A stretch of 64,000 nucleotides of DNA from Enterocloster aldenensis (GTDB lineage Bacteria > Bacillota > Clostridia > Lachnospirales > Lachnospiraceae): the NCBI RefSeq assembly GCF_003434055.1, contig NZ_QVEX01000006.1:269236-333235 (forward strand), read 5' to 3'. This document shows positions 1 through 64,000 of this stretch, piece by piece (position 1 is the stretch's first letter; every line of letters starts with the position of its first letter). The notes under the pieces were generated by a model. That model did no database searches. It was not told where the DNA came from and worked only from the letters and a program-made list of their open reading frames with translations. The position numbers were made by a program, and so were the translations under genes.

Positions 1-21
1 CCCCCCCCCCAAATGATACGC

Positions 22-62
22 ATACAGGCTGTCCGGTAAACCGCTTACCGGGCAGCCTGTAT
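22..62 (-). terminator. Hairpin downstream of the MscS gene
   Basis: A long inverted repeat has outer arms ATACAGGCTG and CAGCCTGTAT and a GGTAA/TTACC inner stem. It lies beyond the stop of the leftward channel gene and would end its transcript. The U-tract after it on the minus strand is weak, so termination efficiency is uncertain. The 60-170 stretch between hairpin and gene carries only a short GGTTCCGGGCCAG direct repeat. Confidence 0.5.
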
Positions 63-169
63 CTGTATCCGCAGTTCTTTGTTAACGGTTCCGGGCCAGA
101 GCCCTCTGACAGCGGTTCCGTTCCGGCGGTTCCGGGCCAGCCTTCCTCCCCCTGACCATGATACCTGCA

Positions 170-979
170 TCAAGCCCCATCTTCCGTATCCGTCACAACG
201 TGCACATGCCGGTACGGAATGGAGATGCCGTTTGCATCAAAATTCTTCTTAATCAGCCGTCTGATATCACTGCAGGCCGCAAAATTATCGTCAAGGCTGT
301 TGGTCCATACCGTGGCCTTCAGGATGATACCGTCATCCCCCAGTTCCTTGACAGCCACGTTTACCTTGCTGCCCTCGGTCTGGTCCGCCCGGATATCCGT
401 TACCAGGGGATGGGACGCAATGGTATCGCGCATGACTTCCATGGCAAGCTCCAGGTCACTTTCATAGCTGACCGCTATCTCCATGTAATTGCCAATGTAA
501 TCATTGTTGTAATTGCTGTTTTCAATGATTGCCTTATTAATCACACTGTTCGGGATAATCATCCGGCTGTTGTGATACGTGCGGATGACTGTGTGGCGCA
601 CCGTCATGTCCTCCACAATCCCCGATATCCCCAGGCTGCTGATATTGACTTTCTCTCCCAGGTTAAAGGGCCTGGACCAGCTGAGCATGATGCCGCTGAT
701 TACATCGGCCAGCACCTGCTGGGCCGCAAAACCCACAATGGCGACCAGCAGGGAGGAACTGGTCAAAAGGGTTGCGCTCAGGGCCTTTGTGGTGGTAAAC
801 AGACCGCTGATACAGATACATGCCGTGATGGACAATAAAACCTTTGACATGCTTCTTAAGAATTTGATGTGGATCTGTTCCTTGCGCTTCAGGATAATCC
901 CGAATATTTTGTTAATGGCAAACATACCGGCGCTCCATAGACCGCCGATGACTGCTATCTTAATGAGAAGTATTTCCAT
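170..979 (-). CDS. MscS-family mechanosensitive ion channel
   Basis: 269-residue small-conductance mechanosensitive channel protein that would release solutes through the cytoplasmic membrane on hypo-osmotic shock. Two hydrophobic segments lie near residues 5-25 and 45-65. They are followed by the pore-lining helix rich in Ala/Gly and Val (about 68-100), then the Sm-like beta domain with the family-typical stretch around LGEKVNI and IPNS (about 107-145) and an alpha/beta C-terminal domain. Length fits the short MscS/YnaI-like class. The ATG follows AAAGGACG at good spacing. It appears monocistronic, with a hairpin beyond its stop. Confidence 0.9.
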   Translation of the reverse strand: MEILLIKIAVIGGLWSAGMFAINKIFGIILKRKEQIHIKFLRSMSKVLLSITACICISGLFTTTKALSATLLTSSSLLVAIVGFAAQQVLADVISGIMLSWSRPFNLGEKVNISSLGISGIVEDMTVRHTVIRTYHNSRMIIPNSVINKAIIENSNYNNDYIGNYMEIAVSYESDLELAMEVMRDTIASHPLVTDIRADQTEGSKVNVAVKELGDDGIILKATVWTNSLDDNFAACSDIRRLIKKNFDANGISIPYRHVHVVTDTEDGA

Positions 980-1112
980 TCAGACGTCCTTTCCTTTTAT
1001 GACTGCTTGCCTATCAGTCTATCATAAACACCGGAAATTGACAATCCTGGCTTTCTTTCAACTATCATCCATATTTTTCCGAATCTTCACTGTCTTAATC
1101 CAATTTGTCCCA

Positions 1113-3077
1113 TTAAATTCCGGGCGGAACATCATATACAGCATGAACTGCATCAGGGCAAAACTCCCGATCATGATTCCTGCTGTCCATACAATACACG
1201 CCCGTCTCCCCTGCCGTGTCCAGCCACTCCATACAGGCTTCATGCCAGACCCTGAAGGCTTCCTCATACTGTCCGGCAAGCTCCTCGTAACGTCCCGTCT
1301 CAGGCCACTCCTCTCCTGCCCAGAAGGCCTCAGACTGCAGCCAGCACCCATATAACTCCTGCATCCGTATCTGCATGGCTTCTGCCTTTTCCCCTGCTGA
1401 TACAAGACGTTCCAGGGCCAGGTTCATTTTCCAGTCCACATAAGCCGACTCTGTGGAAATCTCCCGGAGACGGTGGCGTTCTGCCTTTGGCACCGCGCGC
1501 ATGCCGGCAATCAGAGCCTGCTCCTCGGCCTTAATCTGAGCCCCGATGGAGGCTCCCGCCTCCTGCTTCTTCTTCCGTTCCAGATAATGTTCATAACCAA
1601 AGGGATAATACATCACGGCCTGGTTTTCAAATATAAGCACCGCATCTGCTATCTGGCGGATGAAGTAACGGTCATGGGACACAAAAAGAATGGTTCCCTT
1701 ATAGGCGCGGAACGCGGATTCCAGATTCTCCTTTGCCCGTATATCCATGTGGTTGGTAGGTTCGTCCAGGACCAGGAAATTGGGGCGGCTCTGCAGCAGT
1801 TCAGCCAGCACCAGCCTTGCCTTTTCCCCGCCGGACAGGGAGGACACCTTTTTCTCCGCCTCCCGGCCCCCGAACAGGTATGCACCCAGGATGCTTCTGG
1901 CATCCTTCTGTGTAAGGGACGGGAAAATGCCTGTAAAATGTTCAAATACCGTTTTCCCTGACTCAATTCCCGCACTGTGCTGGTCAAAATAACCGATTGT
2001 GGTATGATTGCCCAGGGAAAATTCCCCATCCACAGGTTGAAGGAAACCGGCCACGGTCTTTAAGAAAGTTGTCTTACCTGCCCCGTTGGAACCAAGAATG
2101 GCTATCTTCTGCCCCCTGCGTATACGCATGGTGATTTCCAACAGCGCCTTGTCATATCCAACCTTTAAATGTTCAGAGGTGAACACCCATTTGCCCCCTG
2201 GAACTTCCGGCGTTATCTCTCCTGTAAAGATGCGGCTGTCATCCTCCTGGGGCCTTTCCACCCGTTCCATCCGCTCCATGGCCTTGCGTTTTGCACGGGC
2301 AAAGGATGCCTTATTTGGCTTATGCTTAAAGCGCTCCACCAGGCCGCCCAGACGCTCCCGTTCCTCCTGCTGCCGCTCATAAGCCTTTTTCTGAAGCTGT
2401 ATCTTCTTAAGCTTTTCTTCCCTGTAATGCGTGTAATTACCCGGATATCTGGTAAGCCTGCCTTCCGACAGTTCATAAACCACATCCGCGGTACGGTCCA
2501 GGAAAAAGCGGTCATGGGAAACCATCACAACCGCCTTTTTATACTGCCCCATATAACCTTCCAGCCACTCACAGGTCTCCATATCCAGATGGTTGGTGGG
2601 CTCATCCAGCAGCAGAATATCCGGTTTTTCAAGCAGGAGGCGGATTAGGGCAATCTTGGTCTGTTCCCCTCCTGAAAACCGGGATATGGGCTTTTTCTTG
2701 TCCTCTTTTGCAAACCCAAGCCCGGTAAACAGCCTGTCATATTCCTGTTCATACTCAAACCGCTCCCGGTCAAAGCTGTCCCTTAAGGGGCAGGACAGCA
2801 TAAGCAGTTCCTCCACAGTCCGGTGCTCATCCGCAAAAACCTGCTGGGACAGCATTCCGGTCATCACCTTCCTGGAACACAAAATCCCTGGCCCCATCCT
2901 TTTATCATCACGGTCCAGTGGGATTGTACCTGCAATCACATTCAACAATGTGGTCTTGCCCGCCCCATTCTTTCCAACCACTGCAATCTTCTCTGTTCCG
3001 CGTATCTCAAAATCAATGTGGGACAAGATGACCTTCCCCCCTGCCGACACGGTTCCGTCTTTTATCTGGTATAACAT
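1113..3077 (-). CDS. ABC-F family ATPase (ribosome-associated, Lsa/Msr-like)
   Basis: 654-residue soluble protein with two ABC ATPase domains and no membrane segments. Domain 1 has Walker A GKNGAGKT (35-42), FSGGE (134-138) and LLLDEPTNHLD. Domain 2 has GSNGAGKT (329-336), LSGGE (about 414) and LVLDEPTNHMD. A highly charged inter-domain linker (about 215-290) corresponds to the P-site tRNA interaction motif. ABC-F proteins act on the ribosomal E site in translation control or antibiotic protection; the substrate class cannot be told from sequence. The C-terminal extension of roughly 120 residues is long for the family, and its last 35 residues look compositionally random, so a late frameshift is possible. 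Confidence 0.88.
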   Translation of the reverse strand: MLYQIKDGTVSAGGKVILSHIDFEIRGTEKIAVVGKNGAGKTTLLNVIAGTIPLDRDDKRMGPGILCSRKVMTGMLSQQVFADEHRTVEELLMLSCPLRDSFDRERFEYEQEYDRLFTGLGFAKEDKKKPISRFSGGEQTKIALIRLLLEKPDILLLDEPTNHLDMETCEWLEGYMGQYKKAVVMVSHDRFFLDRTADVVYELSEGRLTRYPGNYTHYREEKLKKIQLQKKAYERQQEERERLGGLVERFKHKPNKASFARAKRKAMERMERVERPQEDDSRIFTGEITPEVPGGKWVFTSEHLKVGYDKALLEITMRIRRGQKIAILGSNGAGKTTFLKTVAGFLQPVDGEFSLGNHTTIGYFDQHSAGIESGKTVFEHFTGIFPSLTQKDARSILGAYLFGGREAEKKVSSLSGGEKARLVLAELLQSRPNFLVLDEPTNHMDIRAKENLESAFRAYKGTILFVSHDRYFIRQIADAVLIFENQAVMYYPFGYEHYLERKKKQEAGASIGAQIKAEEQALIAGMRAVPKAERHRLREISTESAYVDWKMNLALERLVSAGEKAEAMQIRMQELYGCWLQSEAFWAGEEWPETGRYEELAGQYEEAFRVWHEACMEWLDTAGETGVYCMDSRNHDREFCPDAVHAVYDVPPGI

Positions 3078-3097
3078 GTCTTTATCCTGCTTCTTTC

Positions 3098-3913
3098 CTA
3101 TACGCCGCCCGCGGGCATGATTCTTTCAATGAAATCCATGACTTTTTCTTCGGACTCCGGTCTGTCAGGATAGGAAAATGTCATATCCATGACCATATCA
3201 TCTATCTTTCTTTTAAATTGGATATGTCCATAACCCCAGCCGTAAAACCTGGTTGCGCTGAAGGTATGTCCTCCTACCGTCTGTTCCGATTCCACAAAGG
3301 GTTCCGGATAATTGTACCGGTGTATCAAATCGTAATTATGCTTCCTCATCTGGCTGGAGGCCGGTATCCCAGGTTCTTTATCCTTATAATACCAAATGAA
3401 CATGGAAAAGCTGCCCTCCCCATCCGTTGTAAGCATATTGAGGTCATAGTATTCCTGATCCGGATCCCCGGCATCCGTATATTCCGCCGTATCCTTCCTA
3501 TCACTGCCCGGAGGGATCACCAGACGGTAATCCGACCATTCATTGGACAGGACGCCGCCAGTTAAGGATGCCATGCCAAACGGCCTTCCTGTCCCCTCAC
3601 GGCGGATTGTCCGGGTCTGCGGGACCCCGTCCTGCATCCATGCCCCGGAGGAATCAACCGTGTATCCATCCGGAGTAACCGTGTTCTGATACAGACTGCC
3701 CTGTGCATCAAAACAATAGCATTCCGCTGTCCCGTCCAGATTCCCGTCAATCCAGTACCAGTTGCCCTTTAATAAATCACCGTCATGATACCTGTAGCTC
3801 CAGATACCCAGATGATCCTGCTCCCACTGTCCTGCCAGGGAAACCATCCCTGTCAAAGGAAGCATCATACATACCAGCAATGACACTGCAGCATTTTTTA
3901 TTATACCCTTCAA
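3098..3913 (-). CDS. Secreted protein with cell-wall-binding (choline-binding-like) repeats
   Basis: 271-residue exported protein. A signal peptide covers about residues 1-28 (basic start, LLVCMMLPLTGMV core, cleavage after a SLAG-like motif). Residues about 30-95 are aromatic/Gly repeats of the CW-binding type (GxWSYRYHDG, GNWYWIDGNLDG, AYxFDAQG), which in this family bind choline or wall glycans. The C-terminal half (about 105-265) is a unique globular domain with no catalytic motif that I recognise. It lies 20 bp upstream of the ABC-F gene and could be cotranscribed. An extended -10 promoter precedes it. Surface attachment is inferred; function unknown. Confidence 0.72.
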   Translation of the reverse strand: MKGIIKNAAVSLLVCMMLPLTGMVSLAGQWEQDHLGIWSYRYHDGDLLKGNWYWIDGNLDGTAECYCFDAQGSLYQNTVTPDGYTVDSSGAWMQDGVPQTRTIRREGTGRPFGMASLTGGVLSNEWSDYRLVIPPGSDRKDTAEYTDAGDPDQEYYDLNMLTTDGEGSFSMFIWYYKDKEPGIPASSQMRKHNYDLIHRYNYPEPFVESEQTVGGHTFSATRFYGWGYGHIQFKRKIDDMVMDMTFSYPDRPESEEKVMDFIERIMPAGGV

Positions 3914-3938
3914 AACATCACACCTCCCTATAAGGGGG

Positions 3939-3947
3939 ATTATACCA
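3939..3947 (-). promoter_or_regulatory. Extended -10 promoter of the secreted protein gene
   Basis: On the minus strand TGGTATAAT (TG-N-TATAAT) lies about 25 bp before the start codon, and an AGGGAGG ribosome binding site follows. The -35 is poor, as expected for an extended -10 promoter. Confidence 0.55.
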
Positions 3948-3993
3948 TAAATATTTATATTCCCACATCATATTTCATTTACAAACTTCTTAC

Positions 3994-4034
3994 AATCTGT
4001 TCATATTTCATCTATAATCTGCTCATATTTGATG
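3994..4034. repeat. Two direct repeats with 22-bp period upstream of the secreted protein promoter
   Basis: AATCTGTTCATATTTCAT and AATCTGCTCATATTTGAT are spaced exactly 22 bp apart, two helical turns. This sits 50-90 bp upstream of the extended -10, a position typical of an activator or repressor binding to one face of the DNA. No regulator is known. The rest of 3914-4341 contains a terminator-like hairpin and no convincing gene. Confidence 0.4.
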
Positions 4035-4087
4035 GATATACTAAGAAGCATAAAGAACATTGCTTATAAGACTTTTTTTCATAATAC

Positions 4088-4125
4088 AGCCGGAGGGAGT
4101 AATCCCTGCCGGCTCCTCCCTTTTT
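4088..4125 (+). terminator. Stem-loop with T5 in the 3.9-4.3 kb gap
   Basis: AGCCGG-AGGGA pairs with TCCCT-GCCGGCT around a four-base loop and is followed after CCTCCC by TTTTT. It may be the remnant terminator of a lost rightward gene. It marks the left edge of the accessory island. Confidence 0.4.
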
Positions 4126-4341
4126 GGGGCTTGATTTCAGATGACTGACGTCTCATAATCTGTTGGACCGATTATCCCCGCTTAAACAGATATTGCCTTC
4201 CATAGACCGGCGTGGTACAATAGTCCCATCACACCAGTTCCGGGAGGAGTGCGGTCCAGCCCGTATCGCAGGTGTCCGGTCTCACATTGAATATCCCGGG
4301 AACACGCTGCGGCTGGCGTGATTTTAATCTGCGCGGTATTA

Positions 4342-4656
4342 CTATATCAAATCTCCTGTCTTTTTCTGGCCATAACTGGCCGGTACATCGTCAAAATGGT
4401 CATGGGTAAATGACTCTTTATAAAGCCCGTAATTCCAGCAGATATAACACTCGCCGTCATCATCAAACACGGTTTCATGGGAACGGAAGAAAGCCTTAAA
4501 ATCTGCCAATGGAATGCCAGATGTATCACCGTCATAAAGATAATCCACATCAACGGCAAAATTACCATATATGTCATCATACCATATGTTCCGGTTTATT
4601 ATGCAGGTCAGCCGCTGCGTGAGCCGGACTTTATAATAATTGCTGAAGCCGTTCAA
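4342..4656 (-). CDS. Hypothetical protein, probably 5'-truncated
   Basis: 104 codons, rich in Asp and aromatic residues (YDDIYG, DVDYLYDGD, CWNYGLY), like many small immunity-type proteins. The only start in frame is a TTG at 4656 inside the 3' end of the upstream TudS-like gene, with no convincing ribosome binding site, so the N-terminus has probably been lost by deletion fusion. No family recognised. It is the last leftward gene of the island. Confidence 0.4.
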   Translation of the reverse strand: MNGFSNYYKVRLTQRLTCIINRNIWYDDIYGNFAVDVDYLYDGDTSGIPLADFKAFFRSHETVFDDDGECYICWNYGLYKESFTHDHFDDVPASYGQKKTGDLI

Positions 4657-5167
4657 TTATATTATCATTTCCTTTCAGTCCAATCATTGGGATGGTAATA
4701 TCCATGTTTGAAAGCCGGGAGGATATCTCCTCGATAAACAGCCCCATTCCGCTGATTTCCTCATTCCTGTCCGAGGTTGTGTCAACACCGCAATTTGGGG
4801 AACGGTTTGCCCCCACCATGCCAACGATTTCAAATCCGGACTTATCATACTCTAAGATTTGCTGCACTACATAATCAGCTAACTTTGCCAATTTCCTATT
4901 CGCCCCATCCTCTTTCATTTCTTTACGGATACGTGTGTTTTCTACAACTACCGGACTATCCGCGCCATGGATATTTCCTCTGTCAAGCCCTAAACAGCAA
5001 AGTTCAGGACAAGGCATCTGAACAATACCGATATCAGCATTTAAGAAAAAAACGACCAGATCCTTGAACGCGGCCGGATAGACCGCGGTCCCATCAGAAA
5101 TAGAATTTTGGTTCAGAAAACAATGTGCAACAAAAACAACTCTTTTGCTTCTTCCATCATTAAACAT
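4631..5167 (-). CDS. TudS-related (DUF523-like) putative desulfidase
   Basis: 178-residue cytoplasmic protein. Conserved cysteine-centred motifs are HCFLNQNS (about 15-22), PCPELCCLG (about 53-61) and NRSPNCGV (about 121-128), the pattern of the DUF523/TudS group of [4Fe-4S] thiouracil desulfidases and related proteins. The cysteines in the second and third motifs are candidate cluster ligands, so removal of sulfur from a thio-base or similar substrate is plausible but unproven. Its ribosome binding site AAGGAGG abuts a decayed fragment of another island gene (5170-5305), so it has been placed behind a foreign promoter remnant by deletion. Confidence 0.7.
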   Translation of the reverse strand: MFNDGRSKRVVFVAHCFLNQNSISDGTAVYPAAFKDLVVFFLNADIGIVQMPCPELCCLGLDRGNIHGADSPVVVENTRIRKEMKEDGANRKLAKLADYVVQQILEYDKSGFEIVGMVGANRSPNCGVDTTSDRNEEISGMGLFIEEISSRLSNMDITIPMIGLKGNDNIIERLQQLL

Positions 5168-5169
5168 AA

Positions 5170-5305
5170 TACCTCCTTACAACTCCCCAGAAGCCTGACC
5201 GGAATTTCATTCCCGCTTCATCAGGCACAGCATAGAGCGCCTTGACAAATACGGGATAACGGTCATCCCTTCTGAACAGTACTGCTGATTGGGATATGCC
5301 GGCAT
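5170..5305 (-). pseudogene. 5' remnant of a paralogue of the 20692-21321 gene
   Basis: On the minus strand from 5305 the sequence begins ATGCCGGCATAT and continues with CAGAAGGGATG, TTATCCC, TTTGT and GCGGGAATGAAATTC, matching base for base or nearly so the first 45 codons of the intact gene that starts at 21321. The reading frame is broken and the match ends at AAGGAGG immediately before the TudS-like start. A promoter remnant homologous to that of the intact gene sits just upstream. The remainder to 5598 holds no confident gene, only an open plus-strand stretch (about 5376-5500). Confidence 0.75.
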
Positions 5306-5336
5306 CCTGCCGCCTCTTCCTTCATTCATGGGATAA

Positions 5337-5366
5337 ATTATATCATATGACCAGTGGGTGCGGCAA
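5337..5366 (-). promoter_or_regulatory. Promoter cassette copy 1 (leftward half)
   Basis: TTGCCG-N18-TATAAT on the minus strand. The spacer is closely similar to those of the copies at 7919-7948 and 21354-21383. It faces the decayed gene fragment and the TudS-like gene. The rightward half present in the other two copies is missing here. Confidence 0.75.
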
Positions 5367-5598
5367 CATGATTATCGCAAGCATAATAACAGCGGGGAGC
5401 TTACCAAGAACCCTGTTGAGATTGTCACAAGCCATACCTATGGCGGAATAACGGCAACTACAACCCAAACAGGATTGCCCGGGCATTTGGCAGGCAGCGG
5501 ATGAATGGGGCAGAACTTAAGAGAAGTAAGGGAACAAGGTTCGATTCAGGTGAAAAAATGTGAAACCACCATAGGTCCCCCTTAGGGCAACACACGCC

Positions 5599-6018
5599 CT
5601 AGGATAATCTATATAAGTCCGTGCTCCCGATTTCAAGCAAATTCCCCTCTGGGTCAGCTACATAAAAGTTGCGGATGCCGAAAGGATAGGTAATAGGTTC
5701 TCCTGTTGGGAATTGCACACCCAACTTTGACAGGCGCGCATATTCCAAATCCACATCAGCAAAACCAGGCAGCCAGAGAGCAATTTCAAACGTCTGGTTG
5801 ATACCCTTTGGCGGAATGTAGTCCTCTCCTATTGCTTTGACGAATTCTTCCCTGCTATACATAAACAAGGATAAATCACCACTTCCCGTTTCAAAATCCG
5901 CAAATGGACCACCCTCCCATTGAGTATGAAAGCCTAATATATCTCTGTAGAACCGTACCATATTGTCCATGTTGCCAACCAACAGACTCACACCTACACG
6001 TACTTTTTTTCCATTCAT
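5599..6018 (-). CDS. VOC-superfamily (glyoxalase/bleomycin-resistance fold) protein
   Basis: 139 residues from the ATG at 6018. Paired beta-alpha-beta-beta-beta modules are visible: VSLLVGNMDNMVRFYRDILGF near the N-terminus and NFYVADPEGNLLEI near the C-terminus, the latter with the usual Glu metal ligand. Function could be metal-dependent isomerase, dioxygenase or drug binding; not decidable. GAGGAG precedes the start by 9 bp. In-frame codons further upstream (to 6042) belong to the decayed fragment of another gene and should not be included. It is preceded by remnants of an immunity-type gene, so it has been spliced into the island. Confidence 0.8.
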   Translation of the reverse strand: MNGKKVRVGVSLLVGNMDNMVRFYRDILGFHTQWEGGPFADFETGSGDLSLFMYSREEFVKAIGEDYIPPKGINQTFEIALWLPGFADVDLEYARLSKLGVQFPTGEPITYPFGIRNFYVADPEGNLLEIGSTDLYRLS

Positions 6019-6042
6019 CGTCATTTTCTCCTCTATCGTCAT

Positions 6043-6125
6043 CTCAATACCACCGGTCAGTTTCTCCTACATGACAGGACATAAAACTCTGTCATCTGTT
6101 AAAACCGTACTTTTATCGCGCCATC
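6043..6125 (-). pseudogene. 5' remnant of a paralogue of the 15851-16177 gene
   Basis: The sequence matches the first part of the intact gene at 16177 downward: a shared segment encoding the KVRF-like start (AAAAGTACGG), the region around the GACAGAGT bases, and GGTATTGAGAT against GGCATTGAAAT. It is interrupted and joined to the VOC gene. As in the intact copy, the gene just upstream on the same strand is a member (or tail) of the 6131-6691 family. Confidence 0.65.
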
Positions 6126-6130
6126 CTTCC

Positions 6131-6691
6131 TTATCCGGACGGGAGTTTATTGGCCTCCCTGATTTTATCGCAATATCCAACAAACAGCGTATCTGCTTCA
6201 TCATCTGTGAAACGCTTCTCCTTCAGCTCCAACAGATATTCCCTGACAGCCTTGGGTAAATTGCAAAAATCCCAATCCTCCATCTCTTTCATGACCAGGT
6301 CCAGGCGCTCCATACCATGGCTGTGCCTGACACCGTTGATAAATCCAAAGTATGATCCTGCTCCGACATAGGACTGGATCCGTTTTCCAAACAATAAATC
6401 ATTGGACTGGTAAGCAGTGATGAATTGGTCCAGAGAGCGCATCTCATTGAGCTGCAGCAGGACCGCGTCCAATATACTTGCCTTTAACGCCTCAAACCCA
6501 GGAATGAATTTTTCCGTATAACTTTTATATGCCCGCTCTGTATCCCCGCAATGCCAGTCAGGAAGCGTCACCCATCCATATCCCCTGCATGGGTCCAGGC
6601 AGTCATGGGTATGGATATAATCCGTCCCAAAGGTAACTATCGGCCTTGTGTCAAACACAGGCCTGAATGAAACCCACCGCTGGACGGCCAT
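6131..6691 (-). CDS. Hypothetical island protein (immunity-type, unrecognised family)
   Basis: 186 residues from the ATG at 6691, which sits 7 bp after GAAGGAGG and just past the stop of the DUF2695 gene. No signal peptide or membrane segment. Visible features are an aromatic N-terminal half (RWVSFRPVF, YGWVTLPDWHCGD), then mostly helical charged sequence (MRSLDQFITAY, AVREYLLELKEKRF). A decayed copy of its C-terminus (EANKLP region) lies at 16185-16255, next to the same neighbour gene, so the two have been duplicated as a unit. Immunity function is inferred only from context. Confidence 0.65.
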   Translation of the reverse strand: MAVQRWVSFRPVFDTRPIVTFGTDYIHTHDCLDPCRGYGWVTLPDWHCGDTERAYKSYTEKFIPGFEALKASILDAVLLQLNEMRSLDQFITAYQSNDLLFGKRIQSYVGAGSYFGFINGVRHSHGMERLDLVMKEMEDWDFCNLPKAVREYLLELKEKRFTDDEADTLFVGYCDKIREANKLPSG

Positions 6692-6704
6692 GCGCAGGCC
6701 TCCT

Positions 6705-7361
6705 TCATAATTGTTCCATATCCCCTTTTTCCGCTTCATCCTTCTCCTTTTGTACGGGGCCTGAATAGCCTGGAGTCATCCCCCGTCTTTCATGGCTTCC
6801 ATATGTTTCATAGCAATTGAACAGCACCTCACAATCACAATATCCACCCATTCCTTTTATCTGCGCAATTACTTTCCCTATTTTTTCCGGCGGCAGATGA
6901 CGCTCCAGCCATTGTCCTGTAAAATGTAATGTATGATTACAGGGATTTCCTGCTAATTGTACTTCTAAGTAATGAAAAAGTTTCTGCACCTTCGTCTTAC
7001 TGAGCATATGCTTTTTATTTTGGGAGGCTTTCCATTGTTTCAACAGCAGCTTCTTTTCTTCTTTTGATAGAAGCTTATGGCTGCCTTCCTGCTGCTTTTC
7101 CATTTGCCGGACTTCCCTCTTTTTGTCAAGTCCGCCCTTGTCATGGCAGCGGATGGAATCTGTTTTATTGACTGGAATCCGCAGGGCCGCCCTTTCATTT
7201 TCAGCTGCTTTCATCAATAGGATGTCTCCCTGGCTATCCTGACTGCCGGTTATTATATTACCGATTTTATACCGATACAATTCATCTATAAAATGCCCCA
7301 ATACCAATTGATAAGCATTCCCATCCGGTATAGCTATCTTGTTTGCCTTCATTTTGTCCAT
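6705..7361 (-). CDS. DUF2695 domain protein with unusual N-terminal extension
   Basis: The C-terminal 100 residues form a DUF2695 domain: a CNHTLHFTGQWL motif (about 141-152), then GGYCDCEVLFN (about 171-181), with Cys/His residues that may bind metal. DUF2695 function is unknown. The first 86 codons have no detectable ribosome binding site and include KIAIPDGNAYQLVLGHFIDEL, unlike the family. A start at the ATG at 7103 behind GAGGGA is a real alternative that would give a normal 132-residue protein. It lies directly downstream of decayed island genes, so the extension may be read-in from a remnant. Confidence 0.7.
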   Translation of the reverse strand: MDKMKANKIAIPDGNAYQLVLGHFIDELYRYKIGNIITGSQDSQGDILLMKAAENERAALRIPVNKTDSIRCHDKGGLDKKREVRQMEKQQEGSHKLLSKEEKKLLLKQWKASQNKKHMLSKTKVQKLFHYLEVQLAGNPCNHTLHFTGQWLERHLPPEKIGKVIAQIKGMGGYCDCEVLFNCYETYGSHERRGMTPGYSGPVQKEKDEAEKGDMEQL

Positions 7362-7383
7362 GATATCAGAAAGGAATACTTCT

Positions 7384-7860
7384 TTACCTGTACAATCCAG
7401 GTAACATACACCTGCCTATCCTTTTATCCGTTATCACTATTTCCTGGAATGAAGGAAGTGATTCCGGCGGTATCAAGGTTATCCCCCACCTTGCCGGCCA
7501 TCTTTCATTCATATGGATATTCCGGCTTGATTCCATAGTATACATCAAACGGTTCAAGCCTGCCTGGCATTTTCCATATATCATAGGCACTCCCGGCCGC
7601 AATCAGGTTCCGCTTCTGCGTCAATACCATTTTGCCTGGAGATAATTCACATTCATGACCTTTGCATATGCCTTGATTCCCTCCAGGCTGAAGCAAGCAA
7701 TGGCCTCTCCCATCCGGATTTTCAGACGTTCCCCGTCCGCCGCAATACCTCCATCTTATGATTCATGCAGGCTTATGCTCCATGTAGTACAGGTTCCCGT
7801 CACATCTTCCTCCTGGTTAGGCTGCTCCGCCCCATAAAGCAGGCGCCGTGACAGCCTCCT
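7384..7860 (-). pseudogene. Mosaic of three decayed genes colinear with 16781-18574
   Basis: From upstream to downstream on the minus strand the segment carries: a fragment (about 7720-7855) matching the 18116-18574 gene in its EEDVEGNLYYMEH region; a fragment (about 7505-7690) encoding TQKRNLIAAGSAYDI and KPEYPYE, matching the C-terminus of the 17171-17641 gene; and a fragment (about 7384-7500) encoding ARWGITLIPPESLPSFQE, matching the 16781-17125 gene. The order and orientation are those of the intact run. Frames are broken throughout. It is a collapsed second copy of that operon. Confidence 0.75.
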
Positions 7861-7918
7861 CAATTTCTATTTATCAATGCCCTGAATATGGTCAGGGTCC
7901 ATATATTTCCATGCTTAA

Positions 7919-7948
7919 ATTATAACATATGGTGCGTGTATACGGCAA
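7919..7948 (-). promoter_or_regulatory. Promoter cassette copy 2, leftward promoter
   Basis: Minus-strand TTGCCG-N18-TATAAT faces the decayed gene mosaic and the DUF2695 and 6131-6691 genes. It is near-identical in boxes, spacing and part of the spacer (CATATG) to 21354-21383. Confidence 0.8.
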
Positions 7949-7973
7949 CAGACAGAGAGGGAGATGGAAACCG

Positions 7974-8002
7974 TTGTGGAATAAAGATGCGCATGTTATA
8001 CT
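7974..8002 (+). promoter_or_regulatory. Promoter cassette copy 2, rightward promoter
   Basis: TTGTGG-N17-TATACT, diverging from the leftward promoter 25 bp away and leading into the 8057 gene. The matching element at 21407-21435 is TTGTAG-N17-TATACT, with a related spacer ending in CATG. Confidence 0.78.
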
Positions 8003-8056
8003 TTTGTAAACTGATTATTTCTCTACAGCAAAACTGGAATTGAATGGAGATATGGT

Positions 8057-8539
8057 ATGACTTACAATGCAATAAATGAATTGATTGTTTCCACTAAATC
8101 ATCAGGACATGAAATGTTCTGGAAATACGACGCAGAGTTCTTCATGCTGTTTTATGACAGGTACAGGAACACACCGTTCACAGACATTCCGGATATTGCT
8201 TTTATGTATATGGAAATAAATAACTGGCAGGGAATGAGTCTTAGGTGCGGAGTATGGCAATATTACGAGAGCGGCGCATTCCAAAACGGGAAATTTGAAA
8301 GGGCACTGTCTTTTCTGAAAGCAACTAACGAAGAAGAAATGGCATCTGTTTATGGATGCGGTATACACGATTATGCAAATGAAAAATATCAGAAAAACTA
8401 TGACTATCCAGAGGAATGGTTTGATGAAACGGACAAGATAGACAAATGGATAAGCGACAATGAGGTATATCTCTATAAGTGGATGTATGATTTAATCTTG
8501 AATCATAAAAGCGAAGTATTGAAGTTTGGAGAAATATAG
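8057..8539 (+). CDS. Hypothetical island protein
   Basis: 160 residues, cytoplasmic, rich in aromatic and acidic residues. The central part (MEINNWQGMSLRCGVWQYYESGAF, then FLKATNEEEMASVYGCGIHDY) resembles the layout of DMP19/DUF4375 proteins but is not close enough to assign. The ATG follows GGAGATATGGT. It is transcribed from the divergent cassette promoter. Probably an immunity-type gene by context. Confidence 0.7.
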   Translation: MTYNAINELIVSTKSSGHEMFWKYDAEFFMLFYDRYRNTPFTDIPDIAFMYMEINNWQGMSLRCGVWQYYESGAFQNGKFERALSFLKATNEEEMASVYGCGIHDYANEKYQKNYDYPEEWFDETDKIDKWISDNEVYLYKWMYDLILNHKSEVLKFGEI

Positions 8540-8696
8540 ATTTAAAGATTTGTATTTGTATGCGGTCACAAAAGCCATGGGCAGCCAGGATGATTCCTAA
8601 CGCTGCATGGACGGAATATCCACATTGTGCTAGAATATTCATCATAAGAATAACTCCGGCGCAACAGAACCTAAACAGCCCAGGAAGGAGCAAGGA

Positions 8697-9098
8697 ATGA
8701 GTTGGGATGTCATAATGATAAGGACACAGGCAAACAGCGAAGCCATAGACGAGATAAACAGCGAAAATATCATTCCATTTAAGCAGACAGAAATAGCCTC
8801 CGTGATAAAGAAAATCGCAAAAGAGCCTGGACTTATTTACAATTGTGATGATTTGTCCTGGCAGAACCTTGACAGCAGCCGCTGGTCAATTGAATTCAAT
8901 GTTGGTGAACATCCAGATACGGAATCTGTCATGCTGCATATCAGAGGCGGTGAGCCAAAAGAGGTATTTGCTGTTTTAATGGCCGACTTAAATACCCGGC
9001 TCATCAACTGCAGTACAGGCAGATTTATCAGCCTGGATAAACCCACTGGATTTAAAAGATGGAAGGCTTACCGAGACAAGATAGTAAATGGCCGGTAA
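8697..9098 (+). CDS. Hypothetical island protein starting MSWDV
   Basis: 133 residues behind an AGGAAGGAGCAAGGA ribosome binding site. The sequence begins MSWDVIMIRTQ and has SIEFNVGEHPDTESVMLHIRGG (about 66-87) and a terminal KRWKAYRDK, a pattern I associate with a small uncharacterised family common in immunity gene arrays. No catalytic motif is visible. The TAA stop at 9096 is in the same frame as the next open frame (9111-9557), so the two could once have been one gene. Confidence 0.7.
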   Translation: MSWDVIMIRTQANSEAIDEINSENIIPFKQTEIASVIKKIAKEPGLIYNCDDLSWQNLDSSRWSIEFNVGEHPDTESVMLHIRGGEPKEVFAVLMADLNTRLINCSTGRFISLDKPTGFKRWKAYRDKIVNGR

Positions 9099-9110
9099 AT
9101 ACTAAGTAAG

Positions 9111-9557
9111 TTGGTGACAGCCGCACAAAAGGCTGTTGACTTAGGCTTTACGGTTGTAAAAGAAGACCTTACATCAGGCAGGGCCATCGAAAGCAAGGAT
9201 AACAGAATCATCTCTCCATATGGAAAATATAATCATCCAAGCTGCTACTTCCATCTTCCGGAGGCCGGAGACATAAGGATTCTGACCGTAAATGGCAAGG
9301 AATGTTTGGATTACGGCTATACCGCAACCGGCAATTCTGGATATCACGATGAAAATAAAAAGGATATACCAAGACCGGACTGTCTGACCAAGGTGCACAA
9401 CTCCCTGGTGAAATATGTAAAAAAGGCAGCGCCCTATACGGTATTTGTGGAGATCTTCATAAGCACAAAGGACGAAAATCATGGGAAGGCGTTTGAATAT
9501 AGACATAAGGAATATATAACAAAAACCTGTCTGAATCTGGTAAACAACGAAGGATAA
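9111..9557 (+). CDS. Hypothetical protein in frame with the preceding gene
   Basis: 148 codons from a TTG (or GTG at 9114) with no clear ribosome binding site, beginning four codons after the stop of the upstream gene and in the same frame. Contains ESKDNRIISPYGKYNHPSCYFH and a helical C-terminus. No family recognised. Either a translationally reinitiated gene, the tail of a longer protein separated by a nonsense codon, or an N-truncated remnant. Confidence 0.5.
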   Translation: MVTAAQKAVDLGFTVVKEDLTSGRAIESKDNRIISPYGKYNHPSCYFHLPEAGDIRILTVNGKECLDYGYTATGNSGYHDENKKDIPRPDCLTKVHNSLVKYVKKAAPYTVFVEIFISTKDENHGKAFEYRHKEYITKTCLNLVNNEG

Positions 9558-9604
9558 AAATTGTGTTGAGGATACTTCATTATACAATACAGCAAAATCG
9601 GAAG

Positions 9605-9776
9605 AGGTTATGTCACAAAGTTTGAGGTAGACGACCATTATTGCAGGCAGTTTGAAGTCCATCAGGTCGGGGGCGCGCACCATAAGGAGTTATTGGGCCC
9701 TGCCGGAAAACTGGAAGAATTTAATGAGCATATCATTGGGGAAATACACGTCATTAGAGAATTTCCAGATAAATAA
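9605..9776 (+). pseudogene. 3' fragment of a paralogue of the 23872-24216 gene
   Basis: About 170 bp match the 3' half of the intact gene with only scattered differences: RGYVTKFEVDD, VHQVGGAHHKEL and EFPDK are all readable. One extra base (TTATTGGG against TTATGGG) shifts the frame after HHKEL, and the 5' half is absent. The rest of 9558-9894 contains no gene. Confidence 0.8.
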
Positions 9777-9927
9777 CATCCTATCTATCCTGGAAAATGG
9801 AGGTATTACGGCGTATATACGCAAAACCACACAATTGACATAATGTCGTCGGCTGAACCAAAGGTACTCATCAAGAATGTGATTTAGCCTAATAATGATC
9901 AGACATAACCTGGAAAGGGAATATATT

Positions 9928-10353
9928 ATGGCAGGATTATCAAACGCAACACCATGGCCTGAGCGCATCATGGAAAATTACCAATGGCTGGATGACTGCT
10001 TACAAAGACAGCCGTCTACGGAAAAAGAATTTCAGCCTGCATGGCAGGCATACAAGTATCTGTTGTGCGGCAAGATGTACGCCTACATAGGCATTGATGA
10101 CAGAAACAGACGTCCGATTGTCACCTTGAAGCTGGAACCTGCCTTCAGTGATATGTTGCGCAGCAAGTACGAGGATATCGTGCCAGGCTACTATATGAAT
10201 AAGATACATTGGAGCACAGTATATCTGGATGGCAACATGCCGCAGGATGTACTTGCAGATATTGTGCATGCTTCCTATCACTTAGTACGTTCGTCCTTAA
10301 GCAAAAAGATGCAGCAGGGATTACTGGAAAAGCAAGACCTGCCCGTGGACTGA
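9928..10353 (+). CDS. MmcQ/YjbR family protein
   Basis: About 141 residues from the ATG at 9928 behind AAAGGGA; an upstream in-frame ATG at 9895 lacks a ribosome binding site. The double-wing DNA-binding-like fold of MmcQ/YjbR (DUF419) is shown by the order: helical start, MYAYIGIDDRNRRPIVTLKLEP (about 50-70), DIVPGYYMNKIHWSTVYLDG (about 82-102) and the closing helix with SYHLV. The family binds DNA or nucleotides, role unclear. The last codons and following 30 bp resemble the 26203-26235 junction, pointing to shared breakpoints. Confidence 0.82.
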   Translation: MAGLSNATPWPERIMENYQWLDDCLQRQPSTEKEFQPAWQAYKYLLCGKMYAYIGIDDRNRRPIVTLKLEPAFSDMLRSKYEDIVPGYYMNKIHWSTVYLDGNMPQDVLADIVHASYHLVRSSLSKKMQQGLLEKQDLPVD

Positions 10354-10479
10354 TTGCAGAATTAAAAGGAAATAAAGAACATGGATTAACATCACATAAG
10401 TCTTGGGGCCCGCACCATGACAGGGGACGCTGGTTCCAGTTTATCGCGCCGTAAACCCAGGATGGATGGAGCAGGAATT

Positions 10480-11328
10480 ATGAAAGCCAAAACTGCAGAT
10501 GCAAAAAAATCAAGAAAATATCTATTGCCCACAGCGATACTGCTGGTATTTGAAATGGCAGCAGTCACATTGTGGCTGACACGGAAAAATTTGTTTTACT
10601 TATTTAATTTCAGCTATATCGGGATATCCGTCTCTTTGGGGATATTTCTTATTATCGAAAAATACAGATATGCCCGCAGAAGCTCACAGCTTTTGGTCGG
10701 GCTTTATATGCTGGTTTATCTGGGATTCATCAGCGGCGAGAACATGCAGATTGAGGGGTTCTGGTACTATCTCTTTACGGGCGTATTTGAAGCCGCAACC
10801 ATCCATTATGCTGCCGCTAAGATCTTTGGGCCATTACTTTTTGGCAGGGGATGGTGTGGCTTTGCCTGTTGGACGGCCATGGTCCTTGATTTCCTTCCCT
10901 ATAAAATCCCTAAAAAGCCGGGAAAGAGCATTGGCTGGATTCGTTACCTCACATTCACAGCCTCGCTTATTTTTGTCTCAGCCCTGTTCCTCATACATGT
11001 TAGTAATATTGAAAGGATTATGTTCTGGGCTTTTATCATAGGAAACATATCATACTATGTTATTGGCATTATCCTGGCATTTGTCTTTAAAGATAATCGC
11101 GCATTCTGCAAATACATATGCCCAATCACGGTGTTTCTGAAACCCATGAGTTATTTTTCCCTGCTCCGGATAAAATGTGATAAAAATAAATGTATTTCCT
11201 GCGGCAAATGTAAAAAGATATGTCCAATGAACGTGGATGTAACAGACAATTCCCGCAAAAGGAAAAACGGTACGGAATGTATCCTTTGTTTTGAGTGTGT
11301 TGTGAACTGCCCTAAAAATGCACTGTGA
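10480..11328 (+). CDS. NapH/NosR-like polytopic 4Fe-4S ferredoxin
   Basis: 282 residues from the ATG at 10480 (AGCAGGAATT upstream). Six hydrophobic segments span about residues 15-230. They contain two membrane-embedded cysteine motifs (GRGWCGFACW about 126-135, and FCKYICP about 209-215) typical of NapH/RdxA/NosR proteins. At the C-terminus are two ferredoxin clusters, CISCGKCKKICP and CILCFECVVNCP. It would pass electrons across or within the membrane. No partner oxidoreductase is nearby, so its role here is open. Unlike its neighbours it is not immunity-like. Confidence 0.85.
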   Translation: MKAKTADAKKSRKYLLPTAILLVFEMAAVTLWLTRKNLFYLFNFSYIGISVSLGIFLIIEKYRYARRSSQLLVGLYMLVYLGFISGENMQIEGFWYYLFTGVFEAATIHYAAAKIFGPLLFGRGWCGFACWTAMVLDFLPYKIPKKPGKSIGWIRYLTFTASLIFVSALFLIHVSNIERIMFWAFIIGNISYYVIGIILAFVFKDNRAFCKYICPITVFLKPMSYFSLLRIKCDKNKCISCGKCKKICPMNVDVTDNSRKRKNGTECILCFECVVNCPKNAL

Positions 11329-11329
11329 A

Positions 11330-11600
11330 ATAGTTCACATCCTCAGTGACCCAGCTCAGCCGGATTTTCAGACGCTCCCCATCCACCTCAATGACCATCA
11401 TTTTATTATCCATGGTTGGCTGATGCTCCCTATATTACAGGTTCCTGCCTATATCTTCCTCCTGGTCAGGCTCCTTCAGGCAAAATCCCGGCTCCAATGA
11501 ATCTGAAGGGATTTTCAGCCAATAGAAGTTTACCTCCCATGACGGCTCCGCCCACCATAGGTACCCTGCCCTTGATATAAAGCGAAAAGCCTTGGAGAAT
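11330..11600 (-). pseudogene. Decayed copy of the 18116-18574 gene
   Basis: On the minus strand the segment matches codons for PSWEVNFYWLKIPSDSLEPGFCL, the EEDIG region and the KIRL tail of the intact gene. It also contains the TTTTCAGACGCTC and GGCTGATGCTCC blocks shared with 18181-18290 and 7720-7850. Several frameshifts break it and no start remains. The region on to 11735 shows nothing else. Confidence 0.78.
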
Positions 11601-11735
11601 ATGTCCAATGGCATTAAGTTAAGAAATCCCACATCACATTTTACCGTGATGTGGAATCAGACTGTAGACAAAGTCCTAGGCACACGCCTCGGACTCAGAT
11701 TGTTAGCAAAAACGAACCTGCTATTCCATCTGTAT

Positions 11736-12590
11736 TCACTCTCCGGTCTGTGCCAGCTGTGCTTTAAAATCGCTATACGATATATCGCCTAAAGCCATTT
11801 GCATACTTAACAGGAATGTTTTCTCGGTCTTTGTGTGTGTTCTGGCTTCAAGAACCAAAACCCTTTCATCCTCATTTGTTAAAGGTCCTAATATATGCTG
11901 CTTGTGGAAAAACGCCTCGAAATACCGCAAGCCAAACTTTCTTTGGGACACTGCATTGATATGAATGCCGTCAGGGTTACAGGCAAGCCCGGCAGCATCA
12001 ACAAAGTAGCAGTTAGCCTGCTCAAAAGCAAATTGTTTCAACTTCTGATTGATAAGCATATATTCGGTACAATTCTTTCCAAAACCTGATTGACCTAAAA
12101 AGCTTCCTAACCCGCCGATGACAATTGGAATATCAGGTGCATCCAGCTCCTTTCTAAATCCTTGCATGATTCTATGTAGTTTTTCATAGTATATTTCATG
12201 CTTGCCGCCCATACTATCCGACTCCCCCTGATGCCATAGAATACCTGACAACTGACTGTTTTTCATGGCAAACCGGGCCTCACTGACCGCATGGTTATAG
12301 AGCGTTTTACCAACATCCCACTCATCGATTTCGCTTCCGCCCTCGGCACATGGTATGAGACCAATTTTGCCTTCTTTGTATTCACGACACCATGCATCTG
12401 CGAACGACGCTGCAAGGCTGATTCCAGAGACTGAACGGTCACAGTTGATGGGCTCAGCCATCATTTGCCATCTTCCGTTGCGCAACATGACAATCCTTTC
12501 ATTTATTATAGGTTTTACTTCGTGGAGATGGCCACGGCCAGCCATGTTAGATTGACCAATTATCAAAAATGATTTCACTATATCTTTCAT
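11736..12590 (-). CDS. SASA-domain carbohydrate (sialate) O-acetylesterase family
   Basis: 284 residues, no signal peptide. SGNH-type hydrolase of the SASA/DUF303 (CE6-like) group. Nucleophile Ser lies in IIGQSNMAGRG (about 10-20), the oxyanion/active block is GILWHQGESDS (about 114-124), and the catalytic Asp/His pair is in PDGIHIN (about 214-220). It would remove acetyl groups from glycans intracellularly. The C-terminal 50 residues (ARTHTKTEKTF onward) extend past the catalytic domain. It sits alone between a decayed immunity gene and the broken NmrA gene. Confidence 0.85.
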   Translation of the reverse strand: MKDIVKSFLIIGQSNMAGRGHLHEVKPIINERIVMLRNGRWQMMAEPINCDRSVSGISLAASFADAWCREYKEGKIGLIPCAEGGSEIDEWDVGKTLYNHAVSEARFAMKNSQLSGILWHQGESDSMGGKHEIYYEKLHRIMQGFRKELDAPDIPIVIGGLGSFLGQSGFGKNCTEYMLINQKLKQFAFEQANCYFVDAAGLACNPDGIHINAVSQRKFGLRYFEAFFHKQHILGPLTNEDERVLVLEARTHTKTEKTFLLSMQMALGDISYSDFKAQLAQTGE

Positions 12591-12666
12591 TTCTTAAAAA
12601 CTCCTTAATCTCTACATATTCTTAATCTGATATAAATTCCCAATTGGTTAGCTTTACGCTTATATT

Positions 12667-13638
12667 TTATCGGATGAAGATTGTTTCCTGATGAGTGGCT
12701 ACCCACGTTTCGAGGTTGGTCAGAGGGACGCCATACTGCCTGGTTTCATTGATATCAAATCCAAAGCCGGGAGTCACGGCCTCCATCCATTCCTGACCGC
12801 ATACAGTACCTTCCATCAGACCTCTGCGCACAGCTTCTTCATGGCTGAAAGCCTCATAAACTACGTTCTTACCGAGCACTCGGCTCAACGTTTGTGCCGC
12901 CTGTGACATCGACAATTCATCTCCGGCAACATTGATATCTTTCTTATTGAACTTTTCCGGGCTTTCAAACGCGGCGCGGGCAAACTGTGAGGTATTGTCG
13001 CCGCAAGTCCACTTTATTGGGGTATCCGGCTTCAATATGCCGAAAAGCACGCCATTTTTCAGTTCTGGCGCCATTACCTTGACGGACTTTTCCTCAAAGC
13101 ATTCCATGAACAGACATGGATGGAGAATTGTCCAATAACGAAAACCGCCGTTTCTGACGAATTCCTCAATCTGGTATTTTTGCTCGTTATAGTCGGTTAA
13201 TGCTTTGTATTTGTTCCAGCGCGGGAATAAATTGCTGCCTGCAACTGAAGTGTGAACCACTTGCTCAATTCCGGCTTATTGAGCGGCCTTAACCATATTA
13301 GCCGCGTTGCGCGGCTCGACCGATGGGTCGTCCGGGTCGGCGTATTGGGCGGAAAATATAGCTGAAACGCCTCTCATAGCAGGCTCCAGCGAATCGACAT
13401 CAGCCATATCGCCCTGTATAACCTCTGCTCCTTCTGCCGCAATTTCCTGCGCTGCGGCAGACTGCGGGTTCCTGCTAAGAACGCGAACACAGTAATTGTG
13501 CTTCAGCAGTTCCCGTGCAGCATTTCCGCCCTGTACTCCTGTCCCTCCAATGATTCGTATTGGCTGCAATGTTTTCTTCATCCTAAATATTACCTTCATT
13601 TTGGTTTCATTGGCATCATTATACTCCTGTGATATCAA
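12667..13638 (-). pseudogene. NmrA-like NAD(P)-binding protein, interrupted by one stop codon
   Basis: Two adjacent frames together make one full NmrA/SDR-type protein of about 320 residues. The N-terminal half (13276-13638) has the nucleotide-binding motif IIGGTGVQGGNAARELL and EVIQGDMADVDSL. It ends KAAQ-stop. The next codons (13272 downward, same frame) continue AGIEQVVHTSVAGSN and on to the C-terminal half (12667-13260). A single TAA at 13273-13275, where the family expects a residue inside KAA-x-AGI, is the only defect. It diverges from a TetR gene, which probably regulated it. Confidence 0.85.
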
Positions 13639-13639
13639 A

Positions 13640-13690
13640 AAATCAATATCTAAGTAATTAAAATTATTACCATAGTAATGTTATTGATTT
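13640..13690. promoter_or_regulatory. Probable TetR operator between the nmrA-like and tetR genes
   Basis: An outer inverted repeat AAATCAATA / TATTGATTT encloses three GTAAT/ATTAC half-sites, including the perfect palindrome ATTAC-CATA-GTAAT (13666-13679). It lies in the 100-bp divergent intergenic region, where a TetR dimer would control both genes. Confidence 0.6.
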
Positions 13691-13740
13691 TTAGGGTAAA
13701 GTATTTTATAATAAAAACATTCACGAACGGAGGTGTTAGG

Positions 13741-14301
13741 ATGGCTAAAAAGAGAGCCACCAAAGAGGCGCTTTTGACAGCTGCCATTGGTTTGTTCCAG
13801 AAACACGGTTTTGAAAATATCACCATAGATGACATATGTAAAGAAATTGATGTTACGAAAACGGCATTTTATTATTACTACAAATCAAAGGATGAGTTGG
13901 TCCGTGATTATTTTTCCACTGACAACATGCTAAGCAGTGAGGAATTAGCCTCTATTTTGAGCGCAAATGACTATGCGAATCAAGTTTTGAGGATTATAGA
14001 AACACGCATCCGCCACGTCACAAGGGCCGGTGTCACTTTGACAAAGGAGTTGTACCGTATATACCTAAAGGACGAGGTTATCCCTTTGCTGCCGGAACAG
14101 GACGGGCTATCGGATATTGTAACCAGCCTGATTGAACGCGCCCAGCAGGAAGGACAGATTAAGCGCACCTCATCTCCTAAGATACTGGGCAACTCGTTAT
14201 GCTGCTTGTCAAACGGCATTGTCCTCAAATGGATTATGGCAGGTGGAAAATTTGATGTTATCAACGAGAACCGTTTGTTGTTTGAGGCGCTGTTTCTGTA
14301 A
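13741..14301 (+). CDS. TetR/AcrR family transcriptional regulator
   Basis: 186 residues from the ATG at 13741, which follows CGGAGGTGTTAGG. The N-terminal helix-turn-helix is clear: ALLTAAIGLFQKHGFENITIDDICKEIDVTKTAFYYYYKSKDEL (about 10-53, given in part). The C-terminal ligand domain is helical and unassigned. It would repress the divergent NmrA-like gene and itself through the palindrome between them. The NmrA-like gene now carries a stop codon, so the regulator may have lost its main target. Confidence 0.88.
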   Translation: MAKKRATKEALLTAAIGLFQKHGFENITIDDICKEIDVTKTAFYYYYKSKDELVRDYFSTDNMLSSEELASILSANDYANQVLRIIETRIRHVTRAGVTLTKELYRIYLKDEVIPLLPEQDGLSDIVTSLIERAQQEGQIKRTSSPKILGNSLCCLSNGIVLKWIMAGGKFDVINENRLLFEALFL

Positions 14302-14434
14302 TGGAAAAGGATCGTCCAATGGAACATATATTAGAAAATCTTAATAAAGGAATATCATATATGATTGAATGACAACCTCCCATTTGCAGGGAATTGGTTG
14401 TCCGAACAATCGGAAGCGATAGGAGCATGGCATA

Positions 14435-14683
14435 ATGAGCGATTGCGCATTATTGGTTGATAATATTGATAAAATACACACTACTGAAATGGGAATCGAC
14501 AGAATAAAAAAGAATCTGAAATTAGATGACACGGATGTAGTTGAATATTGTAAGGATTTAATTATGGATGAAAATTGCCATATATACCGACAGGGTAAAA
14601 ATTGGTACTGCGAAATTGGAACTATAAAGATAACCGTCAACGCTTACAGCTATACAATTATTACAGCGCATATTAAAAAATAA
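14435..14683 (+). CDS. DUF3781 protein
   Basis: 82 residues, full length for DUF3781. Family marks are LVDNIDKIHTTEMG at the start, RIKKNLKL, and the terminal GKNWYCEIGTIKITVNAYSYTIITAHIKK block (about 53-82, shown in part). Function of the family is unknown. Upstream GATAGGAG-CATGGCATA provides the ribosome binding site. A CCCATTTGC-AGGGA motif occurs before this gene and again at about 14691, before the next gene. Confidence 0.82.
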   Translation: MSDCALLVDNIDKIHTTEMGIDRIKKNLKLDDTDVVEYCKDLIMDENCHIYRQGKNWYCEIGTIKITVNAYSYTIITAHIKK

Positions 14684-14752
14684 ATTCAATTCCCATTTGC
14701 CAGGGAGCTGCACAGTAAGGGTCATCGGAATTAACACAGGAGGAACTACGAA

Positions 14753-15328
14753 ATGTTGGATGATTTGGTCAAGGAGTATCTTTCTTTGTCAGATATAATG
14801 AGAAAAGGATATAAAGACAGCCTGGGGACTGAGAGCCAGACATGGAATGAAACCCTTTCCAGGTTATCACCCGTCGTACCCGATGTTTTCAAGGCAATAT
14901 ACGGAGAAGTATCCGGAACATATAGAGGCATTGACAATCAAACGTATATGGATTTCGTTCCAGGATATAGGCTGATACACATTGAGGAATTAGAAAAGGA
15001 ATACCACACCCTTTTACAAATGTTAGCGTCAGATGATATATGTGAAGCCCGGATAAGAACAATCATTCCCTTATTAGCCGACTATTCATCCTGCTATGTC
15101 TGCTATGTGGAAACATATAATAATGAAGAAGCTGTGTTTCATTTTTCCCCAGATAATGGCCTGCAGAAAATGCATGCTTCAGCAGAACTGTTTTTCAAAA
15201 CCATGATTGCATTTTATCTCAGCGGTGTATTTCATCTGGATGAAGAAGGATTCCTTGACTATGATTTTGAAAGGGAAGGCATCATTGGCGCTGAATATAA
15301 CCCTGGTATAGGGTATTGGTCAGAATAG
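14753..15328 (+). CDS. SUKH (SMI1/KNR4-like) probable immunity protein
   Basis: 191 residues behind a CACAGGAGGAACTACGAA ribosome binding site. The order IYGEVSGTYRG, DFVPGYRLIHIEELEKEY (about 63-84), a central strand pair CYVCYVETYNNEEAVFHF, then LFFKTMIAFYLSGVF and an acidic C-terminus matches the SUKH fold common in toxin-immunity loci. No enzymatic motif. Known SUKH proteins bind diverse toxin domains directly; the target here is unknown. Confidence 0.75.
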   Translation: MLDDLVKEYLSLSDIMRKGYKDSLGTESQTWNETLSRLSPVVPDVFKAIYGEVSGTYRGIDNQTYMDFVPGYRLIHIEELEKEYHTLLQMLASDDICEARIRTIIPLLADYSSCYVCYVETYNNEEAVFHFSPDNGLQKMHASAELFFKTMIAFYLSGVFHLDEEGFLDYDFEREGIIGAEYNPGIGYWSE

Positions 15329-15509
15329 TTAATCCGCTTGTCGTTACCCATTAAAAAGCTCTGGAGGGGAATTGAGTTTGCACCTGGGGAATCCTTTTCC
15401 AACATAATTACAGTTTGTCGGAAATTGAACAACACCATATATCGGCGAGGCTTAAGGAAGGTTAGACAGCCCATAAATAACTGAAAAAATAGAAAGAAGG
15501 CGAAAAACA

Positions 15510-15716
15510 ATGAGCAAGTATAACGCCCTATGGAAATATGTACAAAAAAACGGAAGCCAATCATTCAAGCTTGCCTTTGAGGAAATACAGGAGATTACAG
15601 TCATACCCATAGACCACTCTTTTCTACAATATAAAAAAGAAATGACGGATTACGGCTATCAGGTCGGTTAGATTTCCATGAAGGAACAGACGGTCATTTT
15701 TAACAAAGTGGATTAA
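15510..15716 (+). pseudogene. Nonsense-mutated twin of the 26235-26441 gene
   Basis: The sequence is nearly identical to the intact 68-codon gene (MSKYNALWKYVQKNGS start, PIDHSFL and DYGYQVG) but AAG after QVG has become TAG at 15669-15671. The downstream codons ISMKEQTVIFNKV remain readable to a TAA at 15714. A truncated 53-residue product could be made. The 180 bp before it shows no gene. Confidence 0.85.
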
Positions 15717-15745
15717 TAAACAGGATTTTCAGGGTGATAAATACG

Positions 15746-15883
15746 ATGGAAACAACAACAGAAGGAAAAACTGCCGGACAGGAATGGCAATGGTGCCTTG
15801 TCGGTAATATCGTGGAGGAACATAAATACGGGGAAGCCCATGTGTCCACCTCACCTTCCTGTTATTTTGATTTCCTCATTTAA
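15746..15883 (+). pseudogene. 5' remnant of an unrecognised gene (EWQWCLVGNIVEEH)
   Basis: An ATG at 15746 opens 45 codons: METTTEGK, then EWQWCLVGNIVEEHKYGEAH. The first 33 codons look like the start of a real protein, but the frame then runs into the 3' end of the convergent 15851 gene. The fragment overlaps that gene and ends abruptly, so it is probably a deletion remnant. I do not recognise the family with confidence. Confidence 0.5.
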
Positions 15884-16177
15884 AGAATGATCCGTAACCC
15901 AAACAGTACATCTTACACCCATCCTGTCCAAGGAGGAGATTTCAAGCAAACCGTATATCTCCCTGGCTTTCAATTCATCTGCATCACTCTGGAAATAGCA
16001 GTCATAACAGAATTCCATATCACACGGGTAATCCATACTGTCAAAGGATATCCCATCCATACGCTGCATGAGCCAGTCTTCTATTTCAATGCCGCCAGTC
16101 AGATTTTCCTCCATGATGGAACATACGTCTCTGTCGTCAGTATAAAACCGTACTTTTATCACCCAGCCCCTCCTCAT
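15851..16177 (-). CDS. Hypothetical small island protein
   Basis: 108 residues, no membrane segment. Starts MRRGWVIKVRFYTDDRD, then IEIEDWLMQRMDG, a DMEFCYDCYFQSDAD segment and a terminal RCTVWVTDHS strand. It looks like a small alpha/beta protein with no active-site motif. A 5' fragment of a paralogue lies at 6043-6125 behind the same upstream gene family. It is the last gene of the leftward run that begins at 21321. Confidence 0.6.
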   Translation of the reverse strand: MRRGWVIKVRFYTDDRDVCSIMEENLTGGIEIEDWLMQRMDGISFDSMDYPCDMEFCYDCYFQSDADELKAREIYGLLEISSLDRMGVRCTVWVTDHSLNEEIKITGR

Positions 16178-16184
16178 TTCAACG

Positions 16185-16255
16185 GGAGTTTATTAGCCTC
16201 CCTGATTTTATTACAATATCCGTCAAACAGCTTATCCTTGTATTTGGGAGATTTT
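16185..16255 (-). pseudogene. 3' tail of a paralogue of the 6131-6691 gene
   Basis: The sequence encoding the C-terminal CDKIREANKLP region is shared with 6131-6200 at high identity (TTTATT-GCCTCCCTGATTTTAT blocks), but nothing of the gene's body remains. It is fused to the 3' end of the 16255-16713 gene. Confidence 0.7.
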
Positions 16256-16713
16256 CATGTGTGCTGAACCGACAAGAAATAATCCCATGTACAATAGGTA
16301 TCGTCATGCTCTACCTGGATTGAATAGCCTGCACCCGTCAGGCACTGGTTGCAAAATTCAATTTTTTCTTCCAAATTATCCCTTTCATCTATGTCCACAT
16401 ATATACCCTGGAGATGCACTGCAATGCTTTGGAAATCAGCTTTCGGCAGTTTTCCCTGCAGGAACGCCGCGACCTGTTCAGTAACATCTTCCTCATATCC
16501 GCCCATCTCTAAAAAATCACCCTGTACGACTGAATAATACAGCCAGAAAGGAGCCTCCTCAAAGTATCCCTCCTCTACCAGGAAATCCTCAAACTCCCAC
16601 TGCTCTTTAATCCCAAGCATCAGGTCAACCGTTGGTTTCTGGGTCCGGTAGAGCTCCATATAATCCTTTGCCGTAAAAAGAGCATGAATGCGCTGTTTTT
16701 CAACCATATCCAT
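16255..16713 (-). CDS. Hypothetical island protein
   Basis: 152 residues, acidic, cytoplasmic. Notable segments: KDYMELYRTQKPTVDLMLG, EGYFEEAPFWLYYSVVQGDF (about 48-67) and a C-terminal GIYVDIDERDNLEEKIEF with three acidic/aromatic patches. The ATG follows GGAGGATAAACG. The family is not recognised; acidic immunity-like composition and the gene run around it suggest that role. Confidence 0.62.
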   Translation of the reverse strand: MDMVEKQRIHALFTAKDYMELYRTQKPTVDLMLGIKEQWEFEDFLVEEGYFEEAPFWLYYSVVQGDFLEMGGYEEDVTEQVAAFLQGKLPKADFQSIAVHLQGIYVDIDERDNLEEKIEFCNQCLTGAGYSIQVEHDDTYCTWDYFLSVQHT

Positions 16714-16780
16714 CGTTTATCCTCCATTATTCCTGCCAAATAGCCTGGACTTTTATGCCCTTGTAATTTAGACTCCTGGG

Positions 16781-17125
16781 TCAGACGCCAAAATGTATCA
16801 TATATTTCTCCCTACGGATTGCCTCGCTTATTTTATCGGCCAGCGCTGCCAACTGCCCATCCCTGTTCATCCTTCTATCCGCTATCACTACCTCCTGGAA
16901 TGCAGGGAGTGATTCCGGCGGTATCAAGGTTATCCCCCACCTAGCGAGCCCAAAATCCGGGCGGTTAAGGTTATGGAAATATGTCTTCAGAAGGACCAGC
17001 TTATCCCACCAGTCCTCTATGTAAACCTCATCATCAATGGACACGCAATGGTATTTTTCCGGGTTATATGAATACTCTCTTGTTTCCATAATATCTTCAA
17101 TGATTCCGAATTCAGCCTTTGCCAT
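16781..17125 (-). CDS. Hypothetical island protein with WGITLIPPESL motif
   Basis: 114 residues behind AGGGAGGTGCTGGT. The N-terminus MAKAEFGIIEDI, EKYHCVSIDDEVYIEDWWDKL (about 24-44), TYFHNLNRPDFGLARWGITL and PPESLPAFQEV are strongly patterned, and its central block is conserved in the decayed copy at 7384-7500. The recurring WGITLIPPES is a good family marker, but I know no function. Part of a leftward multi-gene run. Confidence 0.65.
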   Translation of the reverse strand: MAKAEFGIIEDIMETREYSYNPEKYHCVSIDDEVYIEDWWDKLVLLKTYFHNLNRPDFGLARWGITLIPPESLPAFQEVVIADRRMNRDGQLAALADKISEAIRREKYMIHFGV

Positions 17126-17170
17126 ACCAGCACCTCCCTATACAGTCTGTCTGTGTAGCCCGCTCATCTT

Positions 17171-17641
17171 TTATCCATATGGATACTCAGGCTCGATTTC
17201 ATAATGTATGTCAAACGTTTCAAGTTTGCCAAGCATTTCTCCTATATCATAGGCTCTCCCAGACGCAATCAGATTCCGCTCCTGCGTCAATGCCCGTTTT
17301 GCCTGGAGATAGTTCACATTCATGGCCTTTGCATACGCCTTGATTTCCTCCAAGCTGCAGCCAGATCCGCTTAAAATCAGATATAAATGGTATTCTGTCG
17401 TATCGTACAAAATCGGGCTGAAGGAAGTAATAGCCTCCCCCAGATTCTCAAAACAGGAAAGGAATACAGCTTCTGGTAATGTAATGGTTTCCCCCAGGTC
17501 GTCCGTTACTTTCCTTGCGTCAATTATGTAATCAAATACATAATCCAATCCAACCGTGAAATGCCCATATGGAGGCAGCTGGCGGCAGATGCACATTAGG
17601 CACTGAACACATTCAAATAAAGGCTTACCATCATACCTCAT
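17171..17641 (-). CDS. Hypothetical island protein
   Basis: 156 residues. The N-terminal third has several Cys (ECVQCLMCICRQL) that might bind metal or be coincidental. The middle carries EAVFLSCFENLGEAITSF and EYHLYLILSGSG, and the helical C-terminus ALTQERNLIASGRAYDI and EPEYPYG. Its start overlaps the stop of the upstream gene by four bases (ATGA), so the two are translationally coupled. A C-terminal remnant survives at 7505-7690. Function unknown. Confidence 0.65.
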   Translation of the reverse strand: MRYDGKPLFECVQCLMCICRQLPPYGHFTVGLDYVFDYIIDARKVTDDLGETITLPEAVFLSCFENLGEAITSFSPILYDTTEYHLYLILSGSGCSLEEIKAYAKAMNVNYLQAKRALTQERNLIASGRAYDIGEMLGKLETFDIHYEIEPEYPYG

Positions 17642-18102
17642 ATGCGTACCTCATACGCATGCTTCACATGCAGTGCATGGGTAGCAGAAAAATCCTCAAC
17701 ATCCATCCGGTTATGCCCTAATATGTCTCTGATATGTTCTGGCAGCCTCTCATATTCCAATGGCCTCAGCGGGGCGGAACGTTTTGTGTAATACTCGTGG
17801 AGCGTTGCAACCCCGAACCTTGTGCCATCATCCGAATCAAAATAATATAGCCCTTTGTCAGAAAACTCCCTTGCAGCCTGCTCCGCCTGTTCCATTGACT
17901 TAAAAAACAATGTGCTTTCTGTTATTTTTTCAACTGTGTCAAAATACTCCATCAATTCTTCCGCCCTCTCCACATCCTCACACACAAACTCCGGCAGATA
18001 CCCCTTGCCAGCACTACAGAAAACAGCTATGTTGCCCTTTTTGTCAACGCCGTACCATTCCATGTCCATACAAAAGCATTCGCCGCTGTCTATTCTTGAC
18101 AT
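17638..18102 (-). CDS. Hypothetical island protein
   Basis: 154 residues from the ATG at 18102, 7 bp after AAGGGGG; codons upstream to 18174 overlap the preceding gene and are not used. Features: FCMDMEWYGVDKKGNIAVF at the N-terminus (a start reminiscent of many immunity proteins), STLFFKSMEQAEQAAREFSDKGLYYFDSDDG and SAPLRPLEYERLPEHI. No enzyme motif. Coupled to the next gene by a 4-bp overlap. Confidence 0.66.
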   Translation of the reverse strand: MSRIDSGECFCMDMEWYGVDKKGNIAVFCSAGKGYLPEFVCEDVERAEELMEYFDTVEKITESTLFFKSMEQAEQAAREFSDKGLYYFDSDDGTRFGVATLHEYYTKRSAPLRPLEYERLPEHIRDILGHNRMDVEDFSATHALHVKHAYEVRI

Positions 18103-18115
18103 ATATTCCCCCTTA

Positions 18116-18574
18116 TTAATTCTTATCAAACCACGCGACCAGTTCCATTGTATTTTTCGGCTTGGAACCATCATAATAGTTCACGTCCTCTGTAATCCCG
18201 GTCAGCCGGATTTTCAGACGCTCTCCTTCCGCTTCAACAACCTCCATCTTATTATCGATGGTAGGCTGATGCTCCATATAGTACAGGTTCCCCTCCACAT
18301 CTTCCTCCCGGTTAGGCTGTTCCAGGCAGAATCCCGGCTGCAGGGAAGCCGCTGGGATTTTCAGCGAATAGAAGTTTACCTCCCATGACGGCTCCGCTTC
18401 CAGATATGCCGTATCCTCATGCAGGCCATCCCCCATGCCAAAATCCATTTCCAAGCACAGCATATCCGGGTCATCCTCTGTCCCATCGCCCTCTATGATG
18501 TACCACTTTGCCGTTTCCACCGGATACCGTTCCACGCCACAAAAACGGGTTAAATACAAAACATTCTCATCCAT
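18116..18574 (-). CDS. Hypothetical island protein with two decayed paralogues
   Basis: 152 residues from the ATG at 18574 after GGAGAAG; a GTG at 18598 overlapping the previous stop is possible but lacks a site. Contains TAKWYIIEGDGTEDDPDMLC, AEPSWEVNFYSLKIP (about 85-99), QPGFCLEQPNREEDVEGNLYYMEHQ and a terminal LKIRLTGITEDVNYY, suggesting a beta-rich fold. Decayed copies lie at 11330-11600 and about 7720-7850. Unrecognised family. Confidence 0.68.
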   Translation of the reverse strand: MDENVLYLTRFCGVERYPVETAKWYIIEGDGTEDDPDMLCLEMDFGMGDGLHEDTAYLEAEPSWEVNFYSLKIPAASLQPGFCLEQPNREEDVEGNLYYMEHQPTIDNKMEVVEAEGERLKIRLTGITEDVNYYDGSKPKNTMELVAWFDKN

Positions 18575-18594
18575 TTCTGTTCTTCTCCATATCC

Positions 18595-18876
18595 TCACTT
18601 TTCATACAAGTCATTTCCAAATCTTTTTGCAGAACCCAGCCCGTCAGTTATATCGGAAGCAATATACCTATCTGGTAGTCCTTTCCCCTGCAATAGCAAA
18701 CTTCCTTTATCATCTAGCCAAATCACCTTACGAAGTATGTCGCCATCAAAAAACAGGATATCCTTTCCTGTGGATAATTCAGGCTTCAGACAGTTATTCG
18801 GTATTCCAATGCGTTCCCACGCAGGTTCAATCAGCTCCAGGCCCAAATATTTTCGTTGTTCATTTGTTAATTCCAT
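18595..18876 (-). CDS. Small hypothetical island protein
   Basis: 93 residues. MELTNEQRKYLGLELIEPAWERIG (beginning), ILFFDGDILRKVIWLDDKG (about 40-58) and LPDRYIASDITDG are features of a small beta-rich family often met in immunity arrays; no function known. The ATG is preceded by a weak AAGGAGT site. Confidence 0.68.
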   Translation of the reverse strand: MELTNEQRKYLGLELIEPAWERIGIPNNCLKPELSTGKDILFFDGDILRKVIWLDDKGSLLLQGKGLPDRYIASDITDGLGSAKRFGNDLYEK

Positions 18877-18946
18877 TTACATACTCCTTAATTGCAATAG
18901 AACAATCTAAAGATTTAATTTAACTTTCCACATACAGGGACCTATC

Positions 18947-19612
18947 TCACATATACTTCTGAATCCACTTGAAAAACGCATCTTCCGAGCTTTCATCGTC
19001 CATATTCGCCGGATGCTTCACGACTTCCAGGGCAGTCTTCGGTATCCGGGTGCCGAACGCCTGGGTAACCCAGTTCTGAAACTTTGTATTCGGCTTCACC
19101 ATCACTTCCGCATCCGGATTCTCATTTGGCGGATACGCAAAATCCTCATCCCAACATATTTCATCATACCCAATAGCAATCAGCCTTAAAAAATCCAGCG
19201 CATTATCCGCCAGCATACAGGATAGCATGGAGCCTGAGCCTGAACCCATATGGATAATCTTCAGTTCCCCTTCATCCGTAAGCCAGAACGCCGCCTCGGA
19301 GCCCTCCCCACCGGTCTGTGCAAAGACACATAGCCTTTGCTGCAGTTCCTCATCTTCCCCACTGGCAAACCAATATTTCAAGTTTTCTGTTCCTCCCGGA
19401 TAAAAGATGATTCTGGTTCCTCCCTCTCTTCCATGCTCAGTCCGGCTCGCCATCAGCTCATCCTCTGGAAACAGGACACCATACCTGCAGCCATTTTTAT
19501 CTATATAGAGATGATTATCCTCAATATATTGATATAGCGCCTTTATCTCCTTCGGAATCTGCATACCACTTGGCATCACATTGCGCAACTGATCAATCAT
19601 CCTGTTTTTCAC
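18947..19612 (-). CDS. SUKH (SMI1/KNR4-like) probable immunity protein
   Basis: 221 residues. SUKH-like layout: helical start (PKEIKALYQYIEDNHLYI), GCRYGVLFPEDELM, then FWLTDEGELKIIHMGSGSGSMLSCML and ALDFLRLIAIGYDEICWDED (about 138-157), the last being the most recognisable SUKH stretch, followed by FQNWVTQAFGTRIP. The ATG is preceded by AGGAGGAGTGCTGTGAAAAAC. Likely binds and neutralises a toxin domain; the cognate toxin is not in the window. Confidence 0.75.
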   Translation of the reverse strand: MKNRMIDQLRNVMPSGMQIPKEIKALYQYIEDNHLYIDKNGCRYGVLFPEDELMASRTEHGREGGTRIIFYPGGTENLKYWFASGEDEELQQRLCVFAQTGGEGSEAAFWLTDEGELKIIHMGSGSGSMLSCMLADNALDFLRLIAIGYDEICWDEDFAYPPNENPDAEVMVKPNTKFQNWVTQAFGTRIPKTALEVVKHPANMDDESSEDAFFKWIQKYM

Positions 19613-19678
19613 AGCACTCCTCCTTTGTCTGTCCCTGTGAATGCACCACTGTTTTAAACCTATTTTACCACAGACGCC

Positions 19679-20083
19679 TTATGTTGAGAAGCGTATAACC
19701 AGATGCGTCCGGAATGGCTGGGATGTTCTGACATATTGGAAGTAAAGAAAGCAGTTTTGGTTTATCCCACAGTACCTCAACCTTATCCTGTCAGGCGCAT
19801 CAAGAAATACATAGGTAACCTCATAGCCATCCACGAATCTGCCGCCCCCATGCAATGCACTATATTTCTGTGCGATAACATCCATTTCAGCAAGGTTCTT
19901 CGCAGCAAATATTATATATGGTTTTAGTTTCTCAAAACTTACGGCTTGTCCTTCCAAATCAATCAAAACGTCATCATACCACTTATCTTCATGATAAATC
20001 AAAACCAATGCATCATCTGACAATTTTAACCCATCCGCATCCACAATCAATTTATCAGCATCCTTGTAGCGTTTGTATATCAA
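19679..20083 (-). CDS. Hypothetical island protein, C-terminus possibly frameshifted
   Basis: 134 residues after GGAGGAATAAGTTG. Regular pattern at first: MIYKRYKDADKLIVDADGLKL, LVLIYHEDKWYDDVLIDLEG and YIIFAAKNLAEMDVIAQKYSA, VTYVFLDAPDRIRLRYCG. After about residue 108 the sequence (NQNCFLYFQYVRTSQPF...) changes character and may be out of frame. Unknown family, immunity-like by context. Confidence 0.55.
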   Translation of the reverse strand: MIYKRYKDADKLIVDADGLKLSDDALVLIYHEDKWYDDVLIDLEGQAVSFEKLKPYIIFAAKNLAEMDVIAQKYSALHGGGRFVDGYEVTYVFLDAPDRIRLRYCGINQNCFLYFQYVRTSQPFRTHLVIRFST

Positions 20084-20153
20084 CTTATTCCTCCTCCAGC
20101 CTGCTTATTAAATACAGAAGACCATAACCAAACTATCCCATCCAAACATCAGA

Positions 20154-20674
20154 TTATATCGCTTCCTCAACGCCTTCCAGGACACACATCAGGCTTGCAT
20201 ATGACGCTTCACTTGCCGCCCCATAAAGCATCTGCAGTTCCCCGTCTCCATGCATCCCCCAGCCTCCACAGTCCATGACGGCCACCATGTTGTCCGGCTC
20301 ATTGCTATAGAGGGTAATGCGCATGCCGCAAAGGACCCAGTTTTTATCATCCTCCGTCACATAAACCGGTGGGTCCGGAAGCATCAAATCCTCCCTGCGG
20401 ATTCCGGCGCGCAGACACCCTGGTTCTCATTCAGAAGGATCAAGTAATCCGGTTCCCGCAGCCATTCCCACTTCTGGAAATGTTCCGGCAGCATCCATGT
20501 GTCCTGGACACAGTGGAACGCCTTTGTCCGTCCGGCGGCGCGGTAATAATCCTCCAGCACCCGTGGAAGGGAACCGAACAGCTCCTTCAGATATGCAATT
20601 TCATTCTCCGTATATCCCTCCAATGTATCCACTGCGTAAAGCGGCTTGAACATTTCCCAAAAAGCTGATATCAT
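20154..20674 (-). pseudogene. SUKH-type gene broken by a frameshift
   Basis: Two abutting frames join into one SMI1/KNR4-like protein of about 172 residues. The first (20384-20674, ATG after GAGGAGGATATT) runs MISAFWEMFKPLY, NEIAYLKELFGSLPRVLEDYYRAAG, LILLNENQGVC. The second frame continues AGIRREDLMLPDPPVYVTED, then VLCGMRITLYSN and a helical end at 20154. The switch falls at the CTGCGCGCC bases near 20408-20414; loss of one GC dinucleotide (or gain of a base) restores a single frame. Could also be an assembly error. Confidence 0.75.
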
Positions 20675-20691
20675 AATATCCTCCTCATTTT

Positions 20692-21321
20692 CTATTCATT
20701 GTCAGTTCCTGTACGCCAAAACAGAACCCCCTTCTTCCCCTTGCTTATGGGTTGAATGTCATACACGGAATCCTCATGGCAGGCCCCAAGCTCCTCCACG
20801 ATGGCAAAAGGCCAGGCGTTCGGGCATCCTCCCTGTGCCAGTTCTGCAAGGCTGGTTGAGTCATCCTCAATCTCCAGGCCCGTCTGTATAGCCCTGACAG
20901 GAGGGAATTGCCATACCCTTTTGGAGAATCCCAGAAGTTCCTCAATTCTCTCTTCCTTAAAGCTGACAGGATATCCTTTCGCCAGGACATCCGATTCCGG
21001 TATGATGATTTCATAGGTGAACTCCCCGTCCTCCGGGTAATTGTTCATCCAGAATCCCCGAACCTCGGAATAACCACTAAGCTTATACACCACCTGCTTA
21101 TAATCATGAGAACAGTGTTCCGTGAATCCAAGGTTAAAATCCGCTTCCAGTTTCCGCTGGTTCCATTCAATGGTTTCTTCTAATGAATCCTCCTCATATC
21201 CCCAATAGCCTGAAAAGAATTTCATCCCCGCTTTATCAAGCTCCGTATAGAAATCCTTCACAAACGTGGGATAAAGGGCATCCCTTCTGAACTGAACCGA
21301 TAGATTGAAATATGCAGGCAT
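20692..21321 (-). CDS. Hypothetical island protein, first gene of the leftward run
   Basis: 209 residues from the first ATG downstream of the cassette promoter. MPAYFNLSVQFRRDALYPTF start, KAGMKFFSGYWGYEEDSLEETIEWNQ (about 31-56, shown in part), FTYEIIIPESDVL and a long GCPNAWPFAIVEELG region; C-terminus KGKKGVLFWRT. No recognised domain. A 5' remnant of a paralogue with the same promoter lies at 5170-5366. It heads about eleven leftward genes down to 15851 with few gaps. Confidence 0.66.
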   Translation of the reverse strand: MPAYFNLSVQFRRDALYPTFVKDFYTELDKAGMKFFSGYWGYEEDSLEETIEWNQRKLEADFNLGFTEHCSHDYKQVVYKLSGYSEVRGFWMNNYPEDGEFTYEIIIPESDVLAKGYPVSFKEERIEELLGFSKRVWQFPPVRAIQTGLEIEDDSTSLAELAQGGCPNAWPFAIVEELGACHEDSVYDIQPISKGKKGVLFWRTGTDNE

Positions 21322-21353
21322 ACCGCTGCCCCTTCCGTTCTTTAATAGGATAA

Positions 21354-21383
21354 ATTATATCATATGGCGAGTGGATGCGGCAA
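21354..21383 (-). promoter_or_regulatory. Promoter cassette copy 3, leftward promoter
   Basis: TTGCCG-N18-TATAAT on the minus strand, 33 bp upstream of the 21321 start. The consensus -10 and -35-like box suggest strong constitutive expression of the leftward gene run. Confidence 0.82.
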
Positions 21384-21406
21384 CTGGCAGATGGGCAGGG
21401 AAAGCA

Positions 21407-21435
21407 TTGTAGAATCCAGACGCACATGCTATACT
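21407..21435 (+). promoter_or_regulatory. Promoter cassette copy 3, rightward promoter
   Basis: TTGTAG-N17-TATACT, divergent from the leftward promoter and leading to the GyrI-like gene 56 bp downstream. Same arrangement as 7974-8002. Confidence 0.78.
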
Positions 21436-21490
21436 TTTATAAGCTGATAGTGTTTCTTAAACGAATCGGGATTTGGAGGAAGAAATAATA

Positions 21491-22000
21491 ATGTCAAGTT
21501 TAGAAGTGAACATAGAATATATCGAGCAACAAACAATATACGGAATATGGCAAAAGTCAAATGATAAAACAATTTCCAAAGATATAAAGGCTCTGTCTAA
21601 ACAGTATCATGCCGTGGTTTCCATGCCGGAGGGGAAGGTGTTACCCTATTTTGTTCTGTCCAGAAATTACAATGAGCAAAGCCGCGATTTTGAATTGTTT
21701 ATTGGCAGTGAGATTAACAAGGATGGTTTAGAAAGCTACGTCCTCCCAGCCAGCGAGTACGCCAAAATCACAGTAAAACCTAAATTGGGCTTTTTGTGGG
21801 GTGCTTCTATTGGAGAGGCAAAACAATATTTCTATACAAAATGGCTGCCCACAAGTTCCTTTGAAGCATTAAATTTGGAATATGAGTATCACACAGAAAG
21901 AAGTACGGAAAAGCAGCCGGCGATTGACATTATCTTTGCCATTCGACGCAAAGCTATCAATATAAAATTAGACCCAAAGCGCGTCCGGATAGATAAGTGA
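21491..22000 (+). CDS. GyrI-like / AraC effector-binding domain protein
   Basis: 169 residues from the ATG at 21491 (GGAGGA upstream; the in-frame TTG at 21473 is less likely). A stand-alone GyrI-like small-molecule-binding domain: VNIEYIEQQTIYGIWQKSND, two beta-alpha-beta repeats with FELFIGSEI (about 72-80) and YVLPASEYAKITV, then AKQYFYTKWLPTSSFEAL and a closing strand IDIIFAI. No DNA-binding domain. Such proteins bind hydrophobic ligands or gyrase; here the role is unknown. Confidence 0.75.
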   Translation: MSSLEVNIEYIEQQTIYGIWQKSNDKTISKDIKALSKQYHAVVSMPEGKVLPYFVLSRNYNEQSRDFELFIGSEINKDGLESYVLPASEYAKITVKPKLGFLWGASIGEAKQYFYTKWLPTSSFEALNLEYEYHTERSTEKQPAIDIIFAIRRKAINIKLDPKRVRIDK

Positions 22001-22151
22001 CTTCCCTATGGAGAAGCAATACTTGGGCTTATCCAATAAGAATATCATATCCGAATTGGTTTTTTCGCAATTAACTATGAACCAAGTGTTTTTTTGCATG
22101 GCAATAAAACTTCCAGTGAGGAAGCTTTAAAAAGTATTCATTCGCAGTGCT

Positions 22152-23117
22152 TTAACATCGCATAGGTCCATCTGACCTGCGTCCGCAGGCATATTCAGCC
22201 GAGGCAGGAACCAGATGTCCGCCACAAGCGTTACATTTACAGACATCAACCTGATATATAAGTTTAATCATTGCTGCTGCATCAAGTGATTTCAATCTGG
22301 AGATGTATTTTTTACAGCCCAGAAGATTTCTGCATAACGTAAGCTTTTTGAGCTTGTTTTTATTGGATAGCATACCATAATGACGGATTCGGACAAACCG
22401 TTTCGGTGGCACGTGCATTAGAAAACGGCGGATAAACTCTTCACCGGATACCGTCAGTTCCTTCCATTGCCCTGCATTATTATAATCTTTTACCGCAAAG
22501 GTAACGGATTTTTCATCCATATGTATAATCCTGTGGTTGCTGACCGCAATCCGGTGTGTGTACTTCCCCAGGTATTGAATTACTGCCTGCGCCCCTTGAA
22601 AGGTCTTTTTACAGTAGGGGCTCCATTCTTTCCCATAGCAGATGTCAAGGAGTTCCTTAAAGGCATAATGATTCTGGTATTTCTGGGAGGTACCGTGGAA
22701 TTCAAGTTTCTGGTCTGTCCAAAGCTGTTTGAGTTCCATCAGATACTTACCCCGGAATACTCTGGAAATCACGCGAATCGGCTTCTGGTTGTTGTAGATG
22801 ACAGGGTTCAACTCCTCCGGTACTGTGAATACGACATGAAAGTAAGGTGCATCCAAAACATCTTCTTTTCTGGCATCGACCCATTTTTCCTTTGGGAATT
22901 CCTGACACATGGGACAGTACCTGTTCCTGCAGGAATTATGGTGAATGGTAACCGTGCTGCATTCTTCACAGACACTGATATTCACTCCGAATGCTCCGGT
23001 CTTGCAGTTCATGATACTGTAGGCAGTTTTTCGCTGTACCGCTGAAAGCTTGTGAGACAGTTCATAGGATGGATAGAACTGATTGAAAATATCCTGTATG
23101 GTACATCTGTCACTCAT
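22152..23117 (-). pseudogene. IS91-family transposase with internal deletion
   Basis: 321 codons, open throughout. The N-terminal zinc-binding domain is present (CEECSTVTIHHNSC, CRNRYCPMCQ about 63-71), followed by PYFHVVFTVPEELNPVIYNNQ. The sequence then jumps at about residues 111-113 (near 22780) directly to ISRVFRGKYL, omitting roughly 65 residues that in IS91 transposases contain the HxH metal-binding motif of the HUH nuclease. The C-terminal Tyr motif YLGKYTHRIAVSN is kept. It should be catalytically dead. No clear element ends identified. Confidence 0.8.
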
Positions 23118-23335
23118 TTCCGGTTTCCCTCCGGTCTGTCAAAGGGACTCTTAATGCCGAGAAGAGATTTGTTGCTGACATGGAGATACTTTTGTGTGGT
23201 AACTTAACAATACCGAATTACAGAAGTATTTTCCACTGCTTTTTATTGATTCTTGGAAATATAAACTGCGCCACAGCCTTGGCAGGCCATCGCGCAGCGA
23301 TTTTGTTCAATCGGAATTTGTGGAGGATTGCTTTT

Positions 23336-23818
23336 ATGAAAAATTTGAAAAAATACAAGAATAGTATCTGGAGAGTTCCTTTGGTTGCAGTAATTGCCGG
23401 ATTTCTCTATACTCCAATTTATGTAAGAATTGTGATTCAGTTTGGTGTAATCGAACCCGGTGTGATTGACAGTCGGGTATCACTGATGACTAGCTTAGGA
23501 ATCCTTGCGGCGGTTTTGATATTGGGCGGAATGCTTTTGCTTCGAAAACAGTCGAGAAAGGAAATATTTATTTCCGCCGCTGTTGTTTCTGCTTATGGTT
23601 TGATACTGCCTCTTATCCAAGTCCTCATAGGAGCAACAACGGGACCGACTGCGGTTGTATTTATGTACTTGGGACAGCCGTTGGAATGGACCGGCTTTTT
23701 CTCGGAACTTTCTTTCTACTTAAAGGAACATTTTGAAATTTCGATTTCTGCGATTGGATGGCTGCGGTTTTTAGTTCCCTTCCTTTTTGTGTTATTCGGT
23801 CGTAGAAGAGGTGAATGA
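23336..23818 (+). CDS. Small polytopic membrane protein
   Basis: 160 residues from the ATG at 23336 after GTGGAGGATTG. Four hydrophobic segments: about 14-33 (VPLVAVIAGFLYTPIYV), 47-67 (LGILAAVLILGGMLLL), 75-98 and 138-155. Basic loops (RKQSRKE, GRRRGE) point to the cytoplasm. No family recognised. Its last codons overlap the upstream extension of the next frame, so the two may be cotranscribed. Confidence 0.65.
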   Translation: MKNLKKYKNSIWRVPLVAVIAGFLYTPIYVRIVIQFGVIEPGVIDSRVSLMTSLGILAAVLILGGMLLLRKQSRKEIFISAAVVSAYGLILPLIQVLIGATTGPTAVVFMYLGQPLEWTGFFSELSFYLKEHFEISISAIGWLRFLVPFLFVLFGRRRGE

Positions 23819-23871
23819 AAAAAGATAAATTTCAGTTTATCGAACTGGAACTAAAAGCATTAGGAGGCAAA

Positions 23872-24216
23872 ATGATTTTATACAGACCTGTCGGTACGAA
23901 AGAACTAGAATTAATTAGGGAAAGCAATTATCGAATATTTCCGCCAAGGTTAGCGGACCAGCCTATTTTTTATCCTGTACTTAACGAACAGTACGCAACT
24001 GAGATTGCTTCCGGCTGGAATGTAAAATATAATGAGGACCACAGAGGTTATGTCACAAAGTTTGAGGTAGACGACCAATATTGCGGACAGTTTGAAGTCC
24101 ATCAGGTCGGGGGCGCGCACCATAAGGAGTTATGGGTCCCAGCCGAAAAACTGGGCGAATTTAATAAGCATATCATTGGGGAAATACACATCATTAAAGA
24201 ATTTCCAGATAAATAG
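23872..24216 (+). CDS. Small protein of the 'ADP-ribosylation/crystallin J1'-labelled family
   Basis: 114 residues from the ATG at 23872, 5 bp after AGGAGG. MILYRPVGTKELELIRESNYRIFPPRL, QPIFYPVLNEQYA (about 30-42) and KFEVDDQYCGQFEVHQVGG match a small family that databases loosely label ADP-ribosylation/crystallin J1. The fold may be ADP-ribosyltransferase-like, but no complete catalytic triad can be pointed to. Frequent in immunity arrays. A 3' fragment copy with a frameshift is at 9605-9776. Confidence 0.7.
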   Translation: MILYRPVGTKELELIRESNYRIFPPRLADQPIFYPVLNEQYATEIASGWNVKYNEDHRGYVTKFEVDDQYCGQFEVHQVGGAHHKELWVPAEKLGEFNKHIIGEIHIIKEFPDK

Positions 24217-24259
24217 CGCCTTTTCATGTTGACTGGCAACCGAAAAAATGGTGGACAAA

Positions 24260-24568
24260 ATGACCAATTGCACATTTGAAGATATAAAGGGATTGTTATC
24301 AAAAAGCATCCATGAATATGGTTTTGAGTCAGAATTACGCTTATGCTTTCATGACAACCCGAATGAATACATGATTATAATTTATGATGACCATTGCTCC
24401 TTTCAACGGTGCGGCGCCCCGGAAGAAATAAGCGGCGAATATAATTTTGAATCGTTGGATGAATTGTATAAAGCCCTGCAGATTGATGGTATTGTTTTAG
24501 AGCGGGACTGGGAAAAGGTTAGGGATTTAGAGTGCATCGATTTTGACATATTAGGCCTATGGGGCTAA
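24260..24568 (+). CDS. Hypothetical island protein
   Basis: 102 residues from the ATG at 24260 (GGTGG upstream; an ATG at 24248 is possible). FEDIKGLLSKSIHEYGFESEL, MIIIYDDHCSFQRCG and ESLDELYKALQIDGIVLERDWEKV, ending IDFDILGLWG. A compact alpha/beta protein with acidic patches, unrecognised; probably immunity-type. Confidence 0.62.
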   Translation: MTNCTFEDIKGLLSKSIHEYGFESELRLCFHDNPNEYMIIIYDDHCSFQRCGAPEEISGEYNFESLDELYKALQIDGIVLERDWEKVRDLECIDFDILGLWG

Positions 24569-24664
24569 TGGCGGATTGGACATGCTTCTACGCTCTCTGC
24601 CGGATGTGAATGAAACAGGATTTATCAGGAGATGAAGATAAGCCAATGAAAGGAACTACACATA

Positions 24665-25012
24665 ATGGGAAAATTCAGAAAAATCATAGTGGATAATTCA
24701 GAATATATGTGGCTCTTCCGATATGATGGTTATGACTATCAAAATTTTCCATACCTGTTGATAACCGCAAAAGCTTTTCCCAAAGCAACCCTGCATATAA
24801 ACTTCCCAATTAAGGAGCACTTCCTGCTCAACAGCGGTTTGCCCGCTGTCTTTCAGGGGCAGCGAGTGAGCATAAACTTGAACCAGCCATTGTTCATTTC
24901 CCAGATAATACAACAATGTAGTAAACAGGCAGATTTATCCAACCTGACCGGTTATCATTATCTGAATGGACTAGAAATCTTGAAAACAGCTGGTTATGAA
25001 TTGTTTTGGTAA
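24665..25012 (+). CDS. Hypothetical island protein
   Basis: 115 residues after AAAGGAACTACACATA. Aromatic N-terminal half (SEYMWLFRYDGYDYQNFPYLLI), then INFPIKEHFLLNSG, and a C-terminal GYHYLNGLEILKTAGYELFW. No membrane segment or known motif. Unknown family within the rightward gene run. Confidence 0.62.
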   Translation: MGKFRKIIVDNSEYMWLFRYDGYDYQNFPYLLITAKAFPKATLHINFPIKEHFLLNSGLPAVFQGQRVSINLNQPLFISQIIQQCSKQADLSNLTGYHYLNGLEILKTAGYELFW

Positions 25013-25090
25013 CTTTCAGTCCATATAGGCGTTAAGCAGGGGTTTATCGAAAAGTAGAATTGTTTGAAAATCAGGATTTAAGGTACCAGA

Positions 25091-25669
25091 ATGAATCAAT
25101 TAAGACAAAATTATTATGGCAGCTTATGTACGGAGATGTATGAGATTTTACATGAGAAAGCAACACAAGATGAATTAGACTTTTATGTTTCGTATGCGGA
25201 AAAAGGGGACAAAATTTTAGAAGCTCTGTGTGGCAGCGGACGTTTTCTTGTACCGTTTATGGAGTATGGATTTGATAATTGGGGAATAGACTTCTCCAGT
25301 GAAATGTTGATTTATGAGGAGAGATATGCTTCAAAATATGCACAGCCACAAGGATATGCGTATGCTATCTGTCTGAAAAAAGATAATCATCCTATCGGCT
25401 ATATTAAAGTTGATATGGAAGAACACCATGATTTTGATTACGGGCTTAGAAAAGAATTCTGGCATATGGGAATTGTTACCGAGGCAGGAAAAACCGTCGT
25501 GGAACATGTAAAAAATGATGGACTGCCCTATATAACAGCAACACATGACAGAAACAATCCGAGAAGCGGTAACGTCATGCAAAAGCTTGGTATGACATAC
25601 TGCTATTTATCAGCTCAATTTGAATGGCAATACTGGATTTGTAGCTATACTGAAGAAAGAAATCGGTAG
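25091..25669 (+). CDS. Chimeric methyltransferase-GNAT open frame
   Basis: 192 codons made of two unrelated pieces. Residues 1-75 are the N-terminus of a class I SAM methyltransferase, with DELDFYVSYAEKGDKILEALCGSGRF (motif I about 44-53) and GIDFSSEML. From about residue 82 the sequence is a GNAT acetyltransferase: NHPIGYIKVD, FWHMGIVTEAGK (about 130-141) and ITATHDRNNPRSGNVMQKLGMTY. Neither domain is complete: the methyltransferase lacks its substrate half and the GNAT lacks its N-terminus and changes sequence after TYCY. Most likely a deletion fusion of two neighbours, non-functional. Confidence 0.72.
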   Translation: MNQLRQNYYGSLCTEMYEILHEKATQDELDFYVSYAEKGDKILEALCGSGRFLVPFMEYGFDNWGIDFSSEMLIYEERYASKYAQPQGYAYAICLKKDNHPIGYIKVDMEEHHDFDYGLRKEFWHMGIVTEAGKTVVEHVKNDGLPYITATHDRNNPRSGNVMQKLGMTYCYLSAQFEWQYWICSYTEERNR

Positions 25670-25679
25670 GAATCATTTC

Positions 25680-26206
25680 CTCTATAATAAACAGATATGG
25701 GCAGTAGCCAAATGCGATTCAAATGATGATGTCCTGTATCTGGCTGATAATGGCGGAGGCACAGACATATATTATATGTTCCATTTGACTTATTCTGAAT
25801 ATAATGCAGATGGATTCCCCCGTATTCAGAGGATTTTTACATTGGCCTATTTGAAACCGAACAGCAAGCTGAAGATACTGCCCTGCACTATCTTAAAAAT
25901 ATAAAAGGGTTTTGCGATTTCCCCTGTACATACCGTATCGTGAAGAAAGATGTTATTGGTGATTTCAACAGCAGGATATCCGATTACTTATGGACGCTAC
26001 AGGGATGGAACACAAATGAAAACCTCGATGAGGCAGACATCATCGAAAGCCCATGCTTCCTCACAGAAGAACAGGCGGACGCAGAACTTCCGGTCATGAA
26101 GAAGAAATACCAACGGGCAGAATGGACTGTGATCCGATGGAAATTAGGCGCGTTGAAATGGAGTGAAGGTTTTGTCCGAATGGTCGGCGGCCTGCCTGTT
26201 AACTGA
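25680..26206 (+). pseudogene. Frameshifted island gene
   Basis: The first frame reads KQIWAVAKCDSNDDVLYLAD, then DIYYMFHLTYSEYN. Near 25838 a different frame takes over as EDFYIGLFETEQQAEDTAL, HYLKNIKGFCDFP, then VKKDVIGDFNSRISDYLWTL and on to KWSEGFVRMVGGLP at 26206. Both parts are protein-like and adjacent, so this is one gene of roughly 170 codons broken by a frameshift. Its 5' end is also lost into the chimeric frame upstream. Unknown family. Confidence 0.7.
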
Positions 26207-26234
26207 TTGCAAAATTAAAAGGAGATACAGAACA

Positions 26235-26441
26235 ATGAGCAAATATAACGCCCTATGGAAATATGTACAGAAAAACGGAAGCCATTCGTTCAAGCTTACC
26301 TTTGAGGAGATACAGGAGATTGCAGGCATTCCCATAGACCACTCTTTCTTGAATTATAAAAAGGAACTGACAGACTACGGCTATCAGGTCGGCAAGATAT
26401 CCATGAAGGAGCAGACGGTCATTTTCAATAAAGTGGGCTAA
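26235..26441 (+). CDS. Small hypothetical protein, intact member of a duplicated pair
   Basis: 68 residues from the ATG at 26235 behind AAGGAGATACAG. MSKYNALWKYVQKNGSHSF, KLTFEEIQEIAGIPIDHSFL and GYQVGKISMKEQTVIF suggest a compact winged-helix-like fold of the DUF7662-type layout (LWxYV, LTFxEI, PxDHSF); the family assignment is tentative. Its twin at 15510 carries a nonsense mutation. Confidence 0.72.
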   Translation: MSKYNALWKYVQKNGSHSFKLTFEEIQEIAGIPIDHSFLNYKKELTDYGYQVGKISMKEQTVIFNKVG

Positions 26442-26471
26442 TGGATATAGATATAAGAAAGAAGGCTTTTA

Positions 26472-26645
26472 ATGGACTCACATGATACATTAGAACAAAT
26501 CAGCATGCTGAATAAGGAAAGTCAAGCCGGCCTTTTATTCTGTTATAAGGCTCTGAAAATATATGGGTATGACTATCAGCAGGCCCTTGCATTTTTAAAA
26601 TCCGATAGGTTTAAGAGGTCATTCCTTACATCTCATAAGCATTAA
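26472..26645 (+). CDS. Small hypothetical protein (57 aa)
   Basis: An ATG at 26472, 7 bp after AAGAAGG, opens 57 codons: MDSHDTLEQISMLNKESQAG, LLFCYKALKIYGYDYQQALAFL and a basic end. Helical and soluble-looking. It is the last gene of the rightward island run, just before the terminator. No family known. Confidence 0.55.
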   Translation: MDSHDTLEQISMLNKESQAGLLFCYKALKIYGYDYQQALAFLKSDRFKRSFLTSHKH

Positions 26646-26805
26646 TTGACAGGATGTACAGATGCCAAAAGAATCTGGAACAAAACAACAGGCTGCCCTC
26701 CAATCTTCTCCCCTTTTTAAGCGGCAGAATGGCCCGATGCCGGAAAAAGCGGCCGATGACCCCGGGGGGTGCCGGGACAAGGGGCCTGGGAGATTCAAGG
26801 CACGC

Positions 26806-26854
26806 AAAAAGGACCCAAAGTATGGTTTTCACATACCTTAGGTCCTTATTTTTG
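26806..26854. terminator. Bidirectional terminator between the island and tsf
   Basis: AAGGACC-CAAAGTATG pairs with CATACCTTA-GGTCCTT around a seven-base loop. The hairpin is flanked by AAAAA on the left and TTTTT on the right, so it can end both the rightward island run and the leftward rpsB-tsf transcript. It marks the right boundary of the island. Confidence 0.85.
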
Positions 26855-26926
26855 ATATTTTAGCCCCAAAATAGTACTGTTTTGTGGGCCAACGTGCCTA
26901 TTTTAAGTGGTACATCAACAGAACAA

Positions 26927-27862
26927 TTACATCCCCATCTGCTTAGCTACTTCTGCTGCAAAGTCCTCGTTCTTCTTCTCCAGACCTTCGCCTGTCTCGA
27001 AACGGATGAACTTCTTCACCTTGATGTTGGCGCTGTTAGCCTTGGCTACAGAAGCAACATACTGGGATACGCTCTGCTTGCCGTCTTCTGCCTTTACATA
27101 AACCTGATCCAGCAGACAGGTTTCTTTCAGTTCTTTGTTGATACGGCCCTTAACCATGCCTTCGATTATCTTGTCGTTGGCATCTGGCTTCTCGTTCTTA
27201 GCTGCTGCTGTAAGGATTTCAGTCTCTTTTGCAATGTAATCATCGCTTACTTCATCCCTGCTGGTGAACATTGGCTTTAATGCAGCTGCCTGCATTGCTA
27301 CGTTCTTAGCCATATCTTTGATTTCATCATTGATAACGTCTGTCTCAACATCAATCAGAACGCCAATCTTGCCGCCTGCATGAATGTAGGAAGCAACAAA
27401 ACCATTTGCCTCTTCAACCTGCTCAAAACGGCGGATGTTCATGTTCTCGCCGATAATAGCAATCTGGGATGCAAGGGCTTCCTTTACAGTCAGTGTCTCA
27501 TCCTTAGCCCACTTCTCTTCCAGGAAAGCATCCAGGTCTTTAGCGCTTGTAACCAGCGCCTGTGCTGCCACATCCGCAACATAGGTCTGGAACTTCTCAT
27601 TCTTAGCAACGAAATCAGTCTCAGCGTTAACTTCAACTACAACTGCTTTCTTATGGTCATCGGTTAATGCGGTAGCCACGATACCTTCAGCCGCAATACG
27701 GCCAGCCTTCTTAGCTGCTCCGGCAAGTCCCTTTTCCCTCAGGAACTCAACGGCCTTATCCATATCGCCGTCAGTAGCTGCAAGTGCCTTCTTGCAGTCC
27801 ATCATTCCGGCACCGGTCATTTCTCTTAAATCTTTTACCATTGCTGCGGTTACTGCTGCCAT
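26927..27862 (-). CDS. tsf: Elongation factor Ts
   Basis: 311 residues from the ATG at 27862, 8 bp after TTGGAGGAAAAT. Guanine-nucleotide exchange factor for EF-Tu. The N-terminal UBA-like module (VKDLREMTGAGMMDCKKAL, about 9-27) and KAVEFLREKGLA are canonical; the dimerisation and C-terminal modules follow, with full length for the family. It lies 36 bp downstream of rpsB in the standard rpsB-tsf operon and ends before a bidirectional terminator. Confidence 0.98.
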   Translation of the reverse strand: MAAVTAAMVKDLREMTGAGMMDCKKALAATDGDMDKAVEFLREKGLAGAAKKAGRIAAEGIVATALTDDHKKAVVVEVNAETDFVAKNEKFQTYVADVAAQALVTSAKDLDAFLEEKWAKDETLTVKEALASQIAIIGENMNIRRFEQVEEANGFVASYIHAGGKIGVLIDVETDVINDEIKDMAKNVAMQAAALKPMFTSRDEVSDDYIAKETEILTAAAKNEKPDANDKIIEGMVKGRINKELKETCLLDQVYVKAEDGKQSVSQYVASVAKANSANIKVKKFIRFETGEGLEKKNEDFAAEVAKQMGM

Positions 27863-27898
27863 TTCATTTTCCTCCAATTATAAGTTTTAGTTTTTTAA

Positions 27899-28645
27899 TT
27901 AAGCTTCTGCTGCCTCAAACGCCTCTGCAGAAATCTCAATCTCCATTGCGCCTTCTAAAACTTCGCCCTGCTTCGCCTCGATTACAGCGTCAGCCATCTT
28001 GGAAACAATCAGCTTAACAGCCCTGATGGCATCGTCATTGCCAGGGATAACGTAATCCAGTTCTTCCGGATCGCAGTTGGTATCAACAATACCGATTAAC
28101 GGAATACCCAGGGTATGTGCTTCCTGTACGCAGATATGCTCTTTCTTAGGATCTACAACAAAGATAGCATCCGGCAGTTTCTTCATATCTTTGATTCCGC
28201 CAAGGTTTCTCTCTAACTTATCCCACTCTTTCCTTAACTCGATGACTTCCTTCTTTGGAAGGACATCAAATGTTCCGTCCTCTGACATGGTCTCAATCTG
28301 TTTCAGTCTTGTAATACGGCTCTGGATGGTCTTGAAGTTGGTCAGCATGCCGCCCAGCCATCTCTCATTTACATAGTACATACCGCAGCGCTCAGCCTCA
28401 GCCTTGATAGCTTCCTGTGCCTGCTTCTTGGTACCAACAAACAGGATGGTGCCGCCGTCAGCAGCAATGTCGGATACTGCCTTGTAAGCCTCGTCTACTT
28501 TGCCCACGGACTTCTGTAAGTCGATGATGTAAATACCGTTTCTCTCGGTATAGATGTATGGAGCCATCTTAGGGTTCCATCTTCTTGTCTGGTGACCGAA
28601 ATGTACACCAGCTTCCAGTAACTGCTTCATTGAAATAACGCTCAT
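27899..28645 (-). CDS. rpsB: 30S ribosomal protein S2
   Basis: 248 residues from the ATG at 28645 after [43 protein letters not shown] start (S2 signature), [15 protein letters not shown] (about 88-102) and [13 protein letters not shown] are diagnostic. Component of the small subunit. Transcribed with tsf from a promoter about 180 bp upstream, leaving a long leader that may be autoregulatory. Confidence 0.98.
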
Positions 28646-28826
28646 GTTCTTTACCTCCATTGGTTTTCAGCCTGCCGCGTTTCACGTGGTTCAGGCGCAT
28701 CCGCCTGCTTCTCATATTTCCCGGAAGACCTGTCCGGATATTGATTCCCAGTTTAATACTGGTTTCCAATATACTTCCAGGCACCGTCCCGCAGAATCCA
28801 CAGACGTGTTTTTTGTCAGCCTTACC
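28646..28826 (-). promoter_or_regulatory. rpsB-tsf leader (possible S2 autoregulatory site)
   Basis: The transcript from the predicted promoter has about 170 nt of untranslated leader containing G/C-rich segments able to pair (for example CGTTTCACGTGG and GGCGCATCCGCC). In several bacteria S2 represses its own operon by binding its leader; that this one does is inference only. Confidence 0.35.
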
Positions 28827-28855
28827 AATATATCACAAAAAGCAGCAGCTTGCAA
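28827..28855 (-). promoter_or_regulatory. rpsB promoter
   Basis: Minus-strand TTGCAA-N17-TATATT, ideal spacing for the housekeeping sigma factor, located between codY and rpsB. Confidence 0.75.
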
Positions 28856-28948
28856 GCACTTTTACGTGTTTTTTGCAAACTGCCGTTCTGTTTTGGCTTT
28901 TTATGTTATATAATGTGGTCAGACATGACGCTGCTGCGTCATTGGGCA

Positions 28949-29737
28949 TTATTTCAGATTTGTGTTGGAGGCCTTAATTGCCTTCAATTCGTCAAATACC
29001 ACATCGTTCAGGACCTTGATATATGTTCCCTTCATACCGGAGGAACGGGACTCAATCACACCTGCGCTTTCGAACTTGCGAAGGGCGTTCACAATGACGG
29101 AACGGGTGATTCCCACGCGGTCAGCAATCTTGCTGGCTACCAGGATTCCCTCGTTTCCATCCAGTTCCTCAAATATATGGATGATTGCTTCCAGTTCAGA
29201 GAATGACAGGGTACTGATGGCTGATTTGACAATCTGCACCTTCCTTGTTTCCTCCGCGTTCTCCTCATTGACGGAACGCATCATCTCCAGCCCCACAACC
29301 GTGGTCCCGTATTCGCTCAGTATGATATCGTCGATATCATACTGGGAATCTGACTTATAAATAAAAAGGGTGCCCAGGCGTTCTCCTGCAATATCAATAG
29401 GGGTGATGATGGCCTGATACTTCTTTACATTCTCCTCTGCAAAGCCCAGGGTGGCCAGGTTTACATTCTCCTTTGTTGACAACACGCTGAGGAGGCGTTC
29501 ATTCAGCATCTTATCCACATATCCTCCAACCTGGTCTTCTATCAGTTCCTCTATCTCATCCACATCCGAGCAGATGCTTACCCCCAGTACCTTTCCCTTC
29601 TTACTGATGACAAGTATATTGGATAACAATATCTCACTTAGAACCTTGCATATATCGTTAAATACCACTTTATGAGAATTGTTGTTATGCAATAGCTTGT
29701 TGATTTTTCTGGTTTTGTCCAACAATTGAACACTCAT
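28949..29737 (-). CDS. codY: Global regulator CodY
   Basis: 262 residues from the ATG at 29737, after AAGGAGGTTTTCGATT. GTP- and branched-chain-amino-acid-sensing repressor. N-terminal GAF domain (MSVQLLDKTRKINKLL start) and C-terminal winged helix with EGILVASKIADRVGITRSVIVNALRKFESAGVIE (about 205-238, shown in part), the highly conserved CodY DNA-recognition helix. Its presence supports nutrient-responsive control of many genes. The 100-bp upstream region is very AT-rich, with AATTTTC-like half-sites that could allow autorepression. Confidence 0.97.
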   Translation of the reverse strand: MSVQLLDKTRKINKLLHNNNSHKVVFNDICKVLSEILLSNILVISKKGKVLGVSICSDVDEIEELIEDQVGGYVDKMLNERLLSVLSTKENVNLATLGFAEENVKKYQAIITPIDIAGERLGTLFIYKSDSQYDIDDIILSEYGTTVVGLEMMRSVNEENAEETRKVQIVKSAISTLSFSELEAIIHIFEELDGNEGILVASKIADRVGITRSVIVNALRKFESAGVIESRSSGMKGTYIKVLNDVVFDELKAIKASNTNLK

Positions 29738-29891
29738 AATCGAAAACCTCCTTATCCAATTTGTATAACGCCCCAAAATACTCTACTAATAATTGAATTT
29801 TAACACAATTTTTAAGCAATAACAAGAGTTTTTTGAAGTTTTCGATTATTTTAAGATTTTAATAATTTTCGATTCGGTTTTACTATTTTTT

Positions 29892-31997
29892 CTATTTTTC
29901 CATGCTGTCCGGCTGATCCTTCTTATCTGTGCGGTATCCGCAGGTCTCGCTGGAACAGAGCAGCTTATTTCCTTTTTCCACCATGTAGGAGCCGCAGTTG
30001 GGACACTTCTGGGTGGACGGCTTCTGCCAGGACATGAAGTCACATTCCGGATTATCCTCACATCCATAATACAGACGCCCCTTCTTGGTCTTCTTAAGGA
30101 CCACCTCTTTGCCGCACTTTGGACAGGGTACGCCAATCTTCTCAAAATAAGGCTTTGTATTCTTACAGTCCGGGAATCCGGGGCAGGCAAGGAACTTTCC
30201 ATGGGGGCCATACTTTATGACCATCTGGCGGCCGCAGAGGTCGCAGACCTCATCCGACACCTCGTCTGCAATCTTGACGGATTCCAGTTCCTGCTCCGCA
30301 ATCTTCACAGCCTCATCCAGATCCGGATAGAAATTACTGACCACTGTTTTCCAGGCAACGGTCCCGTCCGCCACCTTATCCAGCAGGGATTCCATGTTGG
30401 CCGTGAAATTCAGGTCCACAATGCTTGGGAAGGAGCGCTTCATGATGCGGTTCACCACATCGCCAAGTTCCGTGACATAAAGGTTCTTGCTTTCTTTTAC
30501 AACATACCGCCTGGCAATGATTGTGGTAATGGTCGGGGCGTACGTACTTGGACGGCCGATTCCCTGTTCCTCCAGGGCCTTTACCAGTGAAGCCTCCGTA
30601 TAATGGGCGGGCGGCTGGGTAAAATGCTGGCTTGGCTTAAGTTCTTCCAGCTTCAGTGTGATGCCCTTTTCCAGGTTTCCAAGGACCTGGTTCTTCTCCT
30701 CTTCATCGTCAGCTTCCACATACACTGACATAAATCCTTCAAAGGTCAGCCTGGAGGCGGATGTTGTGAATATGTGGGTGCCTGCCTCGATTTTAACGGA
30801 GGTGGTCTCATATACAGCGGAGGCCATCCTGCTGGCTGTAAAGCGTTTCCAAATCAGCTGGTACAGACGGAACAGGTCGCGCTGAAGGGATTCTTTTACA
30901 ATGGTAGGTGTCAGCGTAATGTCTGTTGGCCGGATTGCCTCATGGGCATCCTGGATTTTACCATTATCCGTTTTCGCCTGGCTGCCCTGGGCCACATAAT
31001 CCGCTCCATAATGTCCCTTGACGAATTCCCTTGCAGCTGCATCTGCCTCGTCCGCAATACGGGTGGAATCCGTACGCAGGTATGTGATAAGTCCCAGCGT
31101 CCCATGTCCCTTTACCTCAACGCCTTCATACAGCTGCTGGGCAAGACGCATGGTCTTCTGTGTGGAAAAATTAAGGGCCTTGGATGCTTCCTGCTGCAGG
31201 GTACTGGTCGTGAAGGGAATCGGCGCCTTCTTAATACGCTCTCCTTTTTTCACTTCCTCTACCTGATAGGTGCAGCCTTCCAGTTCTTTTAAGATACGGT
31301 CCAGCTCCTCCTTATTGCGGATGGTGGCCTTTCCTCCCTTTGTATCTTTGGAACCATAATACCGGGCTGCCAAAGGCTTCTTGCTCCCCTTCATCAGGAA
31401 ATCAGCCTCCAGGTTCCAGTACTCCTCCGGGATGAATGCGTTGATCTCATCCTCCCGGTCACAGATCATCCTGAGGGCAACAGACTGTACACGTCCCGCA
31501 CTTAAGCCTCTTTTTACCTTTGCCCAAAGCAGGGGGCTGATTCTGTAACCGACCATACGGTCCAGCATCCTTCTGGTCTGCTGTGCGTTCACCAGATTCA
31601 TATCAAGGGTCCTGGGGGTTTTAAAGGAAGCCTTTACCGCATTTTTTGTGATTTCGTTAAAACTGATACGGTAAACATCTTTTCCCTTCTGCTCATCCAG
31701 CTTCAATGCTTTCATAAGATGCCAGGATATGGCCTCTCCCTCACGGTCAGGGTCAGTTGCCAGATAAATCTTATCAGCCTTTTTTACTTCCTTGCGCAGC
31801 TTGGCAAGCACATCCCCTTTTCCCCTGATGGTGATATACTTGGGTTCATAGTCATGTTCCGCATCAAATCCCAGCTGGCTTTTGGGAAGGTCCCTTACGT
31901 GGCCTCCGGAGGCATCCACCTCATAGTTGCTGCCCAGAAACTTCTTGATGGTCTTTACTTTTGCTGGTGACTCCACAATTACCAGATAATTTGCCAT
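29892..31997 (-). CDS. topA: DNA topoisomerase I
   Basis: 701 residues, type IA topoisomerase relaxing negative supercoils. Toprim domain at the start (LVIVESPAKVKTIKKFLG, 5-22; DPDREGEAISWHL about 81-93). The active-site Tyr lies in LITYLRTDSTRI (about 307-318). Three C-terminal four-cysteine zinc ribbons: CDLCG...C...C (about 584), CPKCG...C...C (about 625) and CPNCG...C...C (about 668). Full length. First gene downstream of dprA in the common topA-dprA-comM arrangement. Confidence 0.97.
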   Translation of the reverse strand: MANYLVIVESPAKVKTIKKFLGSNYEVDASGGHVRDLPKSQLGFDAEHDYEPKYITIRGKGDVLAKLRKEVKKADKIYLATDPDREGEAISWHLMKALKLDEQKGKDVYRISFNEITKNAVKASFKTPRTLDMNLVNAQQTRRMLDRMVGYRISPLLWAKVKRGLSAGRVQSVALRMICDREDEINAFIPEEYWNLEADFLMKGSKKPLAARYYGSKDTKGGKATIRNKEELDRILKELEGCTYQVEEVKKGERIKKAPIPFTTSTLQQEASKALNFSTQKTMRLAQQLYEGVEVKGHGTLGLITYLRTDSTRIADEADAAAREFVKGHYGADYVAQGSQAKTDNGKIQDAHEAIRPTDITLTPTIVKESLQRDLFRLYQLIWKRFTASRMASAVYETTSVKIEAGTHIFTTSASRLTFEGFMSVYVEADDEEEKNQVLGNLEKGITLKLEELKPSQHFTQPPAHYTEASLVKALEEQGIGRPSTYAPTITTIIARRYVVKESKNLYVTELGDVVNRIMKRSFPSIVDLNFTANMESLLDKVADGTVAWKTVVSNFYPDLDEAVKIAEQELESVKIADEVSDEVCDLCGRQMVIKYGPHGKFLACPGFPDCKNTKPYFEKIGVPCPKCGKEVVLKKTKKGRLYYGCEDNPECDFMSWQKPSTQKCPNCGSYMVEKGNKLLCSSETCGYRTDKKDQPDSMEK

Positions 31998-32047
31998 TGT
32001 AAAACTCCTTATTCCCTATTCATATATTGATAAATACGTAATAATGC

Positions 32048-33202
32048 TTATGGTTGTGTCATCCGCCGGATGTAACACTGGCCGTTGGTCCGCAGTGCAA
32101 ATCCCCCCAGCTCCAGTTCGCAGAGCGTGCTCATGCACTGGCTTACAGGAAGCCCTGTCTGCATGGCAATCTGTTCCAGGTGCCTGGGTTCGGAATCTAG
32201 GCAACTATACACCATTTTTTCAAACTTGGCAAGTCCCTTATCTGCTTTTTCGTAAGAAATCATTTGTTTTTCGTAAAAAATGCCCATATATTCCAGAACA
32301 TCGGCGGGTGATGTAAGTATCCCTGCGCCGGCCCTTATCAGATGATTACAACCCTCGCTCAGGGAATCGGTTATCCGCCCCGGAAGGGCAAATATCTCTT
32401 TTCCCTGCTCCAATCCCAGCTGGGCCGTTATCAGGGAACCGCTCTTCTGCCTGGCCTCCATCACAAGGATGATATCCGATAATCCGCTGATGATACGGTT
32501 CCTTGCAGGGAAATTACCTGCACGCGGTTCTTCATCCGGGGGATATTCAGACAGGATGCCGCCGTTTTCCAGAATCTGTTCAAATAACCTGAAATTGGTT
32601 CTTGGATAGCAGATATTGACACCACAGCCCAATACTGCGAATGTCTTTCCCCTGCCTTTGATAGCGCCTTGGTGGCCGGCCCCGTCTATCCCCAGAGCCA
32701 GGCCGCTGACAATCCGTACGCCCTGTGCGGCCAGTTCCCTGCCCATGTATTCAGCGGACTGCTTACCATATGATGTACAATTCCTTGCTCCTATGACAGC
32801 GGCTGACGGATATCCGTCCTCAGGCAATTCCCCCTTTACATACAGGCCCATGGGATAGTCATAGATATGCCGGAGCCTCTCCGGATATTCCGTGTCCAGG
32901 GGCGTAATATACCGGATTCCTTTTTCTCCAAGGTTATAATATTCTTCCCGCATGGGTTCCAGCTGTTTCTTCCAGGCATCAAATTCCCGACATTGTTTTG
33001 CACTGTAAAGGATTCCCCTGCGGTATAGTTCCATTCCTTCTATATAATATACAGACTCAAAACTTTCAGCCTGATTCCATATCTTTTGTACTGTAACAGA
33101 GCCAAAACCAGGGCACCTGGTCAGCCAGTAAAGAAACTCCTTTTCCCTTGCTGTCCTGGCTGCGGCATACTCCATCTCATCCCATCTTCGTGCTATCCCC
33201 AT
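32048..33202 (-). CDS. dprA: DNA processing protein DprA
   Basis: 384 residues. Binds ssDNA and loads RecA during natural transformation. The Rossmann-like core spans about residues 130-330: AVIGARNCTSYGKQ, RIVSGLALGIDGAGHQGAI, TFAVLGCGVNICYPRTN, NFPARNRIISGLSD and KSGSLITAQLGLEQGK. A C-terminal winged helix follows (HLEQIAMQTGLPVSQ). The ATG at 33202 has GGAGG 7 bp upstream inside the end of the comM-like gene (10-bp overlap), so the two are coupled. Confidence 0.96.
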   Translation of the reverse strand: MGIARRWDEMEYAAARTAREKEFLYWLTRCPGFGSVTVQKIWNQAESFESVYYIEGMELYRRGILYSAKQCREFDAWKKQLEPMREEYYNLGEKGIRYITPLDTEYPERLRHIYDYPMGLYVKGELPEDGYPSAAVIGARNCTSYGKQSAEYMGRELAAQGVRIVSGLALGIDGAGHQGAIKGRGKTFAVLGCGVNICYPRTNFRLFEQILENGGILSEYPPDEEPRAGNFPARNRIISGLSDIILVMEARQKSGSLITAQLGLEQGKEIFALPGRITDSLSEGCNHLIRAGAGILTSPADVLEYMGIFYEKQMISYEKADKGLAKFEKMVYSCLDSEPRHLEQIAMQTGLPVSQCMSTLCELELGGFALRTNGQCYIRRMTQP

Positions 33203-34722
33203 AACCGTTCCTCCAGCATTCCATAACCCAGTGCTTCAGATAAATGTTTCCTGCGGATGAAAGCACATCCATCCAGGTCCGCAATGGTTCTTGCAACCTT
33301 TAATATCTTGTGGTACCGCCTGGCGCTGAGCTGTTTTGTCTCATAGACTGTTTTCAGGAAGGTTCCTTCTTCCTGGCCCAAGGTGCAGTATGCCTGGGTT
33401 TCTTTTATCCCCATCCTGCTGTTAAACCGTATCTTAGTCCCTCTGAACCGCTTTGCCTGGATATTCCTGGCCATCTCCACCCTGCGTCTGATGGATGCAG
33501 AATCTTCACCATTCCCTTTTGTCCCATTCAGTTCCTCATATGTCACGGGCGAGGCATCCACACATATATCAAACCTCTCCAGGACAGGCCGCGGTATATG
33601 GTCCAGATATCTCTGGATCTGCAGCTCTGAGCAGCTGCATCTTGAACGGTCAGGGTAAAAACCGCAGGGGCACGGATTGGCAGCAGCCACCAGCATGAAA
33701 TCCGCCGGAAACTCATAACTGCCGTGGACCCTGGTAACCGTGACCTTATGTTCTTCCAGAGGCTGCCTCAAAATATCAACCGCCCCCCTGCTGAAATGGG
33801 GTAATTCATCCAGGAACAGGATTCCGCCGGTTGCAAGGGAGAGCTCCCCGGGACGTGCCTGGGCTCCTCCGCCAGTGAGCGCCAGCGGTGTAATGGTGTG
33901 GTGGGGACTCCTGAACGGACGGCGGGATAAGAGCGGCCGGTCAGGAGGAAGCAGGCCGCAGATACTGTATATCTTAGATATCTCAATGTCTTCCTCCCTG
34001 GTCAGGGAAGGCATGATGGTGGGAAGCCTTTTAGCAACCATGGTCTTGCCGGTTCCGGCGCTTCCGTTCATGAAAAGCCCATGCATGCCGGCGACAGCGA
34101 CTTCAGCAGCCCGCCTCAGCACCAGCTGGCCCCGGATATCCCTGAAATCCACATCGTAGACTTCTTCCAACCGGCCCCCTTCCATCGATGACGTGTATGG
34201 CGTTATGGATGACGGCTGCCTAAGCATGACCGCCATCTGGCCCAATGATTCCACCCCGATGATTGATATGCCCTCAATCATCCTTCCTTCCATGGCATTG
34301 GCCGCGGGCAGGAAACAGCGTTTCAGCCCATATTCCCTGGCCGCATCCACCAGCGGCAGAACGCCGCTAATGGGTTTCACGCGGCCGTCTAATCCCAGTT
34401 CCCCAATGACCAGGCTGTCCTTAAGCCCCCTGGTGTCAGCCTGTTCAAACGCACCCAGAACCGCGATTGCTATGGGCAGGTCATACGCAGTCCCTCCCTT
34501 GTGTATGCCGGCCGGTGACAGGTTAACCGTGATTTTCTTTGCCTGGAACCGGAAACCGGAATTGCGCAGCGCCGTGCGCACCCTTTCCTGTGATTCCCTT
34601 ACCTCGGAAGCCAGCTGGCCTGAAATGGAAAATCCCGGCAGGCCGTTGGAAACATCCGCTTCCACGGAGACAACATACCCCCGGACAGCCCGAATGCCCC
34701 CGCTGTTAATTTGTGTAAACAT
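33193..34722 (-). CDS. YifB/ComM-family Mg-chelatase-like AAA+ ATPase
   Basis: 509 residues from the ATG at 34722 (AAAGGGG upstream); the longer frame to 34824 is not needed. N-terminal Lon-protease-like fold domain (RGYVVSVEADVSNGLPGFSISG) then a Mg-chelatase-type AAA+ core: Walker A MNGSAGTGKTMVAKRLP (about 220-236), Walker B GGILFLDELPHFSR and NPCPCG. ComM homologues act as branch-migration helicases in transformation. Followed by dprA and topA, forming a DNA-uptake/maintenance operon. Confidence 0.93.
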   Translation of the reverse strand: MFTQINSGGIRAVRGYVVSVEADVSNGLPGFSISGQLASEVRESQERVRTALRNSGFRFQAKKITVNLSPAGIHKGGTAYDLPIAIAVLGAFEQADTRGLKDSLVIGELGLDGRVKPISGVLPLVDAAREYGLKRCFLPAANAMEGRMIEGISIIGVESLGQMAVMLRQPSSITPYTSSMEGGRLEEVYDVDFRDIRGQLVLRRAAEVAVAGMHGLFMNGSAGTGKTMVAKRLPTIMPSLTREEDIEISKIYSICGLLPPDRPLLSRRPFRSPHHTITPLALTGGGAQARPGELSLATGGILFLDELPHFSRGAVDILRQPLEEHKVTVTRVHGSYEFPADFMLVAAANPCPCGFYPDRSRCSCSELQIQRYLDHIPRPVLERFDICVDASPVTYEELNGTKGNGEDSASIRRRVEMARNIQAKRFRGTKIRFNSRMGIKETQAYCTLGQEEGTFLKTVYETKQLSARRYHKILKVARTIADLDGCAFIRRKHLSEALGYGMLEERLWG

Positions 34723-34932
34723 CCATATGCCCCTTTCTTTTTGATTTGGTAAAAAACAAATTGGAATGTGGCGTAAATACCCGCCGGATGATTTCTGGAC
34801 AGAACAGGAAAATACCTGTTCCAATGAAATACAGATAGTATTACTATACTAAAAGAACAACAAAAAGACAAGGGGCATGATTGATTTCATCTCAATACGC
34901 GTGAACAGCTGCCAGGCCGCGCCTGATGGTCG

Positions 34933-35727
34933 TTATCCCGGTGTGCTTCCTCTTTTGAACTCTGTCATATAGGCCCGGTAACGCAGGGGCAGATGGTTTC
35001 TTTGGCAGACAGGGTTTGTCCTTTCTTTAATTGCAATGGTGTGAAAAAAGGAAATCCACAAATCCTCGTATTCCCGCTCATCTGTTTCCTGCTCCAGACA
35101 CAGCTGCCATATGCTGTCCCCATCCGGCTGTTCCAGCGGATGGTTAACCAGAATCCATGGTTTTCCCCTGGGATGGACCGCTGCCTTTTCCCGGTTCTCA
35201 TCATAAATAATCCAATTCTCTTCCGGAAGCCGGTCCGCAAAATGGGGCGCCAGCAGGGTCATCACATCATTCTTGGGTCCAATCCTTGCTACCAGGACAC
35301 CCCCTGATGCCTGGGAAAACCGCAGGAATTCCACCAGAAGATGGTTCTCATTATAAACATTGCGGCACAGTTCAAATATCTCACAGCTCTCAGGAATCTG
35401 AAGCTGGTCCAGGATTCCCGGTCCAATGCTGAATGCCTGTACAAGGAAACGGTATATCTTGTCTGCCCTCCCCGCATCCTGGCTTAAGGATGCAACATAT
35501 ATCTTCTTATATACTTCCTGGGAGAGTTTGCCGCACACGGAGTTAATTACCTTCCGGGCCTTCCCGTGGGTGGATTCCGACTCCACATACTCGCTGAACA
35601 GTTCCAGTTCATGGTAGGTTCCCTTTAGTTCCAGGCGCACATTGTCATGGCCCTTCCGGCTCATCCACGCATCATATACACCGCAAAGAATCCCCTCAAA
35701 ATCCGGCACGCATAAATATATGGTCAT
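34933..35727 (-). CDS. TIGR03915-type putative DNA metabolism protein (DUF4130)
   Basis: 264 residues from the ATG at 35727 after AGGGAGGGATCTGCT. Begins MTIYLCVPDFEGILCGVYDAW and includes the DUF4130 portion with KNDVMTLLAPHFADRLPEENWIIYDENRE (about 190-217, shown in part) and the end LPLRYRAYMTEF. This family always accompanies a radical-SAM partner, present 19 bp upstream here. Proposed to work in DNA repair or modification, mechanism unknown. Confidence 0.85.
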   Translation of the reverse strand: MTIYLCVPDFEGILCGVYDAWMSRKGHDNVRLELKGTYHELELFSEYVESESTHGKARKVINSVCGKLSQEVYKKIYVASLSQDAGRADKIYRFLVQAFSIGPGILDQLQIPESCEIFELCRNVYNENHLLVEFLRFSQASGGVLVARIGPKNDVMTLLAPHFADRLPEENWIIYDENREKAAVHPRGKPWILVNHPLEQPDGDSIWQLCLEQETDEREYEDLWISFFHTIAIKERTNPVCQRNHLPLRYRAYMTEFKRGSTPG

Positions 35728-35746
35728 AGCAGATCCCTCCCTTACC

Positions 35747-37381
35747 CTAAAAATGCCCGGCCGCAGCGGCATAGTGGTCATCTCTGGTCACAGGCATCTC
35801 CATATGCATATCGTCAAACAGGGAAAGCTGCCGGAAGCTGTCCCTGTGTTCGATATCCCATCTGGCCCGCTGCTCATCTCCCACAAGACAGTTTGTAATA
35901 TAATCCTGATCCAGCCTTGCCCCCTCCATCATGCGCCCGGAACAGGTGATGAAATATCTGGCCCTCTTTAAGACCACTCCCATCTTCTTCAGATCCTCAA
36001 ACCCAAGTCTTCCGCTTCTTCTGGCGGCAACAATCCTGGAAGCAGACTTAACCCCCATTCCAGGCACCCTGAGAAGCTGGTCATATGGAGCAAGGTTCAC
36101 TTCCACCGGAAAGCCTTCCAGATGTCGCAGGGCCCAATCACACTTAGGATCCAGAAACACATTAAAATTCGGCCTGTCTTCTGAGAGCAGCTCCTCAGCC
36201 CTGAAACCGTAAAAACGCAGAAGCCAGTCCGCCTGATACAGCCTGTGCTCCCTGAGAAGCGGCGGGCCATCCGGAAGGCTTGGCAGACAGCTGTCCTCAT
36301 TCACAGGAATGTAGGCGGAATAGAATACCCGCTTCAGTCCAAAATTCCGGTACAATGACTGGGTGACAGACATCATCTGATAATCATTCTCCGGCGTGGC
36401 GCCTACAATCATCTGGGTACTCTGCCCGGCTGGTACGAATGCCGACTTCTTATATTGGGAAGCAGGAAGCACAAGGCGGCTTTTCAATCCTTTGGAGTGG
36501 TTACCGACATGGGAATCAGAGTGCATATCCTTAAGCGGATTCCCGCCCGCCACCTCCTGGGCTGCTCCTGCCATTCCCTGGGCTGCTCCTATCATTCCCC
36601 GGGCTGCTCCCTGTTTCATGGTTCCCGCGGATATGGTCCTGTCCAGCGCAGCCCCCGGCGCCCCGGCCAGTTCCGGCCGTATCAGGGCAGCGCCTCCTGC
36701 AAACCCGGCACGCTCCGTACTGTATGGCTTCTTATATCCCCTGTCATACCCAAGCAAATGGCTGGATACGGAAATCCCCTGCTGTATCTGCCGCATGGGC
36801 GCAAGTATCTTGTCCCGCGTCTTGCCCGGCGCCAGATTCTTAAGCCCCTCCGCGGTGGGCAGTTCAAGGTTGATGCTCATCCTGTCCGCCAGAAACCCGG
36901 TGCGCTCCACCAGTTCTGCATCCGCTCCAGGTATGGCCTTGACATGGATGTATCCGTTGAAGCACCACTGGTTCCGCAGCTTATATAAAGTCTCGTATAT
37001 CTGTTCCATGGTATGGTTGGCATTATAAAGGATACCGGAGCTTAAGAACAATCCTTCGATATAATTCCTCCTGTAAAACTCAATGGTCAGCCTGCACACC
37101 TCATCCGGTGTGAATGCCGTCCTGACCACATCGTTGGAACACCGGTTGACGCAGTACTTGCAGTCATAAATGCACTGATTGGTAAAAAGTATCTTCAGCA
37201 GGGATATGCATCTTCCGTCCGCGGCAAAGCTGTGACAGATTCCTGCTTCTGATGTATTCCCGATGCTTCCCGCCTTTCCCTTGCGCTTCACGCCGCTGGA
37301 GGTGCAGGCCACATCGTACTTGGCCGCATCCGTAAGTATCTTAAGTTTATCCTGAACGGACAGATTCTCCTGTATTAACAT
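35747..37381 (-). CDS. TIGR03916-type radical SAM protein, putative DNA repair/modification
   Basis: 544 residues from the ATG at 37381 (GAGGCGATGCC upstream). Radical-SAM cluster motif FTNQCIYDCKYCVNRC (CxxxCxxC, about 66-81). The C-terminal part has a helix-hairpin-helix (LLRVPGMGVKSASRIVAARR, about 435-454) for DNA contact. Between YDRGYKKP and FVPAGQSTQ, where the family normally continues directly, lie about 95 extra residues (36440-36724) rich in Ala/Gly/Met with internal repeats (RGMIGAAQGMAGAAQEVAGG). Paired with the DUF4130 gene downstream. Confidence 0.88.
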   Translation of the reverse strand: MLIQENLSVQDKLKILTDAAKYDVACTSSGVKRKGKAGSIGNTSEAGICHSFAADGRCISLLKILFTNQCIYDCKYCVNRCSNDVVRTAFTPDEVCRLTIEFYRRNYIEGLFLSSGILYNANHTMEQIYETLYKLRNQWCFNGYIHVKAIPGADAELVERTGFLADRMSINLELPTAEGLKNLAPGKTRDKILAPMRQIQQGISVSSHLLGYDRGYKKPYSTERAGFAGGAALIRPELAGAPGAALDRTISAGTMKQGAARGMIGAAQGMAGAAQEVAGGNPLKDMHSDSHVGNHSKGLKSRLVLPASQYKKSAFVPAGQSTQMIVGATPENDYQMMSVTQSLYRNFGLKRVFYSAYIPVNEDSCLPSLPDGPPLLREHRLYQADWLLRFYGFRAEELLSEDRPNFNVFLDPKCDWALRHLEGFPVEVNLAPYDQLLRVPGMGVKSASRIVAARRSGRLGFEDLKKMGVVLKRARYFITCSGRMMEGARLDQDYITNCLVGDEQRARWDIEHRDSFRQLSLFDDMHMEMPVTRDDHYAAAAGHF

Positions 37382-37484
37382 GGCATCGCCTCTTTCGAAC
37401 ATATGTTTGTTTATACAGTTTAGCATATCCGGACACGAAAATCAACCCCAGAAGCGAACATCTGTTCTTTTTATCCTTATACAT

Positions 37485-37520
37485 AAAAACCTGGGGCCGG
37501 ATTCATCCTCCGGCCCCAGG
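37485..37520 (-). terminator. galE terminator
   Basis: A perfect 12-bp stem CCTGGGGCCGGA / TCCGGCCCCAGG with a seven-base loop, followed on the minus strand by TTTTT. Located 22 bp past the galE stop. Confidence 0.93.
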
Positions 37521-37542
37521 CCATCCTGTTTCATGTATTGAA

Positions 37543-38559
37543 TTAGTCCCTGTATCCATCCGGGTTCATGGACTGCCATTTCCAGGAATCAGCGCACATT
37601 TCCTCAATTCCCTTTTCAGCAACCCAGCCCAGTTCCTTCTTTGCCTTAGCGGAATCAGAGTAGCATACGGCCACATCCCCGTCCCTGCGCGGCTTGATTT
37701 CATACTTCAGTGTCTTACCGCAGGCTTTCTCATATGCATGAAGCACATCCAGGACGCTGTATCCAACGCCTGTGCCCAGGTTATAGATGCTGACCCCTTC
37801 CTTGTCGGTAAGCTTCTTCACAGCCTTGACATGTCCCTTTGCCAGGTCAACCACATGGATGTAGTCACGCACGCCGGTGCCGTCCGGGGTATCATAATCA
37901 TTACCGAATACGTTGAGATATTCAAGCTTTCCAACAGCCACCTGTGCAATATAAGGAACCAGGTTGTTGGGGATTCCCTTGGGATCTTCTCCAATCAGGC
38001 CGCTTTCATGGGCACCGATGGGATTGAAGTAACGCAGAAGCACCACATTCCACTCATCATCCGCCGTATGTAAATCCGTAAGGATCTGCTCCAGCATACC
38101 TTTGGTACGTCCGTATGGATTGGTAATCTCACCCTTGGGGCAGTGCTCGGTGATGGGGATCTCAGCCGGGTCGCCGTACACGGTTGCGGAGGAACTGAAC
38201 ACAATATCCTTTACCCCATGCTTCCTCATCTCATCACAGAGAATCAGGGTTCCCGTTATATTATTATGGTAGTATTCAAGAGGCTTATGCACGGACTCGC
38301 CCACTGCCTTAAGTCCTGCAAAATGTATGACAGATTCTATTGTTTCCTTATCGAACACGTCCTTAAGCGCAGGCTGGTCTAACAGGTCCACCTCATAGAA
38401 TTTAACCTTCTTACCTGTAATCTGCTCCACCCTCTGAAGCGCCTTCTCACTGGAATTGTAAAGGTTGTCTACTACTACTACATCATAACCTGCATTTAAC
38501 AGTTCCACACAGGTGTGGCTTCCGATATAACCGGCGCCTCCAGTTACTAAAATCGCCAT
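37543..38559 (-). CDS. galE: UDP-glucose 4-epimerase
   Basis: 338 residues. Interconverts UDP-glucose and UDP-galactose with bound NAD. Dinucleotide motif [15 protein letters not shown] (7-21), active-site Ser/Tyr region [10 protein letters not shown] with [10 protein letters not shown] (about 148-157) and the sugar-binding [13 protein letters not shown]. Full length. Strong GGAGG precedes the ATG. Monocistronic, with its own promoter and terminator. Confidence 0.97.
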
Positions 38560-38641
38560 TGTTTTTCCTCCTTCATCAACACTTGGTTACCGCAAGAAAG
38601 GCAGAACAGGTATGAAACCGCCGGTCCTGCCTGCTATGAAT

Positions 38642-38670
38642 AGTATAAAGGCAATGCTTCGATAAAACAA
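38642..38670 (-). promoter_or_regulatory. galE promoter
   Basis: Minus-strand TTGTTT-N17-TATACT about 80 bp upstream of galE. Confidence 0.6.
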
Positions 38671-38690
38671 TGCACAATTCTTCTATCTTT

Positions 38691-40097
38691 TTATAATATT
38701 TTTCGAATTTCAGCTTTCAGTGTTAAAATGCGCAGGACCGAAGCATCCAGACGTTCCAGCGGTATTTCCCCATTCCCGGCCCCTTCTACCACAGCTTCAT
38801 AGGCAGCCGGAAAGTCCGCAGGCATCAGGAGCATGTCCACACCGGCCTTCAGCGCCATGACTGCTGCCTGCCCGGAAGGATAGTGGTCCTCAATGGCCCC
38901 CATGTTTAATGCGTCCGTGATGATGATGCCTTCATACCCCATCCTGTCCCTGAGATATTCCTGGATTACCTGGACGGAAAGGGAACAGGGAAGATCCCCG
39001 CCCGTGATTTCAGGCAGCGATATATGGCCCGCCATGATAAAAGGCACCTGATTCCCCACCATGGCATAAAATGGTTTCAACTCAGACTCCTCAAGTTCTT
39101 CCCATGTTTTATCTGTATAGGCAAACCCTTCATGGCTGTCCCCCTTTGTGGCTCCATGTCCAGGAAAATGCTTTGGCGCCCCATAGACGCCATGTTCCCA
39201 AAGTCCCTTAAGGTATGCCAGGGACATTTCCGATACCAGCTGTGGATCCGAACCAAAGGAGCGCCTCTTTACCACTGTGTTGTCCGGATTGGTCAGGACA
39301 TCCGCATCCGGTGCGAAATCCAGGTTCACCCCGTATTCATGCAGGTATGCCCCTATGGTACTGCCCGCCTCATACGCCTGGCTGCTGTCCCCGGATGCGC
39401 CGATTACGGCCATGGGCGGCACCTGCTTTACCTGAAAGCCGCCATGGTTCCCAATCCTGGCAATATCCCCGCCCTCTTCATCCATGGAAAGGAACAGCGG
39501 TATCCCAATCTCCTCCATGGCCATCTTCTGGGTATCTCCGGTCATTGTCCTTAACTGGTCAGCATCCTCCAGATGATTGGAAAAATAGATAAGGCCGCCT
39601 ACCGGATACTTCCTCAGCGCTTCCCTGGTAACCTCCCCGGCCCGTGTAACCTGGCTGCAGCCTGTAAGCTGTTCCGGCGTGATGATGAATAGCTGCGCCG
39701 CTTTTTCTTCCAGTGACATGGCCTCCAGCTGTTTCCTGGCCCATTCCTCCTGGCTGTTTACTCCATCTTTTCCTGTATATCCCCCAGCTTCCATCCCATC
39801 ACCACCGCCGTCAATGTCATATCCCACGGGGTCCGTCCCATCGCCCCCGCCTTCCGTGTCATTTTCCCTTCCCTGCATCTCATCAGTCCGGGTTCCCATT
39901 CCATTCATCCCGGCTTCCGGTCCGCGGCTTCCATTGCCCATGCCTGGCAGCGGGCCTGCAAAGCAAAGGATTGCCGCAAGCAGCAATGTAACCGCACACA
40001 CTCCTGCCAGACAGCCAAACCATACTTTTCTGTTGTCTTTTCTTCCGGAACTCCCTTTTTCCATGACCCCCATGTCTCCTTCTGCCTTCTTAATCAT
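38691..40097 (-). CDS. Glycoside hydrolase family 3, NagZ-like, membrane-anchored
   Basis: 468 residues; the start could instead be the ATG at 40064. An N-terminal transmembrane anchor (about 26-48) is followed by a low-complexity Gly/Met/Asp-rich linker (about 50-110) with GGGDG and YDIDGGGDG repeats. The GH3 domain has LFLSMDEEGGDIARIG (about 201-216), the His/Asp signature APKHFPGHGATKGDSHEG (about 308-325) and the nucleophile Asp in IIITDALNMGAI (about 394-405). It would hydrolyse beta-N-acetylglucosaminides, perhaps muropeptides, outside the membrane. Confidence 0.9.
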   Translation of the reverse strand: MIKKAEGDMGVMEKGSSGRKDNRKVWFGCLAGVCAVTLLLAAILCFAGPLPGMGNGSRGPEAGMNGMGTRTDEMQGRENDTEGGGDGTDPVGYDIDGGGDGMEAGGYTGKDGVNSQEEWARKQLEAMSLEEKAAQLFIITPEQLTGCSQVTRAGEVTREALRKYPVGGLIYFSNHLEDADQLRTMTGDTQKMAMEEIGIPLFLSMDEEGGDIARIGNHGGFQVKQVPPMAVIGASGDSSQAYEAGSTIGAYLHEYGVNLDFAPDADVLTNPDNTVVKRRSFGSDPQLVSEMSLAYLKGLWEHGVYGAPKHFPGHGATKGDSHEGFAYTDKTWEELEESELKPFYAMVGNQVPFIMAGHISLPEITGGDLPCSLSVQVIQEYLRDRMGYEGIIITDALNMGAIEDHYPSGQAAVMALKAGVDMLLMPADFPAAYEAVVEGAGNGEIPLERLDASVLRILTLKAEIRKIL

Positions 40098-40225
40098 GAT
40101 ACCGGCTTTCTATAGTATAAATGATTCAGCCCCATGTGGTAAAGGGGGGGTCCACAGCAAAAAACCACAAAAACAGCATCGGAACCATAATCAGTCCCGA
40201 TGCCCCGTATTTCCCATCTTTTCTC

Positions 40226-40855
40226 TTATCCGTGTCTTGAAAATTCCGCCCGTATCTTCTCAATTGCCTTCTTCTCGATGCGGCTCACATAGGAGCGGGA
40301 AATGCCCAGATTGCCCGCAATCTCCCGCTGGGTATGTTCCTTTCCCCTGTACAGCCCGTAACGCATTCCCAAGACGGTCTTTTCTGTCTCCGTCAGACAG
40401 GCTTCAAAGGCCTCGTACAGTTCTTTCACATCCTGCTTCAGTATCATTGTATCCAAAGTTTCTTTATTGTCCATCTCAATGACATCTACCAGGCTTACGG
40501 TCTCGCCGTCCTTGTCTACCCCGATGGGCTCAAAAAGAGACACTTCTTTGGAGAATTTCTTGCTGGCACGAAGGAGCATCAGTATTTCATTTTCCACGCA
40601 TCTGGCTGCATAGGTGGCCAGTCGCGATCCTTTATCGGCATTAAACGTATTCACGGCCTTGATAAGGCCGATGGTCCCAACAGACAGCAGGTCCTCCATA
40701 TCATAATCAGAGCCCTGGTACTTCTTTACCACATGGGCTACCAGACGCATATTATGCTCAATCAGCATATCCCTTGCTGACTGGTCGCCCTCTTTGCAGC
40801 GCTCCAGATACTCTTTTTCCTCTCCTGCTGATAATGGTTTTGGAAAAGTCTTCAA
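40226..40855 (-). CDS. sigK: Sporulation sigma factor SigK
   Basis: 209 residues from a TTG start at 40855 preceded by AGGGTGG. Late mother-cell sigma factor. Region 2 NMRLVAHVVKKYQGSDYDMEDLLSVG (about 35-60, shown in part) and GLIKAVNTFNADKGSRLATYAARCVENEILM; region 4 EHTQREIAGNLGISRSYVSRIEKKAIEKIR. The protein begins TFPKPLSAGEEKEYL, so it lacks the inhibitory pro-peptide of Bacillus SigK; an in-frame TAA ten codons upstream excludes a longer form. The gene is continuous, with no skin-like element. Confidence 0.9.
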   Translation of the reverse strand: MKTFPKPLSAGEEKEYLERCKEGDQSARDMLIEHNMRLVAHVVKKYQGSDYDMEDLLSVGTIGLIKAVNTFNADKGSRLATYAARCVENEILMLLRASKKFSKEVSLFEPIGVDKDGETVSLVDVIEMDNKETLDTMILKQDVKELYEAFEACLTETEKTVLGMRYGLYRGKEHTQREIAGNLGISRSYVSRIEKKAIEKIRAEFSRHG

Positions 40856-40938
40856 AGAAAGCCACCCTGCACATTCTTAATTTCATTCTATGCGAGGGCA
40901 GCTTGCCAAGTGCTTTTACAATTTTTTCGGGGCTTATA

Positions 40939-42798
40939 CTATTTTACGACAAACATGTCTTTATACTTTTTACGGTCCAGACTATGGTTGTACACCAGCA
41001 TTTCATAGTCCAGGACCATGTCCTGGTACGGGCAGCGCTCCGATTCTGCCTTGGGCCAGTAATAATAATTTCCTTCCCTGTCATAACAGCCAAGGAAATG
41101 CACCACGGGCAGGACTTCCTCCAGCTGGAGAAGAAAACGGTTATATGGCGTCATGGCCAGGTTTGCCCTTTTCAATACCTCCGTGGAAAGGTAGACAGCC
41201 CCCAGTTTTCCCATGTCCTCAGATGGCATGTCATAGTTGGTCCAGATAATAAAAGGCGTCTCATACCACATCAGACGGTCCTGGACCGGCACCTGGCTGC
41301 TGGGCATGCCTGCGATGGCATCATAGAACTCATCCTCCACACTGGGCTGATGGTCGCCAAACATGACAATCATGGTGGGTTCGTCCACCTGTGAAAAATA
41401 GTCCAGCAGGTACCGGAATGCCTCGTCTGATTTTTTCATCAGGGAAAGATACTGGTCTGTCTTGGGGTATTGGCCCTCATATTGGCCGGTAAGCCATACC
41501 TCCTGTTCAAAATTATCATATTCCCCCTCATAGCCCCCATGGTTCTGCATGGTCACATTGAAGATAAACAGCCTGTCTTCCGGTGATTCCTTGCTTTCCA
41601 CCACGTCAATCAGCCTGTCATAATCAGCCTTGTCGCTGACATAGCTGCGCAGCTGTTCACTTTCCTCATAAAATTCCTCATCCATGAATTCATCAAATCC
41701 CATGTTCCGGTAGCACTCCACACGGTTCCAGTTCTCCCCCGGATAAGGATGCATGGCAACCGCGGCATACCCCTGGGCCTTCAATGTGCTTACCAGGGAA
41801 TAGGTATCCGGCTTTACATTGAATTGGTATGCAATGGAGTTGGCAGGCAGAAGCGCCATGGAATCCCCTGTAAGGAACTCGTACTCCGAATTGCTTGTCA
41901 TGGAACCGAACACAGGCACGGTCAGGCTGCCCTTTACCACATTTTCCTTAAGGCTGTTGATGAATGGGAAATACTCCACATTGGTGGTAAAATCCCCGGC
42001 AGCCCTAAGGTCAGACAGACTCTCATTCATGATACAGATCAGGTTCACAGGTGTAATGTCGCCGCTGCCGTCCGTCTGTACATTATCCAGGGATGCCAGC
42101 TGCAGCTGCCCTTCCTCCTCCAGCCTGCCGTAAATCTCCTTCAGCCGCCCGGTGCCGTAGCCATGAGGCGGCTTCTTAACCACATACTGCATGGAGACAG
42201 CCGTGGACAGCACATATCCATATTCCTTATATGTGTCATTGACCTCCCACATGTTGATGCCCCATCCCTGCCCCGGCACCAGGGAAATAAAAAACCATGC
42301 CGCAAAACCGCCTGTCAACGCCGCCACCGCGCTGCCCGCCGCCAGACGCTGCCTCCATCCCCTGAGCCGGAACGGTGCAAACCACAGACCTGCGTTCATC
42401 AGCACGACTGCCAGGCAGGCCACCTTCATTTCATGTGAAATCACGAAGGCATAATTCCCAGCCACCGTGGCCGCTGTCTTAAAAGCCATCACATCCCAGA
42501 GCATGATGGGCCTTCCCCTGAACCCGACCACAAATGCCTCTGCCATGGATATGATGAGCAGCGCCACGGAAACAACGGGCACGGCTGCACGGCTGGTCCC
42601 GCTGACAGCAAAGACAGCAAGATAAAGCACATAAATCCATGCAATGTTCCACACCGCCATATCACCAGGAACCGTGGCCAGATTACCCGTTACATATTCA
42701 AACAGGACATACGATACACAGGGTACCAGTATGAGGCACACGGTTCCAAACACATTCCATATGATTTTTATTGATTGTTGCAGCTTTTCCTTTGTCAC
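40939..42798 (-). CDS. LTA-synthase-family (sulfatase-fold) membrane phosphotransferase
   Basis: 619 residues. Five hydrophobic segments lie in the first 190 residues, followed by an extracellular sulfatase-type domain: NLICIMNESLSDLRAAG (metal-binding Glu, about 252-268), SMTSNSEYEFLTG with the Thr nucleophile (about 305-317), MHPYPGENWNR, FNVTMQNHGGYEG and MFGDHQPSVED (about 493-503). Likely transfers glycerol-phosphate-type groups to a surface polymer. The exact substrate (teichoic acid or other glycan) is not decidable. A promoter with good spacing precedes it. Confidence 0.9.
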   Translation of the reverse strand: MTKEKLQQSIKIIWNVFGTVCLILVPCVSYVLFEYVTGNLATVPGDMAVWNIAWIYVLYLAVFAVSGTSRAAVPVVSVALLIISMAEAFVVGFRGRPIMLWDVMAFKTAATVAGNYAFVISHEMKVACLAVVLMNAGLWFAPFRLRGWRQRLAAGSAVAALTGGFAAWFFISLVPGQGWGINMWEVNDTYKEYGYVLSTAVSMQYVVKKPPHGYGTGRLKEIYGRLEEEGQLQLASLDNVQTDGSGDITPVNLICIMNESLSDLRAAGDFTTNVEYFPFINSLKENVVKGSLTVPVFGSMTSNSEYEFLTGDSMALLPANSIAYQFNVKPDTYSLVSTLKAQGYAAVAMHPYPGENWNRVECYRNMGFDEFMDEEFYEESEQLRSYVSDKADYDRLIDVVESKESPEDRLFIFNVTMQNHGGYEGEYDNFEQEVWLTGQYEGQYPKTDQYLSLMKKSDEAFRYLLDYFSQVDEPTMIVMFGDHQPSVEDEFYDAIAGMPSSQVPVQDRLMWYETPFIIWTNYDMPSEDMGKLGAVYLSTEVLKRANLAMTPYNRFLLQLEEVLPVVHFLGCYDREGNYYYWPKAESERCPYQDMVLDYEMLVYNHSLDRKKYKDMFVVK

Positions 42799-42930
42799 CG
42801 ATATTGTCCCTCTGCAGCTTTTGCCTGATTTTCAAGGCGTTTTTATCCTGCTGCATTCCTCTCTGACTGCATTTTCCCGGCGCGGCCTTTCAGGCGCATC
42901 CCTTCCCGGCGCGGCTTCATTAACAAGCAT

Positions 42931-42959
42931 ATCCTAGCACAAACATTTTTCAGGTTCAA
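42931..42959 (-). promoter_or_regulatory. Promoter of the LTA-synthase-family gene
   Basis: Minus-strand TTGAAC-N17-TAGGAT, 133 bp before the start. The rest of the 42799-43069 gap carries a CCCGGCGCGGC-TTTCA direct repeat and no gene. Confidence 0.5.
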
Positions 42960-43069
42960 GAGACAAATGCTTCCATAAAAGCGAGTTCACAAAAGCTTCA
43001 CATTTACAGGACGGGCCGGACAGGCGGCCGGATGCCGACCATCTCCCGGGCGTCCTGACCATCCTGATG

Positions 43070-44428
43070 CTACAGCCGGATACAATACTTCCCGGTGACA
43101 ATCCTCCGGTAAAAGATGACGGTCAGCACGGTAGCTGCAATCCATCCAAAGGGCCAGGCCATCCAGATTCCCATGCTGCCGAAGCGGCCGGTAAGGATAT
43201 TGGCCACAATGATGCGCAGGATTAAATCCGGCACCGTGGCCAGCACAAAGTATGCCATTGCCCCGGATCCCCTGATGATCCCATCCGTCATCAGCTTGAT
43301 GCTTATCATGAAATACATGGGGCTCACAATGCGCAGGAAGTCCACGCCGGATTGGATTGCCTCCCCGCTCCCATTCCCCAGGAACAGTCCCATCATCTGC
43401 CGGCTGAAGCCAAAATAAAGGACAAAAAACGGGATGGCCGCAAGGATGGACAGCCTGACGCCTGTCTTGAATCCAAGGGGCAGCCGCTCCTTTTTACCGG
43501 CTCCCAGATTCTGGGCCGTGTAACTGGACAGGCATCCGCCCAGGGACATGAATGCATTGATTGCAAATGTGTTCAGTTTGATTGCGCCGGAATATCCCGC
43601 TATGACAGCGGATCCATAACGGTTCACGATTTCCTGGACAAACATGTTCCCAACAGACAGCACACTCTGCTGCATGATGCTGGGAACAGCAATGGCAGCA
43701 ATCTGTGACAGCAGCAAAAGGTCAAAAAGCACCACCCTGCGGCTGGTCTTTATCCCCTTAAGCCTCAGGGACAGCGTCACAAGGGCCAGCCCGGCCGATA
43801 TGCCCTGGGCAATGAAGGTGGCCCAGGCAACGCCTGCCACACCCCAGTGGAACTTTGCCACAAACCAGTAATCCAGCAGGATATTGCCAATGGACGAACC
43901 AATCAGGAAATAGAGGGGCGTCTTGGAGTCCCCCAAGGCCGTGAAGATTCCGGTACATACATTGTACAGGAACAGAAAGGTAAGGCCGAACACATAAATC
44001 TTAAGGTACAGCTCCCCATCGCCGAATATATTGGACGGGGTATGTATCAGACGCATCATGCTGCCGCAGTACACATATCCCAGCACGGTGAGGATTAAAC
44101 TCATGAGACCGCAGGCAATGAATGCAGTGTAGACAGCGGATTTCATTTTCCCAATGTCCCTTGCGCCAAAAAGCCTGGATACCACCACGGACGCCCCCAG
44201 GTTGCTGCCCACTGCAAAGGCCATGAAAATCACCGTGATGGGATAGGACGCCCCTACGGCTGCCAGCGCATCCTCCCCGGCAAACCGCCCGGCTATGCTG
44301 CTGTCCGCAATATTGTAAAGCTGCTGGAACATGACGCTTATAAACATGGGCAGCAAAAACCGCCACAATGTATGTTTAGGATGTCCCACTGTCAGATCCG
44401 TTATCATACAACATATCTCCTCATTCAA
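43070..44428 (-). CDS. MATE family efflux transporter
   Basis: 452 residues, twelve predicted membrane segments in two homologous halves. MATE features: TLWRFLLPMFISVMFQQLYNIADSSIAGRFAG (about 20-51, shown in part), ALAAVGASYPIT, and in the second half VGNMFVQEIVNRYG and FAINAFMSLGG. Exports drugs or metabolites in exchange for Na+ or H+. DinF/NorM subgroup unclear; no regulator adjacent. Confidence 0.93.
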   Translation of the reverse strand: MNEEICCMITDLTVGHPKHTLWRFLLPMFISVMFQQLYNIADSSIAGRFAGEDALAAVGASYPITVIFMAFAVGSNLGASVVVSRLFGARDIGKMKSAVYTAFIACGLMSLILTVLGYVYCGSMMRLIHTPSNIFGDGELYLKIYVFGLTFLFLYNVCTGIFTALGDSKTPLYFLIGSSIGNILLDYWFVAKFHWGVAGVAWATFIAQGISAGLALVTLSLRLKGIKTSRRVVLFDLLLLSQIAAIAVPSIMQQSVLSVGNMFVQEIVNRYGSAVIAGYSGAIKLNTFAINAFMSLGGCLSSYTAQNLGAGKKERLPLGFKTGVRLSILAAIPFFVLYFGFSRQMMGLFLGNGSGEAIQSGVDFLRIVSPMYFMISIKLMTDGIIRGSGAMAYFVLATVPDLILRIIVANILTGRFGSMGIWMAWPFGWIAATVLTVIFYRRIVTGKYCIRL

Positions 44429-44497
44429 AATACTTGCTCCATTATAACCCTGTGTATGAATGAAGGCAACTGTTTTTATACATGGAAACAGACACGG

Positions 44498-44543
44498 AAA
44501 AAAGGCAGGAAGCCCTGGGGCTTATATCTTCCTGCCTTTTTCT
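44498..44543 (-). terminator. Terminator downstream of the AICAR transformylase gene
   Basis: AAAAGGCAGGAAG pairs with CTTCCTGCCTTTT around a 15-base loop and is followed by a T-run on the minus strand. The remaining part of 44429-44709 shows no gene. Confidence 0.85.
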
Positions 44544-44709
44544 GTATACCTGTAAATCCCTGCGGACAATCCGGGCGTGCCTGAACATTCATTGCCGCCA
44601 TCTGCCGCGTTGCCGTCAGTCAGCGGCGGACCTGCCCCGCTTTTCTCCTCCGCCTTGCCGGCTGACAGGATATCAAACACTGGCAGTACGGTTCCTGACC
44701 GGACGGAGA

Positions 44710-45888
44710 CTAATGGTGGAACAGCCTGATTCCTGTAAATGCCATGACCATGCCGTACTGGTTGCAGGTTTCGATTACCTGGTCATCCCGCACCGAGCCT
44801 CCTGGCTGGGCCACATACCGGACACCGCTTTTATAGGCCCTGTCAATATTATCCCCAAATGGGAAGAATGCATCCGAACCAAGGGACACGCCGGTCATGG
44901 TATCCAGCCAGGCCCTCTTTTCCTCCCTGGTGAATACAGGAGGCTTTACTTTAAACGTCTTTTCCCATCTGCCGTCAGCCAGCACGTCCATGCAGTCCTC
45001 GCCGATATAGACATCAATTGCATTATCCCTGTCCGCGCGTCTGATGCCGTCCGCAAAGGGAAGGTCAAGGACCTGGGGCGCCTGACGCAGATACCAGTTG
45101 TCCGCCTTATTACCGGCCAGACGTGTACAGTGTACCCTGGACTGCTGTCCGGCTCCAATGCCGATGGCCTGCCCGTCTTTTACGTAGCAGACAGAGTTGG
45201 ACTGGGTGTATTTAAGGGTAATCAATGAAATCATAAGGTCAGCCTTAGCCTGCTCCGTCAGCTCCCGTTTCTCCGTCACGATATCCTGAAGAAGCTCCTT
45301 ATTAATCTCCAGGTTATTGTGGCCCTGCTCAAAGGTAACCCCGAATATCTGCTTGCGTTCAATGGCAGCCGGCTCATAATCCGGATCAATCTGGATTACA
45401 TTGTAATTGCCGTTCTTCTTGGATTTGAGGATTTCCAGGGCTTCCGGCTCATATCCGGGGGCAATGACGCCGTCCGACACCTCCCTCTTGATAATCCTGG
45501 CCGTGGAACTGTCACACACATCTGACAGGGAAATGAAATCACCAAAAGAGGACATACGGTCCGCTCCCCTTGCCCTTGCATAGGCGCTGGCCAGGGGGGA
45601 CAGTTCCCCCATGTCGTCCACCCAGTATATTTTCTTCAGCACATCATCCAATGGCAGACCGACCGCGGCACCTGCCGGTGAAACATGTTTGAAGGATGCA
45701 GCCGCGGGAAGCCCGGTTGCCTTCTTAAGTTCCTTCACCAGCTGCCAGCCGTTTAACGCGTCCATGAAATTGATATAACCCGGCCTGCCGCTGAGCACGG
45801 TGATAGGCAGCTCCTTATCCCCTTCCATAAAGATTCTGGATGGTTTCTGATTGGGGTTGCAGCCATACTTCAGTTCCAGTTCTTTCAT
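44710..45888 (-). CDS. purH: Phosphoribosylaminoimidazolecarboxamide formyltransferase (stand-alone)
   Basis: 392 residues from the ATG at 45888 after GAGAGGGATTTGTT. It is the AICAR transformylase domain only: KYGCNPNQKPSRI start, SFKHVSPAGAAVGLPLDD (active-site Lys-His, about 73-90), RGADRMSSFGDFISLSD, YTQSNSVCYVKDGQAIGIGAGQQSRVHC and a C-terminal GSVRDDQVIETCNQYGMVMAFTG. It uses 10-formyl-THF to make FAICAR. The MGS-like IMP cyclohydrolase domain of ordinary PurH is missing; that step is supplied by the PurO-type gene 17 bp upstream. Confidence 0.93.
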   Translation of the reverse strand: MKELELKYGCNPNQKPSRIFMEGDKELPITVLSGRPGYINFMDALNGWQLVKELKKATGLPAAASFKHVSPAGAAVGLPLDDVLKKIYWVDDMGELSPLASAYARARGADRMSSFGDFISLSDVCDSSTARIIKREVSDGVIAPGYEPEALEILKSKKNGNYNVIQIDPDYEPAAIERKQIFGVTFEQGHNNLEINKELLQDIVTEKRELTEQAKADLMISLITLKYTQSNSVCYVKDGQAIGIGAGQQSRVHCTRLAGNKADNWYLRQAPQVLDLPFADGIRRADRDNAIDVYIGEDCMDVLADGRWEKTFKVKPPVFTREEKRAWLDTMTGVSLGSDAFFPFGDNIDRAYKSGVRYVAQPGGSVRDDQVIETCNQYGMVMAFTGIRLFHH

Positions 45889-45905
45889 AACAAATCCCTC
45901 TCTTT

Positions 45906-46619
45906 TCATTTGTTCTTATTGACAATCCTTGACTCATAGGTTCCTGACGCAATATCAATGAAGCGGACAAACAGGGATACCTTGTTGTCCTCATTCAGGC
46001 TGTTCCAGATCATATCCGTAAATTCGTCAATGGTCCCGGAAATGCCCACCAGCTTCGGTTCTCCCTCAAAGCTTGGAAGGGGGTTCCCGTCATGCATATA
46101 GGTATGGATGAAACGTCCTTCCCCCGCAGACGGATTCTCATAGGCGTAGGTAAAACGCAGGCAGGAATCAGGACTTCCGTGATTGCTCTTTAAAATGGAC
46201 ATGGCGTAATTATACCCGCTGTTTTCAATGTGCATGATACCGGAAATGCGCGGCGTGTAGTTGGGAGCATCCGGTTCAAACTCCCTGGACCTTAAGGACT
46301 GCTCAAAGGTCATCTGATGGTCCATTCCCTGGTAAACCGTGTCGGTCTGGTCGCCGTTGGTCACAATTGTCTTATTGCCAAGGACCCTCACAGGAGCATA
46401 GATAATAAGGCTGGGATCCTCCAGCTTTGCCGGGTCAAATGCCTGGGTGCGGATGGACTGTCCGTCCTCCACGAACACGCGGTTACGGCTGTTGGCGCTC
46501 CTGCCCATGATGAAATAGGCGGTCACTGCCTTGGTCCCATCCTCAGAACGTCCCATGACAATTCCGCGTCCGGGATATGCATTGTTTTTCAATTCCTGCT
46601 CCAGCGACATCTGCTTCAT
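45906..46619 (-). CDS. purO: IMP cyclohydrolase, PurO-like
   Basis: 237 residues from the ATG at 46619 (AAATGGAGGAAACACT upstream; the frame to 46697 is an overextension). IMP_cyclohyd (PurO) family, best known from archaea: NNAYPGRGIVMGRSEDG, AYFIMGRSANSRNRVF (about 35-50), TDTVYQGMDHQMTFEQSL and GYNYAMSILKSNHGSPDSC. It closes FAICAR to IMP. Together with the adjacent transformylase it replaces bifunctional PurH. Confidence 0.9.
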   Translation of the reverse strand: MKQMSLEQELKNNAYPGRGIVMGRSEDGTKAVTAYFIMGRSANSRNRVFVEDGQSIRTQAFDPAKLEDPSLIIYAPVRVLGNKTIVTNGDQTDTVYQGMDHQMTFEQSLRSREFEPDAPNYTPRISGIMHIENSGYNYAMSILKSNHGSPDSCLRFTYAYENPSAGEGRFIHTYMHDGNPLPSFEGEPKLVGISGTIDEFTDMIWNSLNEDNKVSLFVRFIDIASGTYESRIVNKNK

Positions 46620-46854
46620 AGTGTTTCCTCCATTTGCTGTGATTGTTGTCCATGTAAACATAAAAAGGGGCCGGCCCGCCGGACACGCAAAAAACACGCG
46701 TGCCCAGGCGGTCGGCCAAATCTTCCGTAATACGGTCCGCGTGCTCCCTGTGGTTCATCCACTATCCGCCAGTCACACGCCCTGTTATTACTATATATCA
46801 TTTATTCTAATATTGCAATAGTTTATTAGAAGTTTCACTACTGAATTGTCACAA

Positions 46855-48264
46855 TCAATCATTGCGGATGGCTGCCAGCGGGCTCAGCTTCATGGCCCTC
46901 ATGGCTGGCATGAAACCTGCCGCCATACCCACAAAGATGGCAAACCCAATGGCGGATATGGAAAGCCAGGGCGGAATCCTGGAAAGGTTCCCCACCAGTC
47001 CATTGGTCTCTTCCAGACTGACAAATTTGTTGATGATGCCGGAAATCCCATAACTCAGGACAATACCGATCACGCCTCCCATGAATCCGATAAAACCAGA
47101 CTCAATGAGGAACATGTTGCGGATATTGCCCATATCGCAGCCAAGGACCTTCATGACCCCAATCTCCTTGGTCCGCTCATAGATGGACATCATCATGGTA
47201 TTGGCAATACCGATGGCCGCCACAAACAGGGACACGGCGCCGATTCCGCCAAGGACTGCCTGTATCATCTGGGACTGCTGCTTGGAGCTTTCCATCCAGT
47301 CCATCCTGCTGTTTACCTGAAATCCCATATCAGCCACCTGGGCCTGGACATCCTTTACATATTCCATATCGTCCACGTAAATCTGCGCCCGGCTGTATAC
47401 CAGGTAGGGCAGGGCTTTTCCTTTTTTATTGGTGGGCTGTCCGGGAATAACGGTCCCTCTTTTAAAGGCCTTGCGAAGCTGTGCCTTCAGTCCGTCTATG
47501 TCGGTAAACACACCGTAGGAATACGTGCCGTAATCCTGCGGGCCTCCTTCCACCAGCCCGATCCCATCCATCATATATTTCTTTGGAGGCTTGACCCGGG
47601 TCTGGCTGTCATCGGATGAATCGCCGTAACTGCCCCGGCTGTTCTTGGACTGGAAATACGCATCCATATCAAAAATAACGAAAAGAGGCTTGTTAAGGAA
47701 GTCCACATCCGGAAGCTCACCTGTATCCCAGTATCCCCTTCCTGTCTTGGAATTATAAAAATCCTGCTGTACCGTATTGCCAAAAACCAGCCCTGTCTCC
47801 CCTGGCCCCGGCAGCCGGCCTTCCCCCAGAGGAATCTGTTCCAGGAACTTCTGCCCCACCCCCCTTAAGGTCATGTACTGCGCCTCATAGGCGCCCTGCC
47901 GGATTACCACGTTCATGTCCAGGATGGGCGAGACACCGGACACATGATTCAGGCGTCCGAATTTCTCCATTACCTCATCTGTGATGTAAGTGGGGTCAGA
48001 TGACTTGCCGCTGCTGCTTCCCGCCACCATCACAGCCCCGCCCCCATTGTAGGAGCCGCCGGAGCCGCCATACACATCAATGGTGGTCAGGCTTCCCCAG
48101 GAGGAAAGCTGTTCCATGAACATCTGGTCCAGGCCAATTCCCAGGGATACCATTACCACGATGGAAGCAGTGCCGATGATGACGCCCAGCACGGTAAGGA
48201 CCGTCCGGAGTTTTCTCCGTCTTAAATTGTTAATGCTCATAATCAGAAGATCAGGAAATCTCAT
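46855..48264 (-). CDS. MacB/FtsX-like ABC transporter permease
   Basis: About 469 residues; the ATG at 48264 has GAGG upstream, with 48273 the alternative. One N-terminal membrane helix (LRTVLTVLGVIIGTASIVVMV), a large extracytoplasmic MacB-like domain (about 45-330), then three helices (AVLGGIGAVSLFVAAIGIANTMMMSIYERTKEIG marks the FtsX domain, shown in part). It overlaps the end of the preceding gene and forms a three-gene operon with it and an ATPase. Likely drives export or envelope work rather than nutrient uptake. Confidence 0.9.
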   Translation of the reverse strand: MRFPDLLIMSINNLRRRKLRTVLTVLGVIIGTASIVVMVSLGIGLDQMFMEQLSSWGSLTTIDVYGGSGGSYNGGGAVMVAGSSSGKSSDPTYITDEVMEKFGRLNHVSGVSPILDMNVVIRQGAYEAQYMTLRGVGQKFLEQIPLGEGRLPGPGETGLVFGNTVQQDFYNSKTGRGYWDTGELPDVDFLNKPLFVIFDMDAYFQSKNSRGSYGDSSDDSQTRVKPPKKYMMDGIGLVEGGPQDYGTYSYGVFTDIDGLKAQLRKAFKRGTVIPGQPTNKKGKALPYLVYSRAQIYVDDMEYVKDVQAQVADMGFQVNSRMDWMESSKQQSQMIQAVLGGIGAVSLFVAAIGIANTMMMSIYERTKEIGVMKVLGCDMGNIRNMFLIESGFIGFMGGVIGIVLSYGISGIINKFVSLEETNGLVGNLSRIPPWLSISAIGFAIFVGMAAGFMPAMRAMKLSPLAAIRND

Positions 48265-50089
48265 CGTCCACATCCTCTTCCCTGGCGGCCTTGCGCTTCT
48301 TTTTAATGACTATGACAACAGCTGTGATAACAGCCACCGCCACCGCCGCTCCGGCAATCACCAGAACTTTATACCGGTCCCAGAAGGAAGGCTGCTCCGC
48401 CTCCGCATCCATGGCGCCTGCCTCCATGCCCGCATCCATGCCAAAGGAATCTTCCATCTCCTCTGTCACGAAGAGGGTCAGTTCCTTTTCCACGGGTTCC
48501 GCGGTCACGCCGTTTTCATCCTCATAGGTAATCCTTATCTTTATGGTCCCGTCATCCGTGGTGGGGGCCACGCCTGTAAGCATGATGTCCACGTTGCCCG
48601 TGTCGCCCGGCTTGATATTGCCCACATAGGCGTCCGTGGTTTTAATGGAGTCTCCCTCAAAGGCAGCCGTCACATTATAAAGAATGACTTTTCCCGTATT
48701 ATTGATGCCGAACATCACATTGGACTCAGAGCCCACTGTCATGGTGTCAGGCATCACGTCTATGGTGCTGGTACTCAGCTTGGCGTACTGCTTCACCGGT
48801 ATGTCCACCACAATGCTCTCTTCCGCATTCTTAAACTCAGGGCTGTCATACTTTTCCTTGATGGTGATTGCATAGGAGCGCTGGTCCACGCCTGCCCTGG
48901 CCGTGAATTTGACCCGCACCTCCGTACTTTGCCCCGAACCCAGGTCATTGACCACCATGGAGGAAGACCCTGACTTGGTTGTGAATACCGCGCTGTCCGA
49001 TACCTTTTCAGATTCCAGGTTAAACAGGATATTGCTGGCAGGGACCGATGTGGATGCATTCTTCATGTTCAGCACCAGTTCGAATTCATTGCCCGCATAG
49101 ACCTGTTCCGGAATCGTATAATAGCTGTCCACGATAAGCCTTGCCCTGGTCCTGTCGTTGGCGTCAAAATCACCTAGATTATCTTCTTTGTCCTTGGACA
49201 CGATATGTACGTAAAAGGTCCCCTCCTCCGTATGCAGGTCCCCCTCCGAACTGAGACGGAATGTAATGGTATACTTAATCGGATAATAACCGGTGTAGGA
49301 GTCTTTGCGTATGGCCATGCTGTAAGGCGCCGACACGGTTTCGCCTGACTGCACCCGCTCAAAGGTCCTGTCATAGTTTCCATCGTTGATTTCAAACGGG
49401 AACTTGGTATCATCCTCTGACAGCTGCATGCTGATGGTCACATCCTGGGCCGTGGTATTGCGCTTATTGCGGAAGTTCACCGTATAGTTCATCACATTGG
49501 GATACACGCCCCGGGGCGTTGACTGGTTCTCTCCAATCACGAAGTAATTGCCTTCTTTTTTATCCTCCTCATCGTCCGCGCCGGAAGAAGTGTCCGTTGA
49601 AATCCAGATATTGATATAGTCAATGTCCGAACCACCGTCCCACTCCAGAAGGATCGGGATGCTGTAGTAACCCTGCTGTGCATCCCTGCGCACATTGGCT
49701 GAAAGGGATACGCTCTTTATATTGCCCTTCTTTATATTGCCCACGTTCTTGGCCAGGAACGTGGTTTCCATGATTTCAAAAGGATAGTAGTCAACCGTAT
49801 AATCCCCGTTGCCCCTCTCCTCAATCTGCTGGAAGTCATTGGTCTCTAAAAGGCTTATCTTCAGGTTGTCCATGTCCTCATCCGTGGCCCTTACCCGGAA
49901 GGAAATGGACATGGACTTGCCAACCCTTCCCCTTGGCGCCTTGGTTGTGGAAATATAATCATTATCACTGGCATTGGTATTATAGCCCAGCTGGTAACCG
50001 CTGGCCATGACGCTGGCCGGATGGGCCCCGGCCATGAGGAATACCATTGATGCCAGTATAAGGCCTTTACGAATTCTCATTGGTTTCAT
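48251..50089 (-). CDS. Large extracytoplasmic protein of the ABC operon (COG1361-like)
   Basis: 612 residues from the ATG at 50089 (GGGAG upstream). Signal peptide about 1-30 ending ASVMASG. The body is a string of beta-sandwich modules of CARDB/NEW3 type (repeated APRGRVGKSMSISFRV, ENQSTPRGVYPNVMNYTVNFRN, NEFELVLNMKNAS, SNVMFGINNTGKV patterns). A C-terminal transmembrane helix near 570-590 is followed by a basic tail KKKRKAAREED. It would sit outside, tethered to the membrane, and couple to the MacB-like permease. Overlaps both neighbours. Confidence 0.8.
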   Translation of the reverse strand: MKPMRIRKGLILASMVFLMAGAHPASVMASGYQLGYNTNASDNDYISTTKAPRGRVGKSMSISFRVRATDEDMDNLKISLLETNDFQQIEERGNGDYTVDYYPFEIMETTFLAKNVGNIKKGNIKSVSLSANVRRDAQQGYYSIPILLEWDGGSDIDYINIWISTDTSSGADDEEDKKEGNYFVIGENQSTPRGVYPNVMNYTVNFRNKRNTTAQDVTISMQLSEDDTKFPFEINDGNYDRTFERVQSGETVSAPYSMAIRKDSYTGYYPIKYTITFRLSSEGDLHTEEGTFYVHIVSKDKEDNLGDFDANDRTRARLIVDSYYTIPEQVYAGNEFELVLNMKNASTSVPASNILFNLESEKVSDSAVFTTKSGSSSMVVNDLGSGQSTEVRVKFTARAGVDQRSYAITIKEKYDSPEFKNAEESIVVDIPVKQYAKLSTSTIDVMPDTMTVGSESNVMFGINNTGKVILYNVTAAFEGDSIKTTDAYVGNIKPGDTGNVDIMLTGVAPTTDDGTIKIRITYEDENGVTAEPVEKELTLFVTEEMEDSFGMDAGMEAGAMDAEAEQPSFWDRYKVLVIAGAAVAVAVITAVVIVIKKKRKAAREEDVDDEIS

Positions 50090-50918
50090 TTTCACATACT
50101 CCCTTTTCCATGTGGGTCTCCTCAGCCAGCCTGCCGCCGGTTTCCATGCCCACGATTTTTCCATCTACGATTCTGATCCGCCGGTCCGCATAGGAAGCCA
50201 GGTTGTTGTCATGGGTAACCATGATCAGTGTCTGCCCCTGCTCCCTGACAATCTTCTGCATCAGGCGCAGCACCTCCATGGTGGTCCTGGAATCCAGGTT
50301 CCCTGTGGGCTCGTCCGCGAATATGATCTGGGGGTTCACCACCAGGGCCCTTGCTATGCCCACCCTCTGCTGCTGTCCGCCTGACATCTGGTTCGGCATA
50401 TGACCTGCCTGGTCCCCCACGCCTACCAGGTCCATGAACTTCCTGGCCTGCTTCAGCCTGTTCCTTTTTGACACGCCGCGGAACGAAAGGGGGAGCGCCA
50501 CATTCTCAACCGCATTCATGGTATTCAGCAGGTTGTAGGACTGGAAAATGAATCCCACCTTTTCACGCCGGAAGGTCACCAGCTGTTTTTCCGTCATTTT
50601 TTCTATGTGTGTGCTGCCTATCTCTATCTCTCCCCTGGTGGGCTTCTCAAGGCCGGCCAGCATGTTTAAGAGGGTTGATTTGCCAGATCCGGAGGTTCCG
50701 ACGATTGCCACGAACTCCCCCTTATATATCTCAAAATCCACGCCGTCCAGGGCGCGGACCTTCATCTCCCCCACACGGTAAATCTTGTAAAGGTTCTTCA
50801 CGCTTATGGCCACTTTCCTGCTGTCTGCCGCCTCCTGCTTTCCTGTCACCGGCAGTTCCTTTTTTTCCTCTTCTGCCGTACCTGTCTGTCCTGCCAAAGC
50901 AATGCTCCTTTCCTGCAT
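50067..50918 (-). CDS. ABC transporter ATP-binding protein (MacB/LolD type)
   Basis: 283 residues. An extra 35-residue charged N-terminus precedes the domain beginning ISVKNLYKIYRVGE. Walker A GTSGSGKSTLLNMLAG (about 72-87), Q-loop FIFQSYNLL, signature MSGGQQQRVGIARAL (about 177-191), Walker B IIFADEPTGNLDSRT. Energises the permease two genes downstream. Its stop overlaps the start of the extracytoplasmic protein gene. Preceded by a tandem repeat that contains the likely promoter. Confidence 0.93.
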   Translation of the reverse strand: MQERSIALAGQTGTAEEEKKELPVTGKQEAADSRKVAISVKNLYKIYRVGEMKVRALDGVDFEIYKGEFVAIVGTSGSGKSTLLNMLAGLEKPTRGEIEIGSTHIEKMTEKQLVTFRREKVGFIFQSYNLLNTMNAVENVALPLSFRGVSKRNRLKQARKFMDLVGVGDQAGHMPNQMSGGQQQRVGIARALVVNPQIIFADEPTGNLDSRTTMEVLRLMQKIVREQGQTLIMVTHDNNLASYADRRIRIVDGKIVGMETGGRLAEETHMEKGVCENETNENS

Positions 50919-50942
50919 ATTCCTGTTGATCTGCCTATCTTC

Positions 50943-50982
50943 CTATTTTTGTACAGTATAGCTATTTTTGTACACAGTATAG
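50943..50982 (-). repeat. Tandem promoter-region repeat before the ABC operon
   Basis: Two adjacent direct copies, CTATTTTTGTACAGTATAG (19 bp) and the same with an extra CA (21 bp). On the minus strand each contains TATACTG, a good -10, so two promoters or a repeated operator are possible. They lie 25-65 bp upstream of the ATPase start. Confidence 0.65.
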
Positions 50983-51137
50983 CACAGGCTTAAGTTCCTG
51001 TTCTTCTGTATTTTCCTTAAAGATCCTTAATAATTCCTTACACGGTCCCGCGTCCCCATACCGGCAGGACACATTTTCCGGGGAATTCCCTGCTGTGACA
51101 GTATAACATAAATTTTTAAAAAAGCCACGAAAAATCA

Positions 51138-51165
51138 CTTGACTTCTACTCCATTCTATGTAAGA
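51138..51165 (+). promoter_or_regulatory. pyrB promoter
   Basis: TTGACT followed at 16-17 bp by TAAGAAT, just before the structured leader. The -10 is imperfect. Confidence 0.5.
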
Positions 51166-51173
51166 ATATGACG

Positions 51174-51250
51174 AGGCACAAATCAGTGCCATATCTGGCA
51201 GGTTCCGGCTATCGCACTGGTAGGGTGCGAAGTATTTCCCAAAATCAAGT
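51174..51250 (+). promoter_or_regulatory. Structured pyrB leader with three hairpins
   Basis: Within 60 nt lie GGCAC-AAATCA-GTGCC, then CTGG-CAGGTT-CCGG, then TCGCAC-TGGTAGG-GTGCGA, followed by an A/T-rich spacer to the pyrB ribosome binding site. No PyrR-binding consensus and no obvious terminator was found. It may be a regulatory RNA or protein site; unassigned. Confidence 0.5.
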
Positions 51251-51284
51251 TTTTAATAAATCCATAATGGCAAAGGAGAATCCC

Positions 51285-52208
51285 ATGAGACATTTATTGA
51301 ATCCCTTAGACTTCTCTGTGGAAGAAATCGATGACCTTCTGGCTCTTGCAAGGGACATTGAGCAGAATCTTCCCCAGTACGCCCACGTGTGTGACGGCAA
51401 GAAACTGGCTACCCTTTTTTATGAGCCAAGCACAAGAACGCGTTTAAGCTTTGAGGCAGCCATGCTGAGCCTGGGCGGCAATGTATTAGGTTTTTCATCC
51501 GCCAACTCCAGTTCCGCCGCCAAGGGCGAAAGCGTTGCCGATACCATCCGCATGATTTCCTGCTATTCCGATATATGTGCCATGCGTCATCCAAAGGAAG
51601 GCGCTGCATTCGTAGCAGCCCAAAAGGCTCAGATTCCTGTCATCAATGCAGGTGACGGCGGTCATCAGCATCCCACCCAGACCTTAACCGATCTTATGAC
51701 AATCCGTTCCATGAAGGGACGCCTTGACAACCTGACCATCGGCCTTTGCGGCGACCTGAAATTCGGACGCACCGTACACTCCCTCATCAATGCCATGGTC
51801 CGATACCCCAACATCAAATTTATCCTAATATCCCCGCCTGAACTTCGTATTCCGGATAATATCCGCGAGGACGTGCTAACTGCCAACAACGTGGAATTCG
51901 AGGAAGTAGGCAACCTGGATGAAGCCATCGGCAAGCTGGACATCCTTTATATGACGCGTGTGCAGAAGGAGCGCTTCTTTAATGAAGAAGACTATATCCG
52001 GTTAAAAGACTGCTATATCCTGGACAAGAAGAAGATGAAACTGGCCAAGGAAGACATGTATGTGCTCCATCCCCTCCCAAGGGTAAATGAAATTTCCGTG
52101 GAAGTGGACGACGACCCAAGGGCCGCTTACTTTAAGCAGGCCCAGTATGGGGTATACGTGCGTATGGCCTTAATCATGAGATTACTGGAGGTGGAAAAAC
52201 CATGTTAA
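51285..52208 (+). CDS. pyrB: Aspartate carbamoyltransferase catalytic subunit
   Basis: 307 residues from the ATG at 51285 (AAAGGAG upstream; earlier in-frame starts fall in the leader). Committed step of pyrimidine synthesis. Carbamoyl-phosphate loop [17 protein letters not shown] (about 45-61), [12 protein letters not shown] (about 128-139), and [13 protein letters not shown] with [10 protein letters not shown]. Followed by pyrI with a 7-bp overlap, so this is the class B heteromeric, allosterically controlled enzyme. Confidence 0.97.
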
Positions 52209-52633
52209 ATATCAGCGGATTAAAAGAAGGCATTGTTTTAGACCACATCGAGGCCGGAAAAAGCCTGGATATCTATTATCACCTTGGCCTGGACAAGCTG
52301 GAATGCCAGGTAGCCATCATCAAGAACGCGCGCAGCAACAAGATGGGCCGCAAGGACATCATTAAGATTGAAGGCGGACTGGATACCGTGGACCTTAAGG
52401 TCCTTGGCTACATCGACCACACCATTACGGTGAATATCATTAAGAATGACAAGATTGTTGAGAAGCGGGCATTAAAGCTTCCCAAGAAGATCACCAATGT
52501 AATCCAGTGCAAGAACCCGCGCTGCATTACCTCCATCGAACAGGAACTTCCCCATATATTCTATCTGGCGGACGAGAAGAGCGAGACATACAGGTGCCAG
52601 TATTGCGAGGAGAAGTACAGCGAATTTAAGTAG
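52202..52633 (+). CDS. pyrI: Aspartate carbamoyltransferase regulatory subunit
   Basis: 143 residues. N-terminal nucleotide-binding domain ([21 protein letters not shown]) and C-terminal zinc domain with the four Cys as CKNPRC (about 105-110) and CQYC (about 132-135). It confers CTP/UTP feedback on PyrB. Overlap with pyrB implies coupled translation; a terminator follows 24 bp after the stop. Confidence 0.97.
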
Positions 52634-52656
52634 GACAAGGATTTAAAGCATACAAG

Positions 52657-52699
52657 AAAGAAGCCCGCCGGGATATGGATTCCGGTGGGCTTCTTTTTT
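52657..52699 (+). terminator. pyrBI terminator
   Basis: AAGCCCGCCGG pairs with CCGGTGGGCTT around a 10-base loop, then CTTTTTT. Confidence 0.93.
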
Positions 52700-52734
52700 C
52701 GATGCATGGGGCCGTGACATGCCGCTGCCGGACA

Positions 52735-52862
52735 TCACGCCCTTCTCCTCATATGGAGGATGGGAAATGGGTTTCTCTGTCCGTCCAGTTCATCCCTTTG
52801 ATAGACCTCGAATCCCATGTGTTCATAAAATCCCCTGACGCTCTGTCTGCGGGCGCCGTCCC
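52735..52862 (-). pseudogene. 3' tail of a GNAT acetyltransferase
   Basis: Minus-strand reading gives RQSVRGFYEHMGFEVYQRD, then ELDGQRNPFPILHM, the classic final strand-helix of a GNAT protein. The rest of that gene is absent; the fragment overlaps, in another frame, the last codons of the DUF5684 gene, suggesting a deletion joined the two. Confidence 0.72.
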
Positions 52863-53284
52863 TCAGGCCCGATGTAGGCGGAGCCGTCAAAAGCCAGAAT
52901 CAGCAGGAAAATGGGATTCAGCAGGATAAGACCGATTGCAAATCCCGTGCCGTGGCCAAAGGACATGGACATCTTGACACAGGCCATGATGTTCATCACA
53001 ATTGTCCCAATGGATGCGGCGTAATACAGGAACAGCATACCGTCCACCCTCTCAAGAATGGCCGTGACAATGACAAATGCCATGAACACTGCGAACATCT
53101 TCGTATTCCAGACCAGCTTATACTCGGTATAGGTGCTGTAGATAGGGATCAATGCCTTCCAGCCCGGCTCCCCTGCCTTATTGAATATCATCCAGTAGGC
53201 AAGGATGTAGATGATGAGCAGCACTACTGCTATAAAGAACAGTAAAATCCCAAACCCCAAAAGCAGCATGACCAATTCTTCCAT
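52823..53284 (-). CDS. DUF5684 membrane protein
   Basis: 153 residues with four hydrophobic segments. The DUF5684 block (AYWMIFNKAGEPGWKALIPIYSTYTEYKLVW, about 30-60, shown in part) and the closing FAIGLILLNPIFLLILAF and SAYIGP are typical. The last 14 residues (EGRRPQTERQGIL) are read from fused GNAT sequence and are probably not native. Function unknown. Separated by 11 bp from the gloA-like gene. Confidence 0.8.
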   Translation of the reverse strand: MEELVMLLLGFGILLFFIAVVLLIIYILAYWMIFNKAGEPGWKALIPIYSTYTEYKLVWNTKMFAVFMAFVIVTAILERVDGMLFLYYAASIGTIVMNIMACVKMSMSFGHGTGFAIGLILLNPIFLLILAFDGSAYIGPEGRRPQTERQGIL

Positions 53285-53295
53285 TGTGTCTCCCC

Positions 53296-53664
53296 CTATC
53301 CTCTGGCCGGGACAATCTCAAGCCAGTAGCCGTCCGGGTCCGTGATGAAATAAATGCCCATGCCCGGGTTCTCATAACAGATGCATCCCATCTCTTCATG
53401 ATGCTTGTGGATATCATCAAAGTCATCCACGTGGAATGCCAGGTGGAATTCACATTCTCCCAGGTTATAGGCTTCTGTCCTGTCCCTTAACCAGGTCAGT
53501 TCAAGGGTGAAGTCCGTTTTCCCGTCACCCAGGTATACCAGCTTAAAGGAGCCGTCAGATGCCTCCTTCTCCCTTACCGGCACCAGGCCCAGTGCTTCCT
53601 TATAAAAGGCAAGGCTCTTATCCAGGTTCAGTACATTAAAATTAAAATGGTTAAATGTTATCAT
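53296..53664 (-). CDS. Glyoxalase I-like VOC protein
   Basis: 122 residues, one VOC domain pair. FNHFNFNVLNLDKSLAFYKEALGL at the N-terminus carries the His ligand; ECEFHLAFHVDDFDDI gives the Glu/His region (about 70-85); the C-terminal strand IYFITDPDGYWLEIVP holds the final Glu. Close in layout to small clostridial lactoylglutathione lyase-like (GloA) proteins; the thiol cofactor is unknown. Start ATG after GGAGAGAAACCCT. Confidence 0.87.
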   Translation of the reverse strand: MITFNHFNFNVLNLDKSLAFYKEALGLVPVREKEASDGSFKLVYLGDGKTDFTLELTWLRDRTEAYNLGECEFHLAFHVDDFDDIHKHHEEMGCICYENPGMGIYFITDPDGYWLEIVPARG

Positions 53665-53840
53665 AGGGTTTCTCTCCTTATTGTGAATAAATCAATCCGC
53701 ATGGACACGTTGTTATTATAGCACATGGCGGACCAAATTACCATATGCAGGAAAAAACTGACCGGCCCCACTCATAGGGACCGGTCAGGCTGATACTGCG
53801 TCTGATAAAATTGCTGCGGTTCCAGACAGACGTCATCTCA

Positions 53841-55130
53841 TTATTTCTTCGGGACCATGACTTCCATTCCGCCCATGTATGGACGAAGGGCCTGCGGGAT
53901 CTTCACGCTGCCGTCAGCCTGCAGATTGTTCTCCAGGAAGGCAATCAGCATACGGGGCGGCGCAACCACGGTGTTGTTCAGGGTATGGGCCAGGTACTTG
54001 CTTCCATCCTCTCCCTGCACGCGGATCTTCAGTCGGCGGGCCTGGGCATCCCCAAGGTTGGAACAGCTTCCCACCTCAAAGTACTTCTTCTGTCTTGGGG
54101 ACCACGCCTCCACGTCCACGGACTTGACCTTAAGGTCGGCCAGGTCGCCGGAACAGCACTCCAGGGTACGGACCGGAACGTCCAGGGTACGGAATAAGTC
54201 AACCGTGTTCTGCCACAGCTTATCATACCACATGGGGCTTTCCTCCGGCTTGCAGACAACAATCATCTCCTGCTTCTCAAACTGGTGGATACGATAAACC
54301 CCTCTCTCCTCAATGCCATGGGCTCCCTTCTCCTTGCGGAAGCATGGGGAGTAGCTGGTCAGTGTCTGGGGAAGCTGGGCTTCCGGTGTGATTGTATCAA
54401 TGAATTTGCCGATCATGGAGTGCTCGCTGGTACCGATCAGGTACAGGTCCTCACCCTCAATCTTGTACATCATGGCGTCCATCTCCGCAAAACTCATGAC
54501 GCCGGTCACAACATTGCTGCGGATCATGAAGGGAGGCACACAGTAGGTAAATCCACGGTCAATCATAAAATCTCTCGCATAGGAAATAACAGAGGAATGC
54601 AGCCGTGCAATATCACCCATCAGATAGTAGAAGCCATTGCCTGCAACCCTTCTTGCAGCATCCAGGTCAATGCCCTCAAAGCGCTCCATGATTTCCGTGT
54701 GGTATGGGATATCAAAATCAGGCACCACCGGTTCCCCAAAGCGCTCCACCTCCACGTTCTCACTGTCATCCTTTCCAATGGGGACACTGGGGTCGATGAT
54801 GTTGGGGATGGTCATCATGATCTTCATGATTTTCTCAGACAGTTCCCCTTCCTTTGCCTCCAGCTCGGCCAGACGGGTGGAGTTGGCGCTTACCTGGGCC
54901 TTGACAGAATCAGCCTCCTCCTTCTTACCCTGTGCCATCAGTTTTCCAATTTCCTTGGACAGCTTGTTCCGGCTGGCGCGCAGGTCGTCTGCTTCCTTCT
55001 GGGTGACGCGGTTTTCTGCATCCAATGCAATCACTTCGTCCACCAGCGACAGTTTGCTGTCCTGGAATTTATTTTTAATGTTCTGTTTGACGATGTCCGG
55101 GTTTTCTCTTACAAACTTCAAATCTAACAT
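53841..55130 (-). CDS. serS: Seryl-tRNA synthetase
   Basis: 429 residues from the ATG at 55130 after AGGAGGAATACC. Class II synthetase. N-terminal antiparallel coiled-coil arm (LRASRNKLSKEIGKLMAQGKK, about 50-110), motif 2 CFRKEKGAHGIEERGVYRIHQFEKQE (about 270-295, shown in part) and motif 3 NTVVAPPRMLIAFLENN. Full length. I found no T-box leader in the 155 bp upstream, which has only an ordinary ribosome binding site. Confidence 0.97.
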   Translation of the reverse strand: MLDLKFVRENPDIVKQNIKNKFQDSKLSLVDEVIALDAENRVTQKEADDLRASRNKLSKEIGKLMAQGKKEEADSVKAQVSANSTRLAELEAKEGELSEKIMKIMMTIPNIIDPSVPIGKDDSENVEVERFGEPVVPDFDIPYHTEIMERFEGIDLDAARRVAGNGFYYLMGDIARLHSSVISYARDFMIDRGFTYCVPPFMIRSNVVTGVMSFAEMDAMMYKIEGEDLYLIGTSEHSMIGKFIDTITPEAQLPQTLTSYSPCFRKEKGAHGIEERGVYRIHQFEKQEMIVVCKPEESPMWYDKLWQNTVDLFRTLDVPVRTLECCSGDLADLKVKSVDVEAWSPRQKKYFEVGSCSNLGDAQARRLKIRVQGEDGSKYLAHTLNNTVVAPPRMLIAFLENNLQADGSVKIPQALRPYMGGMEVMVPKK

Positions 55131-55286
55131 GGTATTCCTCCTGGGTTTCCTTGATGTAATGCCTTCATTGCCTTCCATAAAAAGACAGGCATTCCTGTAC
55201 TGTTACAAAGTATATAACATTTTCCAGGGAAATAAAAGCCCCTTTTTACTGATTTTTTGAGGCTGACAGCACGAAAAGAGCGAAAT

Positions 55287-56915
55287 TTAATCTCTTTCCT
55301 GTGATGCATAGCAGCACACGCCGTTTACATAGGTGGCCTCCACCCGGATCCGGGCCAGTTCCCCGGCAGGCACCTCAAAGGGATTTGAATCCAGCACCAC
55401 GAAGTCCGCGGCCATGCCCGGCGCAATACGGCCTTTTTCATTTTCCTCAAAGGAAGCATGGGCGCCTTCAACCGTAAAGGAATCAAGGGCCTGCTGAACG
55501 CTCATGGCCTGCTCCATGAGATACGGTCCCACATGGTCCTTTACCGTTGTCCTGGTTACCGCGCACTGGATGCCCTTCATCACATCCGGCAGTTCCACCG
55601 GACAGTCGGAGCCGTTGGATGTATGGGTTGTCTCATACAAGGTCTTAAAGTTATAGCTGGATGCGGCCCGCTCCTTCCCGATGCGTTCTTCCACGATATG
55701 GATGTCGTAATCCAGGAAAATGGACTGGATATAGGCATGCAGGGACAGCTCTTCAAATTTCCTTAACTGGTCCGGCCTTGTTATCTGGCAGTGGACAATG
55801 CCGTGGCGGTGGTCCGGCCTTGGGCACTCTTTAAGGGCTTTTTCGTAAGCAGCCAGTATATCGTCCAGTATCCCGTCACCGATTGCGTGGATGGCCACCT
55901 GCATCCCATGGGAGTTGGCATAACCCACCATCTCCTCAAACTGTTCCCTGGTAAATATAGGAATCCCGCAGGTAGACGGATCGTCGGCATATGGCCTGCT
56001 TAAATACGCGCTCCTGGCGCCCAGTGAGCCGTCCCCCAGCATTTTTAACGGTCCGATCTTAAACCATGGGGTTCCCCATCCTGTATGATACCCTTTTTCC
56101 AGAAATCCTTTCAGGTCCTTTAAGGTGGTGAACTGGGACTGCTCATATACCCTGACCGTCATCCGGCCTTCCGCCTCCAGTTCCCTGTATGCCTCCAGCA
56201 CACGCTCATATGGCACATTGTTAAAGGCCAGCAGGTCATCGGTCTGGGAAGAGGTAACACCGCAGCGGTTCAGGGCATGGGATGCGGCGAGGATCATCTC
56301 CTTGATATCTTCCTTGGTGGGTTCGGGCAGGCGGCCGTATATCAGGTCCATTGCATTCTCACGGAAAATACCGTTGGGCCTGCCATCCGCCTCCACCTCG
56401 AACCTTCCCCCCTCCACCTGGGGCGTGTCCTTTGTGATACCGGTAAGCTCCAGGGCTTTGGTGTTGACCACACACGCGTGGCCGCAGGTCCTTATCAGGC
56501 AAATGGGATGTTCCATTGATATCCCGTCCAGGTCATGGCGGTCAGGGAAACGCCTGCCGTCCTCAAAGTAATCATGGTTCCATCCCCTGCCCTTGACCCA
56601 GGTCCCCGGCCTGATATTATGTTCAAGGATGAAATCCTTCATATATTCCTTCATCCCGCCCATGGATGTGGTATGGGCAGACAGGTCCGCCATGCGCAGC
56701 GCGTTGCCATAATTCAGAAGGTGCATATGGGAATCATTGAAACCGGCACAGACAAAACGGCCCTTAAGCTCCCTTATCCCATCCCCTTCTTCCTTAAAGG
56801 CCATTGCGCCTTCATTGGTACCGGCATACACGAACCGGCCATCTTCTGTCACAAAGGCCTCACACAGGGGAAGTTCCCCTGTGTACACGGCCCCGTTCCG
56901 GTATATTATCCTCAT
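55287..56915 (-). CDS. YtcJ-like metal-dependent amidohydrolase
   Basis: 542 residues, cytoplasmic. Amidohydrolase-3 fold: metal site FNDSHMHLLNYG (HxH, about 58-69), GVTSSQTDD, QVAIHAIGDGILDD (about 331-344) with metal His, HRHGIVHCQ, and the late Asp in TSNGSDCPVELP (about 443-454). The substrate is unknown; relatives hydrolyse N-acyl or cyclic amides. It lies 11 bp downstream of the AGCS symporter, so it belongs to the lysine-riboswitch transcript, which suggests an amino-acid-derived amide as substrate (inference). Confidence 0.87.
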   Translation of the reverse strand: MRIIYRNGAVYTGELPLCEAFVTEDGRFVYAGTNEGAMAFKEEGDGIRELKGRFVCAGFNDSHMHLLNYGNALRMADLSAHTTSMGGMKEYMKDFILEHNIRPGTWVKGRGWNHDYFEDGRRFPDRHDLDGISMEHPICLIRTCGHACVVNTKALELTGITKDTPQVEGGRFEVEADGRPNGIFRENAMDLIYGRLPEPTKEDIKEMILAASHALNRCGVTSSQTDDLLAFNNVPYERVLEAYRELEAEGRMTVRVYEQSQFTTLKDLKGFLEKGYHTGWGTPWFKIGPLKMLGDGSLGARSAYLSRPYADDPSTCGIPIFTREQFEEMVGYANSHGMQVAIHAIGDGILDDILAAYEKALKECPRPDHRHGIVHCQITRPDQLRKFEELSLHAYIQSIFLDYDIHIVEERIGKERAASSYNFKTLYETTHTSNGSDCPVELPDVMKGIQCAVTRTTVKDHVGPYLMEQAMSVQQALDSFTVEGAHASFEENEKGRIAPGMAADFVVLDSNPFEVPAGELARIRVEATYVNGVCCYASQERD

Positions 56916-56926
56916 GGTGCGTCCCC

Positions 56927-58390
56927 TTATCCTTTTTTCTGCATTTTCTTTTTGTCCTCATAGAACAGGGGGATGTCCTCCTCCAGGGTGCCGATGCCCA
57001 TGTAGCGGGCCTTATAATCCTTTAACAGCTTAAAGTAGGTGCCGGACAGGATCAGGACAACAAACACATTGATAAAGGTAGGGATACCACTTGTGATGTC
57101 CACCAGGGTCCAGATGCTTAAATCCCCTACATTAATCAGGTACAGGGTAAGGAGGAACGGCGGCAGGGCGTAAAAATACTTGAAAAGCATAAGCAGCCAT
57201 TTCTTCAGCACCGGGTGGTCCTTGGCCAGGTGGCGCAGGGTAACTTCATAATACACATACCAGCCCCCGGAAGTGGTGACAGAGAAAATCACCATGGTGG
57301 CTGTCATGAACACGGTCCCAAAGGAACCCAGGCTGTGCTGGAACACATTGAGGGCCAGGGTTGCATTGGTTGCGCCGGAGGTCCATTCTCCTGTTATCAG
57401 CACGCTGAGGGCCGTAATGGTACATACGATGAAGGTATCCACAAAGACCTCAAAGGAACCCCAAAGCCCCTGCTCCACCGGATGCCTGGTCTTGCTGGAA
57501 GCGTGTACCATGGGGCTGGTACCCCAGCCGGCTTCATTGGAGTATACGCTTCTCTGCATGCCTGTGGCAATGGCCTTGGACACGGTAACACCTGCAAATC
57601 CGCCCATGGCAGCGGTTCCTGTGAAGGCATTGGTAAAAATGGAAGCAATGGTGGGAACCAGGTTCCCGATGTTAAGGATGATGATTAAGACACCGAACAG
57701 CATATAACCAAGGCTCATCACAGGCACCAGCTTTACGAAGATCTTACTCAGGTTCTTAACCCCCCTCCAAATCAGGGCATAGATGAAGATGACCAGCATC
57801 AGGGAGGCCAGTTCCTGCTTTACCCCAAAGGACTGTGCCAGCACCTCGGAGGTGGTAAAATTAGAGGCGCTGATGAAAAAGGTGGAGAAAATGCCAAGGC
57901 CGAATATAAATGCCAGCGGAAGCCATTTCTTCCCCCAATGGCGCTCTTCCCCAAGGCCGTACTCCATATAGTAGGTGGGACCGCCGTAAGGGTTGCCTTC
58001 CTCGTCGGTGCGGCGGTAGTAAACAGCCAGGGTAACCTCAACCTGCTTAATCAGCATGCCTATGAAGGCGGTAAGCCACATCCACAGCACGGCTCCCGGT
58101 CCGCCCGTGGTCACGGCGGTGGCCACACCTGCAATGTTGCCAAAGCCCACGGAACCGCCAACCGCGGTGGCGATGGCCTCATAAGGGCTTAAAAGTCCTT
58201 TGTCATTTTCATCCTGCACATGGTCCTTGCGCAGGATACAGCCCAGGGTGCGCTTAAAGATGTAACCCAGATGGCGCACCTGGAAAAACCCGGACCGGAC
58301 CGTAACGTAAACACCGGTAATGATGATCAGCGCAATCAATGGCGGCCCCCATATGATTTCACCGTTGAGCCAGTTTAAAAAATCTGTCAT
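56927..58390 (-). CDS. AGCS-family amino acid:cation symporter
   Basis: 487 residues, about eleven membrane segments. Alanine/glycine:cation symporter family marks: GSVGFGNIAGVATAVTTGGPGAVLWMW (about 78-104, shown in part), GGPTYYMEYGLG, and ATGMQRSVYSNEAGWGTSPMVHASSKTRHPVEQG (in part). Imports a neutral amino acid in characterised members. Here it sits directly behind a lysine riboswitch with an expression platform, so lysine or a related amino acid is a likely substrate. RBS AAGGGGG precedes the ATG. First gene of a two-gene operon. Confidence 0.93.
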   Translation of the reverse strand: MTDFLNWLNGEIIWGPPLIALIIITGVYVTVRSGFFQVRHLGYIFKRTLGCILRKDHVQDENDKGLLSPYEAIATAVGGSVGFGNIAGVATAVTTGGPGAVLWMWLTAFIGMLIKQVEVTLAVYYRRTDEEGNPYGGPTYYMEYGLGEERHWGKKWLPLAFIFGLGIFSTFFISASNFTTSEVLAQSFGVKQELASLMLVIFIYALIWRGVKNLSKIFVKLVPVMSLGYMLFGVLIIILNIGNLVPTIASIFTNAFTGTAAMGGFAGVTVSKAIATGMQRSVYSNEAGWGTSPMVHASSKTRHPVEQGLWGSFEVFVDTFIVCTITALSVLITGEWTSGATNATLALNVFQHSLGSFGTVFMTATMVIFSVTTSGGWYVYYEVTLRHLAKDHPVLKKWLLMLFKYFYALPPFLLTLYLINVGDLSIWTLVDITSGIPTFINVFVVLILSGTYFKLLKDYKARYMGIGTLEEDIPLFYEDKKKMQKKG

Positions 58391-58449
58391 TTATTAAATC
58401 CCCCTTGTCTTTAGTCTGGATGCTGATGTGGATTTTCGGCAAAGAAAAA

Positions 58450-58469
58450 GCAACGGCCAAGGCCATTGC
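58450..58469 (-). terminator. Riboswitch terminator
   Basis: Minus-strand GCAATGGCC-TT-GGCCGTTGC followed by TTTTTC. It is located between the lysine aptamer and the symporter gene and would form when lysine is bound. Confidence 0.9.
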
Positions 58470-58500
58470 TTCCATACCGGTATCCTTATAACGGAACCAA

Positions 58501-58700
58501 CCAATAGCGCCACCACTTTGATTAAGTGAGAGTACACAGCCTGTTAAACTGTATCCCAACACATCCCACCGGCAGACGGGACCTGTTTCGGCGGAAGACC
58601 CTTTCCCTGTACGCCCGGCCTGCCGGCCGTGGAACGTATGCCATACGTTCCCTGACTTATGTCGTGTACAGGTACTGATGTTTACCGCGCCTCTATCGCA
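58501..58700 (-). promoter_or_regulatory. Lysine riboswitch (L box)
   Basis: On the minus strand the conserved core is present in order: GATAGAGGCGCGG, CATCAGTACCTGTAC pairing with GTACAGGGAAAGG, the invariant GCCGAAAC, GGTGGGA, a hairpin ATACAG...CTGTGT, ACTCTC, the CACTT/AAGTG stem, and CTATTG closing P1 with CGATAG. A terminator hairpin follows. It senses lysine and should lower transcription of the symporter and amidohydrolase genes when lysine is plentiful. Confidence 0.92.
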
Positions 58701-58710
58701 TCCTATTTTA

Positions 58711-59619
58711 TTAATGATTCCTTAACATCATACTATCAGAATCAGGAACTGTCAACATTTTTTCGCTTTCATGCCTGCTGCTGACCGCATGGATCAGCAC
58801 ATCCATGACTTCCTCAAAGCACACGCCATTGGCCGTGGGGATTTTTAATTCCTCGGAACGCCTGATGCACTGCTTCACAAAGGAGGCTGCCAGGCGCACC
58901 CCGTCCTCAAGCTTCCATCCCCTGACAGCTGCCGCAGCCACCACGGAGGAAAACACGTCCCCGGTTCCAGGCCTTTCCTGGCCCACCCGGATTGTTTTTG
59001 GAAAGGAAACCTCCCGTTCCCCTTCCGCCACTACATTCACCAGATAGCCGCCCTGGTTCACGCCGGTTATGACCACGGATTCAGGTCCCATGGCCTGGAT
59101 ATCCCTTGCCATCTCCTTTAATCCTTCCCTTGTCCAGCCTTTTTTGCGGTATGGCCTGTCCGTCAGGATGCAGGCTTCGGTCAGGTTGGGGGTGACGATG
59201 CTCCCCATGGATACCAGGGCTTTCATGCGCCTGCACATGACCTGTGTATAGGTGGCATAGGTTTCCCCGTGGTCGCCCATGATGGGGTCAATGATAATCT
59301 TCGTATCTTCATGTCCAAAATCCCGGATCATATCCATCACAATCCCGATCTGGTCTTCCGAACCCAGAAATCCGCTGACAATCCCGTCAAAGGACAGGTC
59401 CAGTTCCTTCCATTTCTCAATGTATCCAGGCATTCTGCCAGTATAATCATCAAAGAAATAGACCGGGAATCCGGTATGGTTGGATAGGATGGAGGTGGGG
59501 ATGGGACAGCACTGCACCTTCATGGCGGATATGATGGGGATAGCCACTGTCAGGGAACAGCGGCCGTATCCGGATAAATCATTTATCATTGCAATCTTCT
59601 TTTGGCGGTATCCACTCAT
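58711..59619 (-). CDS. Pyridoxal/pyridoxamine kinase (PfkB/ThiD-like)
   Basis: 302 residues. B6-vitamer kinase of the ribokinase superfamily: INDLSGYGRCSLTVAIPI (about 12-29, substrate region), PIMGDHGETYATY, TPNLTEACILTDRPY, and the GTGD anion-hole/catalytic motif in RPGTGDVFSSVV (about 217-228). Phosphorylates pyridoxine, pyridoxal or pyridoxamine. An ECF S-component gene starts the pair 13 bp upstream, consistent with vitamer uptake plus trapping. The C-terminal 25 residues are extra. Confidence 0.9.
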   Translation of the reverse strand: MSGYRQKKIAMINDLSGYGRCSLTVAIPIISAMKVQCCPIPTSILSNHTGFPVYFFDDYTGRMPGYIEKWKELDLSFDGIVSGFLGSEDQIGIVMDMIRDFGHEDTKIIIDPIMGDHGETYATYTQVMCRRMKALVSMGSIVTPNLTEACILTDRPYRKKGWTREGLKEMARDIQAMGPESVVITGVNQGGYLVNVVAEGEREVSFPKTIRVGQERPGTGDVFSSVVAAAAVRGWKLEDGVRLAASFVKQCIRRSEELKIPTANGVCFEEVMDVLIHAVSSRHESEKMLTVPDSDSMMLRNH

Positions 59620-59632
59620 ATCTGTCTCCTAA

Positions 59633-60253
59633 CTATCGTAACCGGTCAAACAGCCCGGCCCGTATGAGGGCGCTGCGAAGGGGCATGTAGATTGCCACCG
59701 AAACAAAGGTGGAGGTGACGGCATTGATGGAGGTGCTGGTGATGTTCCATGCCAGTACCAGCTGGGCCGCAGGCTTTCCCAGTATCAGCAGCTTGTAAAA
59801 ATATCCCACCATGGGGTCAAAAACCACATTGAACAGCAGTCCGCACACAGCCGCAGCCAGCACATAGCGCAGCACCTTCTTCTTATCACTGATTTCGTTA
59901 ATCCTCCCAAGCCGGTGGGCCACCAGTCCTGTTATGAGGCCGATGCACAGCTTAAGGATGAATGTCTTGGGCGCATATACCACATACACCGGGTCAAACA
60001 GGTCCCCGATGGTCATGCCGATGGCGCCGCCCAGGCCGCCGTAAAAGCCGCCTAATATAAGGGCGCCCAGCACGCACACCGCATTGCCCAGATGGATGGA
60101 CGTGGCGTCCCCGCCCGGAAGTGTGATCTTAATCTGCAAAAAGGTAAATACCACATAGGACATGGCTGCAAACAGCCCGGTCAGGGCCAGCTTATACAGA
60201 TGCTTCTCTTCCTCCCCCGCATATCCTTTGGCTGTTATCTGGTTCACTTTCAT
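59633..60253 (-). CDS. ECF transporter S component, probably for vitamin B6
   Basis: 206 residues with about six membrane segments. LALTGLFAAMSYVVFTFLQIKI at the start has the A-x-x-x-A helix that docks to EcfT, followed by LPGGDATSIHLGNAVCVLGALILG and FLKLCIGLITGLVAHRLGR. S-components confer substrate specificity; the adjacent pyridoxal kinase strongly suggests pyridoxine or pyridoxal (PdxU2-like). The energising EcfAAT genes are elsewhere. The RBS AGGAGTGAAAGCGT is adjacent to the ATG. Confidence 0.85.
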   Translation of the reverse strand: MKVNQITAKGYAGEEEKHLYKLALTGLFAAMSYVVFTFLQIKITLPGGDATSIHLGNAVCVLGALILGGFYGGLGGAIGMTIGDLFDPVYVVYAPKTFILKLCIGLITGLVAHRLGRINEISDKKKVLRYVLAAAVCGLLFNVVFDPMVGYFYKLLILGKPAAQLVLAWNITSTSINAVTSTFVSVAIYMPLRSALIRAGLFDRLR

Positions 60254-60340
60254 ACGCTTTCACTCCTTGGACCGCATTGCGGTTTATTTTATCCTGGTGA
60301 TTCATCCATGGACTTCATGGTCCATATCTTATCACCGGAG
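60254..60340 (-). promoter_or_regulatory. Nested hairpins in the leader of the ECF S-component gene
   Basis: Minus-strand GGTGAT ... ATCACC encloses ATGGAC-CATGAA-GTCCAT, followed by ACCGC-AAT-GCGGT next to the ribosome binding site. The geometry would allow translational control. No known riboswitch matched by eye. Confidence 0.4.
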
Positions 60341-60410
60341 TGGAGTGTTATAAATATCCAGTTTTATGCTTTTTGACCAGTCCAGTTCCACCGTTGCATG
60401 GATATTGGCC

Positions 60411-61061
60411 TTAGTCATGGGATTCCACCACAATCAGCACGCCATCCGTAAATGTGATGGTGCCTTCCTCCCCAATCAGCTCATTGCTGATGCACAGGCT
60501 GGTGCCGATCTCAATATCCTTGTCAAGAAGAGGATATTTAAATCCGGTCAGTGTGATGCCGTCCACATGCTCGGTCAGCGGAAGAAAGGAAATGTATCTG
60601 CCCCACAGTCCGCTGCTCCTGAAGGTGCGCTCCCCGTCAATCAGGTATATCCGGTTCTGGCAGTCCAGTATACAGGCCTCTATCCCCTTCTGGAGGCAGG
60701 GGAACAGCAGGTGGATATTGCCCAGCATGTGGTCCATGCGCCCGCCTGTGGCCCCCAGTATCACTATATGGGTACAGCCCATGGCCTGGGCCTTTAACAG
60801 GGCCAGTTCCGTATCGGTCTCATCCTTTTCCGGCTGATGGGTATCCCAGATAATGTGCTCCTTCTGTCTGTAATACTGAAGTATCCCGGGCTTTACCGTG
60901 TCAAAATCCCCCACAACCATATCCGGTTCCAGTCCCAAGGCCTTTACTGCCTCCAGTCCGGCGTCCACTGCGATTATTTTATCAAATGTTTCCTGTTCCA
61001 AAAAAGAGCCGGCGAAAGACAGGTCCAGTTTTCCGCCGGTAATGATCAGACATCGTTTCAT
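60411..61061 (-). CDS. thiN: Thiamine diphosphokinase
   Basis: 216 residues. Transfers pyrophosphate from ATP to thiamine, making TPP. Characteristic motifs: AVDAGLEAVKALGLEPDMVVGDFDTV (about 31-56, shown in part), QPEKDETDTELALLKA (about 77-92), LGATGGRMDHMLGNIHLL (about 102-119) and the C-terminal beta-domain ending in GVLIVVE. It is in the conserved rsgA-rpe-thiN order. Confidence 0.95.
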   Translation of the reverse strand: MKRCLIITGGKLDLSFAGSFLEQETFDKIIAVDAGLEAVKALGLEPDMVVGDFDTVKPGILQYYRQKEHIIWDTHQPEKDETDTELALLKAQAMGCTHIVILGATGGRMDHMLGNIHLLFPCLQKGIEACILDCQNRIYLIDGERTFRSSGLWGRYISFLPLTEHVDGITLTGFKYPLLDKDIEIGTSLCISNELIGEEGTITFTDGVLIVVESHD

Positions 61062-61080
61062 ATCCTTATTCCTTACTTGG

Positions 61081-61117
61081 TCAATCCATACTGAATCAAT
61101 CCATACTAAATCAATCC
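61081..61117. repeat. 15-bp tandem repeat between rpe and thiN
   Basis: TCAATCCATACTGAA, TCAATCCATACTAAA and a partial TCAATCC follow one another without gaps. Simple slippage repeat; no function implied. Confidence 0.8.
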
Positions 61118-61139
61118 TTTGTCCAGGTTCCTGGGAAAC

Positions 61140-61802
61140 TTACTGCATGGAGCTGAATATCTCCACGAATTCCTTTGTCCTTGCAGCCGCATCCCCGCCA
61201 AACACAGCAGATCCGGCCACGAACACATTGGCGCCCGCCAGCATGATCTCCTTCACATTGGCAGCGCTGACGCCGCCGTCCACCTGGATATCCACAGGAA
61301 GCCCCAGGCTGTCAATCCTGGCCCTCAGCGCCCTTACCTTGTCAAGGGTGTAGGGAATGAATTTCTGGCCGCCAAAGCCCGGGTTCACGGTCATGATGAG
61401 CACCATGTCCAGCTGGTCCAGGATGCAGTCCAGCGCCTGGATGGGTGTGGCGGGATTTAAGGCAACGCCTGCCTTTAAGCCCAGGTCCTTAATCTGGTTC
61501 ACCACGCGGTCCAGATGGGTACAGGCTTCGGCATGGACCGTAATGATATCCGCGCCGCAGGATTTCATGTCCTCCACATACCGCCCCGGCTCCTCCACCA
61601 TCATATGGACATCAAAAACAGCTTTTGTACAGGAACGCAGGCTCCTGATGACCGGCATCCCAAAGGAAATGCTGGGCACAAAAGCCCCGTCCATCACATC
61701 CAGGTGGATGTATTCAGCCCCTGCCCGTGCCACGGTGCTGACCTGGGATCCCAGATTGCAGAAATCAGCCGCCAGGATTGACGGCGCCAATTTATAGTGC
61801 AT
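61140..61802 (-). CDS. rpe: Ribulose-phosphate 3-epimerase
   Basis: 220 residues, TIM barrel of the pentose phosphate pathway. LAPSILAADFCNLG start, HLDVMDGAFVPSISFG (metal Asp and His, about 33-48), DVHMMVEEPGRYV, LIMTVNPGFGGQKFIP (about 134-149) and DGGVSAANV with the second catalytic Asp. Two bp after rsgA's stop, so cotranscribed. Confidence 0.97.
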   Translation of the reverse strand: MHYKLAPSILAADFCNLGSQVSTVARAGAEYIHLDVMDGAFVPSISFGMPVIRSLRSCTKAVFDVHMMVEEPGRYVEDMKSCGADIITVHAEACTHLDRVVNQIKDLGLKAGVALNPATPIQALDCILDQLDMVLIMTVNPGFGGQKFIPYTLDKVRALRARIDSLGLPVDIQVDGGVSAANVKEIMLAGANVFVAGSAVFGGDAAARTKEFVEIFSSMQ

Positions 61803-61804
61803 TG

Positions 61805-62683
61805 TTAATACCTCCTCTTTTTCTTAAGCTCCTCATACATCAGAAGATAATTCTCATAACGGCTTCGGCTCAGCCTGCCGTCCTTCCTCGCTTCCTTTAC
61901 CCCGCATACCTTCTCGCCCACATGGACGCAGCCAAGGAACCTGCAGTCCTGCTCATACCGGGCAAACTCAGGAAAGTAGTCCTTCAGGTCCCCTTCCTCC
62001 AAATCCGGTGTGAACATGGAACTGAATCCCGGCGTGTCCATCATGTACGTGTTTTCCTCCACGTAGAACAGCTGGGAATGGCGGGTGGTATGCTTTCCCC
62101 GCTCTATTTTCCGGCTGATATCCCCTGTCTCCATGGCTGCCCGGGGCTGGATACAGTTGGTCAGTGAGGATTTTCCCACTCCCGACGGGCCTGCCAGGAC
62201 CGAGGTTTTTCCTCTGAGGATTTTCCTCACCTCTTCCACCCCTGTTTCATCAATGGCGCTGATGAACTTCACCTCATACCCGGCAGCCTCATAGATGCTC
62301 CTGTAGGTCTCCATCAGCCCGTCATCCCCTAAATCCATCTTGTTGAAACAGATGATGACCGGAACCTGCTGTATTTCCATCATGACCAGGAAACGGTCCA
62401 GCAGGTTCAGGTTGGGGGACGGATGGGTCAGGGCAAAGACCACCAGGGCCTGGTCTATATTGGCCACTGCCGGCCGCACCAGGGCATTGGACCTGGGAAG
62501 GATGGCATCGATATTGCCCTCCCCCCCTGCCTCATCCAGAACAGAGAATTCCACATTATCCCCTACCAGGGGCTTTATCTTTTTATTTCTGAAAATCCCT
62601 TTTGCCTTACACTCATAAACCCGGTCTTTACCATCATGCACATAATAAAAACCTGCAATTCCCTTAATTATCTTACCAGTCAT
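61805..62683 (-). CDS. rsgA: Ribosome small subunit-dependent GTPase A
   Basis: 292 residues. Circularly permuted GTPase assisting 30S maturation: OB fold (GIAGFYYV...PLVGDNVEF), G4 FNKMDL (about 113-118), G1 AGPSGVGKSSLTN (about 168-180), G2 HTTRHSQLF, G3 DTPGFSS, and a C-terminal zinc motif CRFLGCVHVGEKVCGV (about 247-262). The gene lies between the PASTA kinase (9 bp upstream) and rpe (2 bp downstream), a conserved firmicute order. Confidence 0.97.
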   Translation of the reverse strand: MTGKIIKGIAGFYYVHDGKDRVYECKAKGIFRNKKIKPLVGDNVEFSVLDEAGGEGNIDAILPRSNALVRPAVANIDQALVVFALTHPSPNLNLLDRFLVMMEIQQVPVIICFNKMDLGDDGLMETYRSIYEAAGYEVKFISAIDETGVEEVRKILRGKTSVLAGPSGVGKSSLTNCIQPRAAMETGDISRKIERGKHTTRHSQLFYVEENTYMMDTPGFSSMFTPDLEEGDLKDYFPEFARYEQDCRFLGCVHVGEKVCGVKEARKDGRLSRSRYENYLLMYEELKKKRRY

Positions 62684-62692
62684 AAACTCCTC

Positions 62693-64000
62693 TTATCCCA
62701 CCGGGAAAAATGTCACCGGGTAGGATGCTATTACAGTCAGATCCGCGCTTCCTGCGTCCACCACTTCCACGGTACCGCTGTCCACGCCATAAGCGCCCTT
62801 AATCCTGGGAATCACCACAGGTATGGTCTGTGCGCCTACTACAAGCCTTTCCTTCATAAGCGGTGTATATACAACGTCTCCGTTTACCGTCTGTTTTAGC
62901 CGGATCATCACACGGACACTGCTGGTCTGGGACGCCGGACCTATGTAGTTGCTCAGGGAACAGGTGGTATCAATGGAACTGAGATAATACTGGGAAGCAT
63001 CTGTCTCCGATGCGTCCGGTTCCCCGCTTACCACATAATCCACAGGGGTGCCGGGGGCCAGTATGGTATCAGGAAGCGGCACCTGGTTAATGACCAATCC
63101 TTCCGCCACCGTATCGCTGCGCTCCTTTGTCACATTGCCGGTCACAAGCCCTGCTCCTGCCAGGAGCGCATCCGCGGAAACCTGGCTCTGCCCTATGAGG
63201 TTTGGCACCCTTCCCAGCTCATTCTCCACTCCTTTGCTGACAAAAAGGGTAACCCGCTCCCCTATCTTAGCAGTCTCGGGGCTGAAGCGCATGATGGTTC
63301 CCGCTGCCGCCGTGCTGCTGAATTCTTCCTTAACATCTACCGCAAGTCCCTTTTCCTCCAGAAGTCTGGATGCATCCAGGACAGTCAGCACCGTAAGGTT
63401 CAGGGTGCCCAGGTTTACCTTATCGCTTCCCTTGCTTAGTGTAACCCCCACCGTGCTTCCTTTGTCCACAACCGTATCCTGGACAATGGTCTGGGCCATG
63501 ATCTGGCCTTCCGGGTAATTATCCGAGTAATCGCTGCCCGTCACTTCCAGCTTCAGGTCCACCTGTGCCAGTTCCTCCCGCGCCTGCTGTTCCGTCATGC
63601 TGAGGATATAGGGCACATAGGTCTGGTTATCCGTAATATTGACCTCCAGGCTGGCAGTCTCCGCCTCCGTGCTTACAGCCACCGTGGGCTTTTCGCTGGT
63701 TCCGGCCCGGAACAGGCCTGTAAGTCTTGAAAACACAAACAGGACCACAGCCACGATGATGATGGCGGCCGCAATGCCGATTGCGGTGACAATGCGTTCA
63801 AACTGTGTGCTGACATCTTTGTCTTTCTGCCTGGATGCCAGGTGGGACGGGCCTTTGCGCTCCCTGCGGTTCCTTTGAGGGGGATCAGCATGGTCATCCC
63901 TCAGTTCCTCCTCCCCAAGGCTTCCCCTGGACGGCTTCCTGCTTTCCTGAAGGTTCAGCAGTTCTTCCCTGGATATGGACCTGGTCCTGCCAAGCTCATC
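62693..64000 (-). CDS. PASTA-domain Ser/Thr protein kinase, C-terminal part
   Basis: Open to the right edge of the window, so the kinase domain is outside. Visible are a basic juxtamembrane linker (LGRTRSISREELL ... RRERKGPSHLASRQKDKD), one transmembrane helix (IVTAIGIAAAIIIVAVVLFVF), three extracellular PASTA modules (starting about TYVPYILSMTEQQAREEL, LNLTVLTVLDASRLLEE and GRVPNLIGQSQVSADALL) and a final beta domain. PASTA modules bind peptidoglycan fragments or lipid II and signal to the kinase (PrkC/StkP group). A GTG at 63754 is internal, not the start. Confidence 0.92.
   Translation of the reverse strand, partial: DELGRTRSISREELLNLQESRKPSRGSLGEEELRDDHADPPQRNRRERKGPSHLASRQKDKDVSTQFERIVTAIGIAAAIIIVAVVLFVFSRLTGLFRAGTSEKPTVAVSTEAETASLEVNITDNQTYVPYILSMTEQQAREELAQVDLKLEVTGSDYSDNYPEGQIMAQTIVQDTVVDKGSTVGVTLSKGSDKVNLGTLNLTVLTVLDASRLLEEKGLAVDVKEEFSSTAAAGTIMRFSPETAKIGERVTLFVSKGVENELGRVPNLIGQSQVSADALLAGAGLVTGNVTKERSDTVAEGLVINQVPLPDTILAPGTPVDYVVSGEPDASETDASQYYLSSIDTTCSLSNYIGPASQTSSVRVMIRLKQTVNGDVVYTPLMKERLVVGAQTIPVVIPRIKGAYGVDSGTVEVVDAGSADLTVIASYPVTFFPVG

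What the first reader, a model, noticed from the sequence alone, without database searches (positions are those of the whole stretch)
55287..58700. Lysine riboswitch controlling an AGCS symporter and an amidohydrolase
A complete L-box aptamer with terminator precedes an alanine/glycine-type symporter and a YtcJ-like amidohydrolase. Lysine riboswitch transporters I know of belong to the LysP, NhaC-like LysW and ABC groups. An AGCS carrier under lysine control points to an unrecognised lysine (or lysine-derivative) importer and to a hydrolase that might release lysine from an amide or N-acyl form.
Basis: partly seen in the sequence, partly recalled or inferred. Interest (0 to 1): 0.75.

Follow-up and report, generated by a model that had tools for sequence, protein, structure and literature searches.

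The report
Lysine-switched transporter and amidohydrolase operon
A lysine-type RNA switch with an unusual binding-site core sits before a two-gene unit, an amino acid importer and an amide-cutting enzyme, that recurs in many gut Clostridia and probably salvages lysine from a masked (acylated) form.

Summary
RF00168 matches 58703-58497 (-) over all 182 positions at 84.3 bits. A terminator follows, then an AGCS symporter and, 11 nt on, a YtcJ-like amidohydrolase.

It is not a one-off. Of 80 related AGCS loci, 59 have an L box serving the AGCS/amidohydrolase unit and 74 have the amidohydrolase in the fetched stretch. Thirteen have the reversed order; 4 of these keep an L box. Leader pairing mostly fits an OFF switch, so the unit looks like lysine acquisition repressed by lysine. 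The enzyme shows no signal peptide by eye, so the carrier probably imports its substrate. N-epsilon-acyl-lysine is the best guess, as known epsilon-lysine acylases are YtcJ-like. Ligand, transport and enzyme substrate are untested.

The changed bases lie under the lysine pocket.

The parts
58727..58755 (-). promoter-like site, TTGACA-17-TATGAT
   Evidence: 11 of 12 consensus bases; consensus match only
58497..58703 (-). lysine riboswitch aptamer (RF00168), variant core, long P2 extension
   Evidence: 84.3 bits, model 1-182
58530..58530 (-). J4/5 nucleotide: C where RF00168 has G (G141 in T. maritima numbering)
   Evidence: numbering from PMC3764141 passages, mapping onto RF00168 is mine
58508..58512 (-). 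J5/1: UGGCG, 5 nt, where RF00168 has 4 nt (A162 G163 N G165)
58445..58473 (-). intrinsic terminator; its 5' strand (GCAAUGG) can pair with the P1 3' strand (CUAUUGG) as antiterminator
   Evidence: sequence; window duplex -12.8 and -11.2 kcal/mol (narrower stretch; 21 of 200 shuffles at least as stable)
56927..58390 (-). AGCS-family symporter, 487 aa
   Evidence: MmAgcS 6CSE, E 4.7e-70
55287..56915 (-). Amidohydro_3 (YtcJ-like) metal-dependent hydrolase, 542 aa; H63, H65, K291, H343, H375, D437 conserved

Best explanation
The locus is a lysine-repressed salvage operon. When lysine is scarce, the P1 3' strand of the leader pairs with the 5' half of the terminator and transcription runs into the genes. 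When lysine is plentiful, the folded aptamer holds P1 and the terminator forms. The AGCS carrier imports an amino acid whose side chain is not charged like lysine, most likely an N-epsilon-acyl-lysine, and the cytoplasmic YtcJ-like amidohydrolase cuts the amide to free lysine. Shown by computation: the parts, their order, their conservation and OFF-type pairing in most leaders with a parsed terminator. Inferred: lysine as ligand, the carrier's substrate, the enzyme's place and substrate.
For: Aptamer and genes. Linkage: 59 of 80 loci have an L box for the unit, 55 of them 74-305 nt before AGCS and 4 before the amidohydrolase in reversed units; the other 21 were scanned directly and have none in the fetched stretch, 3 of them cut by a contig end within 67-234 nt. 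Amidohydrolase near AGCS in 74 of 80 loci: just downstream in 59, upstream on the same strand in 13. In 9 genomes with 45 AGCS genes over the Pfam cutoff, 7 have an L box within 3 kb upstream, and all 7 are members of this clade (9 clade members in these genomes; 0 of the other 36) (tree). OFF logic: 40 of 56 leaders had a parsed terminator; 36 of 40 have a P1 3' strand/terminator duplex below -6 kcal/mol and 26 of 40 have z < -2 against shuffles. Salvage: lysA was not found in 7 of 40 genomes (40 of the 79 held were given), and all 7 carry the L-box AGCS unit. Enzyme: six metal ligands of the binuclear type conserved in over 95% of 68 sequences; an epsilon-lysine acylase is classed as YtcJ-like. 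Carrier: of acidic positions kept in over 90% of the clade, only two, near the C-terminus, are rare (at most 16%) outside it. Twenty-five other L boxes precede ABC solute-binding genes, so some of these genomes have another candidate lysine carrier.
Against: No biochemistry for this AGCS clade or enzyme branch was found. The aptamer's pocket floor is altered, so lysine as ligand is not certain. The window's own antiterminator is weak against shuffles (z -1.3, 21 of 200), 6 of 40 leaders pair no better than shuffles (L010, L012, L038, L042, L071, L079), and 16 of 56 gave no parsed terminator. Amidohydro_3/YtcJ is broad: it includes a taurine-conjugated bile salt hydrolase (PMC13081902, abstract and passages). 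The closest solved structures are uncharacterised at about 30% identity (3igh, 3icj). E71 is acidic in 88% of the clade and in 0 of 32 outgroup sequences and could be a lysine contact. Nine of 13 reversed units lack an L box.
Confidence: 0.5

Rival explanations
1. The AGCS carrier imports free L-lysine, and the amidohydrolase does something only loosely linked, such as cutting lysyl dipeptides or cyclic forms.
For: L boxes mark several lysine carriers; E71 is acidic in 88% of the clade and 0 of 32 outgroup AGCS; Foldseek lists an L-Lys/L-Arg carboxypeptidase (3MTW, 11% identity) among distant folds.
Against: The enzyme stays with the carrier in 74 of 80 loci, in both gene orders. L boxes before ABC solute-binding (25) and NhaC-like (24) genes occur in the same set of genomes. 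The one solved relative found, MmAgcS, is an alanine symporter.
Confidence: 0.25
2. The variant aptamer has changed its ligand and senses a lysine derivative rather than lysine.
For: G141C plus one extra J5/1 nucleotide in 54 of 60 AGCS-linked L boxes and 2 of 119 others; in 47 of 48 genomes with a variant AGCS L box and another L box, at least one other is canonical. The changed positions lie in the G11-G163-G141-A162 quartet that floors the pocket (PMC3764141 passages).
Against: OFF logic suits a product (lysine), not a substrate. Two variant L boxes precede ABC genes of the kind that canonical L boxes also precede. G11, G163 and the other core motifs are kept. Canonical-type L boxes serve the same two genes in L063, L065, L067, L076, L071 and L079.
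Confidence: 0.12
3. The unit imports and deacylates a precursor such as an N-acyl-diaminopimelate, feeding lysine synthesis or the wall.
For: L boxes also precede dap genes (a cluster of 38 dapA-like genes among the other L boxes). Thermotogales lysine operons listed in PMC5584792 hold an amidohydrolase gene (passages).
Against: The unit is kept in 7 genomes without a detected lysA, where diaminopimelate should not become lysine, if those assemblies are complete.
Confidence: 0.07
4. Plain AGCS alanine/glycine carrier that came under an L box by chance.
For: Family assignment only.
Against: L box directly before AGCS in 55 loci and before the reversed unit in 4, none at 36 other AGCS genes of 9 genomes; the clade has near-fixed changes such as Mm A73/A74 to GG and L279 to W.
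Confidence: 0.04

Closest known systems
Lysine riboswitch (L box, RF00168)
   Same: Five-helix aptamer over all 182 model positions, motifs AGAGG, GCCGAA, UGGG kept, terminator-based OFF layout.
   Different: J4/5 G141 is C; J5/1 has 5 nt (W-G-G-N-G) instead of 4; long P2 extension in the window.
C. difficile CD3100-3099: L box, YfcC carrier, M20D amidohydrolase (PMC11477304, passages)
   Same: L box before a carrier gene and an amide hydrolase gene.
   Different: Other carrier and hydrolase families; the passages give no tested function.
Thermotogales L-box lysine operons ending in an amidohydrolase (PMC5584792, passages)
   Same: An amidohydrolase under a lysine riboswitch.
   Different: It sits in the biosynthesis operon, without an AGCS carrier in the list; its family was not checked.
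AGCS family, MmAgcS (6CSE)
   Same: Homology over residues 5-454 of the query (E 4.7e-70); T366 and W370 kept (their pocket role is recalled, not read).
   Different: A73/A74 to GG, L279 to W; the region aligned near Q170 differs. Glycine riboswitches before AGCS genes are known (PMC5829553, listing; PMC11477304, passages), lysine ones were not met in the papers seen.
Epsilon-lysine acylases SmELA/SgELA (EC 3.5.1.17, PMC10699109)
   Same: Class of YtcJ-like metal-dependent amidohydrolases; HxH, H, H, D metal ligands.
   Different: From Streptomyces; sequences not compared; spacing of the listed residues differs somewhat.
Metal-dependent bile salt hydrolase BwBSH (PMC13081902)
   Same: YtcJ/PF07969 family with six metal-binding residues.
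   Different: Secreted, acts on taurine-conjugated bile salts; the window enzyme shows no signal peptide by eye and sits with an amino acid carrier.

Membership tests
Lysine riboswitch RF00168 | covariance-model score over the gathering threshold, full length | tested here: met
   84.3 bits vs 30, positions 1-182
Lysine riboswitch RF00168 | conserved core motifs outside J4/5 and J5/1 | tested here: met
   AGAGG, GCCGAA, UGGG present in the window
Lysine riboswitch, canonical core | G141 in J4/5 and 4-nt J5/1 (A162 G163 N G165) | tested here: not met
   C at 58530, UGGCG at 58512-58508
Lysine riboswitch RF00168 | binds L-lysine and terminates transcription with it | not testable with these tools
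   needs in-line probing and transcription assays; OFF-type pairing only predicted
AGCS symporters (TIGR00835, PF01235) | family model above curated cutoff | tested here: met
AGCS symporters | Na+-coupled transport of alanine or glycine | not testable with these tools
   needs uptake assays
YtcJ-like amidohydrolases (PF07969) | family model above cutoff and binuclear metal ligands HxH, K, H, H, D | tested here: met
Epsilon-lysine acylase (EC 3.5.1.17) | close sequence relation to SmELA/SgELA | not tested
Epsilon-lysine acylase (EC 3.5.1.17) | hydrolysis of N-epsilon-acyl-lysine | not testable with these tools
   needs enzyme assay

The most novel reading that the evidence does not exclude
The AGCS-linked L boxes are a distinct riboswitch variant. 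A C141-G pair replaces the G141-A162 part of the purine quartet under the ligand, and with it the aptamer now senses a lysine derivative, for example an N-epsilon-acyl-lysine or another metabolite of this salvage route, instead of lysine.
Probability: 0.12. Interest if true: 0.85.

Novelty: new variant of a known kind. Interest (0 to 1): 0.62.

Why it matters
It links a further carrier-hydrolase pair to lysine regulation and points to masked lysine as a nutrient for gut Clostridia. It gives a testable function to one clade of a common carrier family and to one branch of the poorly assigned YtcJ family. The near-fixed J4/5-J5/1 change is a natural experiment in how a riboswitch pocket can be rebuilt.

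Tried and rejected
Own-genome search: no genome is held for the window. Viral collection: no related locus. RNA-first search with the pattern of the main variant subtype: 2 of 391 class genomes, one the known unit in G001 and one a match inside a coding ORF with no RF00168 match; 4 of 150 family genomes, all four before this AGCS clade. The pattern does not cover the CUACA subtype and allows no mismatch, so it undercounts. L012 and L027 each had a second coordinate match on another contig number, and L016 one, dropped as coincidence. My first motif script misread several J4/5 sites because it took the first match; searches replaced it. still misfiled two rows: L155 has A141 and L235 is the cut copy of the L041 element (shared letters checked), which leaves 119 other L boxes. 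Of these, 22 were called G141 by motif and by eye rather than by the parser, and L214 is unresolved. In the tree, the fetched loci L118 and L137 did not pass the script's motif filter and are missing. Crystal-structure papers on the lysine riboswitch and AgcS were not held, so no direct ligand contacts are claimed. Enzyme structure prediction was good (mean pLDDT 94.6) but its two nearest solved relatives are uncharacterised. The carrier was not modelled. In print: the listings (6 papers; 20 of 28; 1; 2; 2; 20 of 35) showed, in titles and abstract starts, no paper on AGCS genes under L boxes or on this core variant; one search found none and one search's 25 listed rows held no lysine riboswitch at all. 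The library is openly licensed papers only; Rodionov 2003 was not held.

Full report
Observation. The L box is at 58703-58497 on the minus strand, 84.3 bits against a gathering score of 30. Downstream lie a terminator hairpin (58473-58445), an AGCS symporter ORF (56927-58390) and an Amidohydro_3 ORF (55287-56915), the two ORFs 11 nt apart. A promoter-like site lies 23 nt before the aptamer. The next genes on either side, a pyridoxamine-kinase-like gene and a seryl-tRNA-synthetase-like gene, look unrelated.

Conservation. An alignment of AGCS homologues was used to fetch 80 loci, the best 80 of 176 confirmed. RF00168 hits in 79 of their genomes (that of L058 is not held) were mapped to the loci by coordinates, and the sequences so placed were read from the loci and carry the L-box core. 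Thirty-eight different loci were also scanned directly. Of the 80, 55 have an L box 74-305 nt before AGCS and 4 (L063, L065, L067, L076, Bacillaceae-type) have it before the amidohydrolase in a reversed unit. The other 21 were all scanned directly without an RF00168 match; three of them (L013, L024, L037) have only 209, 234 and 67 nt upstream. The amidohydrolase is found in 74 of 80 loci (tblastn E up to 1e-8): just downstream in 59 (some cut by contig ends), upstream on the same strand in 13, elsewhere in L049 and L057; not in L023, L060, L061, L073, L075, L077. Next to these two families, the commonest neighbour clusters were an ABC ATPase-like one in 11 loci and an MFS-like one in 6; a cluster of 14 consists, in the examples shown, of reverse-strand frames over the same genes. 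So no third gene is general. These AGCS proteins group apart from 31 paralogues and MmAgcS and share near-fixed changes. The loci were chosen by similarity to this carrier, so the counts describe the clade, not all AGCS genes. In 9 of the genomes, 7 of 45 AGCS genes have an L box within 3 kb upstream, all in this clade.

Other L boxes of the same genomes. There were 120 non-AGCS hits, read. Their first downstream ORFs cluster as dapA-like 38, ABC solute-binding 25, NhaC-like 24, aspartokinase-like 9, lysA-like 6, BKACE-like 5, asd-like 4, YfcC-like 3 and smaller ones (the clustering also held L083, which belongs to the L065 unit). Names rest on tested members, for lysA, and for asd on the sequence; the ABC members scored below the lysine/arginine/ornithine model's cutoff.

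Core variant. In T. maritima numbering, G141, A162, G163 and G11 form the quartet under the ligand (PMC3764141, passages); mapping these numbers onto RF00168 is mine. The window has C for G141 and UGGCG for the 4-nt J5/1. Among 60 AGCS-linked L boxes (window included) 54 are C141 with a 5-nt J5/1 (L035 has UGACG; L023 was placed by motif), and 6 have G141 (L063, L065, L067, L076, L071, L079). Among the 120 others, one (L235) is the other end of the L041 element; of the remaining 119, 115 have G141 (22 of them called by eye), 1 has A141 (L155), 2 have the variant (L233, L234, both before ABC solute-binding genes) and 1 is unresolved (L214). In 47 of 48 genomes with a variant AGCS L box and another L box, at least one other is canonical. 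Fisher's test there (p about 1e-35) ignores common descent; the variant could be a single event on the AGCS tree.

Switch logic. In 56 leaders with the L box directly before AGCS (window included), 40 gave a terminator. The P1 3' strand pairs with the terminator's 5' strand below -6 kcal/mol in 36; 26 of 40 have z below -2 against 200 shuffles, and 6 of 40 do no better than shuffles. The window's own value is weak (z -1.3). Pairing partners appear to change together between leaders, by eye; no covariation test was run.

Function. Repression by lysine of a carrier and an apparently cytoplasmic amide hydrolase suggests that masked lysine is imported and freed. A YtcJ-like epsilon-lysine acylase makes N-epsilon-acyl-lysine the leading candidate (PMC10699109), and a neutral side chain fits an AGCS carrier better than lysine's charge does (inference). 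Seven of 40 genomes tested gave no lysA match yet keep the unit; 33 of 40 had a match, 12 of 40 over the curated cutoff, and some are metagenome assemblies that may be incomplete.

Known ground. L boxes before lysine synthesis genes and NhaC-like and YfcC carriers are described (PMC11477304, passages), there including YfcC with an M20D amidohydrolase. PMC5584792 holds the words symporter and AGCS nowhere in its main text and PMC2258182 not the words symporter or amidohydrolase; in PMC3766115 I searched only lysine terms and the six passages name no AGCS.

Noticed in passing
window 46786-46695 (-): ZMP/ZTP riboswitch, 51.9 bits.
   Followed up: no
window 51168-52633 (+): ORFs that read as aspartate carbamoyltransferase catalytic and regulatory chains side by side (by sequence only).
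   Followed up: no
window 58711-60253 (-): Pyridoxamine-kinase-like gene beside an ECF transporter S component, possibly a vitamin B6 salvage pair.
   Followed up: no
L016 4600-5010: AGCS unit with a terminator-like hairpin containing CAATAG but no aptamer found: the L box may have been lost while the terminator stayed.
   Followed up: partly
L144 2321-4722: THF riboswitch, then a small membrane gene resembling an ECF S component, then a distant AGCS paralogue.
   Followed up: partly
L143 1367-4452: Second amidohydrolase-AGCS pair in the Clostridium cadaveris genome, reversed order, no L box in the stretch.
   Followed up: partly
L162 871-1698 (+); also L237, L238, L239, L243: Five L boxes stand before a gene of one cluster; the member tested is a beta-keto acid cleavage enzyme (BKACE, PF05853), a family that includes a lysine-fermentation enzyme (recalled). 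Whether these L boxes are ON switches was not tested.
   Followed up: partly
L155: Lysine riboswitch with A at the J4/5 position before a lipoprotein-like ORF.
   Followed up: no
L233, L234: The C141 core variant also precedes ABC solute-binding genes in two genomes.
   Followed up: partly
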